Positions 1 to 64,000 of a stretch of DNA of 64,000 bases are shown in pieces. The translations under genes were made by a program, and so were the position numbers. The notes under the pieces are model-generated. The model was not told where the DNA came from, ran no database searches, and was given only the letters and a program-made list of their open reading frames with translations. Origin of the DNA: Nitrospinaceae bacterium (GTDB lineage Bacteria > Nitrospinota > Nitrospinia > Nitrospinales > VA-1). Positions within the stretch are counted from its first letter, which is position 1, and every line of letters starts with the position of its first letter. Location: contig BQJC01000001.1 in the NCBI GenBank assembly GCA_021604505.1, forward strand, positions 620,001-684,000, read 5' to 3'.

Positions 1-851
1 GGGATTTGTTCTCCGGTCGCCAGGGACAGATCCAGCGTCGATACGGGTGCCGCCACGTAAAACGGAATGTTATGATTTTTTGCCAGAATGGACACCATAT
101 ACGTGCCGATTTTGTTAGCCACATCACCGTTGGCGGCGATACGGTCCGCTCCCACCACGACCACGTCCACCTGTTTTTGCTGCATGAAATATCCCGCCAT
201 GCTGTCGGTGATCAGCTTGACGGGAATATGATCCTCCATCAACTCCCAGACCGTGAGCCTGGCTCCCTGCAGAAAGGGGCGGGTTTCATTAGCGAGGACG
301 TTCACCTTTTTGCCGGCGTTCACCGCGGCGCGGATGACCCCGAGGGCTGTTCCAAAACCTGCCGTCGCCAGGGCCCCGGCATTGCAATGCGTCAAAATAT
401 TGCTTCCGTCCTGGATCAGGGACTGGCCGAAACCGCCCATCGCCTGATTCGCGCCGATGTCCTCGTCACAAACCGTTTGCGCTTCCTCGCGCAATCTTTT
501 TTTTAAGTCGGGCAGGCTTTGGTTTTTAGAATCCCTGGCCACCCGCTTCATGCGTTCGATGGCCCAGGCAAGGTTGACCGCCGTGGGGCGCGACTGAGCC
601 AGGGTATCGCACTTGTTCTCCAGCTGGGCGTAGAAACTCTCGAAATCCTCCGCCTCAATGGCATCGGCTCCCAGACTCACCCCCATGGCCGCCGCCACGC
701 CGATGGCGGGGGCTCCCCGGATGATCATGGTTTTGATGGCATGCCCGACCTCTTCGATGGTTCGGCAATCGACGAAAACTTTTTCCGTCGGCAGGCGGGT
801 TTGGTCGATCATGCGGGCCGCGCCATCGATGAATTCGACTGTTTTAATCAT
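1..851 (-). CDS. mtnA: S-methyl-5-thioribose-1-phosphate isomerase (partial, 3' end off window)
   Basis: Isomerises 5-methylthioribose-1-phosphate to methylthioribulose-1-phosphate in the cytoplasmic methionine salvage pathway. Reading the minus strand from the ATG at 851 gives about 283 residues with family hallmarks in order: [13 protein letters not shown], the catalytic cysteine in [31 protein letters not shown], and [20 protein letters not shown] carrying the catalytic Asp. The C-terminal part lies beyond base 1. It is the last visible gene of a minus-strand cluster yggT, divIVA-like, DUF167, mtnA, with a 24-base gap to DUF167. The same fold occurs in eIF2B-alpha proteins, but the Cys and Asp motifs point to MtnA. 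No other methionine-salvage gene is next to it in the visible part. Confidence 0.95.
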
Positions 852-875
852 GGGAGTTTTTGCACTTTCAATTTT

Positions 876-1175
876 TTAAGATGTCTGAGGAAGGACTTTT
901 TGTAAAAAAGTGGATGCGTCCATACTATCGATGTGGATGATTTTATTTTTGCTGGTCACCCCGGCGACGATGTCTATTCGGGATGCGCTCACCCCCAGTG
1001 ATTTGGCCAGGAACTTGACGCAACTGCGGTTGGCTTCCCCTTCCACAGGCGGTGCCGTCAGCCGGATCTTCAGCGCGCCGTTGAAGACTCCGGTGATTTC
1101 GTTTTTAGACGCCCTGGGTTGAATGGCGGCCGAAAACTGAATTCCCCCTTTACAGGTTTTAACGTTCAAAGACAT
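876..1175 (-). CDS. DUF167 (YggU-type) protein
   Basis: A 99-residue protein of the YggU/DUF167 family, small alpha/beta proteins of unknown role. The family signature is clear: QPRASKNEITG near residue 20, LKIRLTAPPVEGEAN around residues 35 to 48, and SRIDIVAGVTSKNKIIHI in the C-terminal half. It lies 21 bases downstream of the DivIVA-like gene and just upstream of mtnA on the same strand, so cotranscription is likely. In many bacteria DUF167 genes sit beside yggT and division-related coiled-coil genes, as here. Nothing in the sequence gives a biochemical activity. Confidence 0.88.
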   Translation of the reverse strand: MSLNVKTCKGGIQFSAAIQPRASKNEITGVFNGALKIRLTAPPVEGEANRSCVKFLAKSLGVSASRIDIVAGVTSKNKIIHIDSMDASTFLQKVLPQTS

Positions 1176-1196
1176 GATTGCAAGGCAACCCGCATT

Positions 1197-1625
1197 TTAC
1201 TTTTTAAATTGCTGAAGGTGTTCCCGGGCCGATGCCTTGAGGCTTTTGATCAGGTTTGATTTTTCCTGTGTGAGTTTATGGATTTCCTGTTTCAATCCCT
1301 CCAGATCCTGCTCCGCCTTTTTTTTATGACTTTCAGCCTGTTCCCGCGCCTTTAAAAGGACCAGCTTGGCTCTTTCTTTGATAAGTTCCTGAGTGATCTG
1401 CGGGGGCCTGTCGTTGGAATCCGAACCGGCCGGGTTTTCTTTTTTTAATTTCCGAATGATCCGGCTTTTTTTCGCGAGCTCCTTTTCCAGCCTTTCGATT
1501 TCCTCCGACATTTCCTTGAAGTCATCTGCGACAAGGTGTAAAAATGTATCCACCTCCTGCTTGTTATAGCCTCTGAACTTTTCGCGAAAGCACTGTTCCA
1601 GGATGTCGAGATGATTTAACCTCAT
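1197..1625 (-). CDS. DivIVA-domain coiled-coil protein
   Basis: A 142-residue protein opening with the DivIVA membrane-targeting region (LDILEQCFREKFRGYNKQEV, then DTFLHLVADDF), followed by nearly continuous charged coiled coil. An ATG further upstream (1676) would add 17 residues that overlap the end of yggT and do not fit the family, so the ATG at 1625 was chosen; it leaves a 7-base gap to yggT. DivIVA-like proteins sit at curved membranes and poles and organise division, growth or chromosome anchoring in Gram-positive bacteria. In Gram-negative genomes such short forms occur beside yggT and their role is not settled. Coiled-coil content alone would be weak; the N-terminal motif makes the call. 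Confidence 0.8.
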   Translation of the reverse strand: MRLNHLDILEQCFREKFRGYNKQEVDTFLHLVADDFKEMSEEIERLEKELAKKSRIIRKLKKENPAGSDSNDRPPQITQELIKERAKLVLLKAREQAESHKKKAEQDLEGLKQEIHKLTQEKSNLIKSLKASAREHLQQFKK

Positions 1626-1632
1626 GGCGGAC

Positions 1633-1932
1633 TCATTGCAGTTGAATAGCGAACATTCCCAGAGATTTGACCACAAACTCCTGGAGGAAAATGATCCCCA
1701 GAATCACTATAATAGGAGAAAAATCGATGCCGATGCCGGACATGGGTATCAGTTGCCGCACCCGGGCGATGACCGGTTCCGTGATGCTGTATAAGAATTG
1801 TACGATCGGATTGTATGGATCGGGATTGACCCAGGACAACAGCGCCCGGATAATGATGATCCACATATAGATGCTGAGTGCGATATCAAGAATCGTGGCG
1901 GTGGCAGAAAGAAAATTTCCTAAGATATACAT
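1633..1932 (-). CDS. YggT family integral membrane protein
   Basis: A 99-residue protein with two hydrophobic blocks: residues about 3 to 28, ending in IIIRALLSWVNPDPYNPIVQ, and about 65 to 90. The SWVNPDP-type motif followed by LYSITEPVIARVRQLIP is the YggT signature, in which each repeat has a membrane helix and a conserved RALLSW/NP segment. The ATG at 1932 was preferred to the one at 1980, which adds a basic extension not typical of the family. First gene of the minus-strand cluster with the DivIVA-like, DUF167 and mtnA genes. YggT proteins have been linked to osmotic tolerance and, in some species, to division; which applies here cannot be read from sequence. Confidence 0.85.
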   Translation of the reverse strand: MYILGNFLSATATILDIALSIYMWIIIIRALLSWVNPDPYNPIVQFLYSITEPVIARVRQLIPMSGIGIDFSPIIVILGIIFLQEFVVKSLGMFAIQLQ

Positions 1933-2144
1933 AAGTGTCCGTTTGAGTGGTCGGGGATGGACAAAGCGCTTTCCGAACAAAAAGGGAAACCGCTAAAATC
2001 CTTGATTTTAACCCGCTTAAAGTAACCAACTTCCATTATATTGTCAATTGGAAGTCCGGAACATGAATTATGACCGCGAAAGGTTCATTTGTCATCCTCC
2101 ATAAAGAGGAAGCACCGCTTTTCTAACCGAAACAGGGAAGGACC

Positions 2145-3545
2145 ATGCCAAAAAAAATACGCGATAAGGTGATCGACCTCCTTAAAAACGAAACAGAACT
2201 TTCAGATGTCGTCGTCAAAGGATGGGTGCGGACGCGGCGCGATTCCAAGGGAGGTTTTTCATTTTTGGAAATCAACGACGGCTCCTGTCTCGCCGGCATC
2301 CAGGTGGTTGCGGATCATGAACTGGAAAGCTTTCAATCCGTTGCGAAATATCTGCATACCGGAAGTTGTGTTTCGGTCACCGGAAAACGGGTTGCGTCCC
2401 AGGGCAAGGGCCAGAAATGGGAAGTCCAGGCCAGCGAAATCGTTTTGTATGGTTCGGCGGATGCGGAGAAATATCCGTTACAGAAAAAACGCCATTCCTT
2501 CGAGTTTTTACGCGAGATCGCGCATTTGCGTCCGCGCACCAACACCTTCGGCGCCGTCATGCGCGTCCGCAACCGCTTGGCCTATTCCATCCATAAATTT
2601 TTCAACGACCGCGGGTTTGTCTACCTGCACACGCCCATTATTACGACCAGCGATTGCGAGGGTGCGGGAGAAATGTTTCAGGTGACGACGTTGAACGTGG
2701 ATCAACCGCCCCGGAACGACGGCAAGGTCGATTACGATCAGGATTTTTTCGGCAAAAAAACCGGACTCACCGTCAGCGGACAACTGGAAGGCGAGATCTA
2801 TGCCCTGGCGCTGTCCGACATCTACACGTTCGGCCCAACGTTCCGGGCGGAGAACTCCAACACCAGCCGGCATCTCGCCGAGTTCTGGATGGTCGAACCG
2901 GAGATGGCGTTTTACGAACTCGACGACGACATGGACCTGGCCGAGGAGTTCGTCACCTACCTGCTGAAAGACGTGCTGAACCATTGCCAGGAGGACATGG
3001 AGTTTTTCAACACACGCATCGACAAAACCATCATCGAAACGTTAACCAATATCGTCGAGAATCAGTTCGAACGCGTCCATTACAGCGACGCCATCCATTT
3101 GCTGGAAAAATCCGGTGAGAAGTTCGTCTACTCCGTGGAATGGGGATGCAACCTGCAGTCCGAACACGAACGCTACTTGAGCGAAAAAGTGTTTAAGAAA
3201 CCCGTCATCATCTACAACTATCCCGAAGAGATCAAACCGTTTTACATGAAACTCAACGAAGACAAAGAGACCGTTCGGGCGATGGACGTGCTGTTGCCGA
3301 AGTTGGGAGAGATCATCGGCGGCAGTCAAAGAGAAGACGATCTTGCGCTTCTGGAAGCCCGAATGAAGGAAAAAGAGCTCGATCCTCAGGAATACTGGTG
3401 GTACCTCGATCTCCGGCGTTACGGCTCCGCCCCGCATTCCGGATTTGGGCTGGGGTTCGAGAGACTCGTGCAGTTCGTCACCGGCATGGAAAACATCCGC
3501 GACGTGATCCCCTTCCCGCGCACGCCCAGGCACGCCGGGTTTTAA
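2145..3545 (+). CDS. asnS: Asparaginyl-tRNA synthetase
   Basis: Charges tRNA-Asn with asparagine in the cytoplasm. The 466-residue protein has the N-terminal OB-fold anticodon-binding domain ([20 protein letters not shown], from about residue 22) and a class II catalytic core: motif 2 [15 protein letters not shown] at about 233 to 247 and motif 3 GFGLGFERL at about 433. The insert between motifs 1 and 2 and the ending [13 protein letters not shown] are typical of AsnRS rather than AspRS. Length is normal for bacterial AsnRS. A GGAAGGA ribosome site precedes the ATG. The genome also has gatC and gatA (55651-57395), so the amidotransferase probably serves Gln-tRNA rather than Asn-tRNA formation. 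Confidence 0.97.
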
Positions 3546-3725
3546 TTAACCTAGGCAGAACCTCTGGACTATTCTAATTAGGTTTGAGCTATATTTGATA
3601 TATTTTTAGAGAAAATTTCTTTGGCTCTGATGGAAGTCGAAATCCGAGAAGTTTTTTTCTCCTTCAGGCGTGATGGCACAGGGACTCCCCGGGAAGTTTT
3701 AAATTCCCGGCTATAAGAAATCCCA

Positions 3726-4307
3726 TCAGCGTGGTTTTGTGCATCCCTGGCCATAGGGTAAGAAGCCGGGAGGGCATCCTTTAAACCCGCGATCTCTGGG
3801 ATCTCTAGGGCGGGGCAAACCCGTACCCCCTCGTCCTTGCCGTCTTTGCTCGTCCCAATATTGGCGTGTGGATTCGCCCAGGGCCCGGTACATATCTGCT
3901 CCGATTTGGTTCTCAAAAACCAACGCTCCTCCAGCCGATCGAACCTTGCACAGACGACAACGTAATTTATTTTTATTCATTCGGTCCAGAGCTTCATTTT
4001 TCACTCTCTGCAAATCGGTCGCATATAGATCGGGAGGAACGTTCAATTGGACGACTCCCTGCTGGCTCAACAATTCTTTTTGCAGATCACGCAACCTTTT
4101 TTCCAAAACATCAAGTTTCGTCTTACTCACTCCGGCCTTCTTTTTAAAAAAGTGCTCCTCCGCAAGGTTTTCGTATTGTTCCGCCAAAGACTGGGTCTGG
4201 ATAGTATTACCCGCAAATACGGTAATTGCGGCTGCCTGGTTCAAGGTGGTTGTGAGGTGCAAAACAATTATGACCACCCAAGTGAAAAGGATAGTTTTAT
4301 GATTCAT
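3726..4307 (-). CDS. Exported CxxC protein, paralogue of upstream gene
   Basis: I do not recognise a named family. The 193-residue product has an N-terminal signal-like helix (residues about 5 to 28, ending NQAAA), a charged helical stretch (about 38 to 82), a CRLC motif at residues 117 to 120, and a Gly/Arg/Pro-rich tail with two more cysteines (178 and 189, in FKGCPPGFLPYGQGCTKPR). It is clearly paralogous to the gene just upstream (4324-4917). Shared order: a Gly-Asn/Ser-Ser opening, LAxQ-type helix, PxxLY segment, a basic RMxK stretch just before CxxC, and a GxxxFE motif just after it. The gap between the genes is 16 bases. Base composition is AT-richer than asnS or the methyltransferase on either side. 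A redox-active or metal-binding envelope protein is possible but inferred only from the cysteines. Confidence 0.7.
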   Translation of the reverse strand: MNHKTILFTWVVIIVLHLTTTLNQAAAITVFAGNTIQTQSLAEQYENLAEEHFFKKKAGVSKTKLDVLEKRLRDLQKELLSQQGVVQLNVPPDLYATDLQRVKNEALDRMNKNKLRCRLCKVRSAGGALVFENQIGADMYRALGESTRQYWDEQRRQGRGGTGLPRPRDPRDRGFKGCPPGFLPYGQGCTKPR

Positions 4308-4323
4308 GACCCCTTTACTCCAC

Positions 4324-4917
4324 TTAGTTTTTTGATCTCATTTCCTCTATGTCATTTAAAAAATCCTGCATATCTTGGATCATCTCCCTTTGTTCCGGTC
4401 GTAACTGTGACTCTGACTTGGCATCAGGTCCTTCTCTCGTTATTCGGGGTTCTTGTCTAACCCCGGTATCAAACGATTTTATCGAGGTATCCTGGTTTGG
4501 ATAAAGTTCCTCGAAGTAAAATATTCCTCTTTCATAGCTCACTAAACAGGGATCACAATATAATTCCCTTTTCCGCATTCTATTTTTTGCGGCCCTGCTG
4601 ATTTTTTTTTCATTTTCTTCATGGTCAAAATAAAGTTTTGAAGGGATCATTAATTCGACGGCCTTCAGATTTTTTAATTTTAATTTGAGATTATTCAACC
4701 GCGTATTCAAGGTCCGAAGCTCCCCTTCCCCGGCTCCTTTAGACTTGGAAAACTCCATATGCATATAATCTTTCAGATGTTGATTAGCCAGTCTTGGGAT
4801 TTGGCGAGAGGAACCAATAAAAATTGGTATCATATCCTCTTCAGATGCGGATGGGGTTGGGTGAATCTGACTGGCTCCGACGAAAACCAATACAAAAGTA
4901 ACGACTTTGATATTCAT
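4324..4917 (-). CDS. Exported CxxC protein, upstream paralogue
   Basis: A 197-residue protein without a family I can name. Residues 3 to 24 form a signal-peptide-like segment, followed by GSSRQIPRLANQ, a long charged helix rich in Leu/Lys (about 64 to 88), IPSKLYFD, then the basic run NRMRKRELYCDPC with CxxC at 121 to 124 and a short GIFYFEEL strand. It aligns along most of its length with the downstream product but lacks the extra C-terminal cysteine pair and instead ends in an acidic helix. A strong AAGGAG ribosome site precedes the ATG. The two genes form a minus-strand operon on an AT-rich island between asnS and the rRNA methyltransferase. Confidence 0.7.
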   Translation of the reverse strand: MNIKVVTFVLVFVGASQIHPTPSASEEDMIPIFIGSSRQIPRLANQHLKDYMHMEFSKSKGAGEGELRTLNTRLNNLKLKLKNLKAVELMIPSKLYFDHEENEKKISRAAKNRMRKRELYCDPCLVSYERGIFYFEELYPNQDTSIKSFDTGVRQEPRITREGPDAKSESQLRPEQREMIQDMQDFLNDIEEMRSKN

Positions 4918-5033
4918 GATTTTCTCCTTTTCCGAATCCTAGATTACTTCCTGAAAAAAATTCATTCCGTAACACGTTCCGAATTCAGGAGGACGCAAAA
5001 TATCATTCGTTCAATCATGCGGCATGGATGATC

Positions 5034-5069
5034 AGGCCTAGGTATCTATTATTCTATATAGGCTTTTTT
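5034..5069 (+). terminator. Plus-strand intrinsic-terminator-like hairpin with no gene directly upstream
   Basis: The sequence AGGCCTA (5034-5040) pairs with TAGGCTT (5059-5065) with one G-T pair, followed by a T run (5064-5069). It points in the plus direction, yet the nearest plus-strand gene upstream is asnS, ending 1.5 kb away beyond the two minus-strand CxxC genes. It may be a relic of an earlier asnS end, or have no role. The loop is long (18 bases), so the call is weak. Confidence 0.35.
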
Positions 5070-5094
5070 CTAAGTTTCGCAATAGGCAGGGGGT

Positions 5095-6468
5095 TTAAGA
5101 CTTGCGCAGCAAAACCGCTGTTTCCACATGTTGCGTCTGCGGGAACATGTCGATGACCACCATGTCTTCGATACGATAAGGCTCCATGCGGGCGAGATCG
5201 CGCGCCAGAGTGGCGGGGTTGCAGGAAACATAGACGATCGTCTCAGGCGCGATCTTTAAGATGCTTTCCACCACCTCCTTGGAACATCCCTTTCGCGGCG
5301 GGTCGACGATCACCGTGTCTATCGTTTGCTCTTCAACGATTTTCGGCAGATGCGTCTCCACCGTTCCCTGCAAAAACTCGCAGGTTTCGATGCCGTTCAG
5401 TTTGGCGCTTTCCTTGGCGTCCTCGATGGCTTCCGGAAACTCTTCAATGCCGATCACCGACCGTCCCGCACGCGCCAGCCACAGGCTGATGCCGCCGGAC
5501 CCGCAATAAGCGTCCAGAACTTTTCCCTTGCCCGGAGTCACCCACTGATTGATGACCTCATACAACCTCACCGCCTGCGGGGAATGGACCTGCATGAAAG
5601 ACCCTAGAGCCAAACGAAACTGCAAACCGTCCAGTTCATCGGCGAACCGGCCCTTGCCCCACAGTTTTCGGGTACTGCCGCCCAGAATGACATTGGTGTC
5701 CTTGTCGTTCAGGTTTTGCACGATGCCCGCGACGCGATAGCGTTCCAGAAATTCCGCGTCCGTCAATTCCTTTAAAAACGGTTTCGGAAACCGGCCCTTG
5801 GTGGTGATGAAACCGATGAGCGTCTCCCCGGTGGCTTCCGAGTGGCGGACGACTATGCCGCGCAGAAATCCCTTGTGCCACTTTTCGCTGTAAATGAGGA
5901 CCCGGTGTTTTATCAGCAGGCCGCGAATGTGTTCCTTGACCTCGTTGATCGGCGGCAGGAGGATGTCGCAACGGTCCGAATCGGCCACCTCATGCGTGCC
6001 CTGCTGGTAGAAACCCACCTCCAGCTTTTTATCCTTCAGAGCCACCGCGAAGCTTCCCTTATTGCGGTAATGATACGGGCGCTCGGCGGGCAGAGTTTTA
6101 ATCGGGTCGGGAGGCGTGATCTTGCCGATATGTTGCAATGCTTCCGAAACCACCCGTACCTTGAACTCCATCTGCTTTTCATACAAAAGGTCCTGCAGTT
6201 TACAGCCGCCGCATTCCAAAAACACCGGGCAGGGGGCCTCGACCCGAAACTCGGAAGCCTTCAGCCGGTCCAGCACCCTGGCCACGCCGAAGCGCGGGGT
6301 GACCTTGCTGACCTCGCCCATCACCGTGTCGCCAGGCAGGCCCTCGGGAACGAACAGAGTGTATCCTTCGTGGCGGCATATGCCGTCGCCGCTGGAACCC
6401 TGAGTTTCGACGGTCAGCTCCAGCTGGTCGCCGACTTTTACTGGAATGATGTGCTGAAGTTTTGCCAT
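5095..6468 (-). CDS. rlmD: 23S rRNA (uracil-5-)-methyltransferase, RlmD/RumA type
   Basis: SAM-dependent methyltransferase that makes 5-methyluridine in RNA. The 457-residue protein opens with a TRAM domain (residues about 8 to 65), then the iron-sulfur cluster cysteines CPVFLECGGC near residues 79 to 88, the SAM-binding motif VLDAYCGSGGISLWLA, and DPPRKGCSKEVV. The catalytic cysteine lies in VYVSCNPATLARDLA, and DMFPQTQHVETAVLL is the usual ending. Length is normal for the family. Whether it modifies U1939, U747 or both cannot be told from sequence, so the symbol is tentative. It appears monocistronic and is divergent from the nucleosidase gene at 6630. Confidence 0.9.
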   Translation of the reverse strand: MAKLQHIIPVKVGDQLELTVETQGSSGDGICRHEGYTLFVPEGLPGDTVMGEVSKVTPRFGVARVLDRLKASEFRVEAPCPVFLECGGCKLQDLLYEKQMEFKVRVVSEALQHIGKITPPDPIKTLPAERPYHYRNKGSFAVALKDKKLEVGFYQQGTHEVADSDRCDILLPPINEVKEHIRGLLIKHRVLIYSEKWHKGFLRGIVVRHSEATGETLIGFITTKGRFPKPFLKELTDAEFLERYRVAGIVQNLNDKDTNVILGGSTRKLWGKGRFADELDGLQFRLALGSFMQVHSPQAVRLYEVINQWVTPGKGKVLDAYCGSGGISLWLARAGRSVIGIEEFPEAIEDAKESAKLNGIETCEFLQGTVETHLPKIVEEQTIDTVIVDPPRKGCSKEVVESILKIAPETIVYVSCNPATLARDLARMEPYRIEDMVVIDMFPQTQHVETAVLLRKS

Positions 6469-6629
6469 GCGTCCTTGTCTTTCAGAGAGTAAAACCCGCT
6501 AATCTAGCATACGGGCCGAGTGGAAGGAAATAGAATAATCCTCTTGGGAGGCATCCCAAAGGCGTGCTATGTTTTGTCCGGGTGCAGTAAAGTGTAAAGG
6601 AAAACGAGCCGCTTAGAAAATAAAACTTC

Positions 6630-7397
6630 ATGAGACATAGCATTTGCATACTGGGAGCGGTCAAGGAAGAGATCGCCGGAATCAAAGGCCGGATGAAGAT
6701 CGAGCGCCGGCACAAGTTCGGAAAGACCGATATCTGGCGCGGCACCTGGGAGGGAAAGCGCGTCATCCTCGTGCGCACCGGAGTCGGCAAAAAAAGAGCC
6801 CAGGAAGCCCTGACCCGCGTGCTGGATAATTTCCCCATCTCGATGGTGATTTCCATAGGCTACGCCGGCGGAACGCATCCCGACCTTCAGACGGGAGATC
6901 TGTTGATCGCCGATAAAGTGCTGGCCGTCCCCGAAGACGGAAAAACCCCGAAGGAAGTCCTCACGACCGCGCCCCTTACGGAAAAGGCGGTGGGCCTTCA
7001 AGCATCGGATGAACCCCGCTTCAAGTTTTCCATACACAAAGGCAGCCTGCTTACCGTGGAAACCGTGATCCATCGCCCCGAAGACAAACGGGCATTGGGG
7101 GAGAGATATGACGCCATGGCCCTCGACATGGAAACCTGCGAACTGGCCAGGATCGCGGCCAAGCGGGAGTTGGAATTTCTGTCCGTCCGCGCCATCAGCG
7201 ACACCGTCGAGCAGGAACTGGTGGATGTTTCATCCTTCATGGAGAAGGATGGAGAAATCTCTAAACTCAAAGCCGGGTGGTACGTCCTCACCCATCCCGC
7301 ATCGCTAAAAACCTTCATCGACCTCAAAGACATCGCTCAACAAGCCACAAAAAATTTGACTGAGTTTTTGATTGAGTTTTTGCGAGTTAAGAACTGA
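6630..7397 (+). CDS. Nucleosidase of the MTA/SAH nucleosidase (PNP/UDP phosphorylase) superfamily
   Basis: A 255-residue protein with the phosphorylase fold: ICILGAVKEEIAG at the N-terminus, VRTGVGKKRAQEAL, ISIGYAGGTHPDLQTGDLLI (glycine-rich base of the active site), LDMETCELARIAA carrying the ribose-binding Glu, and VRAISDT with the catalytic Asp. These fit enzymes that cleave methylthioadenosine, S-adenosylhomocysteine, futalosine or adenosylhopane. Which substrate is used cannot be settled. A hopanoid HpnG-type role is worth considering because a squalene-synthase-like gene occurs 34 kb away. A methylthioadenosine role would connect with mtnA at 1-851. It stands alone between a divergent methyltransferase and an AT-rich orphan. 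Confidence 0.8.
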   Translation: MRHSICILGAVKEEIAGIKGRMKIERRHKFGKTDIWRGTWEGKRVILVRTGVGKKRAQEALTRVLDNFPISMVISIGYAGGTHPDLQTGDLLIADKVLAVPEDGKTPKEVLTTAPLTEKAVGLQASDEPRFKFSIHKGSLLTVETVIHRPEDKRALGERYDAMALDMETCELARIAAKRELEFLSVRAISDTVEQELVDVSSFMEKDGEISKLKAGWYVLTHPASLKTFIDLKDIAQQATKNLTEFLIEFLRVKN

Positions 7398-7468
7398 GTC
7401 GGAAAATTTTTTATCGAAGGTTAAAAATGATTTTTTAGATTGAGGACAAATTAGAAGGAGGGATAAAA

Positions 7469-8257
7469 ATTAAGATAGAACGATTTATCGATTGCCCAGA
7501 AATATCTTCTTTGCGAGAAACAAAATTTTATTCTTCATTGCGACCATATATTCATCAAAGACTTAAGCATCATAAAGATACAAAGGGTTATTTTATATTA
7601 GAAGGTGATGAAGAGAACTTTTCTATTGAAGACAGGTATTTTGCAAAACTTGATATTATTTTTAATCAACTGTTTCAAAATATTCAAATTCGTCAGTATT
7701 GGAAAAGTCAATTTGTTGGGCTCAGACAGTCTCGGCAAATAAGTGTGTTGGCGTTAGGTTGTCTTCATAGGGCCTATATCAATGAACTTGTCATTTTATT
7801 TGAACGTTTGGAAGGTTTTCTGGTGCTCTTAAATAAAGCCTTCAGACAACAAGAAAAAACTAAGGAGCTTGAACAGATACTTCTACAGTTCTTTGACCCT
7901 TTAATTTTCAAGAAACGCAACTATAATCATCACCAGTCGTATTTGTGGTTTCCTGGTCATACTGAGTTGGCAACACAGGAAGAACGAGCGTTACAAAACG
8001 AAAATTACCTTGGCAAATATTATGAAGAATTTATAAAAAAAGTTGATGATAATATTAGTTGGATTGAGTCTGCTGAAAAAGAGATCTCGAATTTTTTAAA
8101 GTTATTTGTGGAAGCTGTGGAAGAACGGACTAAAAGTGGTGGAACATACTTGAAACCAACTCATTTACCATCAAACTTTTACATTAAAGATAAATTGAAG
8201 TCTAATCTAAGACAAAATTATCTTCATGATGACGTTTTTGAAAAAGGTAGAGACTAA
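7469..8257 (+). CDS. AT-rich orphan protein, probable ATT start
   Basis: I recognise no family in this 262-codon frame. The product is mostly helical, with many Lys, Glu, Gln and aromatic residues and no signal peptide or membrane span; a helical core at FVGLRQSRQISVLALGCLHRAYINELVILF (split here for naming only) is the most conserved-looking part. No ATG, GTG or TTG occurs before the TTG at 7511, which has no ribosome site. A perfect AGGAGGG (7456-7462) lies 6 bases before an in-frame ATT at 7469, which would add MKIERFIDCPEISS. The gene is far more AT-rich than both flanks and looks acquired. It could be a start-codon-damaged gene or a genuine ATT-initiated one. Confidence 0.6.
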   Translation: MKIERFIDCPEISSLRETKFYSSLRPYIHQRLKHHKDTKGYFILEGDEENFSIEDRYFAKLDIIFNQLFQNIQIRQYWKSQFVGLRQSRQISVLALGCLHRAYINELVILFERLEGFLVLLNKAFRQQEKTKELEQILLQFFDPLIFKKRNYNHHQSYLWFPGHTELATQEERALQNENYLGKYYEEFIKKVDDNISWIESAEKEISNFLKLFVEAVEERTKSGGTYLKPTHLPSNFYIKDKLKSNLRQNYLHDDVFEKGRD

Positions 8258-8424
8258 TTTGACCGGTTTAATTAAGACAACGCAGTTAAAGAAAAAATTT
8301 CAATTTCTTTAGAAAATTTCCATAAACCCTTCACATTATTACCTTGTTTTTCCACTGTTCTCAACTTTGCGTGTACAATTTCTCCAGTCCGTGGGAAACA
8401 TCAACTTAAACGAAGGATGGCCCG

Positions 8425-9045
8425 ATGCTGAAATTCATCAGTAAAAACATTATTACCGGGCTGGTAACCCTCCTGCCGGTGGTTTTCACGCTTTATCTCC
8501 TTTACTGGCTGGCGGTAACGGCGGAAACGGCTTTGGGCGGTGTGATGAGATCGTTGCTGTCAGACAGCTTTTACTGGCCCGGTATGGGGGTGGCAGCCGG
8601 CCTGGCATCGGTATTCGTGGTGGGGATGCTGATGCATACCTACGTGGTTCAACGCTTGTTTTCCATAGGCGAACAATTCCTGTACCGCATGCCTTTTGCC
8701 AGATCGATCTATCGCGCCAGCCGCGACTTTTTTAATTATTTCTCGCCTGAACGGAAAAAGGAATTCGAGCAAGTCGTGTCCGTCACGTTCGGGAGTCCCG
8801 GCATGCAGGTGATCGGTTTTGTGACCCAGGCCATTCCAGAAAACCTGCCGGAAGGTTTTCGGGAAGAAGACAGCGTTCTGGTCTATCTGCCCTTGAGTTA
8901 CATGATCGGGGGTTACGCAGTACTGGTGCCTCGCAGTGCCATCCGGCCATTGGACATGAAGATGGAGGAGGCCATGCGGTTCACGCTGACCGCTGGAGTC
9001 ACCGGACCGGCGAAGTCCCCCCCGGGTACAAAAGATAAGGAATAA
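8425..9045 (+). CDS. DUF502 family membrane protein
   Basis: A 206-residue inner-membrane protein with two membrane helices (about residues 8 to 32 and 47 to 70). The GLVTLLPVVFTLYLLYWL opening, the central segment PFARSIYRASRDFF, and a soluble beta-rich C-terminal part (VSVTFGSPGMQVIGFVT, VLVYLPLSYMIGGYAVLVP) match the DUF502 family. Family members are widespread in bacteria and plants (COV proteins), with roles in vesicle traffic or the envelope suggested but unproven. It stands alone. The GAAGGA before the ATG is a fair ribosome site. Confidence 0.88.
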   Translation: MLKFISKNIITGLVTLLPVVFTLYLLYWLAVTAETALGGVMRSLLSDSFYWPGMGVAAGLASVFVVGMLMHTYVVQRLFSIGEQFLYRMPFARSIYRASRDFFNYFSPERKKEFEQVVSVTFGSPGMQVIGFVTQAIPENLPEGFREEDSVLVYLPLSYMIGGYAVLVPRSAIRPLDMKMEEAMRFTLTAGVTGPAKSPPGTKDKE

Positions 9046-9239
9046 ATGATCCGAAACTGTTCCGAAAATCAGCTGTGCGGCGCCAGATCCCTCAAGTTCA
9101 TTCACCCCTATCCCCCCCCTTTCTCAAATCATGTATAATCCTCGGCTTAACTGAAGATTAATCCTAGTGTAGTGTTGCAGAAATAAGTCTGTTAATCACC
9201 CGGCGGTTTTAAAGTTTAAATATGCTTTCGAACTTCTTG

Positions 9240-9303
9240 AAATCCCCCCGGCCCAGGGGGAGCTTCTTTATCCCCCCTTTCATAAAGGGGGTTAGGGGGA
9301 TTT
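9240..9303. repeat. Nested C/G-run inverted repeat (REP-like element)
   Basis: Outer arms AAATCCCCC (9240-9248) and GGGGGATTT (9295-9303) enclose an inner perfect hairpin CCCCCTTT (9273-9280) / AAAGGGGG (9284-9291) with loop CAT. Elements with this CCCCCTTTATGAAAGGGGG theme are common intergenic repeats in many bacteria. The rest of the 305-base gap 9046-9350 shows no gene; the element may terminate the DUF502 transcript or serve as a non-autonomous mobile repeat. Confidence 0.75.
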
Positions 9304-9350
9304 TTAACGATAACCCTACGACAGGACACTAGCTCACAGAGCCAAAACCA

Positions 9351-10214
9351 ATGCAATGGATTGACGAAAAACCCTGGCGCGGAATCGCCCTGGAAATTGA
9401 GACCAACCTGTCGCCGCGCGAGATGATGATCCGCGCGGATATCGATAGGCCGCTTTCTAAAAACAAAAAGCTGAAATCCATGGCCAACCAGAAGGCGGTC
9501 CGCTTCTTCAAGGCCTTCGCCGAAGCCGGGGATGCGCGCATCGAGGCTTTCGGCAACATGGAAAGCGAGCCCATCATGTGGGTGCTGGCGGCGTTGAACG
9601 AGGATTTCACCTTGCCGGGCGGCGATGCGGTGCGCGGTTGCGTCCTCCTTTTCTCCAAAAATGAGAAACGCGAAAACGTTCAGGCCCAGTTCCTGACCCT
9701 TCGGGGCGCAGGCAACAGCACGCTCCATCTGCCGGTCAAGGTCCGGTCCACCTTCAGAAATACCCTGCTGTTATCCCCCATGTTTGACGACGAAATGACT
9801 CAAAAGGCCAAAGCGACCATCGATGCGGGCCGGCAGGCGATTTCCGTGTTCGCGTCCGACGCCGGGCGTCTGGCCGAGCATCAGGTGGATGACGAGACGG
9901 CTAACCGCTACCTGTTCGACGTTTTCCAGCCGGGAGTTTCCAGCCAATTGCCTGTGATTGGCGAAAAAGAGATCGAAGAACAAGCCGAGGACAAAACCAG
10001 AAAAGCCATCGCGGCGTTTAAAAACGCTCCGGGGCAGGAGCTGGAATCCGCCCGCATGACCGCCTGGGGACTGCTGAACGCGGTGACCTACACGGTCGAT
10101 CATCTTCTGCTCAAAAATCAGGATACCCGGTTGCGCCAGGCCTGGTTCGGGTTCAACGCGACGGTCAAGAAACGTGCGTTCGATCTGGCTATAGGCCTGT
10201 TGAAAAAGGATTGA
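9351..10214 (+). CDS. DUF932-like protein, first of tandem pair
   Basis: A 287-residue protein resembling the phage/plasmid-like DUF932 family (TIGR03299): KPWRGIALEI opening, NQKAVRFFKAFAEAGDARIEAFG, the IMWVLAALNEDF strand, a KVRSTFRNT segment, and the C-terminal TAWGLLNAVTYTVDH followed by RLRQAWFG. The role of DUF932 proteins is unknown. They are frequent on phages and plasmids, but no phage gene adjoins here. The gene is followed after 4 bases by a homologous gene in the same frame order. GC content matches the chromosome, so any transfer is old. The ribosome site before the ATG is weak. Confidence 0.75.
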   Translation: MQWIDEKPWRGIALEIETNLSPREMMIRADIDRPLSKNKKLKSMANQKAVRFFKAFAEAGDARIEAFGNMESEPIMWVLAALNEDFTLPGGDAVRGCVLLFSKNEKRENVQAQFLTLRGAGNSTLHLPVKVRSTFRNTLLLSPMFDDEMTQKAKATIDAGRQAISVFASDAGRLAEHQVDDETANRYLFDVFQPGVSSQLPVIGEKEIEEQAEDKTRKAIAAFKNAPGQELESARMTAWGLLNAVTYTVDHLLLKNQDTRLRQAWFGFNATVKKRAFDLAIGLLKKD

Positions 10215-10218
10215 GGCG

Positions 10219-11115
10219 ATGGAGTGGACGAACGAAAAACCCTGGCAGGGATTGGGTGTGGAAATCGCATCCCACCTGTCCGCCCGCGAGATGTCGGTCA
10301 AACTGCAACTCGATTGGGAGGTGGTCAAAACCCCGTCGCAACGACCGAAGTCCCCGGCCAATCAGGAGACCTTCCGTTTCTTCAAAGCGTATGTTGAAGC
10401 CGCGGATCTTCGCATCGAATCCATCGGCAGCCTCGACGACGGACGCATCATCTGGGCCCTGGTTCCGTTGAACGAGGATTTTTCCCTGGTGGATATCGAC
10501 CCGGTCAAAGGTTACCTGCTGATGGCTTCCCGCCATGAGAACCGGCAGTCCGTCGAAATCCTGTTCCTCACGGTCCGCGAAGTTGGACACAACATGCTTC
10601 AGGTTCCCGTCAAAGTGCGGTCCACGCTCAAAAACATCTTCCGCAAGCAGTTCACCAATACCTTTCCCTTTCTGAACCAGATTCCGCAGAAGTTCGACGA
10701 CGCCATGAACAAAAAAGCCAGAGACGCAATTGAGGCCGGTCGTAAAGCAATTTCCGCGTTCGCCTCCGACGCCGGGCGGCTGGCAAATCACAAGGTGGAT
10801 GACCAGACGGCCCTGCGCTATTTTTTCGATGTCTTCCAGCCGGATGTTTCCAGCGCAACGCCTGTCATTGGAGAAAAAGAGATCGAAGAAAAAGCCGACG
10901 ACAAAACCAGAAACGCCGTCGAGGCTCTCAAAAATGCTCCGGGCCAGGAGTTGGAAACCGCGCATCAAACCGCCTGGGGTCTATTGAACGCCGTGACCTA
11001 CACCGTCGATCACCATCTCGGCAAAAACCCGGATTCCCGATTGCGGCAGGCGTGGTTCGGGACCAACGCAAAAACCAAGAAACGGGCATTTGAGTTGGCA
11101 CTGGAGTTGTTGTAG
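10219..11115 (+). CDS. DUF932-like protein, second of tandem pair
   Basis: A 298-residue paralogue of the preceding product. It shares WTNEKPWQGLGVEI (WIDEKPWRGIALEI in the first), NQETFRFFKAYVEAADLRIESIG, IIWALVPLNEDF, VPVKVRSTLKN, DAGRLANHKVDDQTALRYFFDVFQP (named in part) and TAWGLLNAVTYTVDHH. The first 50 residues, LGVEIASHLSAREMSVKLQLDW, match the canonical DUF932 start (PWHGLG, then a W two turns on) better than those of the first copy. A GATTGAGG stretch provides a ribosome site overlapping the upstream stop. The two copies are diverged, so the duplication is not recent. Function unknown. Confidence 0.78.
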   Translation: MEWTNEKPWQGLGVEIASHLSAREMSVKLQLDWEVVKTPSQRPKSPANQETFRFFKAYVEAADLRIESIGSLDDGRIIWALVPLNEDFSLVDIDPVKGYLLMASRHENRQSVEILFLTVREVGHNMLQVPVKVRSTLKNIFRKQFTNTFPFLNQIPQKFDDAMNKKARDAIEAGRKAISAFASDAGRLANHKVDDQTALRYFFDVFQPDVSSATPVIGEKEIEEKADDKTRNAVEALKNAPGQELETAHQTAWGLLNAVTYTVDHHLGKNPDSRLRQAWFGTNAKTKKRAFELALELL

Positions 11116-11264
11116 AAGGTCAGGTAGGAAGGCGGCAATTTTTGACGGACCCGGCAAATTTTTCTTTTGCGCGACCGGGATTTTGACGATCAATAAAGTA
11201 GCGATGAACCTTTAATTTGTTGGATTTAAATCGGTTTTTCAGTAAATTTGCAGGTGCGTCACTT

Positions 11265-11281
11265 TTGGCATAGAGATTGCT
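11265..11281 (+). promoter_or_regulatory. Candidate sigma-54 promoter in gene-free region
   Basis: TTGGCATAGAGATTGCT matches the -24/-12 consensus YTGGCACGrNNNTTGCW at all fixed positions but two (C to T and G to A after TGGCA), with correct GG-to-GC spacing. It points away from the DUF932 genes into a region without a recognised gene. Start of transcription would fall near 11291. The window also encodes a sigma-54 activator (19870-21321), so sigma-54 is used in this organism. Confidence 0.55.
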
Positions 11282-11291
11282 CTTTATAGTA

Positions 11292-11460
11292 ATGAAGATT
11301 CGAAATGGCACTGCCTCCTCCAACGAATTGGGTCACTCCAGACCCAATTCGTGGCGTGCCTAACCCGCCGCAGAATCATTTTCCATCTTAAAATTTTCAA
11401 GAAATTCTATTTGGTTCTTATGCCAAAGGGCTTGGATATGGACCCGGGGTGGGCTTTGTT
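11292..11460 (+). ncRNA. Candidate sigma-54-dependent small RNA with strong hairpin
   Basis: This is inferred transcript space directly behind the sigma-54 promoter match. It contains a perfect 12-bp stem, ACGAATTGGGTC (11323-11334) with GACCCAATTCGT (11341-11352), and a 6-base loop. A pyrimidine-rich stretch precedes the stem. A weak CAAAG/CTTTG stem followed by TTCTTTTTT near 11460 could end transcription, as could the double hairpin repeat after it. A 23-codon frame from the ATG at 11292 to 11363 exists but has no ribosome site. The whole gap 11116-11579 has no other gene that I can see. The RNA itself is hypothetical. Confidence 0.35.
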
Positions 11461-11467
11461 CTTTTTT

Positions 11468-11550
11468 AATCCCCTCATCCTCGCCTTCTCCCCTTTGGGG
11501 AGAAGGAATTATTTATCTTCCTCTCCCTCTGGGAGAGGATTGAGGTGAGG
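11468..11550. repeat. Double-hairpin intergenic repeat
   Basis: Two perfect stems in tandem, CTTCTCCCC/GGGGAGAAG with loop TTT and CCTCTCCC/GGGAGAGG with loop TCT, are enclosed by complementary outer arms (CCCCTCATCCTC and GAGGATTGAGGTGAGGG). This architecture is typical of dispersed REP/MITE-like elements. It lies between the convergent ends of the second DUF932 gene and the kelch gene and could terminate either transcript. Confidence 0.75.
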
Positions 11551-11579
11551 GTTCCAGTTGAAGAATGGTGGTGGGCATC

Positions 11580-12536
11580 CTAATCCAAAGAAAAGATCCA
11601 GTGGCTGCTGCTGTAACTGCCGCCGGGAGTGGGTCCTCCCGTCAAGGTGTGGAGTTTTGCATCCAGCACCGCGCTTCCCAGTCCGTGCCGTCCTTCCGGC
11701 ATCGGAGGCATGGTCACCCAGACATTTTTTTCCGGGTCATAGGCTTCGTTTTCCACAAACGTCCCTTCCCCCGATTCCCCGCCCAGAACATGAATCTTCC
11801 CATTCAAGACTTGTGAGGTGATGCCGCTCCGCGCCGTTGGCAGGGGGCTGAGCTGGGTCCAGCGTCCCGATTTGGGATCGAAGGCTTCATTGGCGTTCAG
11901 ATTGTTCCGATAACTGACGTTCACCCGCCCGCCGATGGCGTAAAGGATCCCATTGTGGCTGGAAACCGCCAGATGATCGCGGGGAGTTGGGACAGGCGCC
12001 AGTTTCTGCCATTGGTTCGTTTCCGGATCGTAGACCTCAAGTGCGTCGGTGTTGATGAGGCGAAAATATCTGCGATACGCGCCGCCCACGGCGTAAATTT
12101 TTCCGTCGATCACTCCCGCCGCAAGCGCGCCTCTTTCGATGGACATGGGTGCTTTTTCTGTCCATAGATCCTCGGCGGGGTCGTAGGCGTAGGTGACGTT
12201 AGTGGGGCTCCAGGTGCTGGAATCGAATCCACCGATGACATAGAGCTTGCCGTTCACAACCGTTGCTGTGGTGTGGTGTAACGAGCGGGGCAGGGGGCTT
12301 TTCGATTCCCAGGTTCCGGTTGCCGGATCGAAAGCTTCTACTTTGTCAGTGACGCCTTGCGGTGTGAAACCACCCACCACGTAGATTTTTCCTGCCAGAT
12401 TGGCGACGGCCACCTCGGTGCGCTCGGTGGGAGCGGACTTTCCGTCCTTCCAGTTCCCTTGAGGCGCCGCGAAAATCAGACCGGCGCACCCCAAAAGAAA
12501 AATCAAAGTAATAACAAGCGTTCTGGGAAAGATCAT
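11580..12536 (-). CDS. Exported kelch-repeat protein
   Basis: A 318-residue protein with an N-terminal signal peptide (PRTLVITLIFLLGCAGLIFA, cleavage near AAPQG) and about six kelch repeats of roughly 45 to 50 residues. Each carries a hydrophobic strand plus a Gly-Gly pair, as in IYVVGGF, LYVIGGF, IYAVGG, LYAIGG, IHVLGG, with partner motifs EAFDPATGTW, YDPETNQW and AFDPKSGRW. This predicts a six-bladed beta-propeller in the periplasm or outside the cell. The ATG at 12536 was chosen over 12599 because the signal peptide starts there and the longer form overlaps kdsA. Kelch propellers bind proteins or sugars or act as oxidases or epimerases; no catalytic residue points to one. It follows kdsA by 22 bases. 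Confidence 0.85.
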   Translation of the reverse strand: MIFPRTLVITLIFLLGCAGLIFAAPQGNWKDGKSAPTERTEVAVANLAGKIYVVGGFTPQGVTDKVEAFDPATGTWESKSPLPRSLHHTTATVVNGKLYVIGGFDSSTWSPTNVTYAYDPAEDLWTEKAPMSIERGALAAGVIDGKIYAVGGAYRRYFRLINTDALEVYDPETNQWQKLAPVPTPRDHLAVSSHNGILYAIGGRVNVSYRNNLNANEAFDPKSGRWTQLSPLPTARSGITSQVLNGKIHVLGGESGEGTFVENEAYDPEKNVWVTMPPMPEGRHGLGSAVLDAKLHTLTGGPTPGGSYSSSHWIFSLD

Positions 12537-12558
12537 GAGAGTGTTCCTTAAAGAGCAA

Positions 12559-13422
12559 TCAGGGCGATACCGGTTGCGGGTCCTTTCCCCGCACCACACG
12601 GGCGATGGGATTGATTTGTTGCAACAGTTCCGGCAGGGTGTCGAGTTTCAACATATTCGGTCCGTCAGAAAGCGCATTGTCCGGATCGGGGTGGATTTCC
12701 ATGAACAGCGCGTCGCACCCGACCGCCACCGCCCCGCGGGTGAGATCGGGGATGAGTTCCCGCTGGCCGCCGCTTTTGGTTCCCTGACCGCCCGGCAATT
12801 GCAGGCTGTGCGTGGCATCGAAGACGACAGGATAACCGTATTCCCGCATCAGGGCCAAAGAACGCATGTCCACCACCAGATTGTTGTAACCGAACATGAA
12901 GCCGCGCTCGGTCAGCAGGATATTCTCTGTGCCGCCTTGTTCCACCTTGCGGACGACGTTTTTCATGTCCCAGGGAGCCATGAACTGTCCCTTTTTGACA
13001 TTGACAGGTTTGCCCGATTGGGCGGCTTTCACCAGCAGGTCCGTCTGCCGGCACAAGAAGGCGGGAATTTGCAAAACGTCCAGCACTTCGGCGGCAGGAC
13101 CGATTTCCTCTTCCTTATGAACATCTGACAGCACCGGAATTTGCAACTCCTCACGAATCTTTTTCAACACGGCCAATCCGTTGCGTAAACCCGGTCCGCG
13201 AAACGAATCGATGGAGGACCGGTTGGCTTTGTCGTAAGACGCCTTAAAGATGAAAGGCACGCCTGCATCGCTGGTGATGCGTTTGAGTTTTTCCGCCGTT
13301 TCCCTGGCGTTTTTTTCCGACTCGATGACGCAGGGGCCCGCGATCAAGGCCAGGGGGTGGTCCCCACCCATGGAAACGGAACCGATTTCAATGGCTTTCG
13401 TGGTTGGCAGTGAAAGGCTCAT
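12559..13422 (-). CDS. kdsA: 3-deoxy-8-phosphooctulonate (Kdo-8-P) synthase
   Basis: Condenses phosphoenolpyruvate with arabinose-5-phosphate to make Kdo-8-phosphate, committed step to the inner core of lipopolysaccharide. The 287-residue protein has [10 protein letters not shown] at about residue 26, [68 protein letters not shown] and a C-terminal [19 protein letters not shown]. All are diagnostic. A cysteine in LIAGPC indicates the metal-dependent class. The start overlaps the stop of the upstream receiver-like gene by 4 bases (ATGA), so translation is probably coupled. No kdsB, kdsC or pyrG neighbour is visible. Confidence 0.96.
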
Positions 13423-13862
13423 TGTTTAAGGGGCTGGGGTGGACCCAGTTCGATGCCGATGGGAACGGGATGCGGTGTTTCGGTGCGCGGCGGCAAACCT
13501 TCCGGAGCCAGGAGGTTCAGGGCCAGTTCCCGCAGTTTTTCATTGCTGTTGGCTTTTTGAATGGAAGTGAACCCGCTTTCTTTCAATTGCGCAATGCTGG
13601 CTTCGGGGGAATTCTCCGCCACCATCAGGATGAAATTGAGTTTTTTATATTTCTTTTTTATGTTTAACAGATGCTTCACTTCGGATTTGCCGGCCCTCGG
13701 GACAAAAATCACCAGGTCGCAGTTGACCAACTGCGACTGCTTGAAACAATCGGTAATGGAAACAAAACTCATGACGGTGAAGAATTCCTGCTTGATGAAC
13801 TTTGAAAGTTGGATCCGTTCACCGCGAATCGGATCGACGATAAAGATGGTTTTGTATTTCAT
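13419..13862 (-). CDS. Degenerate response-regulator receiver-like protein
   Basis: A 147-residue protein with the alternating strand/helix pattern of a CheY-like receiver: [68 protein letters not shown]. The position of the phosphorylated Asp (after the CDLVI strand) is Val/Pro instead, and only one of the paired acidic residues near the N-terminus is kept, so phosphorylation is unlikely. The Lys of the last loop is retained. A Pro-rich tail ends the protein. Its stop overlaps the kdsA start (ATGA), suggesting coupled translation. It may be a phosphorylation-independent regulator of envelope synthesis, but this is inference only. Confidence 0.65.
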
Positions 13863-14025
13863 CCTGCTTCCTTGTTAAAGAGTTTCTGCTTGAGTTTATC
13901 ATCAAAAACTCAACGGATGCACCCAAAAAGGGCAAAAGTCTTGCCGGGTTTTGGTTTGACTTTGTCTCGAGCTCTATGAAAAAATGAAAGTTAATGAAGG
14001 TTTTCCCTTGAGAATTGGGGTTTTT

Positions 14026-15324
14026 ATGACATCCACGCAAAAGATTATATGGACGGTGTTTTTTTTCATTCTCATGCCATTTCAGGCATTTGCAGAAGGA
14101 AGAATTGTCGTTGTTGAAATATCGGGAGCCATCAACCCCGTGGTCGCGGAATTCGTCACCGATGAAATCCAGGAAGCGAATCTGGCTGGGGAAGAATTGA
14201 TCCTGATCCGTATGGACACCCCCGGCGGCCTCGACACTTCCATGCGGCAGATCATCAAGGGAATCCAGAATTCCCGCATTCCGGTAGCGACCTTTGTCGG
14301 CCCCAGCGGTTCCAGAGCCGCGTCGGCGGGAACGTTCATCACCATCGCTTCGCACATCGCCGCTATGGCGCCGGGAACAAACATCGGGGCCGCGTCCCCC
14401 GTCAACCTGATGGGCGGAGGGGGGGGCGGTGAGCAGGCCGAGACCATGAAAAAAAAGGTGACTCAGGATGCCTCGGCCTATATCCGTTCGCTTGCGGAAA
14501 AGCGGGGTAAAAATGCGCATTGGGCGGAACTGGCGGTGACCAAAAGCGTGTCCATATCCGCCGAAGAGGCGAAGAAGTTGAACGTGATCGACCTCGTTGC
14601 CTTCAACGTGGATGCCCTGGTGCTGGCTTTGGACGGGTGGGAAGTTAAGATGGACTCTAAAACCGTCACCCTGGCTACCGAAGGAAAGGAAGTCGTTTAC
14701 CATGAGATGAATAAGCGGCAAAAGATTCTCGATACCATTTCCAACCCCAACGTCGCTTATATCCTGATGATGCTGGGGCTCGTCGGGCTTTATTTTGAGT
14801 TGTCGAACCCCGGTTTGATTCTGCCGGGGGTCATCGGCGGGATCAGCATGATCCTCGCCTTGTACGCCATGCAGACCCTGCCGATCAATTATGCCGGTCT
14901 GCTGTTGATCCTTCTCGGCCTGGTGCTGTTCATCGCCGAAATCAACGTGATGAGTTTTGGCCTCCTGTCGGCGGGCGGGGTGATCTCCATTTCATTGGGG
15001 TCTTTGATGCTCATCGACAGCGAAGATCCGGCGATGCAGATTTCCAAATCCGTCCTTCTGCCGACCCTCGGAGTGTTCATCCTAATTTCGCTGGGCGTCG
15101 TCTATCTTGCCATCAAGTCACAGAGGCACCGTGCGGTATCCGGAGTCGAAGCCATGATTGGGGCGGAAGCCATTGTGAGAGCGGAATTGAACCCAGTCGG
15201 CAGCGTCCTCATTCGTGGTGAGGTGTGGAACGCCGAAAGCGAAGGAAAAATTGAAGCCGGGCAAAAGGTGATCGTGGATTCCGTGGAAGGTCTCAAACTC
15301 AAAGTGAAATCTATTTCCGTTTAA
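14026..15324 (+). CDS. NfeD family membrane-bound serine protease (ClpP class)
   Basis: A 432-residue integral membrane protease of the long NfeD1b type. A signal peptide (MTSTQKIIWTVFFFILMPFQ, then AFA) precedes a ClpP-like domain with RIVVVEISGAINPVVAEF, MDTPGGLDTSMRQII, the nucleophile region SGSRAASAGTFI and the MAPGTNIGAASPV strand; the lysine of the Ser-Lys dyad is expected in the TQDASAYIRSLAEKRGKN segment. Several membrane helices follow (about residues 245 to 360) and the C-terminus is the NfeD OB-fold (VLIRGEVWNAES, VEGLKLKV). An ATG at 13984 would extend it but has no ribosome site. These proteases often pair with stomatin-like proteins, but no such gene is adjacent. Confidence 0.88.
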   Translation: MTSTQKIIWTVFFFILMPFQAFAEGRIVVVEISGAINPVVAEFVTDEIQEANLAGEELILIRMDTPGGLDTSMRQIIKGIQNSRIPVATFVGPSGSRAASAGTFITIASHIAAMAPGTNIGAASPVNLMGGGGGGEQAETMKKKVTQDASAYIRSLAEKRGKNAHWAELAVTKSVSISAEEAKKLNVIDLVAFNVDALVLALDGWEVKMDSKTVTLATEGKEVVYHEMNKRQKILDTISNPNVAYILMMLGLVGLYFELSNPGLILPGVIGGISMILALYAMQTLPINYAGLLLILLGLVLFIAEINVMSFGLLSAGGVISISLGSLMLIDSEDPAMQISKSVLLPTLGVFILISLGVVYLAIKSQRHRAVSGVEAMIGAEAIVRAELNPVGSVLIRGEVWNAESEGKIEAGQKVIVDSVEGLKLKVKSISV

Positions 15325-15346
15325 TGACCCTTATTGGTGGAAATGA

Positions 15347-16183
15347 ATGCTCCTAGTGCAAACGGCGGGATGGGCCCTGGCTCTGATTATTCTCTGTGCC
15401 GTGCTCCTGGTTTCTTGCGAGAGTAAAATTGTCTACCATCCTTATAAGTATCCAGAGGGAAACTGGGATCCTGCCCCTTTTGATGTCACGGTTGAGGATG
15501 TTAATTTCCAGGCGGAGGACGGCACCCAATTACACGGATGGTACATTCCTTCGCCAAATGCCCAGGCCAGTATGTTATGGTTTCATGGGAACGCCGGAAA
15601 TCTGACCCACCGCTTGCAAAATATCCAAAAATTAAAGCCGCTGAATCTCAATATTTTTATTTTTGATTACCGGGGCTATGGCAAAAGCCAGGGAAGCCCC
15701 AATGAAAAGGGGATATACCAGGATTCCCAGGCCGCCTATGATATTTTGGTTCGGGAAAAAAACGTTTCTCCGCAGAAATTAATTCTTTTCGGCAGATCTT
15801 TAGGAGGAGTTTGCGCGATTGAAGTGGCGTCCAGTAACCCGGCGGCGGGTCTCATACTGGAATCGACGTTTACTTCCGCACGCGACATGGCAGGAAAAGT
15901 TTTTCCCTTACTCCCAATTGGATGGGCGATCCAGTCAAAGTTCGATGCGCTTGAAAAAGTTCCCCGACTGAAACTGCCTAAATTGTTTCTTCACGGGACT
16001 GAGGATGAGGTCGTCCCTTATGAGTTTGGCAGAAAACTGTTTGACGCAGCGGCGGAACCAAAAGAATTCTATGATATCCAGGGTGCAGGGCACAACGATA
16101 CCGTTTCTGTGGGCGGAGTAAAATATTTCGCGGCGTTGGATCGGTTCATCACGAAAGCGTTAGAAGAACAGAGAAGTGAATAG
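15347..16183 (+). CDS. Alpha/beta hydrolase, probable lipoprotein
   Basis: A 278-residue serine hydrolase of the BEM46/YfhR type. The N-terminal hydrophobic segment ends in VLLVSCESK, a plausible lipobox with Cys near residue 24, so it is probably membrane anchored. Catalytic elements are LWFHGNAGN (oxyanion side), FDYRGYGKSQGSPNE, the nucleophile elbow FGRSLGGVCA, the acid in LHGTEDEVVP and the His in GAGHNDT. Family members act on small esters or amides of unknown identity. It lies 22 bases after the NfeD protease and 52 before proB on the same strand. Confidence 0.85.
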   Translation: MLLVQTAGWALALIILCAVLLVSCESKIVYHPYKYPEGNWDPAPFDVTVEDVNFQAEDGTQLHGWYIPSPNAQASMLWFHGNAGNLTHRLQNIQKLKPLNLNIFIFDYRGYGKSQGSPNEKGIYQDSQAAYDILVREKNVSPQKLILFGRSLGGVCAIEVASSNPAAGLILESTFTSARDMAGKVFPLLPIGWAIQSKFDALEKVPRLKLPKLFLHGTEDEVVPYEFGRKLFDAAAEPKEFYDIQGAGHNDTVSVGGVKYFAALDRFITKALEEQRSE

Positions 16184-16235
16184 GATTTATTAAAAGATCA
16201 TTTAACGATTTTTATTTTAATTTTGTTGACGGGAC

Positions 16236-17411
16236 ATGGAGCAACCAGATAGAAAAAAAATAATAAGTAACCTCAAGCGCGTGGTGATCAAGATCGGCAG
16301 CAGCGTCATCTCCCACCGCGAGCCAGGCAAAGCCCCGCTGGTACAGGGGCTCAGCCAGGACATGGTCAGGCATTACGCCGCCCAGATCAAGGCAATGGTC
16401 GATGCCGGGTGCGAGGTGGTGCTGGTGTCTTCCGGCGCGATCATGGCGGGAAGGGAACGCTTGGGGCTGGTTCGAAATAACCTCAGCATTCCGGAGAAAC
16501 AGGCCTGCGCCGCCATCGGTCAAAGTTTTCTCATGCACGCTTATGAAAAAAAGTTTGAGAAGCGGGGATTGAAAGTTGCCCAGATCCTGTTGAGCAGTGA
16601 CGACCTCCACAACCGGCGCCGGTATTTGAACGCCAAACACACGATCGAAGCGCTTTTGAAACACAGCGTCATTCCGATCATCAACGAAAACGATTCGGTG
16701 ACCGTGGACGAAATCAAAATTGGCGACAACGACACGCTCTCGGCGACCGTCGCTTGTCTTGCCGACGCGCAACTGCTGATCATTTTGTCGGATGTGGATG
16801 GCCTGTATTCCAGGGACCCGTCGGTGAAATCCCGAAAGAAAAATGAAGATCCGCCCGAATTGATCCACCAGGTAAACAAAGTGACTCCTGACGTGGAGAA
16901 ACTTGCCGGGAAAAGCAACAATCTGGTGACGGTTGGCGGGATGGTGACCAAGGTCCTGGCCGCCAAGAAAACCATGAGCTTTGGCATTCCCACGCTTCTG
17001 GTCAACGGTTTGGACAACAAGGTGCTGGATAAGGCGCTGAAAGGCGAAACCGTGGGGACCCTGTTCTGGCCGGGCAAAGAAAAGATCCGCAACCGCAAAC
17101 ACTGGATCGCGCATACCTTAAAACCCAAGGGCACGATTGTGGTCGATGCCGGCGCGAAAAAAGCGCTTTTGGATGGAAGAAAGAGCCTGCTTCCCGCAGG
17201 AGTCGTTCGGATGGAAGGGAATTTCGAATTCGGGAATTCCGTGTGCGTGGTCGATGAAACATCCGCAGAGATCGCCCGCGGCTTGATCAACTACAGCAAC
17301 GGCGATCTGGAAAAGATCAAGGGAATGAAAACCTCCGAAGTGCGGAAACTCTTCGGGAGCAATTATTATGAAGAAGTGATCCACCGCGACGACATGGTGG
17401 TGTTTTATTAG
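16236..17411 (+). CDS. proB: Glutamate 5-kinase with C-terminal PUA domain
   Basis: Phosphorylates glutamate, the first step of proline synthesis. The 391-residue protein has VVIKIGSSVIS at residue 16, LVSSGAIMAGRERLG, QACAAIGQSFLMHAYE, the INENDSVTVDEIKIGDNDTL active-site stretch, LIILSDVDGLYSRDP, and GGMVTKVLAAK. The C-terminal third (GTIVVDAGAKKAL onwards) is the PUA domain present in bacterial ProB. Length is typical. No proA is adjacent; in many genomes proB sits with obg and proA instead. The next gene begins 2 bases after the stop, so the two are cotranscribed. Confidence 0.95.
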   Translation: MEQPDRKKIISNLKRVVIKIGSSVISHREPGKAPLVQGLSQDMVRHYAAQIKAMVDAGCEVVLVSSGAIMAGRERLGLVRNNLSIPEKQACAAIGQSFLMHAYEKKFEKRGLKVAQILLSSDDLHNRRRYLNAKHTIEALLKHSVIPIINENDSVTVDEIKIGDNDTLSATVACLADAQLLIILSDVDGLYSRDPSVKSRKKNEDPPELIHQVNKVTPDVEKLAGKSNNLVTVGGMVTKVLAAKKTMSFGIPTLLVNGLDNKVLDKALKGETVGTLFWPGKEKIRNRKHWIAHTLKPKGTIVVDAGAKKALLDGRKSLLPAGVVRMEGNFEFGNSVCVVDETSAEIARGLINYSNGDLEKIKGMKTSEVRKLFGSNYYEEVIHRDDMVVFY

Positions 17412-17413
17412 TC

Positions 17414-17821
17414 ATGGCCAAATGGTGGGAAAAAGAACCCCTGCGTTTTGAATGTCAGGCCGATTGCTTCAAGTGCTGTTGCAAGCCGGGTCTGGTGTAT
17501 TTTGATCAGGACGATATCCGAAAAGCTGCAATGCATCTCGACAGCACGCCCAGGGAATTCAAAGCGACCTACCTCAAGCGCGATGACGGTCATTGGGCGC
17601 TGGAAGTTGAGGGCGATGCGCCTTGTACGTTTTTAACCCCTCAGGGCTGTGGCATTCACGAAGTCAAACCCAAGCAATGCCAGGCCTATCCCTTCTGGCA
17701 GGAAAACCTGGATTCTAAAAATATGTGGCGCATGGTGGGCGGGTTCTGCCCCGGCATCGACAAAGGGCCGATGGTGGCTCTCGAAACCATTAAGAACTAT
17801 TTGAAGAAGTTTCGATTATGA
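17414..17821 (+). CDS. YkgJ-type cysteine-cluster protein
   Basis: A 135-residue protein of the YkgJ family (putative zinc- or iron-chelating). The cysteines are CQADCFKCCCKPG near the N-terminus, then APCTFLTPQGCGIHEVKPKQC, and a last Cys in GGFCPGID; CGIHEVKPKQC is the family signature. The protein is cytoplasmic with no signal peptide. It starts 2 bases after proB on the same strand. Members have been suggested to bind an iron-sulfur cluster or assemble metal centres; the actual activity is unknown. Confidence 0.85.
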   Translation: MAKWWEKEPLRFECQADCFKCCCKPGLVYFDQDDIRKAAMHLDSTPREFKATYLKRDDGHWALEVEGDAPCTFLTPQGCGIHEVKPKQCQAYPFWQENLDSKNMWRMVGGFCPGIDKGPMVALETIKNYLKKFRL

Positions 17822-17847
17822 AGATTTTCCCATTTTGAGGAATACCT

Positions 17848-19821
17848 ATGAAATGGAATAAGGGGCTTGAGGGCACTGCTCTAAAAATTGCGAAAACGGA
17901 TAGCAATCCCCTCCGGGTGATGGCAGGCCAAGGTACTGGTAAAACCTTTGCCATGAAAAGGCGAGTCGCCCGACTTCTTGAGGAGGGAACATCACCTAAA
18001 AAGATTTTAGCAGTTACATTTACCAGAACTGCTGCCAGTGATCTTTTGAAGGAGTTAAATAATTTGGGGGTTGAAGGTTGCGAGAAAATTAAAGTAGGTA
18101 CGCTCCATGCTTTTTGCTTTGGCATTTTATTAGGGGAGGATGTTTTGAGTTATCTTGGGAGATTTCCTAGGCCATTGATAACTTCACCTCGAAGAGGTGT
18201 TCCCCATTTTGAAGCTGCGCCACTTATTGAAGATTTGAAAACATGTGGAGCCTTTGGGGGGAAAAGAGACTGTATTAAAAGGATCAATGCTTTTGAAGCT
18301 GCATGGGCCAGGTTACAGTCTGACGATCCGGGTTGGCCAATGGATTCGATAGATCGTGCCTTTCACAAAGGTTTAATTGAATGGTTGATGTTCCATCATG
18401 GTATGTTGATTGGCGAACTTATTCCGTTAACACTGCGTTATTTAAGGAATAATCCTGAGTGCGACGATCTGAGAAAGTTCAGCCACGTTATTGTTGACGA
18501 ATACCAAGATCTTAATAAAGCAGAGCAGGTATTACTAGATGTTATTTCAGAAGCTGGACGTTTTGCGATCGTGGGGGATGAAGATCAATCTATTTATGGA
18601 TTTAGATTTGCCCATCCATCAGGAATTAGAGAATTCGATGAAATACATACAACCACTCACGATGAGAGTTTGGATGAATGCAGACGATGCCCATACAAGG
18701 TGGTCGAACTAGCAAATACATTAATTCTTCATAACCACCCCGCTGGGACAGAAAACCGACTCAAACCATTCCCTGGAAACCCAGAGGGAGAACTAAACAT
18801 TGTGCAGTGGAAAAATGACAAGGAAGAGATTAAAGGACTTGCCACATATATTGAACACTTAATTAATGAACGATCATTCAAGCCAGAGGATATTCTTATT
18901 CTTACTCCAAGAAGGTTTATTGGTTACGGGATTAGAGATATTCTCGGGGAGAAAGAGATTCCAGTTCACAGCTTTTACCATGAAGAGGCACTTGAGTTTC
19001 AAGAAGCACAGGAGGCATTTTGTTTGCTAAATTTGTTTATTCATAAAAATGATAGGGTCGCTTTGAGATATTGGCTTGGTTGTGGGAGTCCAAGCTGGAA
19101 TGGAGGGCAATACAAAAAATTAAGATCATTTTGCGAAGAATCTGGCAGATCTCCCTTGGAGGTATTGGAAAGGGTTTTAAATAGGGAATTAGAGATAAAA
19201 GGAATTTCTAAACTTCTCGAAAGATTCGAAATCCTTAAATCCCGTTTGCCTAAACTGGAATCAAAATCTCTGAGGGAAACCGTTGATCTTTTGTTTCCTG
19301 AAAATTTTAAGTGGGCCAAGATTTTACGGGAAGCCAGTATTTTAAAATTAAAAGAATTAGAAGACGATGAAGAGAAAGAGGATTTGAGTGAAAAACTATT
19401 CGATTACCTTAAGACAATAATATCTCAACCAGAAATGCCAGAGGAAGGGGAGTTCTTGCGTATTATGAGTCTCCACAAATCCAAAGGGCTTACTAATAAA
19501 GTTGTGATCGTTGCTGGTTGTGTTGAGGGATTCATTCCTTTCAGAGATCAGAAGGAGACAAAGAAAGTTGAAATAGATCGCCAAATAGAAGAACAACGAA
19601 GACTTTTTTACGTAGCTATGACAAGGTCTAAGGAGATTTTAGTACTTTCTTCATTTAAACAAATACGAAGGAAAGACGGGCATCAACAAGGTGCTGTAAT
19701 GGGAAGAGGTGGTTCAAAAATTATGGGCAATACCGTAACTAGCCCCTTTTGGGATGATATAGGGCCAACTGCTCCTCGGATGCTTCGAGGTCAAGAGTGG
19801 GTAAACGCAAACTTTAGATGA
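17848..19821 (+). CDS. Orphan UvrD/PcrA-like superfamily 1 helicase
   Basis: A 657-residue ATP-dependent DNA helicase. Visible motifs: Walker A AGQGTGKT at residues 26 to 33, motif Ia AVTFTRTAASDLL, Walker B VIVDEYQDLNKAEQ, motif III GDEDQSIYGFRFA, motif IV region CRRCPYKVVELAN, motif V IMSLHKSKGLTNKVVIV and motif VI RRLFYVAMTRSKE. It is shorter than housekeeping UvrD and lacks the usual C-terminal extension. Base composition is clearly AT-richer than proB upstream and the sigma-54 activator downstream, which suggests acquisition. Helicases of this size are often half of two-gene defence systems (for example GajB of Gabija), but no nuclease gene adjoins it, so that role is not supported. Confidence 0.88.
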   Translation: MKWNKGLEGTALKIAKTDSNPLRVMAGQGTGKTFAMKRRVARLLEEGTSPKKILAVTFTRTAASDLLKELNNLGVEGCEKIKVGTLHAFCFGILLGEDVLSYLGRFPRPLITSPRRGVPHFEAAPLIEDLKTCGAFGGKRDCIKRINAFEAAWARLQSDDPGWPMDSIDRAFHKGLIEWLMFHHGMLIGELIPLTLRYLRNNPECDDLRKFSHVIVDEYQDLNKAEQVLLDVISEAGRFAIVGDEDQSIYGFRFAHPSGIREFDEIHTTTHDESLDECRRCPYKVVELANTLILHNHPAGTENRLKPFPGNPEGELNIVQWKNDKEEIKGLATYIEHLINERSFKPEDILILTPRRFIGYGIRDILGEKEIPVHSFYHEEALEFQEAQEAFCLLNLFIHKNDRVALRYWLGCGSPSWNGGQYKKLRSFCEESGRSPLEVLERVLNRELEIKGISKLLERFEILKSRLPKLESKSLRETVDLLFPENFKWAKILREASILKLKELEDDEEKEDLSEKLFDYLKTIISQPEMPEEGEFLRIMSLHKSKGLTNKVVIVAGCVEGFIPFRDQKETKKVEIDRQIEEQRRLFYVAMTRSKEILVLSSFKQIRRKDGHQQGAVMGRGGSKIMGNTVTSPFWDDIGPTAPRMLRGQEWVNANFR

Positions 19822-19869
19822 ACAATGTCGCAAAAAAATATATTCTAAATTCAATTGAACTTTGTTCGT

Positions 19870-21321
19870 TCACCCAGGTTTCTTGAGTCCAATCTTTTTG
19901 ATCCGCGAGATAAGCGTTGTAGGCCGGATGTCGAGTAGCTCGGCGGCTCCGCCGGGACCAAATATTTTCCAACGGGTTTGATGCAGAGCCGCAAGGAGAT
20001 TTTCCAACTCCTGTTGCTTCATCTCCGCTTCGGTGAAAACTTTTCCATCCCTTTGAGGGGAGGAATCCATAACTGGGAGAGTACTTTTTTTCTTAGCCTT
20101 TCTCATCGGCAGGTCAAGGTGCAGGGTTGCCGTTTGCGAAGTGATGACGGCGCGTTCCAGAACGTTTTGCAGTTCCCGGACGTTACCCGGCCATTCATAA
20201 TTTTGTAATTGCAGGACATTGGCTTTGGTGAGCTTCGGTTGTGAAGCACGAAAGCGTTTCGCCGCCAATTTCAGAAAGTGGCCGGCCAATAGTGGAATGT
20301 CGTCCTTTCTTTTTCTTAAGGGAGGAACTTCGATAGGAAAAACGTTCAACCGGTAAAACAGATCCTCCCGGAAACGGCCCTGCTCCACCTCCTCTTTCAG
20401 GTCCCGATTGGTTGCGGCGACCAAGCGTACGTCCACCGTTTGAGTTTTCTCATCGCCCACGCGCTCGTAGCTTCCCTCTTGCAGTACGCGCAATAATTTG
20501 CTTTGCAATTCCAGGGGAATTTCTCCCACTTCATCCAAAAACAAGGTTCCCTCATGGGCCAGTTCGAAACGGCCCGCCCGGTCTTTGACCGCACCGGTGA
20601 AGGCGCCCTTCACATGGCCGAAAAATTCGCTTTCATAAAGTTCTCGTGGGATGGAAGCGCAGTTCACCCGGATCATCGGACGGTGATTGCGCTGGCTTCT
20701 GTTGTGGATTTCACGGGCGATGAGTTCCTTGCCCGTGCCCGACTCTCCGCCAATGAGGATGCTGGCATCGGTGGGCGCGACCATGTCGATTTGTTTCAGA
20801 ATGGTCACGAGCGCCGGGCTTTGTCCGACGATATCTCCGTAAGACTGCAACTCGGAAACTTCCTCAATGAGGTATTCATTTTCCAGTTCCAGTTGCTTCC
20901 TCAGACGCTGGATTTCCTCGAGCGCACAGGCGCGTTCCTTTTCGTTTTGTTTGCGTTCCGAAATATCGCGGGAAAACCCCACCACATACTCTTGGCCCTC
21001 AAATTGTATATAGCTGGCATTCACTTCGACGGGGGCAGGAGTGCCGTCTTTTCTTCTGTGTTGATCTTCAAACGAAACGGTTTTATTTTTCTTGATTTCA
21101 TTCCAGAACCGGGCCCAGGTTTGTTTATTTGAGTTGGGGTTGATATCTTGAATGGTCAGATTGAGCAATTCCTCCTCGGAGTACCCGAGCTGTTTGCAGG
21201 CGGCTTCATTGGCACGATGAATGCGAGCTTGTGAGTCGTGCCAGATAATAGCGTCGGTTGCCTGCTCGATGGTGAATTGCGCCAGGCGGAAACATTCTTC
21301 TACATCGCGGGAGGGTTTCAT
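19870..21321 (-). CDS. PAS-domain sigma-54-dependent transcriptional activator
   Basis: A 483-residue enhancer-binding protein. A PAS domain covers about residues 10 to 125 ([20 protein letters not shown] through [11 protein letters not shown]), followed by a coiled-coil linker. The AAA+ domain has Walker [10 protein letters not shown] at 191 to 199, the sigma-54 contact loop GAFTGA at 239 to 244, Walker [12 protein letters not shown] and the arginine-finger region [20 protein letters not shown] Fis-type helix-turn-helix ([20 protein letters not shown]) ends the protein. There is no receiver, so a small molecule or redox state is probably sensed by PAS. It is divergent from the VOC-pirin-NmrA-nitroreductase genes, whose promoter matches sigma-54, so it most likely activates them. 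Confidence 0.92.
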
Positions 21322-21378
21322 GGGTTCTTTCTATTTTTTAGTATTCTTTTCATTATGTACGAAATTTGGTAATTAATA

Positions 21379-21409
21379 TACTAAAATTAGCATATTACGA
21401 ATATTAGTA
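21379..21409. promoter_or_regulatory. Inverted repeat, candidate upstream activator site
   Basis: TACTAAAATTAG (21379-21390) and CGAATATTAGTA (21398-21409) are complementary at 10 of 12 positions with a 7-base spacer. The site lies about 70 to 100 bases upstream of the sigma-54 promoter at 21479 and about 60 to 90 bases upstream of the activator gene's own start. That is a suitable place for enhancer binding by the divergent activator and possibly for autoregulation. Confidence 0.45.
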
Positions 21410-21478
21410 GTAACAGAAGGGTTTTTGGAAACCTTGAAAACTTTTTTAAATATAACGGTTTACTTCATTCTGCGCAAA

Positions 21479-21494
21479 CGGCACGACAAATGCT
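21479..21494 (+). promoter_or_regulatory. Candidate sigma-54 promoter of the VOC-pirin-NmrA-nitroreductase operon
   Basis: CGGCACGACAAATGCT matches TGGCACGrNNNTTGCW with two mismatches and correct spacing between GG and GC. It lies 60 bases before the first start codon, and the gene divergent from it encodes a sigma-54 activator. Transcription would begin near 21505. Confidence 0.65.
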
Positions 21495-21554
21495 ATTACA
21501 CATTTTAAGATTTAATAATATCTAATCCCAAGAATAAGTTTAGGAGGTTTGACC

Positions 21555-21968
21555 ATGAAAACAGATACAAAAATCAAACTCAATGGAATCGATCACATCG
21601 CATTGAACGTGAAAGATATGAAACGGGCCATCGAATTTTATAGTGATATTTTGGGTTTTAAGGTGATGACGCGGACCAGCACCCTGACCGGGTTGAAGCA
21701 TGTAGAGCTGGATGCGGGAAACGTTGCTATTGCCTTGTTCGAATCGCCTGATCTCGAATTTGAGTCTGCTCAAAAAACCATGACTGATGATGGATATTTG
21801 CATTTCGCCTTTGGAGCGGACAAAGATCAATTTTCCATAATCGTTCAAACTTTGAAAGACCATGGAGTTCGTTTTAATGGCGAGCCGCGCAATCACGGCG
21901 GCGGCGATTCGGTTTATTTTTACGATCCCGACGGTCATATCATCGAGATCCATGCGGAGAATGCGTAA
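21555..21968 (+). CDS. VOC-family (glyoxalase/bleomycin-resistance fold) protein
   Basis: A 137-residue metal-binding VOC protein. It has the two beta-alpha-beta-beta-beta units of the fold: GIDHIALNVKDMKRAIEFYSDILGF at the start with His as the first ligand, then DGYLHFAFGADKDQF with the second His, and VYFYDPDGHIIEIHAE at the end with Glu. This spacing fits the H-H-E metal set of glyoxalase- and dioxygenase-type VOC enzymes. The ATG at 21555 follows an AGGAGG site and is preferred to the TTG at 21549. First gene of a four-gene operon. In this context an aldehyde- or quinone-adduct substrate is plausible but not shown. Confidence 0.88.
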   Translation: MKTDTKIKLNGIDHIALNVKDMKRAIEFYSDILGFKVMTRTSTLTGLKHVELDAGNVAIALFESPDLEFESAQKTMTDDGYLHFAFGADKDQFSIIVQTLKDHGVRFNGEPRNHGGGDSVYFYDPDGHIIEIHAENA

Positions 21969-22010
21969 ACCAACTAATCCATCTTCAAAATTAGAAAGGA
22001 GGGACCAAAA

Positions 22011-22814
22011 ATGAAAACTAAAAACGCCATGGAAATTAACGTTTACCCTCCGGAAGTTCAGGCGGAGGGGGCTTTTGATGGGGGGCGGATCACCGAGATC
22101 AAACCTCTCGGTTTCCCGCATGAAGGACCGTCTGTTCCCAATGTCGGCCCCCTTTTTTACTGGGCCTGGGCCACTGCCAAAGGTTACGGCAAGATCGCGC
22201 TCCATCCTCATCAGGGGTTCGAGATCATGAGCTATGCCCTTACGGGCGAGATTGGTCATTACGACACCCTGGGGAACCGAAGCCGCGTGACAGCCGGAGG
22301 AGCCCAGATCATGCAGACCGGATCGGGGGTTTCCCATGAAGAAGAAACGTTGGGAGATCATACCGAATTGTTCCAGATCTGGTTCCAGCCGGATCTCAAT
22401 GCGGCGGTGCAAAAATCACCGACTTACCGGGAATTCGATGACGAAGCTTTTCCCATCCGGAATAAAGATGGCGTCGCTGTGAAATCCATCATAGGCGATG
22501 GGGCTCCGGTGACTCTGGTGACGGAAGCCTCGATGCAGGACGTGACGATCGAACCCGGCTCTCAATTTCAACGGACTTTGGGTTCCGGCCGATCGTTGGC
22601 CGTCGTCGCCATCAGCGGGAAAGGCGTGGGCGTCGATGAGGAAACCGGACAAAAAACTTACCTGCAGGAAAAATACTTTGCGGTGATCCACGCCCGCAGT
22701 GAAGGAATTTTTTCTCTCAAGGCGGAAGGGGATGAAACCTTGCGTCTGGCGATTATAGAGGTTCCAGTGCAAGTGGATTATCCGCTTTACCGGGAAAAAA
22801 ACCGGCAGTTATGA
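22011..22814 (+). CDS. Pirin family protein (bicupin)
   Basis: A 267-residue pirin. The first cupin holds the metal site: HPHQGFEIMSYALTGEIGHY and QTGSGVSHEEE give the three His and one Glu ligands. The second cupin covers about residues 165 to 250. Bacterial pirins include quercetin 2,3-dioxygenase activity and redox-linked regulatory roles. The opening motif, ITEIKPLGFPHEG, differs from the common RPF/HVGP form, so this is a divergent subgroup. AAGGAGG stands before the ATG. It follows the VOC gene by 42 bases in the operon driven by the sigma-54 promoter. Confidence 0.88.
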   Translation: MKTKNAMEINVYPPEVQAEGAFDGGRITEIKPLGFPHEGPSVPNVGPLFYWAWATAKGYGKIALHPHQGFEIMSYALTGEIGHYDTLGNRSRVTAGGAQIMQTGSGVSHEEETLGDHTELFQIWFQPDLNAAVQKSPTYREFDDEAFPIRNKDGVAVKSIIGDGAPVTLVTEASMQDVTIEPGSQFQRTLGSGRSLAVVAISGKGVGVDEETGQKTYLQEKYFAVIHARSEGIFSLKAEGDETLRLAIIEVPVQVDYPLYREKNRQL

Positions 22815-22863
22815 AACTCAATAAAATCTAACAATGAGATTAAAGATATAAGGAGGCACTACG

Positions 22864-23733
22864 ATGTCAAAAAAATTATCCGTTTTAGTTATGGGAGCGA
22901 CGGGAAACCAGGGGGGTGCAGTTGTCCAGTCCCTGTTGCCTAAAGGCCATCATATCCGTACATTGACACGCAACCCTGAATCCTCTAAAGCAAAACGGCT
23001 CAAAGAACAGGGCGTTGAAGTCCTGAAGGGCGACTTTTTCGATGGGGGTTCTTTAGTCAATGCGGCAAAGGGAATGGACACCGTGTACGCGATGACCACT
23101 CCTTTTGAGGCGGGCATCGATGCGGAAGTGAAACAAGGTATCGCTTTGGTCGATGCAATTAAAAAAGCCGGGGTGGGGCATCTGGTATTTGGTTCCGTTG
23201 CCAGTGCGGATCAATCGACCCGCATTCCCCATTTTGACAGCAAGTATCAGGTCGAAAAATACATCGCATCGCAAGGCATTCCGTATACCATCAGCGCGCC
23301 GGTCTATTTCATGGAGAACGTGATCTCTCCGTGGTTTTTACCTTCTCTGAAAGAGGGAACCTTGAAATTGGGCATGCCGAAAGATCGTCCCCTGCAACAG
23401 GTGTCCGTCAACAATATTGGAGAATTCGCCGCGAGTTTGATTGATCGTCGGGAGCAAGTGTTCGGCCAACGATTTGATATCGCCGGGGATGAATTGACAG
23501 GGGCCGAGACCGTAGCGGTGGTCTCCAAATTGAGTGGCCGCAACATCGGCTATGAAGGATTTGATCCGGAGTTGATGCGGGAGGACAATGCCGACTTTGC
23601 GGAAATGTTTTCCTGGTTTGACCGCGTGGGCTACAACGCCGAAATTCAAAAGTTGCGGCAGGATTTTCCTGAGATCAACTGGCAAACGTTTGACGATTGG
23701 GCCAAAGAGCAGGATTGGAGCGTCATTAAGTAA
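22864..23733 (+). CDS. NmrA-like NAD(P)-binding protein (atypical SDR)
   Basis: A 289-residue Rossmann protein. The nucleotide-binding motif MGATGNQGGAVVQSLL is at residues 10 to 25, followed by LTRNPES (adenine-ribose side, basic residue favouring NADPH), VLKGDFFDGGSL, YAMTTPFEAG, and HLVFGSVASAD. NmrA-like proteins sense the NADP(H) ratio or act as quinone oxidoreductases (QOR2 type). The active-site Tyr-x-x-x-Lys of classical SDRs is kept only as a YQVEKY segment. Its place between pirin and nitroreductase genes fits quinone or electrophile reduction. A GGAGG site precedes the ATG. Confidence 0.87.
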   Translation: MSKKLSVLVMGATGNQGGAVVQSLLPKGHHIRTLTRNPESSKAKRLKEQGVEVLKGDFFDGGSLVNAAKGMDTVYAMTTPFEAGIDAEVKQGIALVDAIKKAGVGHLVFGSVASADQSTRIPHFDSKYQVEKYIASQGIPYTISAPVYFMENVISPWFLPSLKEGTLKLGMPKDRPLQQVSVNNIGEFAASLIDRREQVFGQRFDIAGDELTGAETVAVVSKLSGRNIGYEGFDPELMREDNADFAEMFSWFDRVGYNAEIQKLRQDFPEINWQTFDDWAKEQDWSVIK

Positions 23734-23762
23734 AACCTTAAAAATTGGAGGAAATTATAGAC

Positions 23763-24386
23763 ATGGAATTTTCCGAATTGATCGATCAACGAAGAAGCGT
23801 TAAATCTTATGATCCACAAAAAACAATTACGGATGCGGAGTTGAAAGAGTTGTTTGAAGAGGTCATCTTGAGTCCCAGTTCGTTTAACCTGCAACATTGG
23901 ACCTTCATTGCGGTGCGAGACCCGAGAGTCAAGAAACAATTGAAAGAAGCGGCATGGGGGCAACAGCAAGTGGAGGACAGCTCGGTTGCGTTCCTCGTCT
24001 GCGGTAAACTCGATGCCTTTAAAGATGCGCCAAAGATCTATAAAGAAGCGCCTAAAGACATTCAGGAAAGAATGCTCCCGATGATTCAGGGTTTTTACGA
24101 TGGCAAGGCGCAAATCACGCGGGATGAGGCGATTCGCAGTGCTTCTCTCGCGGCAATGACGTTGATGTATTCCGCCAAAGCCCGCGGTTGGGATACCGGC
24201 CCGATGATTGGCTTCGACCCTGATGCTGTTTCAAAAATTCTGAAGTTAACGCCCAATTATATCCCTGTCATGCTGCTGGTTCTGGGTTGTCAGAAAGACG
24301 CCCCGCACCCCCGGTCTTATCGCAGGCCCGTTTCGGAAGTGGTGCGTAAGGAAAGTCTGGACGGTCCTGGACTGAGCGAGGGTTGA
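23763..24386 (+). CDS. Nitroreductase family flavoprotein
   Basis: A 207-residue FMN-dependent oxidoreductase. RRSVKSYDPQ near residue 10 binds the FMN phosphate, SPSSFNLQHWTFIAVRD is the second flavin segment, and the late KARGWDTGPMIGFDPDAV and IPVMLLVLGCQK motifs match the NfsA/NfsB-like fold. Such enzymes reduce nitro groups, quinones or unsaturated carbonyls with NAD(P)H. The ATG at 23763 follows GGAGG; the upstream ATG at 23745 lies inside that site. Last gene of the VOC-pirin-NmrA-nitroreductase operon. Confidence 0.9.
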   Translation: MEFSELIDQRRSVKSYDPQKTITDAELKELFEEVILSPSSFNLQHWTFIAVRDPRVKKQLKEAAWGQQQVEDSSVAFLVCGKLDAFKDAPKIYKEAPKDIQERMLPMIQGFYDGKAQITRDEAIRSASLAAMTLMYSAKARGWDTGPMIGFDPDAVSKILKLTPNYIPVMLLVLGCQKDAPHPRSYRRPVSEVVRKESLDGPGLSEG

Positions 24387-24457
24387 CGTATTTTTCCCGC
24401 GTTTAAGTTTGTTGCAGGAGCAAATAAGCCCTTCCCAACACGTCCCTTCCAAGAAAG

Positions 24458-24486
24458 TTGACATTGGGCCAGCCTGTAAGGATAAT
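24458..24486 (+). promoter_or_regulatory. Sigma-70 type promoter upstream of purA
   Basis: TTGACA (24458-24463), 17-base spacer, GATAAT (24481-24486). This is the best housekeeping promoter match in the window. An inverted repeat, GGGCCA (24466-24471) with TGGCCC (24494-24499), overlaps the spacer and brackets the -10 box and could be an operator. A further hairpin, CCACGC/GCGTGG (24552-24575), lies in the leader before purA. Confidence 0.65.
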
Positions 24487-24599
24487 ACCCAGTTGGCCCT
24501 GCCGCTTAAAGTTGATTCCAATCTAAGATTGATCGATTTTTAATATTTTGTCCACGCTGTGCGAATTTTGCGTGGGTCCGTTTTCTTGTGGGGAGAGTT

Positions 24600-25886
24600 A
24601 TGCCTGTAGCAGTCGTTTTGGGAATGCAGTGGGGAGATGAAGGGAAAGGGAAGATCATCGATCTCTTTTCAGAGGAAGCGGACATCGTCGCCCGCTACCA
24701 GGGAGGCCACAACGCCGGCCATACCATATGCTTCGACGATAAAGAATACGTCTTGCATCTGATTCCATCGGGAATTTTCCATAATGGAAAATTATGTGTG
24801 ATCGGCAACGGTGTGGTGATCGATCCCGCCGCGCTCGTTCAGGAAATGGATGAATTGAAACAGGCGGGAATCGATTTGAAAGGCCGGTTGGTTTTGAGCG
24901 ACCGGGCCAATATCATTCTGCCCTATCACAGCACCTCCGACAAAGGCCGGGAAAGCGAGGGCAAGTTTGAAAAGATCGGCACGACCGGCCGGGGCATCGG
25001 ACCCTCTTATGCCGACAAGATCGCCCGTATTGGCATTCGCACTTGCGACTTTCTCGACGAAAAACGCCTGCGCGAAAAATTCCACGCCAATTACCAGGAG
25101 AAAAAGCAGATCCTGAAAAACCTTTATGGCCACGACCTGCCGGAATTCGATTCCATGTTTAAGAATCTGATGAGCTTTCGGGACACGATTCTTGAGTATA
25201 TTTCAGATACCCATTCCCTTTTGCGGGATGCCATTTCCGAGAACAAAAAAGTGTTGTGCGAAGGCGCTCAGGGCACCATGCTTGATGTGGACCACGGAAC
25301 CTATCCGTTTGTGACGTCTTCCAACTCCACGGCGGGAGGAGCCTGCACGGGGCTCGGAATTCCCCCGACGAAAGTGGACCGCGTGGTCGGCGTCATCAAG
25401 GCCTACACAACGCGGGTGGGGGAGGGGCCGTTTCCTACGGAATTACACGACGGGTCGGGAAACAGGCTGCGCGACGAAGGTCACGAGTTCGGCGCGACCA
25501 CAGGACGCCCACGGCGATGCGGCTGGTTCGATGCGGTCATCGCCCGATACGCCATTGCCCTGAACGGGATCGAATCGCTGGTGTTGACCAAGATCGACGT
25601 TCTGGACAAATTTGAAACGATCAAAGTTTGCACGGGTTATAAATACAATAGAATCGTGTATGAGGAAATGCCCGCCGACCTCGACCGCCTGGAAAACTGC
25701 GAACCGGTGTATACCGAATACGAAGGGTGGATGGAGAATACGGTCGGCGTCACCTCATACGATCAATTGCCCGAAAAGGCCAGAAAATATATTGAAAGTC
25801 TCAGTCAGCTCATCAAATCCAAGTTTCTGATGATTTCCACCGGCCCCGAAAGGAAACACACCATCTGCCTGGGAAGGTTGTTTTAA
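24600..25886 (+). CDS. purA: Adenylosuccinate synthetase
   Basis: Joins IMP and aspartate using GTP, first step from IMP to AMP. The 428-residue protein begins VAVVLGMQWGDEGKGKIIDL with the P-loop and catalytic Asp, followed by RYQGGHNAGHTI with the catalytic His. Later come GTTGRGIGPSYADKIARIGIR, CEGAQGTMLDVDHGTYPFVT, the TTRVGEGPFPTEL loop and TTGRPRRCGWFD, then LTKIDVLD for guanine binding. All family motifs are intact and the length is normal. The ATG at 24600 was chosen; GGGGAGAG provides the ribosome site. A strong sigma-70 promoter lies about 115 bases upstream. Confidence 0.97.
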   Translation: MPVAVVLGMQWGDEGKGKIIDLFSEEADIVARYQGGHNAGHTICFDDKEYVLHLIPSGIFHNGKLCVIGNGVVIDPAALVQEMDELKQAGIDLKGRLVLSDRANIILPYHSTSDKGRESEGKFEKIGTTGRGIGPSYADKIARIGIRTCDFLDEKRLREKFHANYQEKKQILKNLYGHDLPEFDSMFKNLMSFRDTILEYISDTHSLLRDAISENKKVLCEGAQGTMLDVDHGTYPFVTSSNSTAGGACTGLGIPPTKVDRVVGVIKAYTTRVGEGPFPTELHDGSGNRLRDEGHEFGATTGRPRRCGWFDAVIARYAIALNGIESLVLTKIDVLDKFETIKVCTGYKYNRIVYEEMPADLDRLENCEPVYTEYEGWMENTVGVTSYDQLPEKARKYIESLSQLIKSKFLMISTGPERKHTICLGRLF

Positions 25887-25934
25887 AAGGAAAATAAAAA
25901 TCCCCAAGGTATTAGTACAATTTTGTAAATTTAT

Positions 25935-25959
25935 CTCCCCGCCTTCCGAGGGGAGGCGG
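25935..25959. repeat. Short C/G-rich hairpin repeat
   Basis: CTCCCC (25935-25940) pairs with GGGGAG (25950-25955); an alternative pairing is CCGCCT with AGGCGG (25954-25959). It resembles the C/G-run elements at 9240 and 11468 and may be another dispersed intergenic repeat. The remainder of the gap to cstA includes a weak CCCC/GGGG stem followed by TTTT at 26070-26085. Confidence 0.45.
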
Positions 25960-26129
25960 AAAATCATCAAATCCTCACCCCATAAAGCCCAGAAATACAA
26001 GTAATTTTGCCGGTTCGATCGAAAACTCAGAGCTCCCATTCTGAATCTTATATTATAATAAACCGATTGCCCCTGGCGGGGTTTTCGATTTATTCCATTG
26101 GATATAAATACTAATCGATTCCACTTCCC

Positions 26130-27839
26130 ATGTTGACCATCGTCATTCTCATCGGTTCCATTCTGTTTTTTTACTACATCGGTTACCGGTTTTACGCGGG
26201 CCGGCTGGACCGGGAGGTGATTCAGCCAGATGGCGGCAAAACCACTCCCGCCGTCTCTCAAAAAGATGGTATAGATTTTGTCCCCAGTAAGCCAATGGTG
26301 CTGTTCGGGCATAACTTTGCGTCCATCGCCGGTGCAGGTCCGGTTATTGGCCCGATCATCGCCATGCATTATTTCGGCTGGGGCCTGACCTTGTTCTGGA
26401 TCCTGGTGGGCAATGTGTTTATCGGCGCGGTGCATGACTACATCACCTTGATGATTTCCGTTCGTAACCGGGGAAGCTCCATCGCCGAGATCGCCGAAAG
26501 CTCAATGGGAATTCGTGCCAAGTCGGTGTTTGCCGTTTTCCTGGTGCTTGCCATGTTGCTTGTTGTCGCAGTGTTTGGCGTGGTCGCCGCAAAAACCCTC
26601 ATCGCTCAGCCGGAGATGGTGTTTCCCACCTTTGCGATTATTCCGGTGTCGATGATTCTGGGTTGGATCATTTACAAAAAAAACGGCAACCTGGTCACGG
26701 CCTCGTTGATTGCGGTGGCTGTGCTGATTTTAAACATCTATATCGGCTTCAAATTTCCCATTCCTCTGCCAGATGAAGGGTTGCTGGGGCTTTCTCCACT
26801 GATGTTCTGGTTCGTGGCTCTGATGATTTACGCCGGAGTGGCTTCGGTGTTGCCGGTTCAAATCCTGCTTCAGCCCAGAGACTATTTGTCCACCTACGTA
26901 TTGTTCGGTTCGATGGCGCTGGGGATCCTGGGCCTTTTATGGGTGCATCCAGAGATCAACACTCCGGTTTACAGAGGGGTTGTCTCTGATGTTCAGGGTC
27001 CGGTGTGGCCGATGCTGTTTGTTCTGGTGGCATGCGGCGCGGTTTCCGGGTTTCATTCGCTGGTGGCGGGGGGGACGACATCCAAGCAGTTGGCGACCGA
27101 AACGCATGGCAAGCCGATCAGTTACGGGGGAATGTTGACCGAGGGCGTGGTCGCGGTGGTCACGGTTCTGCTGGTCGGAGGCGGTTTGTACTGGGTGGCT
27201 CCAGCCGGGGGCGGGGTCGATATGGCGACGCTTGGCTTTCGCGAAACCCTCAATTCCGGCGGATGGATTCTGGCGTTTGGCAACGGCTTCGGCAACGTGG
27301 TGCATCAGATGCTGCCAATACTGAGTTTCACATTCGCCTCAATGATAGCCGTTTTGGCTCTCAACACCTTTGTATTGACCACGCTGGATACGGCGGTCCG
27401 CATCACCCGCTTCATCGTGCAGGAATCCTTAGGACCCAAAGTGCCCGTATTTCAGAATAAATATGTCACCACGGTGGCGGTGGTTTTTCTTGCCTATCTG
27501 ATCGGCGCGACCGAAGGCTGGCAGCAGATCTGGCCGATTTTCGGAGCGACCAACCAGCTCATCGCCGCGGTGGCGCTGATGGTCTGTTCCACCTATTTGA
27601 TGGCAGCAAAGAAACCGACGAAGTACACGCTTTATCCGGCAGTGTTCATGATCATCACCACGATCGGAGCACTCTCCTGGCAGAGTTACAAATTTCTGAG
27701 TGCACCCAGGCCCAATTATTTCCTCGGATTGGCGGCAATGGTTCTTATTGCCCTGGCGATATTTGTGGGAAGTGAAGGGCTCAAGGCGCTGAAAGGAAGG
27801 TCGGTGAAAGATTTTAAACCCGCCTCTTCCGAAGCCTGA
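26130..27839 (+). CDS. cstA: CstA family transporter
   Basis: A 569-residue integral membrane protein with roughly 15 to 16 hydrophobic segments. The CstA hallmarks are visible: PSKPMVLFGHNFASIAGAGP, then IGPIIAMHYFGWG, FIGAVHDYITLMISVRNRG, GVASVLPVQILLQPRDYL, and SGFHSLVAGGTTSKQLATE; GATNQLIAAVAL occurs late. CstA proteins take up pyruvate or peptides during carbon limitation. This is the short form, about 120 residues less than the Escherichia coli protein. No convincing ribosome site is seen before the ATG. The following gap has a CCGGC/GCCGG stem (27903-27917) before nfu. Confidence 0.92.
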   Translation: MLTIVILIGSILFFYYIGYRFYAGRLDREVIQPDGGKTTPAVSQKDGIDFVPSKPMVLFGHNFASIAGAGPVIGPIIAMHYFGWGLTLFWILVGNVFIGAVHDYITLMISVRNRGSSIAEIAESSMGIRAKSVFAVFLVLAMLLVVAVFGVVAAKTLIAQPEMVFPTFAIIPVSMILGWIIYKKNGNLVTASLIAVAVLILNIYIGFKFPIPLPDEGLLGLSPLMFWFVALMIYAGVASVLPVQILLQPRDYLSTYVLFGSMALGILGLLWVHPEINTPVYRGVVSDVQGPVWPMLFVLVACGAVSGFHSLVAGGTTSKQLATETHGKPISYGGMLTEGVVAVVTVLLVGGGLYWVAPAGGGVDMATLGFRETLNSGGWILAFGNGFGNVVHQMLPILSFTFASMIAVLALNTFVLTTLDTAVRITRFIVQESLGPKVPVFQNKYVTTVAVVFLAYLIGATEGWQQIWPIFGATNQLIAAVALMVCSTYLMAAKKPTKYTLYPAVFMIITTIGALSWQSYKFLSAPRPNYFLGLAAMVLIALAIFVGSEGLKALKGRSVKDFKPASSEA

Positions 27840-27942
27840 GTTTATTGGCTTTTTTCCAGGAATATATTATGATGAAGGCATCGATTCAGGGGTAATTTGA
27901 TCCCGGCTATTGGCCGGATTTTGGATAAAAGGATTTGGTTCC

Positions 27943-28611
27943 ATGAAACTCAGTGAAATTTTGGCCGCCAGAGAAAAAGCCAAGGAAAAAACCACGGCTC
28001 AGAATTTAGGCACGCCAATTCCAGCCCGGCCCGCTTCCACAAAGTCGGCGCTCAAGGTGATCCGCACCCGGGAGACCCCCAACGCCGATGCGCTTCAGTA
28101 TGTTTTGAACGCGCAGATCCTCGACCACGGCAACAAATCCTATGCATCCAAAGGCGATTGCGACGGCGATAAGCTGGGTCAGGCGTTGTTCGGTATGCGG
28201 GGCGTCAAAAACGTCTATGTCATGGAAAATTTTGTGACGGTGACCAAAGACCCCACGATCGATTGGAACCCGCTCAAGGATCAGATCTGGAAAACCATCG
28301 ACAAGCATGTAACGGTTTATCAGACCGCAGATAAGGCCGCACTCGCCAAGATCGACGTGACAAACTTTCCCGCGTTATCTCAGGAAGATAAGTTGAAGGC
28401 CATCGAAATGGTGCTGGACCGCTCCATCCGCACCAACCTGGCCAAAGACGGCGGCGGAGTGGAGGTCAAAAGCCTCGAAAACAATGTCGTGCGTATCGAG
28501 TATCACGGCGCCTGCGGAACCTGCGCCACCTCCAGCACCGGAACCCTGCAATACATCCAGACCCAGCTCAAGCAACAACTCCATTCCGATTTAAGCGTTA
28601 AACCGGTTTAA
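27943..28611 (+). CDS. Nfu-type iron-sulfur scaffold protein
   Basis: A 222-residue protein in two domains. The N-terminal Nfu_N domain (VIRTRETPNADALQYVLNAQ, then GDKLGQALFGMRGVKNVYVM and FVTVTKDPTIDWNPLKDQIW) is followed by a NifU-like C-terminal domain with GVEVKSLENNVVRIEYHGAC and the cluster-binding CGTCATSSTG. Such proteins carry a [4Fe-4S] cluster to client enzymes. Numerous Fe-S proteins in this window (SdhB, IspH, UDG, RlmD) are potential clients. The ATG at 27943 starts at the conserved family beginning; a longer form from 27910 lacks a ribosome site. It is convergent with the AsmA-like gene. Confidence 0.88.
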   Translation: MKLSEILAAREKAKEKTTAQNLGTPIPARPASTKSALKVIRTRETPNADALQYVLNAQILDHGNKSYASKGDCDGDKLGQALFGMRGVKNVYVMENFVTVTKDPTIDWNPLKDQIWKTIDKHVTVYQTADKAALAKIDVTNFPALSQEDKLKAIEMVLDRSIRTNLAKDGGGVEVKSLENNVVRIEYHGACGTCATSSTGTLQYIQTQLKQQLHSDLSVKPV

Positions 28612-28631
28612 TAACTATTCCGGTTTCCGGC

Positions 28632-30884
28632 CTAATTACCAGAAATTTTCCCTTGTAACTGCGGAGCCTTAAGAAAGCCCTTGAGAAAATCAGCAGGTTT
28701 TTTGATCACCGATTTTTGCGCCATGAGCTCGATTTTCGGTTTGTCCAGCGTGCCGGTCACCTTGAAATAGGTTTCCAGAACCCCGCCTTTTTCCCCTCCT
28801 GTTAGAAGTTCGCCGAGCAGAGGAACCGCCTTTACCAGACCATCGATCATTTGTAGCGGAACGGCTTTGATCTCTGCCCTCACCTTGCCGGTGGGCAGAT
28901 CGGTTTTTCCGGCAACGAACATTTTCAATTGCGGTCCATCCATCTGCAGGTCATCCGTCAGCACCAGTCCGTTGCGGATTTTAAAATGGCCCCGGACAAA
29001 CTTATACTCCAAACCTTCTCTGCCTGCTTGCAGAGCGGTGGAGGGATTAAGCAGAACCAGTAAGGCTTTTATGCCCTCGATTTTCTGGATATTGCCGTCG
29101 GTGATATTCAAGTCAAGATTTCCAGACAATCCACGAGTGAAGGGAGAAAGTTTTTCGCTTTGTTTGCCTTGATGCTTAGTAGACCGCAATCGTCCACCGA
29201 ACTTTCCTGAAAATTTCACCGATCCAAAAGCAGACTGGCGGGAAAAATCTTCAGCTTTCAATCGATCCCCTTGGATGCTTAGAGAATAGGTTTCCTGAAT
29301 CGAATTAAATTTTCCAGTCATGCGAATCTCCCCGTTTTCAGGGCGGATTTTTCCACTGACCAATTGGAGAGTCTCAGGGGTGATGCGAAACAGTCCCCAT
29401 GCTTTTTTAAAGGGTATGCCCTGAACCGTCAGTTGATTTGTTTCCACGTCCGCGATGGTCAAAGCTTGGGTTCCTTTCTGGATGCGCAGAGTGGCGCGGG
29501 CCATCTTTTGCGGAAAGTCCGGGTTCGTCCAGGCCAGGTTTTCCAACTCGGCGGACCCTGTCCATTGCAGGCCCGATAAATCGGTTGCATTTTTAGAAAA
29601 AGAAACCGGGCCTATTAATTTAAAAGAGCCGAAAGCTTTTCCTTGGGATGGCAAACGATTCACTTTGTCTGGGAAACCCAGTTGCGCGAGATTCAATTCC
29701 TTAAACGAAATATCCGATTCCACGGTCAGCAATCGTTTTTTCCCGGTGGTTGAAGAAAACCGGATTTTCCCGGTCTCCTGGAACTCGCCGCCCAAAAGCT
29801 CTCCCGAGAACTTTTGCGTCAGAAGTGAGTCCTTCCATTTTCCTTCACCGTTCAGACGGGAAAGGGCAATGCGTCCTTCCCCGGTTTGGTAAACGGCGTC
29901 GCTGATTTGGACCTTCAAATCCATCCGGGCGTTTTTTTGCAGGGAATCGATATTTTCAACGTCCTGAATCGGAAGTTCGAGATGCATTGCAATTTTATCA
30001 AGACGGCCTTCTTTTAGCTGATTCAGGAAGGAAAGGTTGGGGAGGTGTTTTTTTATCTCTTTCAATTCCGCAATGGGTATCGGTGAGGAGGTCAAATCAG
30101 CCACAACATGCAGAGGGCTTTCCGGGTCAGAATCGATCCGCCCTTTACCTTGAAAATGCAGAGGGTCGATTTTTAATTGCAATGAGTCGATACGAGTCTC
30201 CATGCGACCGGTAGCCGGTCGGTTCAGATTCAGGAGGAAAGAGACGCTTATCGGAATGGTGTGGGCCGGAGCGGATTCGCTGGATTTTTGCAGTAACAAA
30301 ATTTGCGCGTTTTTTATTTCAATATTTTGAACCCTAAGGTCGGTTCCCTTAAGAATCTTCTCTAAGTTTTTTACCGTTACTTTTTGTTGATCGATCGGTT
30401 CGAGGTCTTCGCTCGGAACCGCTGCCGGGCTTGGAGTCGGGCTGGGTTTCTGATCGGGTGTCCGTCCAGAGTCATCGTTCCTGCCGGATTCTTCAGGCAA
30501 TGGAGTAGGAGTTATTTTAGGGCGGGGAGATGCCAGGTCGATTTTTACCACTGGGTTGACGAGGGTGGCTTTTTTTATTTTAACCTGTTTTTTGAATAGC
30601 GGCTTGAGCTCCGCCAGTAAATAAACGTTCTCAGCGTAAAAAAGGTCCTTCGACCCATCACGGGTGAAAAAACGTAAGCCATTGCATCGAAAGCCCAGAC
30701 CGTGGGTGAATTCCAGGTGCAAGGATTCCAGTTCCACCTTCAATCCCGTCGCTTTCGACAGTTCAGCGGCGATGGGTTCGCGGAACCGATCCAGATCGAC
30801 AAAAGTGATCAATAACAAGCCGAATCCTAATAACAGCAGGAGGCACAAAATCGATCCCAGAGAAATTTTTAGAAAGGTTTTCAC
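28632..30884 (-). CDS. AsmA-like inner-membrane anchored envelope protein
   Basis: A 750-residue protein with one N-terminal membrane helix (LGSILCLLLLLGFGLLLITF, about residues 9 to 28), then DLDRFREPIAAELSKATGLK, the AsmA start motif, and a long beta-rich periplasmic part with many FSG/GKF strands. A Pro/Glu-rich linker at about 125 to 160 separates the first domain. The C-terminal region (IKALLVLLNPSTALQAGREGL onward, KAVPLLGELLTGGEKGGV) matches the AsmA_2/DUF3971-type end. These bridge-like proteins are thought to help phospholipids pass to the outer membrane. It is divergent from the macA-like operon. Confidence 0.85.
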   Translation of the reverse strand: MKTFLKISLGSILCLLLLLGFGLLLITFVDLDRFREPIAAELSKATGLKVELESLHLEFTHGLGFRCNGLRFFTRDGSKDLFYAENVYLLAELKPLFKKQVKIKKATLVNPVVKIDLASPRPKITPTPLPEESGRNDDSGRTPDQKPSPTPSPAAVPSEDLEPIDQQKVTVKNLEKILKGTDLRVQNIEIKNAQILLLQKSSESAPAHTIPISVSFLLNLNRPATGRMETRIDSLQLKIDPLHFQGKGRIDSDPESPLHVVADLTSSPIPIAELKEIKKHLPNLSFLNQLKEGRLDKIAMHLELPIQDVENIDSLQKNARMDLKVQISDAVYQTGEGRIALSRLNGEGKWKDSLLTQKFSGELLGGEFQETGKIRFSSTTGKKRLLTVESDISFKELNLAQLGFPDKVNRLPSQGKAFGSFKLIGPVSFSKNATDLSGLQWTGSAELENLAWTNPDFPQKMARATLRIQKGTQALTIADVETNQLTVQGIPFKKAWGLFRITPETLQLVSGKIRPENGEIRMTGKFNSIQETYSLSIQGDRLKAEDFSRQSAFGSVKFSGKFGGRLRSTKHQGKQSEKLSPFTRGLSGNLDLNITDGNIQKIEGIKALLVLLNPSTALQAGREGLEYKFVRGHFKIRNGLVLTDDLQMDGPQLKMFVAGKTDLPTGKVRAEIKAVPLQMIDGLVKAVPLLGELLTGGEKGGVLETYFKVTGTLDKPKIELMAQKSVIKKPADFLKGFLKAPQLQGKISGN

Positions 30885-31011
30885 TCTTTTTGGACCGTTG
30901 GTTCGGCGGCGTTGGAGAGGCGGTCAAAGCATTCCGGATGGAACGTTGCCTATAAAATAGCACGAACGCCCAATTTAAGTAAACATTCGTATTTTCAGTA
31001 TGTTATGATTC

Positions 31012-32331
31012 ATGAAACCACAACAAAGAAAACACTATTTGATGGGATTTTCCGGTAAAATTCGCGGCTTCGCTCTGTTGTTTATTATCATGGCCTTCCT
31101 GATCTGGGTGGTCAGCGGGGAGAACCTTTCCAGGTTTTCCAATTCGATGAAGGGCAAAAAAGATCAGCCATTAAAAGCCGAAGATTTTGAATTTACCGAA
31201 GTATCCCGCCGGGACATTCACCAGAAGGTGTTGGCCACGGGGACGGTGAGCCTCAAGACAGGCGCCGAAGTAAAAATCGGGGCCAGGATTTCCGGCAAGT
31301 TGGAAAAGCTGATGGTCAAAATCGGAGATCGGGTCAAGGCAGGGGACCTGATCGCGATGATCGAACACGAAGATCTCCTGGCGCGTGTGTCCAAGTTTCA
31401 GGCGGATTTAAAGTCAGAAAAGGCCCGGCTGAGGAAGGTTCGTATGGAAGGGCCACTTGAAATCAGAAAGGACAAGGCTTCCCTGGAAGAGATCACTGTC
31501 CAGTTGAACCTGGCGAAAAAGACCCTGGAACGGAACCTCGACCTGCGTGAAAAAGGTTTTGTCTCGGCCTCGGCGGTGGATGAAGCGGAAGAAAAAGTGG
31601 AGGTGCTGGAGGCCAAGATCAAACTGGCACAGGAAGAATTGAGTCTTCAGGAAGCGAAACTTGGAAATGACATCCGCCTTGCAGAGGCCGGTGTGGAAAA
31701 GGCGGAAGCCAACCTGAGGGAGGAGGAGGTTCAACTCTCCTACGCGGAAATCACAGCCCCAATTGATGGCGTCGTGGCGTTCATTTCCACTCAGGAAGGA
31801 GAAACTGTAGTCGCCAGTTTAAGTGCTCCGACCTTTGTGACCCTCATCGATCTGGTAAAATTGGAAGTGACGGTTTTCGTGGACGAGACGGATATCGGAC
31901 AAATACAAACCGGCCAGAAGGCGGTTTTCACGGTAGATGCCTATTCGGATAAATTTTTTTCCGGCGTGGTTCGGGACATTCACCCGAAAGCCGTGATCAA
32001 GGACAACGTGGTCAACTATGAAGTGATACTGGAGATCGATCCTAAGAATATTTCTCTATTGCGTCCTGAGATGACCGCCAATGTGGTAGTCACGACGGGA
32101 ACCCGTCCGCAGGCGCTTTCTATCCCCAAAGAAGCGATTAAGAGAATGGGAAAAAAATATTTCGCCATTGTGGATGCAAACGGTGATTTGGCTGAAAAAG
32201 CCATTGAAACCGGATGGCGGGATGAAGGCTTCATTGAAATCGTCTCGGGTCTCAGCGAAAATGACAAAGTGGGCATTCCCATCAAGTCCAGGGGGGATGA
32301 GCGCAAAGGCAGGGGGCCGCGAAGAAGATGA
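31012..32331 (+). CDS. MacA/HlyD-type periplasmic adaptor (membrane fusion protein)
   Basis: A 439-residue adaptor of an ABC exporter. It has one membrane helix (about residues 18 to 37), the lipoyl half-motif VKIGARISGKLEKLMVKIGD, a long coiled-coil hairpin (about 125 to 245, KAEANLREEEVQL at its end) and the second lipoyl half YAEITAPIDGVVAFISTQEG. It closes with a beta-barrel and membrane-proximal domain. The stop overlaps the ATG of the ABC gene (ATGA). Together with the ATPase and two permeases it should form a tripartite system, but no outer-membrane TolC-like gene is here. An alternative start at 31033 is possible. Confidence 0.9.
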   Translation: MKPQQRKHYLMGFSGKIRGFALLFIIMAFLIWVVSGENLSRFSNSMKGKKDQPLKAEDFEFTEVSRRDIHQKVLATGTVSLKTGAEVKIGARISGKLEKLMVKIGDRVKAGDLIAMIEHEDLLARVSKFQADLKSEKARLRKVRMEGPLEIRKDKASLEEITVQLNLAKKTLERNLDLREKGFVSASAVDEAEEKVEVLEAKIKLAQEELSLQEAKLGNDIRLAEAGVEKAEANLREEEVQLSYAEITAPIDGVVAFISTQEGETVVASLSAPTFVTLIDLVKLEVTVFVDETDIGQIQTGQKAVFTVDAYSDKFFSGVVRDIHPKAVIKDNVVNYEVILEIDPKNISLLRPEMTANVVVTTGTRPQALSIPKEAIKRMGKKYFAIVDANGDLAEKAIETGWRDEGFIEIVSGLSENDKVGIPIKSRGDERKGRGPRRR

Positions 32332-33059
32332 GCCTGATCGAAATGCTTTCCATCGGTAAGACCTACAAAAGCGCCGGCCTGGACGTGGAAGTTTTGAAAG
32401 ACGTTTCCCTGCGTGTGGAGCAAGGGGAATACATCAGCATCATCGGTCCGTCGGGCGCGGGGAAAAGCACCTTGATGACCATCATGGGTTGCCTGGGACT
32501 GCCGAGCAGGGGGATCTATACTTTGGATGGGGAGGAAGTGGAAAAGGTCAGCGACCGGGAGCTGTCGCGGATTCGCAACGAAAAAATCGGGTTTGTGTTT
32601 CAGGCCTTTCACCTTTTGCCGGGTGTAAAAGCCATCGACAACGTCATGATGCCTCTTCTTTATTCGCGAAAAGTGCCGAAGGATGCCAGAGAGCGGGCCG
32701 AAGAAGTTCTTGAAAAAGTGGGGTTGGGGCACCGACTGCACCACACTCCCGGGCAACTGTCCGGAGGAGAGCAACAACGGGTGACCATCGCCCGGTCCCT
32801 GATCAACCGTCCAAAAATTTTACTTGCCGATGAGCCCACAGGCAATTTGGACTCCAAAAATGGCGTTGAAATCATGAAAACCTTCGATCGTTTGAACCGG
32901 GAAGAAGGCACCACCATCGTATTGATCACTCACGACCAGGAAGTGGCCCTGCATGCGCATCGAATCCTGACGATAAAAGACGGCCAAATCGAATCGGACC
33001 AGTGGAATGAGAATTTTTCGAAATATCAAGCAGGCCCTTCGCGGACTCCTTCTGAATAA
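32328..33059 (+). CDS. ABC transporter ATPase (MacB/LolD type)
   Basis: A 243-residue nucleotide-binding subunit. It has Walker A GPSGAGKST (about residue 44), the Q-loop FVFQAFHLLPG, the signature LSGGEQQRVTIARSLI, Walker B ILLADEPTGNLDSKNG and the H-loop LITHDQEVA. The order and the ADEPTGNLD sequence are typical of the LolD/MacB subfamily that powers FtsX-like permeases. The C-terminal 17 codons overlap the start of the first permease gene, which is an unusually long overlap. Energy donor for the two permeases that follow. Confidence 0.95.
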   Translation: MSLIEMLSIGKTYKSAGLDVEVLKDVSLRVEQGEYISIIGPSGAGKSTLMTIMGCLGLPSRGIYTLDGEEVEKVSDRELSRIRNEKIGFVFQAFHLLPGVKAIDNVMMPLLYSRKVPKDARERAEEVLEKVGLGHRLHHTPGQLSGGEQQRVTIARSLINRPKILLADEPTGNLDSKNGVEIMKTFDRLNREEGTTIVLITHDQEVALHAHRILTIKDGQIESDQWNENFSKYQAGPSRTPSE

Positions 33060-34215
33060 GGGCAACACGTTATTGATGACTCTGGGGATCATCGTCGGTA
33101 TCGGTTCCCTCACTGTCATCGTGGCCATTGGCGAAGGAACTAAAGCGAAAGTTCTCGACCGCATCACCAGCCTGGGGTTCGGCCCGGATTCTTTCTCCGT
33201 GGTTGCCGGCGCGGGCCGCCTGTTTTTTGCCAGGTCAGGAGAAACCACCAGTCTGACGCTTCAGGACGCAGACGATATCCGGGCGTTGCCTACGGTTCGT
33301 CTCGTGGTTCCCCGGCAAAAGAAACGCATGCGGATCATTTATAAAAAGGAGTTCACCACCACCCGCGTTTACGGCGTGACTCCCCAATGGCAGGCCGCAA
33401 GGGGATGGAAACTTGCGGATGGAGAATTCTTGAATGAACAACACATGGAGCGCAAACGCCGGGTGATCATTCTTGGCTCCACCCCGGCGAAAAAATTGTT
33501 CGGTGGCGGCGATCCCATCGGGAAAATGGTGCGTGTGGGCGATGTTTTTTATAAGGTCATCGGTATTCTCGTGGAAAAAGGTCTCACTGAAAGCGGTTAC
33601 GATCCCGACGACCGCACCCTGATTCCACTGACCACCTCGATTTCCCGGTTGACCCATCAGACCCACCTTCACAGCGCCAAGGTCATGGCCCTGGACGCTG
33701 CGTTGGTGGAAAAAACGATGGAAGACATCCGCCAGATTCTCCGGGAAAACCACAACCTGTCCCCGTTGGCCGATGACGATTTTCGTTTCATCACCCCTGA
33801 AGGCATCATGCAATGGGTCACGGAAGCCTCCCAGGCGCTCAACCGCATGCTGGTCCTCATTTCAACAGTGTCACTTTTGGTCGGGGGGATCGTCATCATG
33901 AATATCCTGCTGGTTTCGATTCGCGAACGGATTCATGAAATAGGTATCCGCCGCTGTTTTGGCGCACGGCGTTCGGACATCACCCAGCAATTTCTATTCG
34001 AATCCATATTTGTGGCCATTCTGGGCGGTATCCTGGGAACGGTCATCGGATTGTTATTGATCACCGGTTTACAACGCTTCGATATCATCCCCACGAAAAT
34101 CACCTGGGAGCCTTTTATTCTGGCCTTTATTTTTTCAACCCTCGTCGGTCTGGTTTTCGGGATTCAGCCCGCAAGAAAAGCCGCACTGTTGAGCCCCGAA
34201 GAAACGCTTCGATGA
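33007..34215 (+). CDS. MacB-like permease 1 (FtsX fold)
   Basis: A 402-residue permease with a first membrane helix at about residues 18 to 42 (LLMTLGIIVGIGSLTVIVAIG), a periplasmic MacB_PCD domain, and three helices near the C-terminus (about 280 to 385) of the FtsX type. The motif IREIG-like RERIHEIGIRRCFGARRSDITQQF couples to the ATPase. The start at 33007 overlaps the ATPase gene by 53 bases; the next Met would remove half of the first helix, so the overlap seems real. Homologous to the next permease. Presumably forms a heterodimer with it. Confidence 0.9.
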   Translation: MRIFRNIKQALRGLLLNKGNTLLMTLGIIVGIGSLTVIVAIGEGTKAKVLDRITSLGFGPDSFSVVAGAGRLFFARSGETTSLTLQDADDIRALPTVRLVVPRQKKRMRIIYKKEFTTTRVYGVTPQWQAARGWKLADGEFLNEQHMERKRRVIILGSTPAKKLFGGGDPIGKMVRVGDVFYKVIGILVEKGLTESGYDPDDRTLIPLTTSISRLTHQTHLHSAKVMALDAALVEKTMEDIRQILRENHNLSPLADDDFRFITPEGIMQWVTEASQALNRMLVLISTVSLLVGGIVIMNILLVSIRERIHEIGIRRCFGARRSDITQQFLFESIFVAILGGILGTVIGLLLITGLQRFDIIPTKITWEPFILAFIFSTLVGLVFGIQPARKAALLSPEETLR

Positions 34216-34246
34216 CTGGAAAGTTGAGCGGGGAGGGTTGCGGACG

Positions 34247-35467
34247 TTGAAAATCAAACCTTCCCTGACCATCACCCTGACGGCACTCAAAACCCATAAA
34301 ACCCGGACCTTTCTGGCATCCCTGGGAATCATGATCGGAATCGCCGCGGTTATCATCATGGTGGCGATAGGCAGAGGTTCACAACAAGAGGTGATGGATG
34401 TGATCGCGGGAATGGGCGAGAACCTGATCACCATCAATGCCGGGGAAATGAAACGCCGGGGCGGCAGACTCCGGTTGACGGGCAATGTGACGACCCTGAC
34501 CCCCCGTGACGCTGATAAATTGCTTGAAGAAGTGGGCGAACTGGAAAAAATAGCTCCCTTTGAATCCCGTGCTCTGAAAGTGAAGTATGGGAACTTCGCT
34601 TCCGAAACACAGGTTTCCGGGTCGACCCACGACTATATGGAAATCCGTCAATACCGGGTCGCCCAGGGCGAGTTTTTTACTGAAAAAGACCTGAAACTCA
34701 GCCGGCGGGTGGCGGTGATCGGCCAAACCGCGGTCGAAAATATTTTTGGGGAGGAAGACCCCCTGGGAAAAACATTGAGGATCAATGCCGTTCCGTTTGA
34801 GGTCGTTGGAATATTGGCTCCCAAGGGCCTGGACACGGACGGTCGCGATCAGGACGACATAATCCTCATTCCCCTGACCACCCTGTTGCGGCGGTTGATC
34901 AATCAAACGTTTGTTTCCATCATTTATGCCAAGGCGGCCTCAAAGCAAAAAATTGATGCGGCCATCGAAGGGATTCAAGCGGTTTTAAGAGAGCGTCACC
35001 AATTGAACGATGAGGCTGATGATGATTTCACCATCGTCAGCCAGTTGGACATCGAGGAAATGAAGCGGGAAACGACGGAGCTGTTCACTAAACTCATTGT
35101 GAGTATCGCGGCCATCTCACTGGTGGTAGGCGGCATCGGCGTGCTCGCGGTGATGCTGATTTCCGTCAAGGAGCGGACCCGTGAAATCGGAATCCGAAGA
35201 GCCGTGGGAGCCACTCGGGCGGACATCACTCAGCAGTTTTTACTGGAGTCGCTGGTGATCGGTGCTTTGGGAGGAGGGGTTGGCGTTGCCTGTGGAGTCG
35301 GGATCACATTAGGGGTGAACCATTGGGGACCCTGGGTACTGATTTTAGACGTTCCCTCGATTTTATTTGCGTCGGGAGTTTGCTTAGGGATTGCCCTTAT
35401 GTTCGGCATATTTCCGGCGGTCAAAGCGTCACGATTGGACCCGATGACTGCTTTGACCGTGGAATGA
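34247..35467 (+). CDS. MacB-like permease 2 (FtsX fold)
   Basis: A roughly 406-residue paralogue of permease 1, with the same plan: N-terminal helix (FLASLGIMIGIAAVIIMVAI), the periplasmic domain with NAGEMKRRGGRL, and C-terminal helices with KERTREIGIRRAVGATRADI. No ATG is available near the start. A TTG at 34247 lies 9 bases after GGGAGGG and is favoured over the TTG at 34238, which touches that site. Substrates of such systems range from antibiotics to lipoproteins; none can be named here. The downstream stretch 35478-35516 can fold into a long imperfect hairpin. Confidence 0.88.
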   Translation: MKIKPSLTITLTALKTHKTRTFLASLGIMIGIAAVIIMVAIGRGSQQEVMDVIAGMGENLITINAGEMKRRGGRLRLTGNVTTLTPRDADKLLEEVGELEKIAPFESRALKVKYGNFASETQVSGSTHDYMEIRQYRVAQGEFFTEKDLKLSRRVAVIGQTAVENIFGEEDPLGKTLRINAVPFEVVGILAPKGLDTDGRDQDDIILIPLTTLLRRLINQTFVSIIYAKAASKQKIDAAIEGIQAVLRERHQLNDEADDDFTIVSQLDIEEMKRETTELFTKLIVSIAAISLVVGGIGVLAVMLISVKERTREIGIRRAVGATRADITQQFLLESLVIGALGGGVGVACGVGITLGVNHWGPWVLILDVPSILFASGVCLGIALMFGIFPAVKASRLDPMTALTVE

Positions 35468-35540
35468 CGGGGGAAGAAAAAAGGGCCTGCCCGGTTTCCC
35501 GGATAGACCCCCTTAATGCAATTCAATTTTTTGCGAGTTC

Positions 35541-36005
35541 CTAAAAACCAAACCCGCCATGGTTGGCGGCGACCATACAGGCCAGCATGGGCAGCGACAG
35601 CCAGGCATTGGTGCGGCTGGCAAGAAACGCGTTGCGTTTGGCCTTCGTCAGGGCGTCTCCTTCAAGCTCTCCCGCGATGATTTTTTTCTGATTGGGCCAG
35701 ATGATGAACCAGACATTACCCGCCATAATAATACCGAGAAGCATACCGATCATGATTTCACCGCTGGGGATGCCCTCTACCGTTCCTCTTCCGGCAATGT
35801 AATAGGCGATACCGGTGATCACCGTCCACAAAGCGGAGTGCCTGAATAAAAATAGCGCTTTCGGAAGAATGATCTGAGTGTAGGGTTTGGCCGCCCCCGC
35901 TTCAGTCATTTTGGGCATGGACTGCACCTGAACCAGGTTGAAAAAGTAAAGCAGGCCTATCCATAAAATTCCAAGCAAGACGTGAAGAAATTCATATACC
36001 CACAT
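35541..36005 (-). CDS. Urate_ox_N-like four-helix membrane protein
   Basis: A 154-residue membrane protein with four hydrophobic helices. The start YEFLHVLLGILWIGLLYFFN with a conserved His, the FRHSALWTVITG segment with another His, and a late NAWLSLPMLACMVAANHGG fit the membrane domain of the urate hydroxylase PuuD family (COG3748). That domain occurs alone in many bacteria that do not degrade urate. Paired histidines suggest haem or quinone binding but this is not shown. It stands alone; the 240 bases upstream, to 36245, hold no gene that I accept. Confidence 0.75.
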   Translation of the reverse strand: MWVYEFLHVLLGILWIGLLYFFNLVQVQSMPKMTEAGAAKPYTQIILPKALFLFRHSALWTVITGIAYYIAGRGTVEGIPSGEIMIGMLLGIIMAGNVWFIIWPNQKKIIAGELEGDALTKAKRNAFLASRTNAWLSLPMLACMVAANHGGFGF

Positions 36006-36245
36006 GTTTAAATTACCTGTTCCTTTCTTTAAAATTAATAATCACCGTTTCAGGACCGTGATGGTATTGACAGGGGATGCGGAAAAACCGGAAACATCGC
36101 TAATTAAGATGAAACCGGTTCGGACATGGATTCACCTTTTTTCAATTTTGGGCATTTTAATTTATTTTTTCCCGCAGGCCAATTTAAAATTCGTTTTTCA
36201 GCAAACCAATGAATAAATACCAAACGGTTTCATCATTCAAACGCA

Positions 36246-36563
36246 TTACTTATGGAAAAGAAAAAATAAAAGGATTCCGAGGGCGCCTAAATTGAAAATT
36301 AAAAGGAACAACGACAACTTTGGAGAGGGGAAGGGAACTTTTTTGGGAAGGGGAGGTTGCTGTTCCGGGGGGTTCTTTCGCAGTGCTTCAATATTCCGGG
36401 TCAGGAGAGCATTTTCTGAACGCAACTTTTCAACCTCGTCCTTGAGCTTGAGCCGTTCCACCTTCAAGGTTTTGGATTTTTCAATTTCTCGTCTGAGAGC
36501 TTCTTCGGGACCCAGGGTGATTCCGTTTTCTTCGTAAGGGTCTTTCCAGTCCTCATCACTCAT
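36246..36563 (-). CDS. Small coiled-coil protein with C-terminal membrane anchor
   Basis: A 105-residue protein of no named family. Residues 20 to 65 form a charged coiled coil (EEALRREIEKSKTLKVERLK, then NALLTRNIEALRK). A Pro-rich linker NPPEQQPPLPKKVPFPSP follows, and residues about 84 to 103 are a single hydrophobic helix at the very end (LFLLIFNLGALGILLFFLF). It is therefore probably tail-anchored in the inner membrane with the coiled coil in the cytoplasm. Its start overlaps the stop of the aldo-keto reductase gene by 4 bases (ATGA), so the two are translationally coupled. Confidence 0.7.
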   Translation of the reverse strand: MSDEDWKDPYEENGITLGPEEALRREIEKSKTLKVERLKLKDEVEKLRSENALLTRNIEALRKNPPEQQPPLPKKVPFPSPKLSLFLLIFNLGALGILLFFLFHK

Positions 36564-37486
36564 AACGCATCGCTCGCGGCGGTCAGTCTTTTTAGCTGTT
36601 CCTGGCTGAGCTTAAGGTCTGCCGCTCCTGCGAATTCGCGGATCTGTTGTACTTTGCGTGACCCGACAATGGCCGTCAAAATGTTTTTTTGCTCAAGGAC
36701 CCAGGCCACCGCTACTTCCACCGGTTTTCTTTGGGTTTCATCAGCGATTTTTTGGACGGTTTCCAGAACTTTTAGAGACCTGGAGTACATGGGTTCCTGG
36801 TAAAACTGATTGTGCCTGCGGGCGGGAAAATTCCGCGCTTCTTGATCGAGCCGGCCCGCTAAAAGCCCCTGAGCGGTCGGCGAAAATGCCATGTAGGGGA
36901 TAGATGCATTCTGGCAAATTTCCCGTGTCTCGCCTTCATACCGCCTGTCCAGTAGACTGTAGGGCACTTCGTTGATAGAGAAACGGGAAATACCTTCTCC
37001 TAAAAGAAGCAGATTTTCCCGCTGAAAATTGGAGAGCCCGACGATTTTAGCCTTGCCGCTTTCCTTCAAGACGTGCATGTAGTCGGTAAGCCGGGCGCTT
37101 TTTTCCTTGGAATCAAAATAGCCCCCCGGCCAATGGATGAGATAAACATCCACCGTATCCCGGCCCAGGGCGGTGAGAGTGGCGTCCAGATGCTTCTGAT
37201 AGCTCGCCTGAGTCAATTCGGCATCGGGCCAGATTTTTGAAATGATGATAACATCATCCTTTTTTGCACCAAGGGCCTTACCGAGACGGCGCTCCGATTC
37301 TCCATCGCCATAGCCTTCAGCGGTGTCGAAAGCGGTGATGCCCTGATCGAGAGCCGCTTTTACGGCGGCATCCGCCTCTTCCGGGGAACAGGCATCCCCC
37401 CATCCTTCGCTGGGAGCGATTTGCCAGCACCCGAAGGTGATGACGCTCCAGTCTTTATCCAGCCCATTGCAGAATACCGAGCGCAT
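36560..37486 (-). CDS. Aldo/keto reductase
   Basis: A 308-residue NADPH-dependent reductase with the TIM-barrel fold of the family. The catalytic tetrad is visible: Asp and Tyr in ITAFDTAEGYGDGESERRLG, Lys in VIIISKIWPD and His in DVYLIHWPGG. The C-terminal VAVAWVLEQKNILTAIVGSRKVQQI is the NADP-binding stretch. Substrate not identifiable. It lies 1 base downstream of a small membrane protein gene and overlaps the coiled-coil gene, so three minus-strand genes form one operon. Confidence 0.92.
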   Translation of the reverse strand: MRSVFCNGLDKDWSVITFGCWQIAPSEGWGDACSPEEADAAVKAALDQGITAFDTAEGYGDGESERRLGKALGAKKDDVIIISKIWPDAELTQASYQKHLDATLTALGRDTVDVYLIHWPGGYFDSKEKSARLTDYMHVLKESGKAKIVGLSNFQRENLLLLGEGISRFSINEVPYSLLDRRYEGETREICQNASIPYMAFSPTAQGLLAGRLDQEARNFPARRHNQFYQEPMYSRSLKVLETVQKIADETQRKPVEVAVAWVLEQKNILTAIVGSRKVQQIREFAGAADLKLSQEQLKRLTAASDAL

Positions 37487-37487
37487 A

Positions 37488-37802
37488 TTACCTCATAATA
37501 AAGGTGATCGTACGGCGGACGCTTTCCGGACGTTCCACCTCGATGTGGGTTTTCAACGGTTCGTCCTGCCATTCAAAGGGTCGGGGTTGGTTTTGGAATT
37601 TCCAGATCCGATACCCGATCATAAGCGCCGAGATTCCGGTAAAGAAAATGAAAAATGCAAAGATAAACGCGATCAGTTTGGGAAACATGAAAATCAGGAT
37701 CCCTAGCACCGTAAGGAATGCACCAAACAGCAAGACCCCTTTTCTCAAGGCCTTATAACCCTGATCGAAAATGTCGTTGGAATGACCCCAAGTGTTTATC
37801 AT
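37488..37802 (-). CDS. Small two-helix membrane protein
   Basis: A 104-residue protein with two adjacent hydrophobic helices at about residues 20 to 66 (LRKGVLLFGAFLTVLGILIF, then FIFAFFIFFTGISALMIGYR), followed by a polar C-terminal tail of about 35 residues. I do not recognise a family. GGAAAGGAG precedes the ATG. It leads the operon with the aldo-keto reductase and the coiled-coil membrane protein. Confidence 0.75.
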   Translation of the reverse strand: MINTWGHSNDIFDQGYKALRKGVLLFGAFLTVLGILIFMFPKLIAFIFAFFIFFTGISALMIGYRIWKFQNQPRPFEWQDEPLKTHIEVERPESVRRTITFIMR

Positions 37803-37831
37803 GACGGCTCCTTTCCTTAGAGAGTTCCTTC

Positions 37832-38500
37832 TTACCTATTTACATAAGATTCAGGAGGCGGCTTGTCAAGGGAAGCCCCGTCCGATCCGTCGCACGGCCT
37901 TGAAGGATGCATGGCGCTTAATGTGGAAGCAATTTTTTTAAAATCTCTTTTTTGCTGAATCAGGGATCGTCTCGTGTGGATCACCCTTGGGCTGGGATGA
38001 TAAAGCGGCACAAGCGTGAATTTTTCGGTGGCGATTGGGCGGGCGATATTCTTAGCAAGTTGATGTTTGGTTCCTAGAAAATGGTTGACTGCTTCCAGGC
38101 CCACAGCCCCAAGGGTGACGACCATATTTGGCCGGATAATTTCCAGGACAGATCCCAGATAGAAGCCGCAATTTCGTATTTCTCCTGCAGTGGGCCGCCG
38201 GTTGTTTCCATTTTCCAGGGGATTGCAAAGCACGGCGTTGGTGATGAAAACCTCCTCACGGGTCCAGCCAATGTGATTGAGCAGGGTCTCAAAATTTTTC
38301 CCGGATTGATCTCCCGAAAACGGAATTCCTGTCCGTCCGGCGCCAAACCGGCCCGGCGCCTCGGCCACAAAGACCACTTGGGCGGAGAGCGATCCGTTGC
38401 CGGAACTTAAAATTGCCGGTTGTTCGGCGAGTTTCGGGCAGATACGGCATGCAGCGGCCTTCTGGATCAGGCGTTTAAACTCACTTGTCGGAGTTGGCAT
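37832..38500 (-). CDS. Uracil-DNA glycosylase, family 4-like Fe-S type
   Basis: A 222-residue DNA repair glycosylase. Four cysteines for a [4Fe-4S] cluster are present: CRIC near the N-terminus, then NAVLCNP and a later IRNCGFYL. Catalytic motifs are VFVAEAPGRFGAGRTGIPFSG (family GEAPG type), VVTLGAVGLEAV and the C-terminal LYHPSPRVIH. The ATG at 38500 fits the family start; an in-frame ATG at 38542 would read in another frame through the Asp/Glu codons of the small membrane protein and add a Lys/Thr-rich extension. Length is typical. No neighbour suggests a special role. Confidence 0.85.
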   Translation of the reverse strand: MPTPTSEFKRLIQKAAACRICPKLAEQPAILSSGNGSLSAQVVFVAEAPGRFGAGRTGIPFSGDQSGKNFETLLNHIGWTREEVFITNAVLCNPLENGNNRRPTAGEIRNCGFYLGSVLEIIRPNMVVTLGAVGLEAVNHFLGTKHQLAKNIARPIATEKFTLVPLYHPSPRVIHTRRSLIQQKRDFKKIASTLSAMHPSRPCDGSDGASLDKPPPESYVNR

Positions 38501-38615
38501 GACCGGGGTTGTTTTCTTCGCCTTCTTCCTCGTCGTCATCATCGCTGGATTTGCAGATCACAAAAAAACCGATGATCAGGAGGATGCTGGCAATGATTGT
38601 GAGAAAAATATCCAT
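38481..38615 (-). CDS. Possible 44-residue acidic single-helix membrane protein
   Basis: An open frame too short for routine calling. It encodes one hydrophobic helix (residues 2 to 21, DIFLTIIASILLIIGFFVIC) directly followed by an acidic tail with a run of four Asp and three Glu. The bias is that of a real membrane peptide rather than random reading. It overlaps the preferred glycosylase start by 20 bases, consistent with coupled genes. No clear ribosome site precedes the ATG, which lowers confidence. Confidence 0.45.
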   Translation of the reverse strand: MDIFLTIIASILLIIGFFVICKSSDDDDEEEGEENNPGHANSDK

Positions 38616-38747
38616 GAAATATCTTAATACCGATTATGAAGTGAGCGGAGCGATTATCGCCCTATAATTTAGAAAAGATTTTTAATACTGAATTGCTCTT
38701 AATAATAAGGATTACAAAGTCAGCTGAATGATCGTCGCTCCACCATA

Positions 38748-39155
38748 TTAAAAGGGTTTGATGGTTGCCAGATAGATCATTCCCGCGCCAACGATGAAAA
38801 TAGCGATATGAACCATCATCGCATATTTTTTCGGCAAAGCGTTCTTGGGAATCTGAATTCCATTTAAGAACCCGAGGCCTACCAGAATGATCAGGAGAAC
38901 CATTTTGACTTTGATCCAGGTGAACTCCTTGAATACTCCCGTGTGTACCGCCAGGTAGATTCCGGAAAGGAGGGTGACGCCAAGAATCGGGTAGTAGATA
39001 AATTTGTGAATCCGGGCCTGGGTTTTTTGCAGGCCCAGGACTTCGGTGTCGTTTTTTAATCTGAGCCGAAACACAACGGTGAGCGATTGTAGAAAAAGTG
39101 TCCCAATCACCAGACACATGGAGATCATGTGCAATGTGAGAAAAAAGTTTTTCAT
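38748..39155 (-). CDS. CopD/DUF2269-like four-helix membrane protein
   Basis: A 135-residue protein with four membrane helices: about residues 4 to 26 (FLTLHMISMCLVIGTLFLQS), 52 to 70, 80 to 99 and 112 to 130. Histidines HMIS, RIHKFIYYP and MMVHIAIF at helix positions recall CopD/DUF2269 domains that bind copper or haem. The family assignment is by pattern only. Upstream of its start lies the 79-bp tandem repeat, which would be part of its leader or promoter region. Confidence 0.65.
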   Translation of the reverse strand: MKNFFLTLHMISMCLVIGTLFLQSLTVVFRLRLKNDTEVLGLQKTQARIHKFIYYPILGVTLLSGIYLAVHTGVFKEFTWIKVKMVLLIILVGLGFLNGIQIPKNALPKKYAMMVHIAIFIVGAGMIYLATIKPF

Positions 39156-39172
39156 AATTTAGGGGTTTTCAT

Positions 39173-39417
39173 AAGTTTGAAAGTAGCTGAAACGGCAATT
39201 ATTCTATGGACGATGGATTCAGCTTTATCAACAATAGTCCGGCGACATTAAAAGTTTGAAAGTAGCTGAAACGGTAATTTTTCCATGGACGATGAATTCA
39301 GCCTTATCAACAATCATCCGGCGACATTAAAAGTTTGAAAGTAGCTGAAACGGTAATTTTTCCATGGACGATGAATTCAGCCTTATCAACAATAGTCCGG
39401 CGACATTAAAAGTTTGA
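39173..39417. repeat. Three 79-bp tandem repeats plus partial fourth
   Basis: Units begin at 39173, 39252 and 39331 (each AAGTTTGAAAGTAGCTGAAA and onward, with the G of AAG at 39175, 39254, 39333 and 39412, exactly 79 bases apart), and a partial fourth ends at 39417. Units 2 and 3 are nearly identical; unit 1 differs at several bases. Each unit contains GCTGAA and TTCAGC as inverted hexamers about 30 bases apart. The array fills most of the gap 39156-39438, between the CopD-like gene and the next minus-strand gene. Confidence 0.95.
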
Positions 39418-39438
39418 TTGTGGGAGAAAAAGGACTCG

Positions 39439-39885
39439 CTATCGAGTTTCTTCAACCGGTATTTGAGTTTCCGTTTTCCAGTAGACACGGCTCCCCACGA
39501 TCAGAGCGATTCCCACTCCACAGTAGATCCCCGCAACCACGATGTATCCCCCCAGATAGCCATTCATATTGCGAAGTAAAACTCCAAGGAGCATCATGCC
39601 TGCGATTAATCCGTAAAAAGGTTTCGAAAAAATCTGGTGAATTTTCAAAGGAGCTTCCAGGCTTAGAATTCTGGATTTGTTTTTCCGCGCGGATTTGCTC
39701 AATACGAAGAGGCCTTTAAAAAACCCTGCGATCATTCCTATCATCACGGAATAGGCGACAGCCATCTGCGTGGAATTTTGTTCAACCAACGCGATTTGAT
39801 ACATAGAGATTCCCCGGGTGATCAAAAAAATTCCGATCATCCCCCACAATCCGCCGGCAATATAAATAAGGTTATTTTTACTCAA
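39439..39885 (-). CDS. Four-helix membrane protein of unknown family
   Basis: A 148-residue protein with hydrophobic segments at about residues 6 to 30, 44 to 63, 90 to 105 and 110 to 131. The loop between helices 2 and 3 is basic (SKSARKNKSRILSLEAP), placing it in the cytoplasm. I recognise no family motif. The gene precedes the repeat array and the CopD-like gene on the same strand. Confidence 0.65.
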   Translation of the reverse strand: MSKNNLIYIAGGLWGMIGIFLITRGISMYQIALVEQNSTQMAVAYSVMIGMIAGFFKGLFVLSKSARKNKSRILSLEAPLKIHQIFSKPFYGLIAGMMLLGVLLRNMNGYLGGYIVVAGIYCGVGIALIVGSRVYWKTETQIPVEETR

Positions 39886-39975
39886 GGCAGGAGCCCACCG
39901 GTGAAAAAGTATTACGTTTTAAGATGGTTTCATGGAAAAAAGGATTTTTCAAATCATTAGGTCAGGCAGATTCGG

Positions 39976-40410
39976 TCAAGGTTTTTTCATTTCCCCTCTC
40001 ACAGCGCGCACAGCCATCCTGCCACTTTTACTCTTATAGAGTGTTCGAATTTCTCCATTCCGAAAATCCAGAATATAACCCTCATTCCCCGACATGGGTT
40101 CATCTGTCCAAATCGTTGGCAGAGCGCCGGAAGGAAAAATGGGATCCAAATGAATTTCCTTGCCGTATTTGTCGGCGTTCATTGCATGAGGGTCATACAG
40201 GGTGAGTGCTTCTTCAGAAGAGGGGAAGCGCCAATCGTTCATGCCGCAATATTTATTATCGCTTAAATTCATTATGTGTTCCTTCGCTTCGTCCCAGGTC
40301 ACCCATTTTGCATCGCTTTGCCAGGAGTCCTCCCGGATCCAGGTCAATCCGGTTTTTACATCAGTGATTGTGCCGTCATTGTTGTTGGTAAATCGGGAAT
40401 TGGAGTTCAT
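39976..40410 (-). CDS. DUF1566-domain protein
   Basis: A 144-residue single-domain protein with the DUF1566 (Lcl-like) pattern: RFTNNNDGTITDVKTGLTWI at the start, WVTWDEAKEH, CGMNDWRFPSSEEALTL, and a C-terminal IWTDEPMSGNEGYILDFRNG, ending RMAVRAVRG. The domain is related to the formylglycine-type C-type-lectin fold and usually occurs in secreted proteins; no signal peptide is seen here. It lies 10 bases downstream of the squalene-synthase-like gene on the same strand. Role unknown. Confidence 0.82.
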   Translation of the reverse strand: MNSNSRFTNNNDGTITDVKTGLTWIREDSWQSDAKWVTWDEAKEHIMNLSDNKYCGMNDWRFPSSEEALTLYDPHAMNADKYGKEIHLDPIFPSGALPTIWTDEPMSGNEGYILDFRNGEIRTLYKSKSGRMAVRAVRGEMKKP

Positions 40411-40420
40411 GAGATGCTTT

Positions 40421-41533
40421 TTAAGCCGGTTGAGTGTTTGAGGTGACCGGGTCTAATGGAATTTTCCTCAACCTTTGCTGGAGGTTTTCCAGATTGAACC
40501 GCGGAGGATTTTGCAATTCCTTGGTTTTAAGAATTTTTTCAAAGGAAAGCTTTAACAAAAAATCCGAATAAGCGAAAAGAGGGGTGTACCACAATATTTT
40601 TCGCACCGTACTGCGGGAAATTTTTACAGGAGCAGAAGAGGCCAGCAGCGATGGATTGTTATGAAGCTCTGCGACCGTTTCCATGGCCATCCATAAAGGC
40701 CAGATGCAAAACAGGCGGAGCGACACCTTGTGGTTGGGAATCGCCAGGGAAAATTTCAAGGCGTCCCGTAAATGTCCCGTCGTTTTATTCAACAGTTTTT
40801 CCAAAATAGCCATATTTTTTTCAACGGAAATCCCCGAGTGGAACTCTTCGACGGTCAATCCTTTTTCCATGATCAGTCCTTTGGGAATGTAAGACCAGCC
40901 CCGTTCGCGGTCCGCGACGACATCTTTTGAGATATTGGTCATCTGCAGACCCAGACCGAAGGAAACGGCATTATTCTTCATGGTTTCCCGCGCCTCATCG
41001 GACAGATACGGCAGTTCCAGAAGAAACAGATCACACAGCATTTCGCCCACGGCGCCGGCCACGAAGTAACAATACTCTTCCAGTTCTTCTTCATTTTCGA
41101 GCGGTGTCAGTTGATCGTGTTGGAAGCGTTTTTGAAAATAAGCCATTCCGCGGGCCATTTTGGACACCGACGGGATGATTTGTTGCTTGTGACCTTCATT
41201 CAGAGTATCAAAAATATTAAAGACCCGGGAACTTTGCGAAAGAAGATCCAGATCATTTGGGCTGCCATCCACGACGTCACAGTCTTTGATCCAGGAGGCC
41301 AAACCTTCTTTTCGATAGTCGGAGTCCTCGATCAGGCGGGCGAACTCCAACAGAAGTTTTATTTTAGTCTCAGGATTGAGTCTTGCGGCGTCTTCCACCG
41401 TATCTATGGTTCGGCAGAAGAGATAGGCGATCAAAACACTGCGGTGGATTTCACCCCTGAGCACGGCGATATTCAGGGCGAACGTGCGGCTGACCTTGGG
41501 AAGGGTGCTGACGCAATATTTCCAATCGTCCAT
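40421..41533 (-). CDS. Squalene/phytoene synthase family protein
   Basis: A 370-residue head-to-head prenyl transferase. The first Asp-rich motif is DTVED in AYLFCRTIDTVEDAARL, and the second lies in GLQMTNISKDVVADRERGWS followed by YIP. RTFALNIAVL at the N-terminus matches the SxSFY-like start of the family. The long C-terminal part with ARGM, FVAGAVGEMLCDLFLLELP fits squalene synthase (farnesyl-diphosphate farnesyltransferase) more than bacterial phytoene synthase. The ATG at 41533 was used. With ispH directly upstream it suggests a local isoprenoid/triterpenoid block, perhaps feeding hopanoids, though no cyclase gene is visible. Confidence 0.87.
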   Translation of the reverse strand: MDDWKYCVSTLPKVSRTFALNIAVLRGEIHRSVLIAYLFCRTIDTVEDAARLNPETKIKLLLEFARLIEDSDYRKEGLASWIKDCDVVDGSPNDLDLLSQSSRVFNIFDTLNEGHKQQIIPSVSKMARGMAYFQKRFQHDQLTPLENEEELEEYCYFVAGAVGEMLCDLFLLELPYLSDEARETMKNNAVSFGLGLQMTNISKDVVADRERGWSYIPKGLIMEKGLTVEEFHSGISVEKNMAILEKLLNKTTGHLRDALKFSLAIPNHKVSLRLFCIWPLWMAMETVAELHNNPSLLASSAPVKISRSTVRKILWYTPLFAYSDFLLKLSFEKILKTKELQNPPRFNLENLQQRLRKIPLDPVTSNTQPA

Positions 41534-41722
41534 TTTATTAAGGTATGTGTGTTGAAAAAACACCGCTCCCTTGAGGGGCGGCGGTCAATGACTTCCCCAA
41601 TACCTGCTTAAGTGCATTGGAAAGCGGCTAGAGTGATTTATCAGCAGTTTATCACGAAAACGGGCTATCGTAACAAGCCATTATAGGAATGATGGGATTT
41701 ATGGGTAATGGGAAGACGGCGT

Positions 41723-42613
41723 TCAAGAGGCCAGGGGGGCCTGGGTGGCTTCTTTTTTCATTTCCTGAGCAATTTTCAATATTTCCTCATGGACTTCGTT
41801 GATCACGTTTTCCGGGGTGCTCGTTCCGGCGGTGATGCCCACGTGTTCCTTATTATTAAACCAGGATTTATGCAATTGCGAGGAAGCTTCTATGTGATGG
41901 GCCTCAATCTTTTTTTCATCGCAAACCTGAACCAGTTTTTTGGTGTTCGACGAGTTGAACCCGCCGATCACGATCATGAGATCGACCTGATCCGCCAGTT
42001 CCCAGACAGCAATCTGACGGTCCCTGGTGGGTTGGCAAATGGTGTTGACGAACGATACCGCGTCCACACAATCCATAGCCCGGATCTTTTTGACCAGCGA
42101 CTCCACCTTGTCGACCTGCTGGGTGGTCTGGCTCACGATCCCCAGTTTGCGTTTGCCGCGTTCGCGTATTTTTTCCAGGTCCGATTCCCCGTTGATGACA
42201 AGAAAGTCGTCCAGGTCACCCACGATGCCCTTGACTTCCACGTGATCCTTCTGGCCGATCACCACCGGAAAAAAATTCTTCGCCACCATGCTTTTGATGG
42301 TTTTATGGACGCGCATCACCAGCGGACAACTGGCGTCGTAGACGATAAAACCGGCATCCTGAAGTTTTTGTTTGGTTTTTTCCGCGGCGCCGTGTGCGGT
42401 GATCATGACCTTTTTGGTTTTGATTTCGTCGATTTGCTCGATGCCCTTGACCAATGCAACACCGTTGTTTTTCAGGGATTCGTTGATTTGCGGGTTGTGA
42501 ACCAATTGCCCGATGATGGTCAGATCCGAATGGAACTCCGGCCCCATCGCCAGGTTAATGGCATCCTGCACACCAAAACAGGTGCCAAGAGCGCTTGCGA
42601 GCGATACTTTCAT
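41723..42613 (-). CDS. ispH: 4-hydroxy-3-methylbut-2-enyl diphosphate reductase
   Basis: Last enzyme of the methylerythritol phosphate pathway; makes isopentenyl and dimethylallyl diphosphate using a [4Fe-4S] cluster. The three cluster cysteines are in LGTCFGVQDA (residue 12), VYDASCPLVMRVH and VNTICQPTRDRQ. IIGQLVHNPQ carries the conserved His, MITAHGAAE the second, and the end has GGFNSSNTKKL and VGITAGTSTPENVI. All match IspH. The form CFGV/DASCPLV is slightly divergent from the usual CxGV/DTTCPFV. Located just upstream of the squalene-synthase-like gene, separated by about 190 bases. Confidence 0.94.
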   Translation of the reverse strand: MKVSLASALGTCFGVQDAINLAMGPEFHSDLTIIGQLVHNPQINESLKNNGVALVKGIEQIDEIKTKKVMITAHGAAEKTKQKLQDAGFIVYDASCPLVMRVHKTIKSMVAKNFFPVVIGQKDHVEVKGIVGDLDDFLVINGESDLEKIRERGKRKLGIVSQTTQQVDKVESLVKKIRAMDCVDAVSFVNTICQPTRDRQIAVWELADQVDLMIVIGGFNSSNTKKLVQVCDEKKIEAHHIEASSQLHKSWFNNKEHVGITAGTSTPENVINEVHEEILKIAQEMKKEATQAPLAS

Positions 42614-42703
42614 TTAGCTTTCCTTAGTTAATTGCATCCGCTGAACGGTGGTTGTAGATATACCAAAACAAACTGTCATGATAGCAAAACCGCGCCCGAT
42701 ATT

Positions 42704-42726
42704 AAATAAAAACCCAGGGTCGGGCT
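42704..42726 (-). terminator. Possible intrinsic terminator after sdhB
   Basis: On the minus strand AGCCC pairs with GGGTT across a 6-base loop (one G-T pair), followed by a run of five T and then ATTT. It lies directly behind the sdhB stop. The stem is short, so the call is tentative. Confidence 0.35.
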
Positions 42727-42731
42727 GATTT

Positions 42732-43481
42732 TCACTTCATTAGCAGGTTTTTCAACAGTTGCAGGGAGGTATCCCGGCCGATTTCGGCGATAGAATCCGT
42801 CAGCGGGATATTTTTAGGGCATACCTCCACACAGGCCTGAGCATTACCGCAATCCGCAATCCCTCCTTTTCCCATCACCGCTTCCAGACGTTCCTCCTTT
42901 TCCATGGCGCCTGTGGGATGCATGTTGAACAACCGCACCTGGCTGAAAGTCGCGGCTCCCAGAAAGTCATTTTCCTTAGTGTACTGGGGACAGGCCTCGA
43001 GACAGCACCCGCAGGTCATGCATTCGGAAAGCGTGTATCGCGTTGCGCGGACGCTGTCGGGCATGATGGGTCCCTCGCCGATATCGTGACTGCCGTCGAT
43101 GTCCACCCATGCCTTGACTTTTTTCAAAGCGCGAAACATCCGGGTTCGGTCCACCTGCAGATCGCGGACGACCGGAAATTTGGACATCGGTTCCAGCACG
43201 ACGGGTTGCTCGATATTGTCGATCAAGGCTGTGCACGCCTGCCGAACCCGCCCATTGATGACCATGGTGCAGGAACCGCAAACCTCTTCAAGACAGTTGG
43301 AATCCCAGGTGACGGGGTTGACGGTCGATTTGCTTTGGGTCACCGGGTTTTTCTGAATATCCTGCAGGCAGGAGATCACGTTGGACAAAGGTTTGTAAGG
43401 AACCACAAACTCCTGCCAGTAAGGTTTTGCCTTTGGGTTGTCCTGTCGTTTTATTTTGAGTTGTATGATTTTAGGGGGCAT
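42732..43481 (-). CDS. sdhB: Succinate dehydrogenase/fumarate reductase iron-sulfur subunit
   Basis: A 249-residue electron-transfer subunit. The [2Fe-2S] site is CLEEVCGSCTMVINGRVRQAC, the [4Fe-4S] site CMTCGCCLEACP, and the remaining cluster cysteines are in ADCGNAQACVEVCPKNIPL. The order and spacing match SdhB/FrdB. The sequence style, including FNMHPTGAMEKEERLEAVMG, resembles Bacillus and epsilon/deltaproteobacterial forms. Last gene of the sdhC-sdhA-sdhB operon. Whether it oxidises succinate or reduces fumarate cannot be told. Confidence 0.94.
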   Translation of the reverse strand: MPPKIIQLKIKRQDNPKAKPYWQEFVVPYKPLSNVISCLQDIQKNPVTQSKSTVNPVTWDSNCLEEVCGSCTMVINGRVRQACTALIDNIEQPVVLEPMSKFPVVRDLQVDRTRMFRALKKVKAWVDIDGSHDIGEGPIMPDSVRATRYTLSECMTCGCCLEACPQYTKENDFLGAATFSQVRLFNMHPTGAMEKEERLEAVMGKGGIADCGNAQACVEVCPKNIPLTDSIAEIGRDTSLQLLKNLLMK

Positions 43482-43491
43482 AAGCGTTCAC

Positions 43492-45432
43492 TCAATCGTA
43501 CTTTCTGGGACGCGGGGTGACAAGCGAGGTGTTCACGTCCGCATAGGTGATTTTGGGTTGATTGTTTTCAAGCTGGGCGATCGAGGTTTTTAACCATTTT
43601 TTATTGTTTGCTTCAAACCGTTTCATATAATCCAGGTGTCCGGGAGGAAAAACATCCTCTGCAACCTCGCCATAATTTTTTTGCTCCAGATAATCGATGT
43701 ATTCGTGCGGATCAAAGCCCGAAGGTTGGTTCAAGTCAAAATCCGGCTTGAAGTGAGCGCCGCGGAACTCGTCCCGCATCAAAGCGCCCCTGGTGATGAT
43801 CTTAGCCAGCTGGATCATGCAAAACAGCTGATTGATGAAACTGGGGGTGGGGTTGGCCCAGTCGTTGGTGTCGACGCATTTGACGTCCCTGAACCTTTGC
43901 TCAATTTCTTCGATCCCGTAGACGGTTTTTTCCAGGGCTTTATTATTCCTCACGATCAACACATTGCCCATCAGTAAATCCCCCAGGTCCTTATGCAACT
44001 TGTAGGGGTTTTCAAGGCCGTTCAATTTGTGGATGGTTTTAAATCGGTTGGTCCAGTAGTTGCGTGCATCATCGAAAATACTGGAAGGAACGTCCTGGCC
44101 GGACTGGGAAAGGTTTTTCGAATAATTGATGACTCCGGGCGCGATCATCAATCCCGTATAAATGCAGCTGAGCAGAGAATTGGCCCCCAGCCGGTTGGCG
44201 CCGTGGTACTGGCAATCCGCCTCCCCCGCCGCATAAAGCCCCTGAATGGAAGTCATCTGGTTGCGGGGCGAATGGTGATCGAGCGATCCGTCCCCGCTGG
44301 TTTCGTAGTCGGTCCACAACCCTCCCATGGAATAATGAACCGCGGGAAAGATTTTCATGGGAATTTTACGCGGGTCTTCGCCAGTGAACTTGGTGTAGAT
44401 ATCGAGAATGCCGCCCAGCCGGTCATCGAGAAATTCCTTGGATTTGTGCGTCAGGTCCAGATAGACCATGGGCTGACCGCTGATGCCAAGCTTCTGATTG
44501 TAAACCACGTCGTAAATTTCCCGGGAGGCCACGTCACGCGGGACGAGATTGCCGAATTGCGGGTATTTTTCTTCCAGAAAATAGTAGCGTTCCGTTTCCG
44601 GGATGTCCAGAGGACCGCGGGCGTCACCGGGTTTTTTAGGGACCCAGATGCGTCCCCCTTCACCGCGCGCCGATTCGCTCATGAGGCGCAGTTTGTCCTG
44701 TCCCGGAATGGCGGTGGGGTGGATCTGAATGAACTCTCCGTTAGCGTATTTTGCCCCTTGGAGGTAAGCCATGGTGGCGGCGGCGCCGGTATTGACGGCG
44801 GATGCGGTGGACCCGGAATAAATCTGGCTCGGCCCCCCGGTGGCCAGGATCACCACGTCGCTGGCCAGGGTGTAGATTTCGTTGGTCCTTAAATCGTGGA
44901 TGATGGCGCCCCGGCATACCCCCTTGGAATCGAGCACGGCCCCCAGATACTCGTGCCACTCCAGTTTTTCCACCAGACCGTCGTGTTCATATCTGCGGAT
45001 TTGTTCGTCCAGGGAATAAACCAGCTGTTGCCCCGTGGTGGCGCCGGCAAACGCCGTGCGGGAGTATAGCGTCCCCCCAAACCGTCGAAACGCCAGATGG
45101 CCTTCATGGGTGCGGTTGAACGCCACGCCCATTCGGTCCATCAGGTGAATGATCGCTGGCGCCTGGTAGCACATATCGCGCACGAGGGGTTGCTCGGCGA
45201 GAAAATCTCCCCCTTTGATGGTGTCGTAAAAATGATTTTCAGGAGAGTCTCCTTCCCCCTTGGAGTCGATGGCTGCATTAATGCCTCCTTGGGCGCATAC
45301 GGAATGGGAGCGCTTGAGAGGTTGATAGGAAATCAGGACGACCTCGCAGGTGAGTTCGCAAAGCCTCATGGCGGCGGCTAATCCCGCAAGGCCGCCTCCA
45401 ATGATGATGATTTTGTTCTTGCGTTTGGCCAT
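43492..45432 (-). CDS. sdhA: Succinate dehydrogenase/fumarate reductase flavoprotein subunit
   Basis: A 646-residue flavoprotein, the catalytic subunit. It has the FAD-binding IIIGGGLAGLAAAMRL at the N-terminus and KRSHSVCAQGGINAA with the His that binds FAD covalently. Later segments are VVILATGGPSQIYSGST, the active-site HPTAIPGQDKL, VPRDVASREIY with catalytic Arg, and the MGGLWTDYET, GEADCQYHGANRLGANSLL motifs. Ten bases separate it from sdhB, and 4 from sdhC. Full length for the Bacillus-type enzyme. Confidence 0.96.
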   Translation of the reverse strand: MAKRKNKIIIIGGGLAGLAAAMRLCELTCEVVLISYQPLKRSHSVCAQGGINAAIDSKGEGDSPENHFYDTIKGGDFLAEQPLVRDMCYQAPAIIHLMDRMGVAFNRTHEGHLAFRRFGGTLYSRTAFAGATTGQQLVYSLDEQIRRYEHDGLVEKLEWHEYLGAVLDSKGVCRGAIIHDLRTNEIYTLASDVVILATGGPSQIYSGSTASAVNTGAAATMAYLQGAKYANGEFIQIHPTAIPGQDKLRLMSESARGEGGRIWVPKKPGDARGPLDIPETERYYFLEEKYPQFGNLVPRDVASREIYDVVYNQKLGISGQPMVYLDLTHKSKEFLDDRLGGILDIYTKFTGEDPRKIPMKIFPAVHYSMGGLWTDYETSGDGSLDHHSPRNQMTSIQGLYAAGEADCQYHGANRLGANSLLSCIYTGLMIAPGVINYSKNLSQSGQDVPSSIFDDARNYWTNRFKTIHKLNGLENPYKLHKDLGDLLMGNVLIVRNNKALEKTVYGIEEIEQRFRDVKCVDTNDWANPTPSFINQLFCMIQLAKIITRGALMRDEFRGAHFKPDFDLNQPSGFDPHEYIDYLEQKNYGEVAEDVFPPGHLDYMKRFEANNKKWLKTSIAQLENNQPKITYADVNTSLVTPRPRKYD

Positions 45433-45436
45433 TCTC

Positions 45437-46120
45437 TTAACCTCCCACCGTCGGCGTCACCGGCACCGGATCTAAAGAAAACTCCAGAACGGTTGCGAGC
45501 CCGAGAACGGTCAAGCCCAGCCCCACAAACGCGAATACGATACTGGCGTTGCGCTGGGCGGTTTTTCCGATGATGATTCCCCAGGAAACACAGAACCCCC
45601 ACAACCCATTGGCAAAGTGAAACGTGGCAGAGACAATGCCGATCATGTAAATGATTCGCCCGGACCACGTTTGAAACTCCGCGTTCAAAATATCGATCAA
45701 AAAAGGCGCCGCCTCAAACATGTGTTTTCCGTACATCAATTTAGGAACGACCGTTGTTCCCATGTGATATATCAAAAAAGCAAAAACCACGGCGCCGCTC
45801 AAGCGTTGCAGGGTGTAGAGCCCGTTTCTGGCATAGCGGTACTGAAAAGCGTTGCGCTTTCCTGAGAAATAGACATAAAAACCCATGCCTGAATGGATCA
45901 ATAAAGGAACGTAAATAAAAAGGACTTCGATTCCAAATAGAAAAGGAAGGTTGTTTATGACGTCGATGCTCAACTGGTATTGTAAAGGACCCACTGTTCT
46001 GAGGGAGTTGAGACCGAGGTGAAACACCAGGAAAACCCCAATAGGAACGATTCCCAATAAAGAATGGATTTTTAGAAGTAAAAAATGGGCCTGGTCTTTG
46101 GGGCTTGATGCCATTAACAA
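45437..46120 (-). CDS. sdhC: Succinate dehydrogenase cytochrome b subunit (B. subtilis type)
   Basis: A 227-residue membrane anchor with five hydrophobic helices. The likely haem-ligating histidines are in FLVFHLGLNSL, PLLIHSGMGFYVYFSGKR, AFLIYHMG, and ATFHFANGLWGFCVSWG. These match the single-polypeptide, two-haem cytochrome b558 of Bacillus-type enzymes that work with menaquinone. The start could also be the Met at 46114, two codons later. First gene of the sdhCAB operon. A menaquinone partner is inferred from the subtype. Confidence 0.9.
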   Translation of the reverse strand: MLMASSPKDQAHFLLLKIHSLLGIVPIGVFLVFHLGLNSLRTVGPLQYQLSIDVINNLPFLFGIEVLFIYVPLLIHSGMGFYVYFSGKRNAFQYRYARNGLYTLQRLSGAVVFAFLIYHMGTTVVPKLMYGKHMFEAAPFLIDILNAEFQTWSGRIIYMIGIVSATFHFANGLWGFCVSWGIIIGKTAQRNASIVFAFVGLGLTVLGLATVLEFSLDPVPVTPTVGG

Positions 46121-46299
46121 TGATCCATGATAATGGTCTTAAAGGATTTTTTTCACAAAAGGGAGCGAATCGTGAAAATTTTGGAAATCCGAACTCACTT
46201 CGGCTCATTCTTGCGCAAATCCGGCGACAAGGCAAGAAGTTTCATTTAAAAATCAAGGAATTAGGACTGCAGGGGAGGGGGCCGGATTATCTTTGGCGG

Positions 46300-46575
46300 T
46301 CAGAAGTCGTATTCCAATATAGGCCGTTGCTTGAAGTCGGGGTCGATGGGTTTGTCGGTGGAGAGGATTTTCAGGTTTTTGGGCTCCTGAACATAAAAAT
46401 CAACAAATCCACATTTGCCGCACACCTTGGGTTGCAGGGGGACTTTTTTTTCAACTCCGTGGTCTTTTCTCACCACCATGATCAACTCGAGATCTTTACT
46501 GGTTCGTAAGTCGATTTCTCCCTTCACGATACTCTGGCCACCGCATTTACTGCAAACGTCGGTTGAGTTGGACAT
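46300..46575 (-). CDS. Small two-CxxC zinc-ribbon protein
   Basis: A 91-residue protein starting at the ATG at 46575, 6 bases after GGAG. Two zinc knuckles, CSKCGG at residue 8 and CGKCGFVDFYV in the second half, frame a beta strand pair; this is the zinc-ribbon layout. The sequence KVCGKCGFVDFYVQEPKNL recalls the small 'zinc ribbon, DUF2116-like' nucleic-acid binding proteins, but I cannot assign one. It stands between the HU gene and sdhC on the same strand, separated from HU by a strong terminator. Confidence 0.75.
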   Translation of the reverse strand: MSNSTDVCSKCGGQSIVKGEIDLRTSKDLELIMVVRKDHGVEKKVPLQPKVCGKCGFVDFYVQEPKNLKILSTDKPIDPDFKQRPILEYDF

Positions 46576-46626
46576 GCTCTTCTCCAAGATTGGATTTCAC
46601 GGGCTGGAAACGACTGGAAAATAAAA

Positions 46627-46673
46627 CGCCCTTCCTGACTTATGCTAGAGTATAGCATAAATCAGGAAGAGCG
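46627..46673 (-). terminator. Strong intrinsic terminator of the HU gene
   Basis: CTTCCTGACTTATGCTA (46631-46647) and TAGCATAAATCAGGAAG (46653-46669) form a 17-bp stem with one G-T type mismatch and a 5-base loop; CGC/GCG pairs extend it to 46627-46673. On the minus strand the stem is followed by GCGTTTTATTTT. It separates HU from the zinc-ribbon gene. Confidence 0.85.
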
Positions 46674-46693
46674 CGGTTTCAGCCGTTGGGAAA

Positions 46694-47077
46694 TTATTTT
46701 GTCACAGGAGCCGTTTGCGGAACTCCGTGAACCGAGTTGTAGGGCCTTCTTTCTTCTTTGGTTCGCGTAGAATCGGGTGCCTGGATATTCAGGCCGTCTG
46801 AATCCTGGTTGATCAGCTCTCGCAGTTCTTTTCCCGCATGGAAAACCGGTTTTTTCCTGAGCGGCAAATAAAGCGGTTCGCCGGTGATCGGTTTTTTTGC
46901 AACTCTGGCTTTATGCTCGTTGACACGGAAGGAACCGAACCCCTGAACCACCACTCGACCCTCTTTCTCAAGATTATTCATAATGGTGTCTAAAATGGCC
47001 GTCAGGTACCTGTCCGCCTCTTTTTTTGAAACATTCATTCTTAAGGATAGCTTTGTGGTCAAATCGGATCGAGTCAT
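46694..47077 (-). CDS. HU/IHF family DNA-binding protein
   Basis: A 127-residue nucleoid protein. Residues 1 to 90 are the HU fold: MTRSDLTTKLSLRMNVSKKE, ADRYLTAILDTIMNNLEKEG, VVVQGFGSFRVNEHKARVAK, then the DNA-binding arm and PVFHAGKELRELIN. FGSF and the arm proline follow the family. The last 35 residues (from about residue 92) are an extra low-complexity tail not present in HU; similar tails occur in some deltaproteobacterial HU-like proteins. Upstream a perfect 18-bp palindrome lies about 150 bases before the start. Confidence 0.9.
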   Translation of the reverse strand: MTRSDLTTKLSLRMNVSKKEADRYLTAILDTIMNNLEKEGRVVVQGFGSFRVNEHKARVAKKPITGEPLYLPLRKKPVFHAGKELRELINQDSDGLNIQAPDSTRTKEERRPYNSVHGVPQTAPVTK

Positions 47078-47223
47078 TGGATTGCTTCCCCCCAGTTAGG
47101 ATATTTTAGATAATGACAAAGAAGGGAGCAAAATTCAGGCCAAAATGAATTTAAGTTTGTAAATGCATATTTTTCAAAACGTTAATTGATTTTAGCTAAA
47201 GCCCGGCCCTTCAATGGTTTTTG

Positions 47224-47241
47224 CACTTTTTTAAAAAAGTG
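47224..47241. promoter_or_regulatory. Perfect 18-bp palindrome in the HU upstream region
   Basis: CACTTTTTTAAAAAAGTG is its own reverse complement. A second inverted pair, AAGTGT (47237-47242) and ACACTT (47255-47260), overlaps it. It lies in the gap between the HU start (47077) and the small frame at 47390, so it might be an operator for either direction. An A/T-run palindrome can also arise as a bidirectional terminator. Confidence 0.35.
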
Positions 47242-47389
47242 TATATAAAAGTGGACACTTAAGGCCAATTCCGAGGGGCGATGTGCTGTTTTAGATTTTT
47301 CAAGGATTTTTGCAGGGGGAGGGCCTGGCCGGAAAAAAATCGGGTATTTTTTAGATCTAAATTTATTTTAAGATTCAGGTCAGGAATCT

Positions 47390-47512
47390 ATGGAATTTTT
47401 CTCGCGATGGATTAAATTCCGAGAGGATGAAGAAAATTTTCCCGTCCGGGGGATTAATGGTCTTTGCCGGGGAATATGGAATGCTCTGGGGGAGGACCGG
47501 TTTAGGCGGTAA
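47390..47512 (+). CDS. Possible 40-residue protein upstream of the TldD-like gene
   Basis: A short frame starting 5 bases after AGGA: MEFFSRWIKFREDEENFPVR is followed by GINGLCRGIWNALGEDRFRR. The composition is protein-like (mixed charged and aromatic residues, no repeats) and the frame ends cleanly with TAA. It lies in the 535-base gap 47078-47612 that otherwise contains only the palindrome and AT-rich leader DNA. No family is recognised; it could be fortuitous. Confidence 0.4.
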   Translation: MEFFSRWIKFREDEENFPVRGINGLCRGIWNALGEDRFRR

Positions 47513-47612
47513 TTATTATTTTTTTTCTGATTTTATGTGTCGATCATTATGGATAGCGGAATAATGGGTCTGAGGGGGCCTGGAGACAAGGCTTTTTGAG
47601 GAGGATAAATTT

Positions 47613-49280
47613 ATGAGGAGGAATTGTTTTATTTTCCTTTTAGGGGTTATGGTTTTCCCTGCATGGGGAAACGCTTCTGATAACTCGGCCGAGGTCATAT
47701 TCAGGGCCTTTCAGGAAGAAATGGACCGGTCTCTCAAAGAATTAAAGACCGAGGATTTTCCCCAACCTTATTTTATTAACTATCAAATCAGGCATAATCA
47801 TCGTATTGAGGTATCCGGGAGCTTTGGAGCTCTGCTCGATTCCCTGGGAAAAGAGAATCGGAGGTTGTTTGTAGATATCAGAATTGGCAGCCCGAAATTC
47901 GACAGTTCGACGCCGGGGAGTCACAAGGCTAATGTTAAGCAGTTGATCCCCTTGGATAACAACCTCCATTCCCTTAAGCGGGCTCTTTGGTATGAAACGG
48001 ATATTCGCTACAAACAGGCGGTCATGAACCTGCTCCGCAAAAAAGGGCGCAAGTTCAGTGGGGTGGAGAAATATCAACTTGAAAATCTTTCCCGGGGCAA
48101 TGCTCCGGTTGTGCATATGGAACCCGTTCCGGAGCTGGAAGCGAATATTTCGGAATGGCAAAACCTGGTTCGAAAGGTTTCGGGTTATTTCACCAAGTAT
48201 CCAAAAATCGAGAAGTCAAGTGTCAAGGTTATTCTTGATCGAAGCGTCCGCTATTACCTGGATTCCGAAGGCAACAAGATCCAGGATGGGTACCGGACTT
48301 ACCGGGTGCTGATGGAGACATGGATAAAAACGGACCTGGGAATTCAGATCCACGATGAGGAGACCATTTATTTTTCTTCGTTGCAACAATTTCCCTCGGA
48401 AGAGGAATTGATCCAAAAAGCGGATCGTCTGATTCAGGAAACCATAAAACTGGAAAAAGCCAAGAAAATGGCTCCCTATGTGGGACCAGCCATTTTCAGC
48501 CCCGAAGCGGCGGCGGTTTTATTCCATGAAGCCATCGGCCATCGGTTGGAAGGGGACCGGTTGCGAATGGTCAGCGACGGCAAGACGTTTGTGCAAAAAA
48601 TTGGAAAACCCATCCTCCCCTCGTTTATATCCATTGTGGATGATCCCCAGATGAAGACATCCGAAGGAGTAGCCCTTCTAGGCCATTACAATTATGACGA
48701 CCAGGGCCAAAAAAGCGAAAAAGTGGTTTTGATAGATAATGGGGTTCTCAAAAATTTTCTTTTATCGCGAACACCCGTTCCCGGATTCAACAAATCCAAC
48801 GGCCATGGCAGGAGTGACGGTGTCCGGTTTCCTGTTTCCAGGATGGGAAACTTTGCCGTGAGTTCGAGCAAAAGGTTGACCGGGGAACAATTAAAGCAAC
48901 GATTGATTGAGGAAGTGAAAAAGCAAAAGAAACCCTTTGGTCTGATCATCAAAAAGATGATCAGCGGAGAAACTCTGACGAATAATAGTGATTTTCAGGT
49001 GTTTAAAGGCAAGCCTCTTTTTGTGTATAAAGTGTACCCTGAAGACGGGCGGGAGGAATTGGTCCGCGGAGTCGAATTTGTGGGAACGCCGTTGACCATG
49101 ATCAGCCGCATCCTGACGGCCGGAGACGACCTGACGGTTACCAATGGATACTGCGTGGCTGAATCGGGAGCGCTTCCTGTTTCCAGCATTGCGCCCAGCG
49201 TCCTGCTTTCGGAAGTGGAGATGCAAACTTCGCATGAGATGAATCTGAGGAAACCAATTTTGGCCCCGCCACCCATGTGA
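47613..49280 (+). CDS. Exported TldD/PmbA-like metallopeptidase
   Basis: A 555-residue protein of the TldD family. Residues 3 to 20 form a signal peptide (NCFIFLLGVMVFPAWGNAS). The zinc site HEAIGHRLEGDR is at 305 to 316, preceded by GPAIFSPEAAAVLFH, and followed by MKTSEGVALLGHYNYDDQG, VLIDNGVLKNFLLSRTPVPG, the SRMGNF segment and GYCVAESGALPVSSIAPSVL at the end. The N-terminal 280 residues are longer than in classical TldD. Cytoplasmic TldD works with TldE to degrade peptides, such as microcin precursors; no partner gene is adjacent. Export suggests a different substrate in the periplasm. GAGGAGG precedes the ATG. Confidence 0.85.
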   Translation: MRRNCFIFLLGVMVFPAWGNASDNSAEVIFRAFQEEMDRSLKELKTEDFPQPYFINYQIRHNHRIEVSGSFGALLDSLGKENRRLFVDIRIGSPKFDSSTPGSHKANVKQLIPLDNNLHSLKRALWYETDIRYKQAVMNLLRKKGRKFSGVEKYQLENLSRGNAPVVHMEPVPELEANISEWQNLVRKVSGYFTKYPKIEKSSVKVILDRSVRYYLDSEGNKIQDGYRTYRVLMETWIKTDLGIQIHDEETIYFSSLQQFPSEEELIQKADRLIQETIKLEKAKKMAPYVGPAIFSPEAAAVLFHEAIGHRLEGDRLRMVSDGKTFVQKIGKPILPSFISIVDDPQMKTSEGVALLGHYNYDDQGQKSEKVVLIDNGVLKNFLLSRTPVPGFNKSNGHGRSDGVRFPVSRMGNFAVSSSKRLTGEQLKQRLIEEVKKQKKPFGLIIKKMISGETLTNNSDFQVFKGKPLFVYKVYPEDGREELVRGVEFVGTPLTMISRILTAGDDLTVTNGYCVAESGALPVSSIAPSVLLSEVEMQTSHEMNLRKPILAPPPM

Positions 49281-49355
49281 AAGAGTCGAACGCCCCGCAC
49301 CTCGGTCTGCCCGGCGGCCATCCATCGGATATTTTCCAGGTCCAGCGGGTTTTTG

Positions 49356-50456
49356 TCATGGAATGGGAAAGGAAATAATGATACCCCCCATGATATCATT
49401 TAATTTGAAATCCCTTTTGGGGCTTTTGGGATGGGCATTATGGCAGTCAACACAGGCGGGGGTTACGGCTAAATCCGGGAAAATAGCCTGGAAAAATTGG
49501 GTCTCCCCCAGATGGGTTTTGCCGATATAGGGATGAAAAGGCTGGATGGCCACAGATTTCAGTCCAATCCGTTCAAACTCATTTGCGGGCTCGTTATGAA
49601 GGTTGATCGGCCACAAACTGATCAACCGGCAATCCAATCCTAATTTGTTTTTCTTAATGAGAAAACCTGCATTGGACAGGAATTGAATTGGAAGGGGAAG
49701 TGAATTTTCTTCCAGCCAATTCTCCGTGGCATGAACGATATTTTTATTTTGCAAGCGGTTCACAATATGTTTCGAGTACACCGTCCGATCGGATTCGATG
49801 ACGGAGTGAATATAATCCGCTACTATTTCAGATGGAATCAGCGGATCACCTTCCTTGCTTAAATTCCCATAATTTTTCAAGGGGATATCGATGACGATTC
49901 CCCCCATCACATCGCCGACCTTAAAATCTCTTTTGGAAGATTGGGGGTGGCTATTGTGGCAGGACACACAGGATTGCGTTACCGCCAGATCCGGATAAAT
50001 GGCCTGAAAGATTCGACTGGCGCCTTTTTGCAGGGTCCAGGTAAACGGTTCTTTTGGACTTTCCATTATTTCCCGCATCCCCAATCTTTCCAGGTCGGAA
50101 GAAGGCGAATTTATTGGGTTGATCGGCGACAAGCTGATCAACCGGTATTTCATTCCAATCCCCCGGGAATTTGAGATTTGGGAAGAGAGGGTAAGGAACT
50201 GGGTCGGCAGGGGAAGGGCGTTTTCCTTTTCCCAATTTTCCGTGGCCTTCAGGGAGATGGAATTTTCCAGGCGTTCCACAATTTGTTGGGAATAAAATGT
50301 TCGGTTTGCCTCAATCACGGAATGGATAAAATCCGTCGCCAATCGGGCGGGCACAGCGTTTTCCTTAGGAAAAATTTCCGATGAAGAAAAAACCGGATAT
50401 AAGAAGAATAGCGCCAGAGGACTTACTAAAATATATTTCAGAATGGGTCTGGCCAT
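49356..50456 (-). CDS. Exported protein with two DUF3365 haem c domains
   Basis: A 366-residue protein with an N-terminal signal-like helix (about residues 5 to 22) and two tandem copies of the DUF3365 (Tll0287-like) domain. Each copy has TDFIHSVIEANRT or ADYIHSVIESDRT, a sentence NWxEENxLPLPxQFL, then RLISLSPIN or RLISLWPIN, QAIYPDLAV or QAIFPDLAV and a CxxCH haem-binding motif (CVSCH at 163-167, CVDCH at 335-339), followed by HP and DVMGGI/DIMGGI. So it should bind two c-type haems covalently in the periplasm. Domain duplication is clear. The domain elsewhere senses redox or light signals. It stands alone, convergent with the TldD gene. Confidence 0.88.
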   Translation of the reverse strand: MARPILKYILVSPLALFFLYPVFSSSEIFPKENAVPARLATDFIHSVIEANRTFYSQQIVERLENSISLKATENWEKENALPLPTQFLTLSSQISNSRGIGMKYRLISLSPINPINSPSSDLERLGMREIMESPKEPFTWTLQKGASRIFQAIYPDLAVTQSCVSCHNSHPQSSKRDFKVGDVMGGIVIDIPLKNYGNLSKEGDPLIPSEIVADYIHSVIESDRTVYSKHIVNRLQNKNIVHATENWLEENSLPLPIQFLSNAGFLIKKNKLGLDCRLISLWPINLHNEPANEFERIGLKSVAIQPFHPYIGKTHLGETQFFQAIFPDLAVTPACVDCHNAHPKSPKRDFKLNDIMGGIIISFPIP

Positions 50457-50895
50457 GAGTTTAGAATCCCGCTTGACTCCTTATTATGAACAATTAACAC
50501 GGGGCTGCGGTCCAAAAGCTGGAAATCCATAATATTTAGGACCTCTAAAAATTGATACTTTTTTGCTTTCGCAATCGCCAATCCCTTGAAATAAGAGATT
50601 GGCTCATAGTCAAGGCTACATTTTTCGCGGCACCCTTTATTAATATAGGAACGTGTGCATGTAGAATCCATTTTTTTTCACGGTCAATCACTGCATTCTT
50701 TGCAGGGGTTTGCACCAAATGTTGGAGTTGCGGAGCTTTCGGCATTCATTTTGGAGAGGTTAAAAACTATCTTTTCTTTTTACATGAAAAATCATTGAAA
50801 TATTCCGCCTCCCTTCCTATCTTTAGAGTGTTGAACTTTTTTCCTCAAACTCTCAAGTTTTTAAATAACCTTCTTTGCGGAAAAGGAGCATTGCC
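50457..50895. other. Gene-free stretch
   Basis: No gene is supported in these 439 bases. A 77-codon minus frame (50438-50671) with four Cys overlaps the DUF3365 start but has no ribosome site, and other frames are unconvincing. The region is AT-rich and mixed; AAAGGAG at 50882-50888 is the ribosome site of the next gene. Confidence 0.6.
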
Positions 50896-51279
50896 ATGAG
50901 GGAAAAAAAAGCTTTTTTTACTGTTTTGGCAATTATCTTGATGTTCACTTTTTCTCCCGTATATGCGTTTGCAGAGGTTCCTGCAGGAGATGATGACGCT
51001 GCAATCGAAGCAATGATATTGAATCCGGGAATGGCCAGCAGTTGCCAAAATGATTTTGTGATCGAAAACCTGGATCAGGACGAAGCCGAACTTAAGCTGG
51101 TCCTGGGAAATGAAGAGTATATTCAGGACCAGATCGGAGGGAAGGAAGCAAAAGCCTACGGCCTTCAGAACAGTCTTTCTTCAGCTATGATAAAAGGGAA
51201 AAGTGTAGAGCAGGATGATGTCGCCATTATTTTTAATGTTGGGCAAAACTCAAAAATCCGATTGCACTGTGTAGAATAG
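50896..51279 (+). CDS. Small exported protein of unknown family
   Basis: A 127-residue product with a signal peptide (AFFTVLAIILMFTFSPVYAF, then AEV) after the basic start MREKKA. The mature part has about 100 residues, is acidic, and carries two cysteines (in MASSCQNDFVIENL and in the final LHCVE), which could form a disulfide. No family motif is recognised. AAAGGAG stands 7 bases before the ATG at 50896, which is preferred to a start at 50875. It is followed by a strong terminator, so it is a single-gene unit. Confidence 0.75.
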   Translation: MREKKAFFTVLAIILMFTFSPVYAFAEVPAGDDDAAIEAMILNPGMASSCQNDFVIENLDQDEAELKLVLGNEEYIQDQIGGKEAKAYGLQNSLSSAMIKGKSVEQDDVAIIFNVGQNSKIRLHCVE

Positions 51280-51357
51280 GTTGCCGCTCCTTGCTAATTA
51301 AGATTGTTCAAAACTCAGGAAAACAAAGCGGCAATTATTATTAAAATCACGCCTAAT

Positions 51358-51390
51358 GACCGGGGACTCGCTTCAGTTCCCCGGTCTTTT
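51358..51390 (+). terminator. Intrinsic terminator after the small exported gene
   Basis: GACCGGGGA (51358-51366) pairs perfectly with TCCCCGGTC (51378-51386) across an 11-base loop and is followed by TTTT. It ends the transcript of the gene 50896-51279 and shields the following dehydrogenase gene. Confidence 0.85.
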
Positions 51391-51453
51391 AATAAGCCAT
51401 TCCGTTCCAATTGGCAAAGATCCACCCACAACCATCCCCGTCGACCGTTTTAA

Positions 51454-52437
51454 ATGCCAAATAATTTGCTGGTTTATCTCACTCACCCTCATGTCGATAC
51501 TTGGAACTTCAAACCCCAGCACAGGGAAATATTGCAAACCCTGGTTCCCGGACTTGAAGTGACAGTCTGTTATCATTCTGCAGAATTTCTACAAAAGCTT
51601 CCGGATGCCGAGGCGGCCATAGTATGGTACTTTAAAAAGGAATGGCTCTCCAATGCTCCCCGGTTGAAGCTGATCTGCACCCCGGCGGCTGGAAACGACT
51701 GGATCGAAGCCGAGGCGTCGGAGAATCTGAAAATTTCTCATGGCGGTTTTCACGGCTTGATGATCGCCGAATCGGTGACGGGTGCCATCTTCTATTTTTG
51801 TAAGGCGTTTCACTTGTCCGCGACTCTGCAAAAGCAGAGAAAATGGGCGACAAAAAAAGTCTCCGACCACATTAAATCTCTGTATGAAGCAAACGTCACC
51901 ATCCTGGGGTTTGGCAGAATCGGCACGACCATCGGCAAAGTGTTGAAACCCTTTGGGTGTAACATCACCGCAGTGAAACGGGCTCCCGTCCCAGTGCCGG
52001 ATTATTTTTCCCAGGAAGACCGGATCGTCACCGCAGATCAACTGGCAGAGGTTTTGAATACCACCGACCATCTGATCATGGTGCTCCCTGGCGGATCGGA
52101 GACACAGGGAATTTTCAAGCGCGAGCATTTCAGAGCGTTGCCTAAAACCTGCACGCTTTACAATGTCGGTCGGGGAAACGTCTATAAAGAGGAAGATCTG
52201 GTGGCAGCACTGAACGCAGGAGAAATCGCCGGCGCTTATCTGGACGTGTTTGAAAAGGAGCCCCTGCCGCCAGAATCGCTTCTGTGGGATATGAGCAATG
52301 TCCTCATCCAGCCCCATCTGTCCGCCGCTTCTCCGCAATACCTGGAATTGTTTGTTCGCGAGTTTGCGGAAAGAATTAATTCCGGGGAATCGGGGGGATT
52401 GTTAGCTCCTAAATCCAATGACTTCCAAATTGAATGA
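51454..52437 (+). CDS. D-2-hydroxyacid dehydrogenase
   Basis: A 327-residue NAD(P)-dependent dehydrogenase. The Rossmann motif ILGFGRIGTTIGKVL is at about residue 149. The catalytic set is visible: Arg in YNVGRGNVYKEEDL, Glu in DVFEKEPLPPES and His in LIQPHLSAASPQY. The substrate domain motif AGNDWIEAEA and the HGGFHGLMIAESV segment belong to the family. Substrate not identifiable; glyoxylate, hydroxypyruvate or another 2-oxoacid are possibilities. A relic of a second copy lies 550 bases downstream. Confidence 0.9.
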   Translation: MPNNLLVYLTHPHVDTWNFKPQHREILQTLVPGLEVTVCYHSAEFLQKLPDAEAAIVWYFKKEWLSNAPRLKLICTPAAGNDWIEAEASENLKISHGGFHGLMIAESVTGAIFYFCKAFHLSATLQKQRKWATKKVSDHIKSLYEANVTILGFGRIGTTIGKVLKPFGCNITAVKRAPVPVPDYFSQEDRIVTADQLAEVLNTTDHLIMVLPGGSETQGIFKREHFRALPKTCTLYNVGRGNVYKEEDLVAALNAGEIAGAYLDVFEKEPLPPESLLWDMSNVLIQPHLSAASPQYLELFVREFAERINSGESGGLLAPKSNDFQIE

Positions 52438-52517
52438 GTTTTCAGGTGAAGTTGGGGAGTTCCGATCGGACTTGAAGTATTTTGTATGCGCTTTGTCAGC
52501 TATAAGGAGAAAATCAA

Positions 52518-52940
52518 ATGGGGAAAGGATTTGAGTCAAAAACGATTATTAGTAAACCAATTGATGAAGTCTGGTCCTACATCTCTGATTTTAATAATGC
52601 GGACAAATGGATGACGGGGGTGACGGATCTTAGGCCAAAGGAACCAGGTAGCATTTGCAAAGGCAGTAAACTGTTTTTTCAATCCCGGGGGTCAGAGAGG
52701 GAGTCCGAAATCACTGCCTGGGAGCCATTAAAAATGATGGAGCTTACCTCTACACAAGCGGGGGTAACGGCAACCTATGCCTACTCGTTAAAAAGCATGG
52801 GCGACAAAACTGAACTAAAATTAAATGCCGGCTGTATTGCCACTGGATTTTGGAAAATTCTGCACCCAATCATTATCATAGCAATGCGGGCAAGCGATTC
52901 AAAGCATCCGGTCCAGATTAAAAATGCCATTGAGGGTTGA
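52518..52940 (+). CDS. SRPBCC (polyketide cyclase/START-like) family protein
   Basis: A 140-residue protein with the helix-grip fold. FESKTIISKPIDEVWSYISD opens the domain, DFNNADKWMTGVTDL follows, and a beta sheet with ATYAYSLKSMGDKTELKLN closes it, with a C-terminal helix. Proteins of this fold bind hydrophobic ligands; no enzyme activity can be claimed. AAGGAG precedes the ATG. It sits between the intact dehydrogenase and the relic of a second one. Confidence 0.82.
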   Translation: MGKGFESKTIISKPIDEVWSYISDFNNADKWMTGVTDLRPKEPGSICKGSKLFFQSRGSERESEITAWEPLKMMELTSTQAGVTATYAYSLKSMGDKTELKLNAGCIATGFWKILHPIIIIAMRASDSKHPVQIKNAIEG

Positions 52941-52984
52941 CAAGAGTCTGAAAAGGGCTTCCAGTCAGACAAACATACGCGTTG

Positions 52985-53068
52985 CTGCGATTCGCGGCAT
53001 CGCCACAGTATCTGGAGTTATTCATTCGCGAACTCGCTGATCGCATCAACACTGGAGAATTGAAGTGA
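52985..53068 (+). pseudogene. 3' relic of a second D-2-hydroxyacid dehydrogenase gene
   Basis: Translated in one frame the bases give AASPQYLELFIRELADRINT followed by GELK and a stop. The intact dehydrogenase ends AASPQYLELFVREFAERINS-GE, identical at most positions. Only the last 25 codons remain; the region upstream is the SRPBCC gene, so the rest has been lost. Codons differ from the intact copy at many third positions, so the relic is not a recent copy. Confidence 0.8.
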
Positions 53069-53090
53069 ATTTCTCCAGATTTAAAAAATC

Positions 53091-53681
53091 ATGAAAAGCC
53101 ATTTTAAAAACCTGCTGGCTGAAGTCAGGGATTGCCGCTTGTGTGAGGAGCATCTGCCCCTTGGGCCGAGGCCGATTCTTCAGGCCGACCCGAAAGCGAA
53201 AATCCTCATTGCCGGGCAGGCGCCGGGGCGCAAGGTGCATGAAACCGGAGTGCTGTTTAACGACCCAAGCGGCGATCGGTTACGCGAGTGGATGGGAATT
53301 GATAAAGATGTCTTCTATGATGCCACTAAAATCGCTGTTTTGCCGATGGGGTTTTGTTATCCGGGGACCGGAAAGTCCGGAGATTTACCACCCAGGCCGG
53401 AATGCGCGGACGCGTGGCGGGAAAATCTGCTAAAAGGTCTGCCGAAAATTCAACTGACCCTGGTGATCGGGCAATACGCCCAAAAGTATCATCTTGCGGG
53501 AAGGCAGTCGAAGACCCTGACTCAAACCGTTAAAGCCTGGAAAGAATTCTGGCCTGAGGGATTATTGCCCATGCCTCACCCCAGCCCGCGCAACAACATC
53601 TGGCTGAAAAAAAATAAATGGTTTGAAAAAGATGTTCTTCCTGCCTTAAAGGCAAAAGTGAAAACGTTGATCAAGAGGTGA
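53091..53681 (+). CDS. Uracil-DNA glycosylase superfamily protein
   Basis: A 196-residue member of the UDG superfamily (COG1573-like). The start VRDCRLCEEHLPLGPRPI has two cysteines; two more appear in GFCYPGTGKS and RPECADAWRE, so a four-cysteine cluster is possible. ILIAGQAPGRKVHETGVLFN is the active-site motif with Gln in place of the usual Glu of GEAPG, and MPHPSPRNNIW is the C-terminal His motif. It is distinct from the glycosylase at 37832-38500. Activity on uracil is unproven for this subgroup. Its end overlaps the convergent TetR gene by 11 bases. Confidence 0.82.
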   Translation: MKSHFKNLLAEVRDCRLCEEHLPLGPRPILQADPKAKILIAGQAPGRKVHETGVLFNDPSGDRLREWMGIDKDVFYDATKIAVLPMGFCYPGTGKSGDLPPRPECADAWRENLLKGLPKIQLTLVIGQYAQKYHLAGRQSKTLTQTVKAWKEFWPEGLLPMPHPSPRNNIWLKKNKWFEKDVLPALKAKVKTLIKR

Positions 53682-54243
53682 TCGTTGCATTCTCGATCAA
53701 AACTTTTGCTGCATCCTTAGCCTGCTTGGCACTGACAGGTGAGCCGTTGATTTGAGCCATGGTGATAGCCCCTTCAAGTAGCAGCAATAACTGTTCCGCA
53801 AGCAGGTCGGGTTTTTCCACTTTGGCCGCCCTGGCTTGAATCTTGATATAATCCAGAATCAACCCCTTAAAATCCCTGCACGTATTGCGAATGGGGGTGC
53901 CTTTTTCCGGGTATTCCCCCGCCGCCCCGACGTAGAGACAGCCATAAAAGTCATCCTGCCTGAACCAGTTTTCAGCCACATCAAACACCGCCAGTAAACG
54001 ATCCCTCGGCTTCTCGGCATGGCTCTCAACAGCCCGCATGAAAAAATTGCGAAACCGTTCATCGTAATAGCGCAGGACGGCCAGAATCAATTCGTCCTTG
54101 GATTTGAAGTGATTGTATAGCGTTCGCTTGGCGACTCCGGATTCTTTCAAAATCATGTCGATGCCCACCGCGTGGAACCCGCGCCTGGAAAATAACTTCA
54201 CGGCGGTCTCAATTAAATGTTCACGTTTTGAAGAAAGGGTCAT
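53671..54243 (-). CDS. TetR family transcriptional regulator
   Basis: A 190-residue repressor-type protein. The N-terminal helix-turn-helix, residues about 8 to 55, reads RGFHAVGIDMILKESGVAKR followed by TLYNHFKSKDELILAVL. The C-terminal ligand domain includes WFRQDDFYGCLYVGAAGEYP, typical of a TetR_C subfamily near AcuR/YxaF. It is divergent from the YHS-DUF4383 genes and 246 bases separate the starts. A 21-bp palindrome 74 bases upstream of its start is a candidate operator. The inducer is unknown. Confidence 0.9.
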   Translation of the reverse strand: MTLSSKREHLIETAVKLFSRRGFHAVGIDMILKESGVAKRTLYNHFKSKDELILAVLRYYDERFRNFFMRAVESHAEKPRDRLLAVFDVAENWFRQDDFYGCLYVGAAGEYPEKGTPIRNTCRDFKGLILDYIKIQARAAKVEKPDLLAEQLLLLLEGAITMAQINGSPVSAKQAKDAAKVLIENATITS

Positions 54244-54316
54244 GGATGGGTCTAAAAGTTGTTTTTCTCAATGGTACTATTCTGTCTACTATTTTAAATA
54301 AAAAAATAGAAATATA

Positions 54317-54337
54317 GAAATTAAATTTTTTAATTTC
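54317..54337. promoter_or_regulatory. Palindrome, candidate TetR operator
   Basis: GAAATTAAA (54317-54325) and TTTAATTTC (54329-54337) are perfect inverted arms around TTT, in the AT-rich gap between the divergent TetR and YHS genes. Position and symmetry suit a TetR operator serving both directions. Confidence 0.5.
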
Positions 54338-54489
54338 AAATAAAATTTAAAATAAATTTATTTAATTCAATTATTTAACTGAATATTGCTCGTTTGTAAG
54401 GAATTCCGACGTATGTACACTAACCTGTATATTTTTTATGGGTAGATTCCCATCAACTGAGTTTAAACATTTAATCAAAGGAGTGAGTC

Positions 54490-55023
54490 ATGATCACAGG
54501 TATTCGAAGAACCTCATTAGCTTTTATCGCGGTTTCTCTATTGTCCGCATCCATGGTGGGCAACGTCCAGGCAGATAGCATGAAAGCGGGAAGAACGATG
54601 ACAAAAAAATTCGTGCAAATGGCCCCTGGACACAGCCCCGAAGTGACGCATAGCATGCTTGGCGTTCAGGGCTTCGACCTCGTGTCCTACCGCAATGGCG
54701 AAAAGCCTCAGCGCGGAAACGGCAACCATGTGGTCGAGCATCATGGAGTCACCTACCAATTCGTCAACGAAGCAAATAAAGATGAGTTTGCCAAAAATCC
54801 GCATAAATATCTGCCCGCTTATGGCGGTTATTGCGCCTATGGCGTAGCGGTTGGCAAAAAATTCGTTGGCGACCCTGATGTCTGGAAGATTGTGGATGGA
54901 ACGCTTTACCTCAATCTCGACAACAAGATTCAGGGCATCTGGAACAAGGACATCTCAGGCAATATCAAAAAAGCCGAAGCCAATTGGGGACAGATCAAAA
55001 ACAAAAGGGCTTCTGACCTTTAA
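54490..55023 (+). CDS. Exported YHS-domain protein
   Basis: A 177-residue protein with a signal peptide (residues about 6 to 29, ending NVQADS). The mature part has a YHS-like domain: GVQGFDLVSYRNGEKPQRGN, VVEHHGVTYQFVNEANKDEF, and NPHKYLPAYGGYCAYGVAVG with a conserved Cys. Such domains occur in metal-linked or stress proteins. Following residues (DPDVWKIVDGTLYLNLDNKI) form the usual second half. AAGGAGTG precedes the ATG. It is divergent from the TetR gene and probably repressed by it. Its exact role is unknown. Confidence 0.85.
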   Translation: MITGIRRTSLAFIAVSLLSASMVGNVQADSMKAGRTMTKKFVQMAPGHSPEVTHSMLGVQGFDLVSYRNGEKPQRGNGNHVVEHHGVTYQFVNEANKDEFAKNPHKYLPAYGGYCAYGVAVGKKFVGDPDVWKIVDGTLYLNLDNKIQGIWNKDISGNIKKAEANWGQIKNKRASDL

Positions 55024-55053
55024 CAGTTCCAGCGGTATCAGGAGGAACGAGTC

Positions 55054-55095
55054 ATGGTTTCTCAAAGGTCTCTTGGGGGGGGACCATGGCTCTGA
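55054..55095 (+). other. Thirteen-codon frame with strong ribosome site and G8 tract
   Basis: AGGAGG (55040-55045) lies 8 bases before an ATG that encodes MVSQRSLGGGPWL and stops at 55093. A run of eight G (55075-55082) sits inside. With nine G the frame would run on and end at TAA one base before the ATG of the DUF4383 gene; with seven G it would overlap that gene by 25 bases. It could be a leader peptide, a phase-variable frame or a frameshifted small gene. Confidence 0.4.
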
Positions 55096-55149
55096 CTTCC
55101 GGTTTTATTTATCGGCCATCAACTTTTCAAAAGGAAGAGAGGAAATAAA

Positions 55150-55557
55150 ATGGATTCACTGGGAACAAAATTAGCCTGGATTTTTTCCGGCACCTTTTTA
55201 CTGGCGACTGTGGTTGGGTTTATCCCCAATCCTCTGGTGGGGAGTGAAGGCATTTTCCTGACCAACACGCCTCACAATCTGGTTCATTTAGTGACGGCGG
55301 TCGCATTTCTCATCGTCGCAAAAATGGGCAATGTCCCATCCATCAGATTCATGCAGATTTTTGGTCCTGTCTACCTCTTAGTCGGACTGATTGGATTCGC
55401 CGTCACCGGTACAAGTTCCACCGGCATGCTGTTGGGTTTCATCCACATCAATGCCCTGGACAATTTTCTTCACCTGGGTTTAGGCGCGGCCATTTTTTCC
55501 GCCGGAACCATCGCCAACAACGCTTTGAAGTTGAGCAACCGGCCGACCACAGCGTAA
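55150..55557 (+). CDS. DUF4383-like four-helix membrane protein
   Basis: A 135-residue protein with four membrane helices. TNTPHNLVHLVTAVAFLIVA and LGFIHINALDNFLHLGLGAA are the conserved paired segments, each with His, that mark DUF4383-like proteins. AAGGAAGAGAGGAAATAAA precedes the ATG with a usable ribosome site. It follows the YHS gene, with the G8 frame between, and ends before two hairpins that terminate transcription. A membrane partner of the YHS protein is possible. Confidence 0.78.
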   Translation: MDSLGTKLAWIFSGTFLLATVVGFIPNPLVGSEGIFLTNTPHNLVHLVTAVAFLIVAKMGNVPSIRFMQIFGPVYLLVGLIGFAVTGTSSTGMLLGFIHINALDNFLHLGLGAAIFSAGTIANNALKLSNRPTTA

Positions 55558-55598
55558 ACCTATTTTGCAGTTCAGTTGCGTCGGTCATTCATAAGCGG

Positions 55599-55652
55599 AC
55601 CGGCAAAATATTGTGCCGGTTCATGGCGGTCCTTTGGGGCCGCCATTTTTTT
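55599..55652 (+). terminator. Tandem hairpin terminator after the YHS-DUF4383 unit
   Basis: First stem ACCGGCA/TGCCGGT (55599-55605, 55614-55620). Second stem ATGGCGG/CCGCCAT (55623-55629, 55640-55646) followed by seven T (55646-55652). The second is a classical intrinsic terminator on the plus strand; its T run touches the end of gatA on the other strand. Confidence 0.85.
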
Positions 55653-57105
55653 ATAGAGAAGCAAACTTCAGATGAAAATCAGTGGCTTTCTGGAAGTGAT
55701 GGCCGACTTTGAGCAGCGTTTCCTCATCGAACTGTTTGCCCATCAGTTGCAATCCGATGGGCAGCCCTTCCGCCCCCGAGAAACCGCACGGAACGGACAG
55801 GGCAGGGATGCCGGCCAGATTTGCCGAGATCGTGTAAATATCTGCGAGATACATTTGTAAAGGGTCGTCGAGTTTTTCCCCCAATTGAAACGCTGGAGCC
55901 GGACAAGTGGGGGCGACGATCAGGTCGCATTTTTGATACGCTTCCTCAAAATCGCGCTTGATCAAAGTCCGAACTTTTTGTCCCTTGAGATAGTAAGCGT
56001 CGTAATAGCCCGAACTGAGCACAAACGTGCCTAAAATAATGCGGCGCTTCACCTCTTCTCCGAAGCCTTCACTGCGCGTGTTCAGATACATGTTCTGGAG
56101 GTTGTCCGATTGCTCCGACCGGTGGCCGTATCTCACCCCGTCGTAGCGGGAAAGATTGGTGCTGGCTTCGGCACAGGCGAGAATGTAATAGGTGGCCACG
56201 GCGTACTGAGTGTGCGGAAGAGACACCTCCACCTTCTCCATGCCAAGCGTTTCGAGCGTTTGAATGGCGGTCTGCACCGCCTGTTCAACCTCCGGGGCAA
56301 TGCCGGATGTAAAGTATTCCCTGGGAATGCCTATCTTTAGTCCCTTCATCTCTCCCGTTAACGCCTGAGTGAAATCGGGATGTTCTCTATCGGCAGAGGT
56401 GGAATCGAGAGGGTCCTTGCCGCCGATGACGTTCATCAGGAGAGCCGCGTCTTCCACGGTCTTGGTCAGCGGGCCGATTTGATCGAGAGACGACGCAAAC
56501 GCCACAAGGCCAAAACGGGAGACCCGTCCATAAGTCGGTTTCAGTCCCGTGACCCCACAAAAACTGGCCGGTTGCCGAATCGAGCCTCCGGTATCGCTTC
56601 CCAGAGACGCCAGGCACTCGTGTGCGGCGACTGCGGCGGCGGACCCGCCGCTGGAACCTCCGGGAACCCGGTCTTTAGCCCAGGGGTTCAAGGTCGGGTG
56701 ATGCCAGGAGTTTTCGTTTGAAGACCCCATCGCGAATTCATCCATATTGGTTTTGCCGACGATCACGGCGCCTGCGGCCTTCAACCGCTTCACCACCGTC
56801 GCGTCGTAAGGGGAGACAAACTGATCCAGATAACGCGAAGAGCAGGTGGTGCGCAACCCCTGAGTGCAAATCAGGTCTTTCAGGGCAATGGGAATGCCAA
56901 GAAGCGGGGCGTCACCCCCTGCAGCGAATTTCAGGTCGGCTTCCCGCGCCTGATTGAGGGCGGAATCCCTGGTCAGATGCACGTAGGCTTTGACATTCTC
57001 CTCCACCGCGTCGATGCGCTTGAAAACCGCTTCCGTCAATTCAACAGAAGAAAATTCTTTTTTCCTGAGACCTGCTTTGGCCTGGAAGATAGTGGATTGG
57101 TGCAT
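55651..57105 (-). CDS. gatA: Aspartyl/glutamyl-tRNA amidotransferase subunit A
   Basis: Amidase subunit that supplies ammonia for converting Glu-tRNA-Gln (or Asp-tRNA-Asn). The 484-residue protein has the Ser-cis-Ser-Lys triad: Lys in [14 protein letters not shown], Ser in [16 protein letters not shown] and Ser in [15 protein letters not shown], then [14 protein letters not shown] and late [14 protein letters not shown]. All active-site motifs are intact. The ATG at 57105 was used; a TTG at 57117 is the alternative. The gatC stop lies 8 bases upstream of that ATG. gatB is not in this window. Confidence 0.96.
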
Positions 57106-57113
57106 CGTCAGGG

Positions 57114-57395
57114 TCAAATAATTTGCGGTACTTCGTAATGACGCTTTTTTTGTGCAGGGGCCAGATCAAGGGTGTTGCATTCGGGAAAGATCTGCTTTTT
57201 TTCATCTTCCCGGAAAACGTTTTGCAGAGGAATGGCGTGTGAGGTCGGTTCCACCGTCTGGGTGTCCAATTGCTCGAGGTGATCGATATACTCGATGATG
57301 GTTTCCATCTGCTTCCCCAAACGGTCTTTCTCTGAATCGCTCAGGTTGAGGCGGGCCAGCAGGGCCATGTGATCGATGTTAAACTTTTCGGACAT
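57114..57395 (-). CDS. gatC: Aspartyl/glutamyl-tRNA amidotransferase subunit C
   Basis: A 93-residue stabilising subunit. [20 protein letters not shown] at the N-terminus, [20 protein letters not shown] in the middle and FREDEKK near the end are diagnostic of GatC. It wraps around GatA and binds GatB. Its stop lies 8 bases before the gatA ATG. Since asnS is present, the complex most likely makes Gln-tRNA-Gln; a search for glnS would settle it. Confidence 0.94.
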
Positions 57396-57427
57396 AGGGA
57401 TCGGTGAAAATCAGGTTGGAGAAGCTC

Positions 57428-57649
57428 TCAGGATTCCTCAGACTTTCTATCCTTTTTCTTTTTCTTCTTAAGTTCCGCCATTTTTTCAAAAAAAACCATT
57501 TTGCCGGCTTTTCTGGAAAGACGTTTGACCTTTTTTTTGAGCTTGCGGACTTCCGGGCTCTTGGAGGTGTCTTCGGCTTTTTTAACTTCTTCCGCCAGAG
57601 CAGTTTGGGATTTGGTGATGTGTTCTTTCAGCTTTTCAAGTGTCGCCAT
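57428..57649 (-). CDS. Small lysine-rich coiled-coil protein
   Basis: A 73-residue basic protein with about one third Lys. Residues 4 to 28 and 34 to 65 are helical with coiled-coil heptads (LKEHITKSQTALAEEVKKAE, then VRKLKKKVKRLSRKAGKM). I recognise no family. Lys-rich helices of this kind often bind nucleic acid, but that is inference. A GGACACATG context gives a modest ribosome site. It precedes gatC on the same strand. Confidence 0.6.
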   Translation of the reverse strand: MATLEKLKEHITKSQTALAEEVKKAEDTSKSPEVRKLKKKVKRLSRKAGKMVFFEKMAELKKKKKKDRKSEES

Positions 57650-57772
57650 GTGTCCTTTTCCTTAATAGGGATTGAATCGAATTGTCCTGTATAGCAAATT
57701 TTGGGTTGTTTAACAATAAGAAAGGGGGTTCAGTTTCGGTAAAGCGGAGAAGTTTTGCAGATAGATGGAACT

Positions 57773-58003
57773 TTAAAGTGTATTTAAAAGTTTAAAGTAT
57801 TCATCACGGCTCATTCCCGCTGTTCTCATATTTGCTTTAATTATATCCACTCCGACGTTTGGATATTTGGGTATCATTACAGGGCGAGAAACTCCATCTT
57901 TAACCATAGCTATATGGCTACCTTCTGTTCTGTGGTGAGAAAACCCGTATTTTTCAAAAATCTTTTTTAATTTTTTCCAGTGGATCGCTGTTAAGCGTGG
58001 CAA
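57773..58003 (-). CDS. hicA: HicA-type mRNA interferase toxin
   Basis: A 76-residue double-stranded RNA-binding-fold toxin. KLKKIFEKYGFSHHRTEGSH contains the catalytic His at residue 30 in GSH, followed by the strand IAMVKDG and VMIPKYPNVGVDIIKAN at the usual place. It is slightly longer than the 60-residue minimal HicA. Its start overlaps the end of hicB by 13 bases; antitoxin comes first in the operon, as in many hicBA systems. AT-rich relative to gatC. Confidence 0.85.
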   Translation of the reverse strand: MPRLTAIHWKKLKKIFEKYGFSHHRTEGSHIAMVKDGVSRPVMIPKYPNVGVDIIKANMRTAGMSRDEYFKLLNTL

Positions 58004-58347
58004 GGTTCTATTGGGGATGGGTCGTTGACATTGAAGGGGATCGGAACCTCTATCATATGTTCATCATTAGCATCAGGGGTAGAAACGTCTATTGTGTTCT
58101 CATTTCCTTGCATTGAATGAAGGGGGTGAAGCCCGCAATCCTTCAACACCTGATCAATGCTTCCTCTCTCAAAACAAGATATGATAAATAGACTTACGGC
58201 ATCTTTAATATTTTTTTCCGCTTCACCCTTTGAATCTCCCTGAGACCATACGTCCAGAGCAGGGCAACAGGAAACGTAAATATCCCCCTTCTTTTTGACC
58301 TCAATGGGAAGTTTAAAGACAATACACAGTCTGAATTTTTTGTTCAT
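57991..58347 (-). CDS. hicB: HicB-type antitoxin without C-terminal DNA-binding domain
   Basis: A 118-residue partner of HicA. The partial RNase-H-like HicB fold is seen in FKLPIEVKKKGDIYVSCCPA, then LDVWSQGDSKGEAEKNIKDA and VSLFIISCFERGSIDQVLKD. The last 40 residues are acidic/Pro-rich with no ribbon-helix-helix or helix-turn-helix, so autoregulation in the usual manner is doubtful. Overlaps hicA by 13 bases, supporting a two-gene unit. Confidence 0.8.
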   Translation of the reverse strand: MNKKFRLCIVFKLPIEVKKKGDIYVSCCPALDVWSQGDSKGEAEKNIKDAVSLFIISCFERGSIDQVLKDCGLHPLHSMQGNENTIDVSTPDANDEHMIEVPIPFNVNDPSPIEPCHA

Positions 58348-58792
58348 GGGTTTAGTATGGCAGGAAGGAGGGTTGCATTACAAGAAAAAAAGCACCTAGT
58401 AAGTTGCAGTAATTCAATGGTTTTCAGGCAAGTATCGATTTTACAAGTCTTTCAATGTTTTTTTGCAAGAGCAGCTTTTACAGCCAATCTATCGACAATT
58501 TCGAGTGGATTTCTTTAGCTTTAAAAATTGTCCCAAGAAACCAACTAAAAAATGCGGCTATTTTTTCTCCTCAAAAATAATAGAAAAAACAGGCTGTTTT
58601 TTCCGCTGATTATGATCACAACAATTTTGGCTCGAAAACATCAGGTACCAATTAACAACTCAATTGTTCGCCATTTCGCATTGTTTTCGAGGGCAGTAAG
58701 GAATGAGAGGACAGAATTGGCATTTCCGCAGAGAAAAGTCGCATCAGAACTTGGAGCATTAGCGGAGGATTGGCTGAGCCCTATTCCCGGTT
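58348..58792. other. Gene-free stretch upstream of hicBA
   Basis: No gene is supported in these 445 bases. An 83-codon plus frame (58552-58803) begins without a ribosome site and overlaps the phosphatase stop; I see no family in it. The AT-rich region likely holds the hicBA promoter but I find no clear -35/-10 pair. Confidence 0.6.
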
Positions 58793-59947
58793 TTATTCAG
58801 TGACTTCCAGAATGACCAGGGTGTAATCGTCGGCGAAGGCCTGTTTCCCCATGAATTCCTGGATTTCTTCCTTCACCCGGTTTCCAAGTTCTGTCGCGTC
58901 CCGGTTTTTTCCCAATTGATGGAGGGTGTGAGTCAATCGTTCGGCGCCAAACATTTCTCCCAGCTCGTTTTTAGCTTCGGTCAGGCCATCGGTATACAAG
59001 GTTAACTTGCAGTTGTGTTCCAGCTGAATTTCCCCTTCTTCCATTTCATTGTTGGGCAGGATCATGAGAGGAATCCCCTTATTCGTCCACAACTCGATAA
59101 CCGATTCTGTGTTGTAATTGATGAAAACAGGCGGAGGATGTCCCGCGGATGCGTATTTCATCGTTTTCGTTGGCAGGTGGATCACTCCGTAAAACGTGGT
59201 GATGAAGTACCCCGTCTCCAGGTTTTGCCTCAGGATTTTATTGAGTTTCTGAAGCGTTGCCTTTGGGGAATGGGTCTGGGAAGCAAAGGAACTCAACAAC
59301 ACCCGCATCATCGCCATGATCACGGCGGAAGGGGTTCCATGTCCGGAAACGTCCGATATCAGGACGCCAAGGTGGTCCTGGTCGATGGGGATAAAATCAT
59401 AATAATCCCCACCGGCCTTTGAGGAAGGCTGATAGTCGGAAAAAAAGTTCATGCCTTGAATGGCCGGTGGCTCATCACACAGAAGCCCTTTCTGGATATT
59501 GGCGATGGTATCCCGCTCTTTTTCCACCGTGGCGTGAGCGGTTTCCAGTTTGCTGTAGCGTTTTTTGGTGCGCAAGGCGGCCTGCACTCGGGCTTTCAAT
59601 TCCTCCGGGGCGAACGGTTTGGTCAGGTAATCCTCGCCGCCAATATGCAACCCCATCGTCAGGCTGTCGAGGTCGGATTTGCTGGTCAAAAAGATGACCG
59701 GAACAAAAGTGTCCTCCGTCATGGCCTTGAGACGGCGGCAAACCTCATAGCCGTTCATGTGGGGCATTTCAATGTCGAGAAGAATCAGGTCGGGATTCAT
59801 TTCCTTGTACACCTCCAACCCCTCCAACCCGCTGGATGCCAGAACCGTTTCATAATCATCATCCAGGATGTTTTTGATGAAAGAAGCCTGCGTCTTGGAA
59901 TCATCTACGACAAGGATGGTTGAGGAGTCGGTTTTTAAAAGAGTCAT
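58793..59947 (-). CDS. Receiver-SpoIIE/PP2C serine phosphatase
   Basis: A 384-residue two-domain signalling protein. The receiver (residues 10 to 125) has the acidic pair ILVVDD, the phospho-acceptor Asp58 in LILLDIEMPHMNGYEV, and Lys110 in YLTKPF. A short coiled-coil linker (about 130 to 150) joins the PP2C/SpoIIE domain with KAGGDYYDFI, LISDVSGHGTPSAVIMAMMR, YASAGHPPP, LYTDGLTEAKN and FADDYTLVILEV. Such RsbU-like phosphatases act on anti-sigma antagonists in partner switching; no kinase or antagonist gene is adjacent. The gene appears to stand alone. Confidence 0.93.
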   Translation of the reverse strand: MTLLKTDSSTILVVDDSKTQASFIKNILDDDYETVLASSGLEGLEVYKEMNPDLILLDIEMPHMNGYEVCRRLKAMTEDTFVPVIFLTSKSDLDSLTMGLHIGGEDYLTKPFAPEELKARVQAALRTKKRYSKLETAHATVEKERDTIANIQKGLLCDEPPAIQGMNFFSDYQPSSKAGGDYYDFIPIDQDHLGVLISDVSGHGTPSAVIMAMMRVLLSSFASQTHSPKATLQKLNKILRQNLETGYFITTFYGVIHLPTKTMKYASAGHPPPVFINYNTESVIELWTNKGIPLMILPNNEMEEGEIQLEHNCKLTLYTDGLTEAKNELGEMFGAERLTHTLHQLGKNRDATELGNRVKEEIQEFMGKQAFADDYTLVILEVTE

Positions 59948-60074
59948 TCGTTCACACTCAATAATTTCAGGAAAGAAGGTTTGATATAGTTACCCTTATT
60001 GTAAATCAAATTTAATCCATTGAATAATATAATTTTAACAAATTTAGCAGGCAAATCCAATTGGCTGGGAAAAA

Positions 60075-62660
60075 TCAGCGTTTTTCTGAAAAATGATGAA
60101 TTTGGTGCTTAAAACCGTCCGTGGTGATGTGGACGGAACCCATCAGGTCGGTTCGCCAGATTTGGGTTCCGGCGGCTTGATAGCGCTCAACCACTTCCGG
60201 GTGGGGGTGCCGCATCCAGTTCAGGTATCCGCTGGAAAAAATAACCGACTGCGGTTGGACCGTCCGAATAAATGAAGGGGAATTGGAAAAACGGCTTCCG
60301 TGGTGCGGGCTTTTTAAAAATGTGGCTTGCAGGGGAAGAGCGCGTTCCATGAGATATTCCTCCGTCGACTTTCCGATGTCTCCTGTAAGCAGTAAGCTGA
60401 AATTCCGGTATTCCAGGCGCAGAACCAGGGACAGTTCGTTTCCCGCCTTGTTTCGCTTTTTGCCAGCCATTTGGTGGATAAATTGAGGATTGGGGTGCAA
60501 AGGGACGATTCGGACCTCGCCGAAATTTAAAGGAGTCCCGGATTGCAGAGAAACCTGGACTGCCTGTTTTGCAAGCGTTTTCTGTCGAAGGTTTTCGATG
60601 CGGGAATCATTCATTCCGGCGAAGCCGTCCAGGAAATGCCCGATAGAAAAAAGATCGACCAGAGATTCCAGCCCGCCGATGTGGTCCTGATCGGAATGGG
60701 TTGCCGCCAGATAGTCGATATGGCCGATGCCCCGGTTCCACAAGAAGGGTGCGACCACCGCTTTGCCCACGTCCAGGGAATTTTTATAGAACCCGCCGCC
60801 GTCCAGCATCATGGTTTCGCGGTTGGGAAATTCGATAAAGATCGACTCCCCCTGGCCGACGTCGAGAATGGAAACCTGTAGGGTTTCCGACGGCCGTTCG
60901 GGAAAGCGCGGCCAGATGAGCCAGGCGACCGTCGCCAGTGAAGCAAATACCAGGCCCGACTTCCTGAGAAATTCCCATCGAAAATTTAATGGAGAGGAGG
61001 GATCCTTTAAAGGAGCGGGCATTTTAATCAAGAGCCAGGCCCCTCCCGTCAGAACCGAAAAATATAATAAAACCCACATTCTTGGCGGTGAGGGCACGTA
61101 CACCGATGCATAAGGAAATGAAGAAAAAAATTGTGGGATCACAAGAAAGCATTTGAGCAACCAATGAAGAGGCCAGGACAGAATCCATCCCAATGCCGGG
61201 AAGACTCCGCCCAGGCTTATCGCGAACAACGCCAGAGGGATGAGGACGGAAGCCAGGGGAACCATGATCAGGTTGAGAAAAATCCCGATCAGACTCACGT
61301 GGTTAAAATGGAAAATGAGAAAGGGCAGGGTGGTCAGGTAAACCGCCAGGGAAATTAAGGCACTGATGGATAAATATTTTTTCAGGGACTGAGAGTATTG
61401 CTGCAACGGACTCCCTTCATTCTCTTCTTCAAATGGGACGCCCCGGAGGAACCGGCGAAACCAGGGTTGCTCCCCCATCCGGTCGATGGGGTCATCGGGT
61501 GGCCGGGCGACATGTTGAACGACAAAAAGGATGCCGGCCATGGCCGCAAAAGAAAGTTGAAAGCTGACGTTTAGGATGGCTTCAGGGTTCCAGATCAGGA
61601 TCAAAAATGCGGCAATGAGTAGTGCGTTGAATAAGTTCCGCTCCCGATTGGCGATGATGGCGAATAAAAAAACGATCACCAGAAACCCCGCGCGAAGGGC
61701 TGTGATTTTTGGACCTACCAGAAGCAGATAAAACAAAACCGGAAACAAACATAAAAACGCAGCGATTTTGCGCGCCGCTCCAGACTGCGCCCATTCGGAG
61801 TGATACTTTAAAAGGCCATGAAACGCCAGCGGCCAGAATAAAATGAAAGCCGCCCAGGCGACGAAACCCACATGCAATCCGGAAACCGCCATCAGGTGTG
61901 ACAGACCAGTGGCGATATAGGCTTCCTTGATCTCATCCGAAAGAGCGCTTTTTTGACCCAGGAGCATCGCTTTCAACAAAGCGGCTTCCTCCCCGGAAAA
62001 ATGCGTTTCCAGTGTTCTCAATAAATGGCCGCGAAGGGCAACCTGCAACGCCTTGAAAAACGGCAGAGGGAATACGCCCAATTTTTCTATCGAGCTGTTT
62101 TTCGAAAGGGAACCGATCACCGAGATCCCCCTGGCTTTTAAATAACCCTGGTAGTCAAACGCGCCGGGGTTTTTAAAATTTCTCGGGCGCTTCAAGCGGA
62201 CCTGACTGAATTGGATGATGTCCCCCGCGTGAAACGTTTCCTGGATCCTTTCCGGTTGATAGTGGGTCAAGTGCGCCCGGCCCGTGACTTTCACAGGTGT
62301 TTTTCCTGACTGGATTTGGCTTATATCCATATGGAAAAAAACTTTTTTATCCGCGAACTGGGGAGTTTCGACCAGTGTTCCCATCACGGTCGTGCGCCGG
62401 GATTCATCGATGTGATTGAGGATGTGGTTGGAGGGGAGAGGTTTCTCTGATAGCGACGGAGAAAGATAACCCCATGAGAGGCAAAGAATCAGGAGAGCCC
62501 ATCTCCAGAAGGATGGTTTTTTGATTCTCGAAAAAATAAAAAACCCGGACCCCGCCACCAAAACCGGAAGCAGGTAAGGAAAGAAAAAATGCACCGCCTG
62601 CGGAATGGCGGCTAACAGTCCGCCGAGATAGGAAAGAAAATAGGGAAGCAGGGGATTCAT
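60075..62660 (-). CDS. comEC: ComEC/Rec2 DNA uptake channel
   Basis: An 861-residue inner-membrane protein with the three-domain layout of ComEC. After two to three N-terminal helices comes the OB-fold (GRAHLTHYQPERIQETFHAG, VRLKRPRNFKNPGAFDYQGY). The competence membrane domain follows with LSHLMAVSGLHVGFVAW and FLVIVFLFAIIANRERNLFN. The C-terminal metallo-beta-lactamase domain has LDVGQGESIFIEFP, ATHSDQDHIGGLESL, LLLTGDIG and LKSPHHGSRFSNS. Full length and intact. It imports single-stranded DNA during natural transformation; no other com gene is in the window. It is a sole gene between the phosphatase and rnr. Confidence 0.93.
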   Translation of the reverse strand: MNPLLPYFLSYLGGLLAAIPQAVHFFFPYLLPVLVAGSGFFIFSRIKKPSFWRWALLILCLSWGYLSPSLSEKPLPSNHILNHIDESRRTTVMGTLVETPQFADKKVFFHMDISQIQSGKTPVKVTGRAHLTHYQPERIQETFHAGDIIQFSQVRLKRPRNFKNPGAFDYQGYLKARGISVIGSLSKNSSIEKLGVFPLPFFKALQVALRGHLLRTLETHFSGEEAALLKAMLLGQKSALSDEIKEAYIATGLSHLMAVSGLHVGFVAWAAFILFWPLAFHGLLKYHSEWAQSGAARKIAAFLCLFPVLFYLLLVGPKITALRAGFLVIVFLFAIIANRERNLFNALLIAAFLILIWNPEAILNVSFQLSFAAMAGILFVVQHVARPPDDPIDRMGEQPWFRRFLRGVPFEEENEGSPLQQYSQSLKKYLSISALISLAVYLTTLPFLIFHFNHVSLIGIFLNLIMVPLASVLIPLALFAISLGGVFPALGWILSWPLHWLLKCFLVIPQFFSSFPYASVYVPSPPRMWVLLYFSVLTGGAWLLIKMPAPLKDPSSPLNFRWEFLRKSGLVFASLATVAWLIWPRFPERPSETLQVSILDVGQGESIFIEFPNRETMMLDGGGFYKNSLDVGKAVVAPFLWNRGIGHIDYLAATHSDQDHIGGLESLVDLFSIGHFLDGFAGMNDSRIENLRQKTLAKQAVQVSLQSGTPLNFGEVRIVPLHPNPQFIHQMAGKKRNKAGNELSLVLRLEYRNFSLLLTGDIGKSTEEYLMERALPLQATFLKSPHHGSRFSNSPSFIRTVQPQSVIFSSGYLNWMRHPHPEVVERYQAAGTQIWRTDLMGSVHITTDGFKHQIHHFSEKR

Positions 62661-62724
62661 TGGATTTGGTTTGTCCCGCTCTTGAAATGGACGAACCGGC
62701 GGATGCCTCGTTGAACCACCAGTT

Positions 62725-64000
62725 TTACTTCGAATCTAGGATCAGGCCAATCTGGCGCCTGGCAATGTCGACTGTATCGACGCGAACTTTTACTGTGTCA
62801 CCGATCTTAAACGTGCGGTGGCGGCGTTGCCCTTGCCATTTATGTTCCGTTTCTATGAAGTTATAATAGTCGTCACCGATGCTGGAAATTTTCACCAGAC
62901 CTTCCACGTAGACTTCCGAAAGCTCAACAAAGAAACCAAACGCCGTGACGCTGATGATGAGTCCCGAATAAACATTTCCGATTTTATCGGCCATGAATTG
63001 CGCCCGCCTGAGATCATTGACCTCGCGCTCGATGGCCATGGCATTCTGTTCCCGAGCGGACGATTGGTCAGCAAATTCAGCGATCTTAGGAAGCAGGCGT
63101 TTATTTTCCCTTTGCGAGCATTTTCTTTTATGCAAAAACGTTTTGACCAGCCGATGGGTGATGAGGTCCGGGTAACGCCGGATGGGAGAAGTGAAATGCG
63201 TGTAATATTTGAATCCCAGGCAGTAATGCCCAGGGTCCTTGGCGGAGTAAACCGCTTTTTTCATGGTTCTCAATAAAAGCGTGTTTATGGTCCGTTCTTC
63301 TGGGTGATTCTTGATTCGTTTCAGCAAATTCTGAAGGTCGACGGACGGTACCTTGTGAATGGTTTTTAATTTGATACCGAATGAAAGTATGAATTCGTTG
63401 AATTCAGCGATCTTATCGTCGTCCGGGGGTTCATGAATCCGGTGGATGGAGGGAACGTTTTTATCGAATAAAAATCTGGCCACCACCTGGTTGGCGGCCA
63501 GCATGAATTCCTCGACCATCTCGTGAGCGACGTTGTGCTCGGCCATCACGATCCGTTCGATTTTACCCTTCTCGTTCATTTGCACTTCCGGTTCCGGAAG
63601 ATTGAAATCCACGCTCCCTTGCCGAAACCGGTTTTTTCTTAATATCTGGCTGAGCTCCCCCATGATTTTCAGAGTCGGCAAAATCTCTTTATAGAGGTTT
63701 TTGGGATCGCCTGTTTCCAACAGATGCGCCACCTCGGTGTAGGTGAAGCGTTTTTTACTTTCTATGATGGAGTTGAATATTTTCCTTCCCACCACATGGC
63801 CCTCGGCATCGTAGTCGATGAGCACACTCAAGGTCAGGCGCTTTTCATCGGGTTTGAGGCTGCAGATCTCATTGGACAGTTGAAACGGCAGCATGGGGAC
63901 GACACTGTCCGGATAGTAAATGCTGGTTCCCCGCTGAAAGGCTTCCTTATCCAGAGGAGAGTCTTCGCGGACGAAATGGCTCACATCGGCGATGTGCACC
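62725..64000 (-). CDS. rnr: Ribonuclease R (partial, 5' end off window)
   Basis: The C-terminal 424 residues of a 3'-to-5' exoribonuclease of the RNB family. The visible part begins VHIADVSHFVREDSPLDKEA, just after the catalytic Asp cluster, and continues SVDFNLPEPEVQMNEKGKIE, LAANQVVARFL, HRIHEPPDDDKI, and YTHFTSPIRRYPDLITHRLV. The C-terminal S1 domain (GLIISVTAFGFFVELSEVYV, then EGLVKISSIGDDYY) is followed by a short end without the Lys-rich tail of the Escherichia coli protein. The first half lies beyond base 64000. Confidence 0.94.
   Translation of the reverse strand, partial: VHIADVSHFVREDSPLDKEAFQRGTSIYYPDSVVPMLPFQLSNEICSLKPDEKRLTLSVLIDYDAEGHVVGRKIFNSIIESKKRFTYTEVAHLLETGDPKNLYKEILPTLKIMGELSQILRKNRFRQGSVDFNLPEPEVQMNEKGKIERIVMAEHNVAHEMVEEFMLAANQVVARFLFDKNVPSIHRIHEPPDDDKIAEFNEFILSFGIKLKTIHKVPSVDLQNLLKRIKNHPEERTINTLLLRTMKKAVYSAKDPGHYCLGFKYYTHFTSPIRRYPDLITHRLVKTFLHKRKCSQRENKRLLPKIAEFADQSSAREQNAMAIEREVNDLRRAQFMADKIGNVYSGLIISVTAFGFFVELSEVYVEGLVKISSIGDDYYNFIETEHKWQGQRRHRTFKIGDTVKVRVDTVDIARRQIGLILDSK

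Follow-up and report, generated by a model that had tools for sequence, protein, structure and literature searches.

What does a sigma-54 promoter serve when it faces away from every gene around it? One such site lies in a 464-nt interval (11116-11579) of the window, by which we mean the whole 64,000-nt stretch of Nitrospinaceae DNA analysed here, and a first-pass annotation had read it, together with a pyrimidine-rich leader and a perfect 12-bp stem-loop, as the start of a possible small RNA. The interval is gene-free, as that annotation had it, lying between a DUF932 ORF and a Kelch-repeat gene, and a survey of the window's ORFs revealed no convincing gene within it. We propose, from sequence, that a trans-acting sRNA dependent on sigma-54 is encoded there and would repress translation of one flagellin, here termed class 2, and we place the probability of this reading at about four in five. 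The features of the locus are collected in Table 1.

Table 1. Features of the sRNA locus, in window positions.
Feature	Position	Strand	Remark
DUF932 ORF	end 11115	+	left border of the gene-free interval
TTTTGACG, copy 1, putative enhancer (activator) site	11140..11147	+	at -125 from the promoter
TTTTGACG, copy 2, putative enhancer site	11181..11188	+	at -84; kept in g1 and g8
Sigma-54 promoter TTGGCATAGAGATTGCT	11265..11281	+	consensus match; GG 41/41, TTGC 41/41 loci
sRNA core	11292..11362	+	covariance model match 11293-11362; predicted 5' end ~11292
Antisense segment	11293..11321	+	complementary to class-2 flagellin start region
Antisense part, 5' tail UGAAGAUUCGAA	within 11293..11321	+	pairs with flagellin codons 3-7
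Antisense part, AUGGCA	within 11293..11321	+	start codon and codon 2
Antisense part, CUGCCUCCUCC	within 11293..11321	+	spacer and Shine-Dalgarno
Helix 1, 5' strand (GGCAC.GCC)	11307..11315	+	predicted to open on target pairing
Helix 2, perfect 12-bp stem-loop	11323..11352	+	ACGAATTGGGTC-ACTCCA-GACCCAATTCGT
Helix 1, 3' strand (GGCGUGCC)	11353..11360	+	pairs with 11307-11315 (outer stem)
Candidate terminator hairpin	11484..11506	+	inside dispersed repeat ~11464-11551; sole terminator-like site
Kelch-repeat gene	11580-12599	-	right border of the gene-free interval

Promoter and putative activator sites

The promoter match proved to be an excellent site. When the loci are read base by base across the order, the -24 GG and the TTGC are invariant in all 41, and in every one of them the -24/-12 element (GG-N10-GC) stands at the correct distance from the predicted start. 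A conserved RNA block, TGAAGATTCG, which opens with TGAAG, begins 11-12 nt past the -12 C in the 41 loci; it thus starts at the predicted 5' end of the sRNA, a sigma-54 start being expected about there.

A search of the 3.64-Mb genome with the strict pattern YTGGCAYN5TTGCW gives 13 sites, and with the pattern read backward 5. The remaining 12 sites include one each before fliK, fliL, a type IV pilin-like gene and a PilZ gene; those at fliK and fliL make it plausible that sigma-54 serves the flagellar cascade in this genome, which has one RpoN gene (56 of the 60 genomes encode RpoN). Among the 13 promoters, that of the sRNA alone has a pair of TTTTGACG sites, and TTTTGACG/AATTGACG is kept at about the position of copy 1 in genus g1 and in g8; we infer an enhancer role for the pair. 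Another strict sigma-54 site, G000:C1:715449 (L321), has one TTTTGACG at -50 and lies before an uncharacterized 117-aa ORF; the activator of the sRNA may have a second target there.

Structure of the predicted RNA

The 12-bp stem-loop is present as the first-pass annotation described it, but the structure is larger than a single hairpin, comprising two helices, this stem-loop (helix 2) and an outer stem (helix 1, 11307-11315 with 11353-11360), in an RNA whose 5' end would lie at ~11292. The RNA from 11291 to 11362 folds at -31.7 kcal/mol (z = -6.2). In an alignment of 30 sequences, both-side changes occur in 8 of the 11 pairs of helix 2, while helix 1, with 97% of cells paired, has a compensatory change in 2 of its 8 pairs; over both helices together 94.7% of cells are paired and 10 pairs have double changes. 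The covariation analysis of related genomes that had been proposed as a check of the stem finds compensatory changes in both helices, with 42 double-change cells where shuffles give 12.6 and slid versions 3-14, which supports the two predicted helices. Left unpaired are the 5' tail, UGAAGAUUCGAA, a bulge that contains CCUCC, and the apical loop, which in many species has a second CCUCC. We rejected a CsrA sponge of the CsrB type: the loops are CUCC/CCUCC and hold no GGA, and the GGA of helix 2 in relatives sits in the stem.

Distribution and genomic context

BLAST matches to the interval were found in 35 of 60 relatives, most of them being one block of ~100 nt that runs from the promoter to the outer stem. 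A covariance model made from 30 copies matched 42 of 77 genomes of the phylum, confined to four families of one order of marine Nitrospinota, where a few of those genomes' matches are antisense strands of flagellins (the sole match of G004 included) and four matches come from genus g7, where they represent a paralogous 'b' form; in 13 genomes from other orders the model matched nothing. An exact scan for the signature over 84,980 species genomes returned 34 records, of which 33 are titled Nitrospinota, Nitrospina or Nitrospinaceae and the remaining one, a MAG, Chloroflexi. Conservation of promoter and stem in relatives had been set beforehand as the test of the small-RNA reading; the two are kept together, along with the start spacing, in 41 loci across the four families, and this supports the reading. 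One genome of family f3 (G038) carries two copies, each with a promoter. Rfam gave no family match on the window, and at a relaxed threshold nothing above chance; in the open PMC literature we found no paper on small RNAs in Nitrospina. We class it as a new sRNA family of the trans-acting base-pairing kind, outside the named families.

The g7 'b' copies (G032:C46:46580, G035:C3:6829, G023:C57:405 and G016:C5:4575; L070, L071, L072, L075) have no sigma-54 promoter. Three of the four lie directly upstream of an ORF of 56-63 aa for which Pfam gives no match, and the sequence of the copies admits the reading MKIRIAIATSNG...; given this position and this reading, the 'b' copies could be either leader elements or sRNAs that have diverged.

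The sRNA locus is largely syntenic. Many genomes have a nucleoside-phosphorylase-type gene upstream of the sRNA in the same orientation and, downstream of it, a Kelch and/or DAHP synthase gene on the other strand with NfeD beyond. The sRNA is usually convergent with the Kelch or DAHP synthase gene; exceptions to this arrangement include G014, G018, G019 and G038b. Where those usual neighbours are present, no co-directional gene was found close downstream of the sRNA among the neighbour genes, and a leader or riboswitch is for this reason a poor fit. The DUF932 genes that adjoin the sRNA are duplicated in tandem (window 9351-10214 and 10219-11115), and G001 shares this arrangement; 24 of 60 relatives have the family, in most of them elsewhere in the genome.

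The one terminator-like hairpin at the sRNA locus is weak, since 1 such site compares with 0.9 in shuffles, and we rejected it as a convincing terminator of this copy. Relatives in g3, g4, g6, g7 and g8 have a GGCTCCC...GGGAGCC hairpin ~100-125 nt past the sRNA start. A palindromic repeat (CCCTCATCCTC...GGTGAGGG) occupies window positions 11464-11551; it is dispersed, seven further, partial copies being present in the genome, and may terminate transcription between sRNA and Kelch gene.

Class-2 flagellin as the predicted target

The clue to a target came from weak matches in the first search: these fell at the starts of flagellin genes, on the antisense strand. Flagellated genomes carry several tandem flagellins each, and nucleotides 1-29 of the RNA are antisense to the Shine-Dalgarno sequence, start codon and codons 2-7 of one of them, class 2 (leader ...AATCATGGAGGAT..., coding ATGCCAGTTCGAATCTTC). 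What had been noted as a pyrimidine-rich leader is the anti-Shine-Dalgarno part of this 29-nt stretch. The RNA is encoded away from its predicted target, the sRNA gene being on contig C1 at 631.3 kb and the flagellin cluster on C3 at ~197.9 kb.

Duplex energies with class 2 are -44.3 kcal/mol in the window's own genome (G000), -42.1 in G030 and -46.1 in G037. None of the control start regions does equally well (0/131 in G000, where the controls were drawn from 464 kb, 0/64 in G030 and 0/60 in G037), the z-score being -7.0 in the own genome and -6.7 to -8.1 over the three; the best of 1000 shuffled RNAs comes to -31.1, -25.0 and -31.4, respectively, short of the native value in each case. With up to two mismatches allowed, the seed pattern is found in the own genome only at the class-2 flagellin start, besides the RNA gene itself. 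When the RNA is cofolded with class 2, the predicted duplex runs unbroken from the Shine-Dalgarno sequence to codon 7 and leaves helix 2 intact (ddG -23.6). Class 1 is a weaker partner (-31 to -35) and class 3 usually a poor one. As judged from these comparisons, the complementarity of RNA and flagellin is beyond chance.

The paired codons of the target are also poor in synonymous change. Synonymous variation in class 2 is 0.00, 0.27, 0.34 and 0.10 at codons 2-5, against 0.50 downstream in the same genes, and the same codons show no dip of this size in class 1 (~0.45) or class 3 (~0.54). A few changes are matched on both sides. In G038, RNA ACAGGCA faces TGCCTGT in the best flagellin (proline CCA -> CCT), with a native energy of -42.8 against -39.6 and -39.7 with foreign RNAs; in the g7 'b' form, RNA TTGCCAT goes with flagellins that start ATGGCA. 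In the own genus one A-G mismatch interrupts the duplex (RNA GAAATGG, target CCAGTTC), and none of the flagellins found there restores the pair. When RNAs are exchanged between genera, the mean energy is -38.8 for native and -37.4 for swapped pairs, nearly equal because the seed hardly varies; with swapping costing so little, the suggested co-evolution of RNA and target rests on few events.

Among genomes of the order that are at least 90% complete, the RNA is present in 18 of 19 with at least four Flagellin_N genes and in 1 of 9 of the others (Fisher p = 2.5e-5, an optimistic value since the genomes are related); strict co-occurrence of the RNA with a flagellin carrying TTCGAATCTT is not significant (p = 0.21). 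In G014 and G018 the pairing is less good, and in G010, which carries the RNA, the search for flagellins found none. This last genome is 95% complete, and CsrA and FliW were found in it beside the sRNA; its flagellin cluster may be absent from the assembly.

Direction of the effect and alternative readings

The class-2 flagellin has a sigma-28-like site, TAAAG-N15-CCGATA, ~200 nt before its start codon. We also considered CGATAA immediately upstream of the class-2 ribosome site as its sigma-28-like promoter and rejected it, as it is part of a conserved junction and TAAAG-N15-CCGATA is better. The class-2 leader is ~200 nt long, with a GGGTTA...TAACCC junction, and class-2 and class-3 leaders contain conserved GGA(GG)-loop hairpins that resemble CsrA sites (L158, G000:C3:195000-203000, and the flagellin clusters of relatives). 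CsrA is encoded in 45 of 60 genomes and FliW in 44 of 60. On the strength of the sigma-28-like site and the GGA-loop leader, class 2 would be a late gene that is also under CsrA-FliW control.

These same leaders give some room to an opposite effect, in which the tail, pairing with codons 3-7 alone, would disrupt a hairpin sequestering the Shine-Dalgarno sequence and either increase translation or compete with CsrA for GGAGG sites. The predicted class-2 leaders do pair GGAGGAU with codons 5-6 (AAUCUU), and their several CsrA-type hairpins, in genomes that mostly encode CsrA and FliW, would suit such a role; but the conserved complementarity takes in the start codon and the Shine-Dalgarno sequence, the classic geometry of repression, and CCUCC is conserved adjoining the tail, so that we regard activation as unlikely. 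The CCUCC of the bulge, repeated in the apical loop of many species, might instead mark a general anti-Shine-Dalgarno regulator for which flagellin is one target among several or many, and the fair pairing with class 1 agrees with this. Conservation within the RNA is, however, highest in the 5' tail, a match to flagellin codons and not to a Shine-Dalgarno sequence, and controls that bear a Shine-Dalgarno sequence score far worse (own genome: ~464 kb); we hold a general regulator to be quite improbable.

A micropeptide reading of the block (MKIRNGTASSNELGHSRPNSWRA in the window) has in its favor an NTG before AAG-ATT-CGA in all copies and short open frames, yet the base before TGAAG is free (A15 T14 G9 C3), lengths change in all three frames with the frame end varying from 12 to >37 codons, third codon positions are equally invariant, and no leader or ribosome site would lie downstream of the predicted 5' end, all of which leaves it very little credence. 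A chance promoter match beside an unrelated hairpin or repeat could be entertained from a single genome only, and conservation, covariation and synteny across the order have already refuted it.

Proposed mechanism and significance

Promoter, start spacing, structure, complementarity and synteny are conserved in the genomes compared, and repression of class-2 flagellin is the reading we prefer. We infer the following course of events, including transcription and its activator, the duplex in the cell, the direction of its effect and its timing. Sigma-54 RNA polymerase, together with an enhancer-binding protein at the TTTTGACG pair, would transcribe the gene from ~11292. The RNA would leave its 5' tail, UGAAGAUUCGAA, unpaired and fold into a lower helix bearing the CCUCC bulge and a strong upper hairpin. 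Its tail would nucleate on codons 3-7 of the class-2 mRNA, and from there pairing would spread over codon 2 and the start codon and through the Shine-Dalgarno sequence, with helix 1 opening and helix 2 staying closed. With the ribosome site covered, translation would be repressed, and an RNA antisense to the start of the flagellin message would very probably shut off flagellin production.

The sigma-54 sites before fliK and fliL, set against the sigma-28-like site of class 2, suggest that the RNA probably acts at the hook stage, as a brake that holds back or tunes one flagellin during this earlier stage. It is tempting to go further and imagine a sigma-54 RNA checkpoint that silences class 2, and partly class 1, at the hook stage while sparing class 3, and so sets the order of flagellins in the filament, its sequence having arisen as an antisense copy of a flagellin start and then become locked across the order; this extension is tentative, and we would sooner doubt it than assert it.

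Were the proposal true, a free-standing sigma-54 sRNA directed at a flagellin start codon would connect the hook stage to filament production directly through RNA, and tandem flagellins with graded complementarity would offer a natural test of the ordering of filament subunits. The Nitrospinota, ecologically important and hard to grow, gain a conserved sRNA family with a predicted target and with Hfq undetected. Hfq is the partner of such sigma-54 sRNAs as Qrr1-5; PF17209 matched none of the 60 genomes, against 5 of 14 control genomes, and a divergent Hfq is possible.

Comparison with known systems

GlmY and CrcZ are sigma-54-dependent sRNAs. The Vibrio Qrr1-5 RNAs of quorum sensing are likewise free-standing genes with sigma-54 promoters and upstream activator sites (PMC8043402, PMC11407668), as is proposed here; targets and partners differ, and there is no shared sequence or Rfam family.

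Flagellin translation is controlled by CsrA-FliW in Bacillus subtilis also. The same holds for Campylobacter jejuni (PMC11187230), and here too the genes and GGA-loop leaders are present, with control acting at the flagellin leader and ribosome site; unlike that protein-based system, the sRNA would be an additional RNA layer on the same mRNA.

MotR and FliX of E. coli are sRNAs of the flagellar regulon that depend on sigma-28, bind Hfq and pair inside the fliC coding sequence (PMC10578931). Like them, the Nitrospinota sRNA would be a flagellar-regulon RNA aimed at flagellin mRNA, whereas its promoter is sigma-54, Hfq is undetected, and its pairing lies over the ribosome site. The C. jejuni sRNAs FlmE (CJnc230) and FlmR (CJnc170) base-pair with flagellar mRNAs, FlmE being linked to RpoN, mostly processed from the flgE mRNA, and a repressor of flgM and Cj1387c (PMC11187230). 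The likeness lies in the pairing with flagellar mRNAs within a cascade of sigma-54 and sigma-28 stages, without sequence relation, the signature of our sRNA being found in Nitrospinota records and the one titled Chloroflexi; in contrast to FlmE, the Nitrospinota sRNA would be an independent gene with its own sigma-54 promoter, antisense to flagellin itself.
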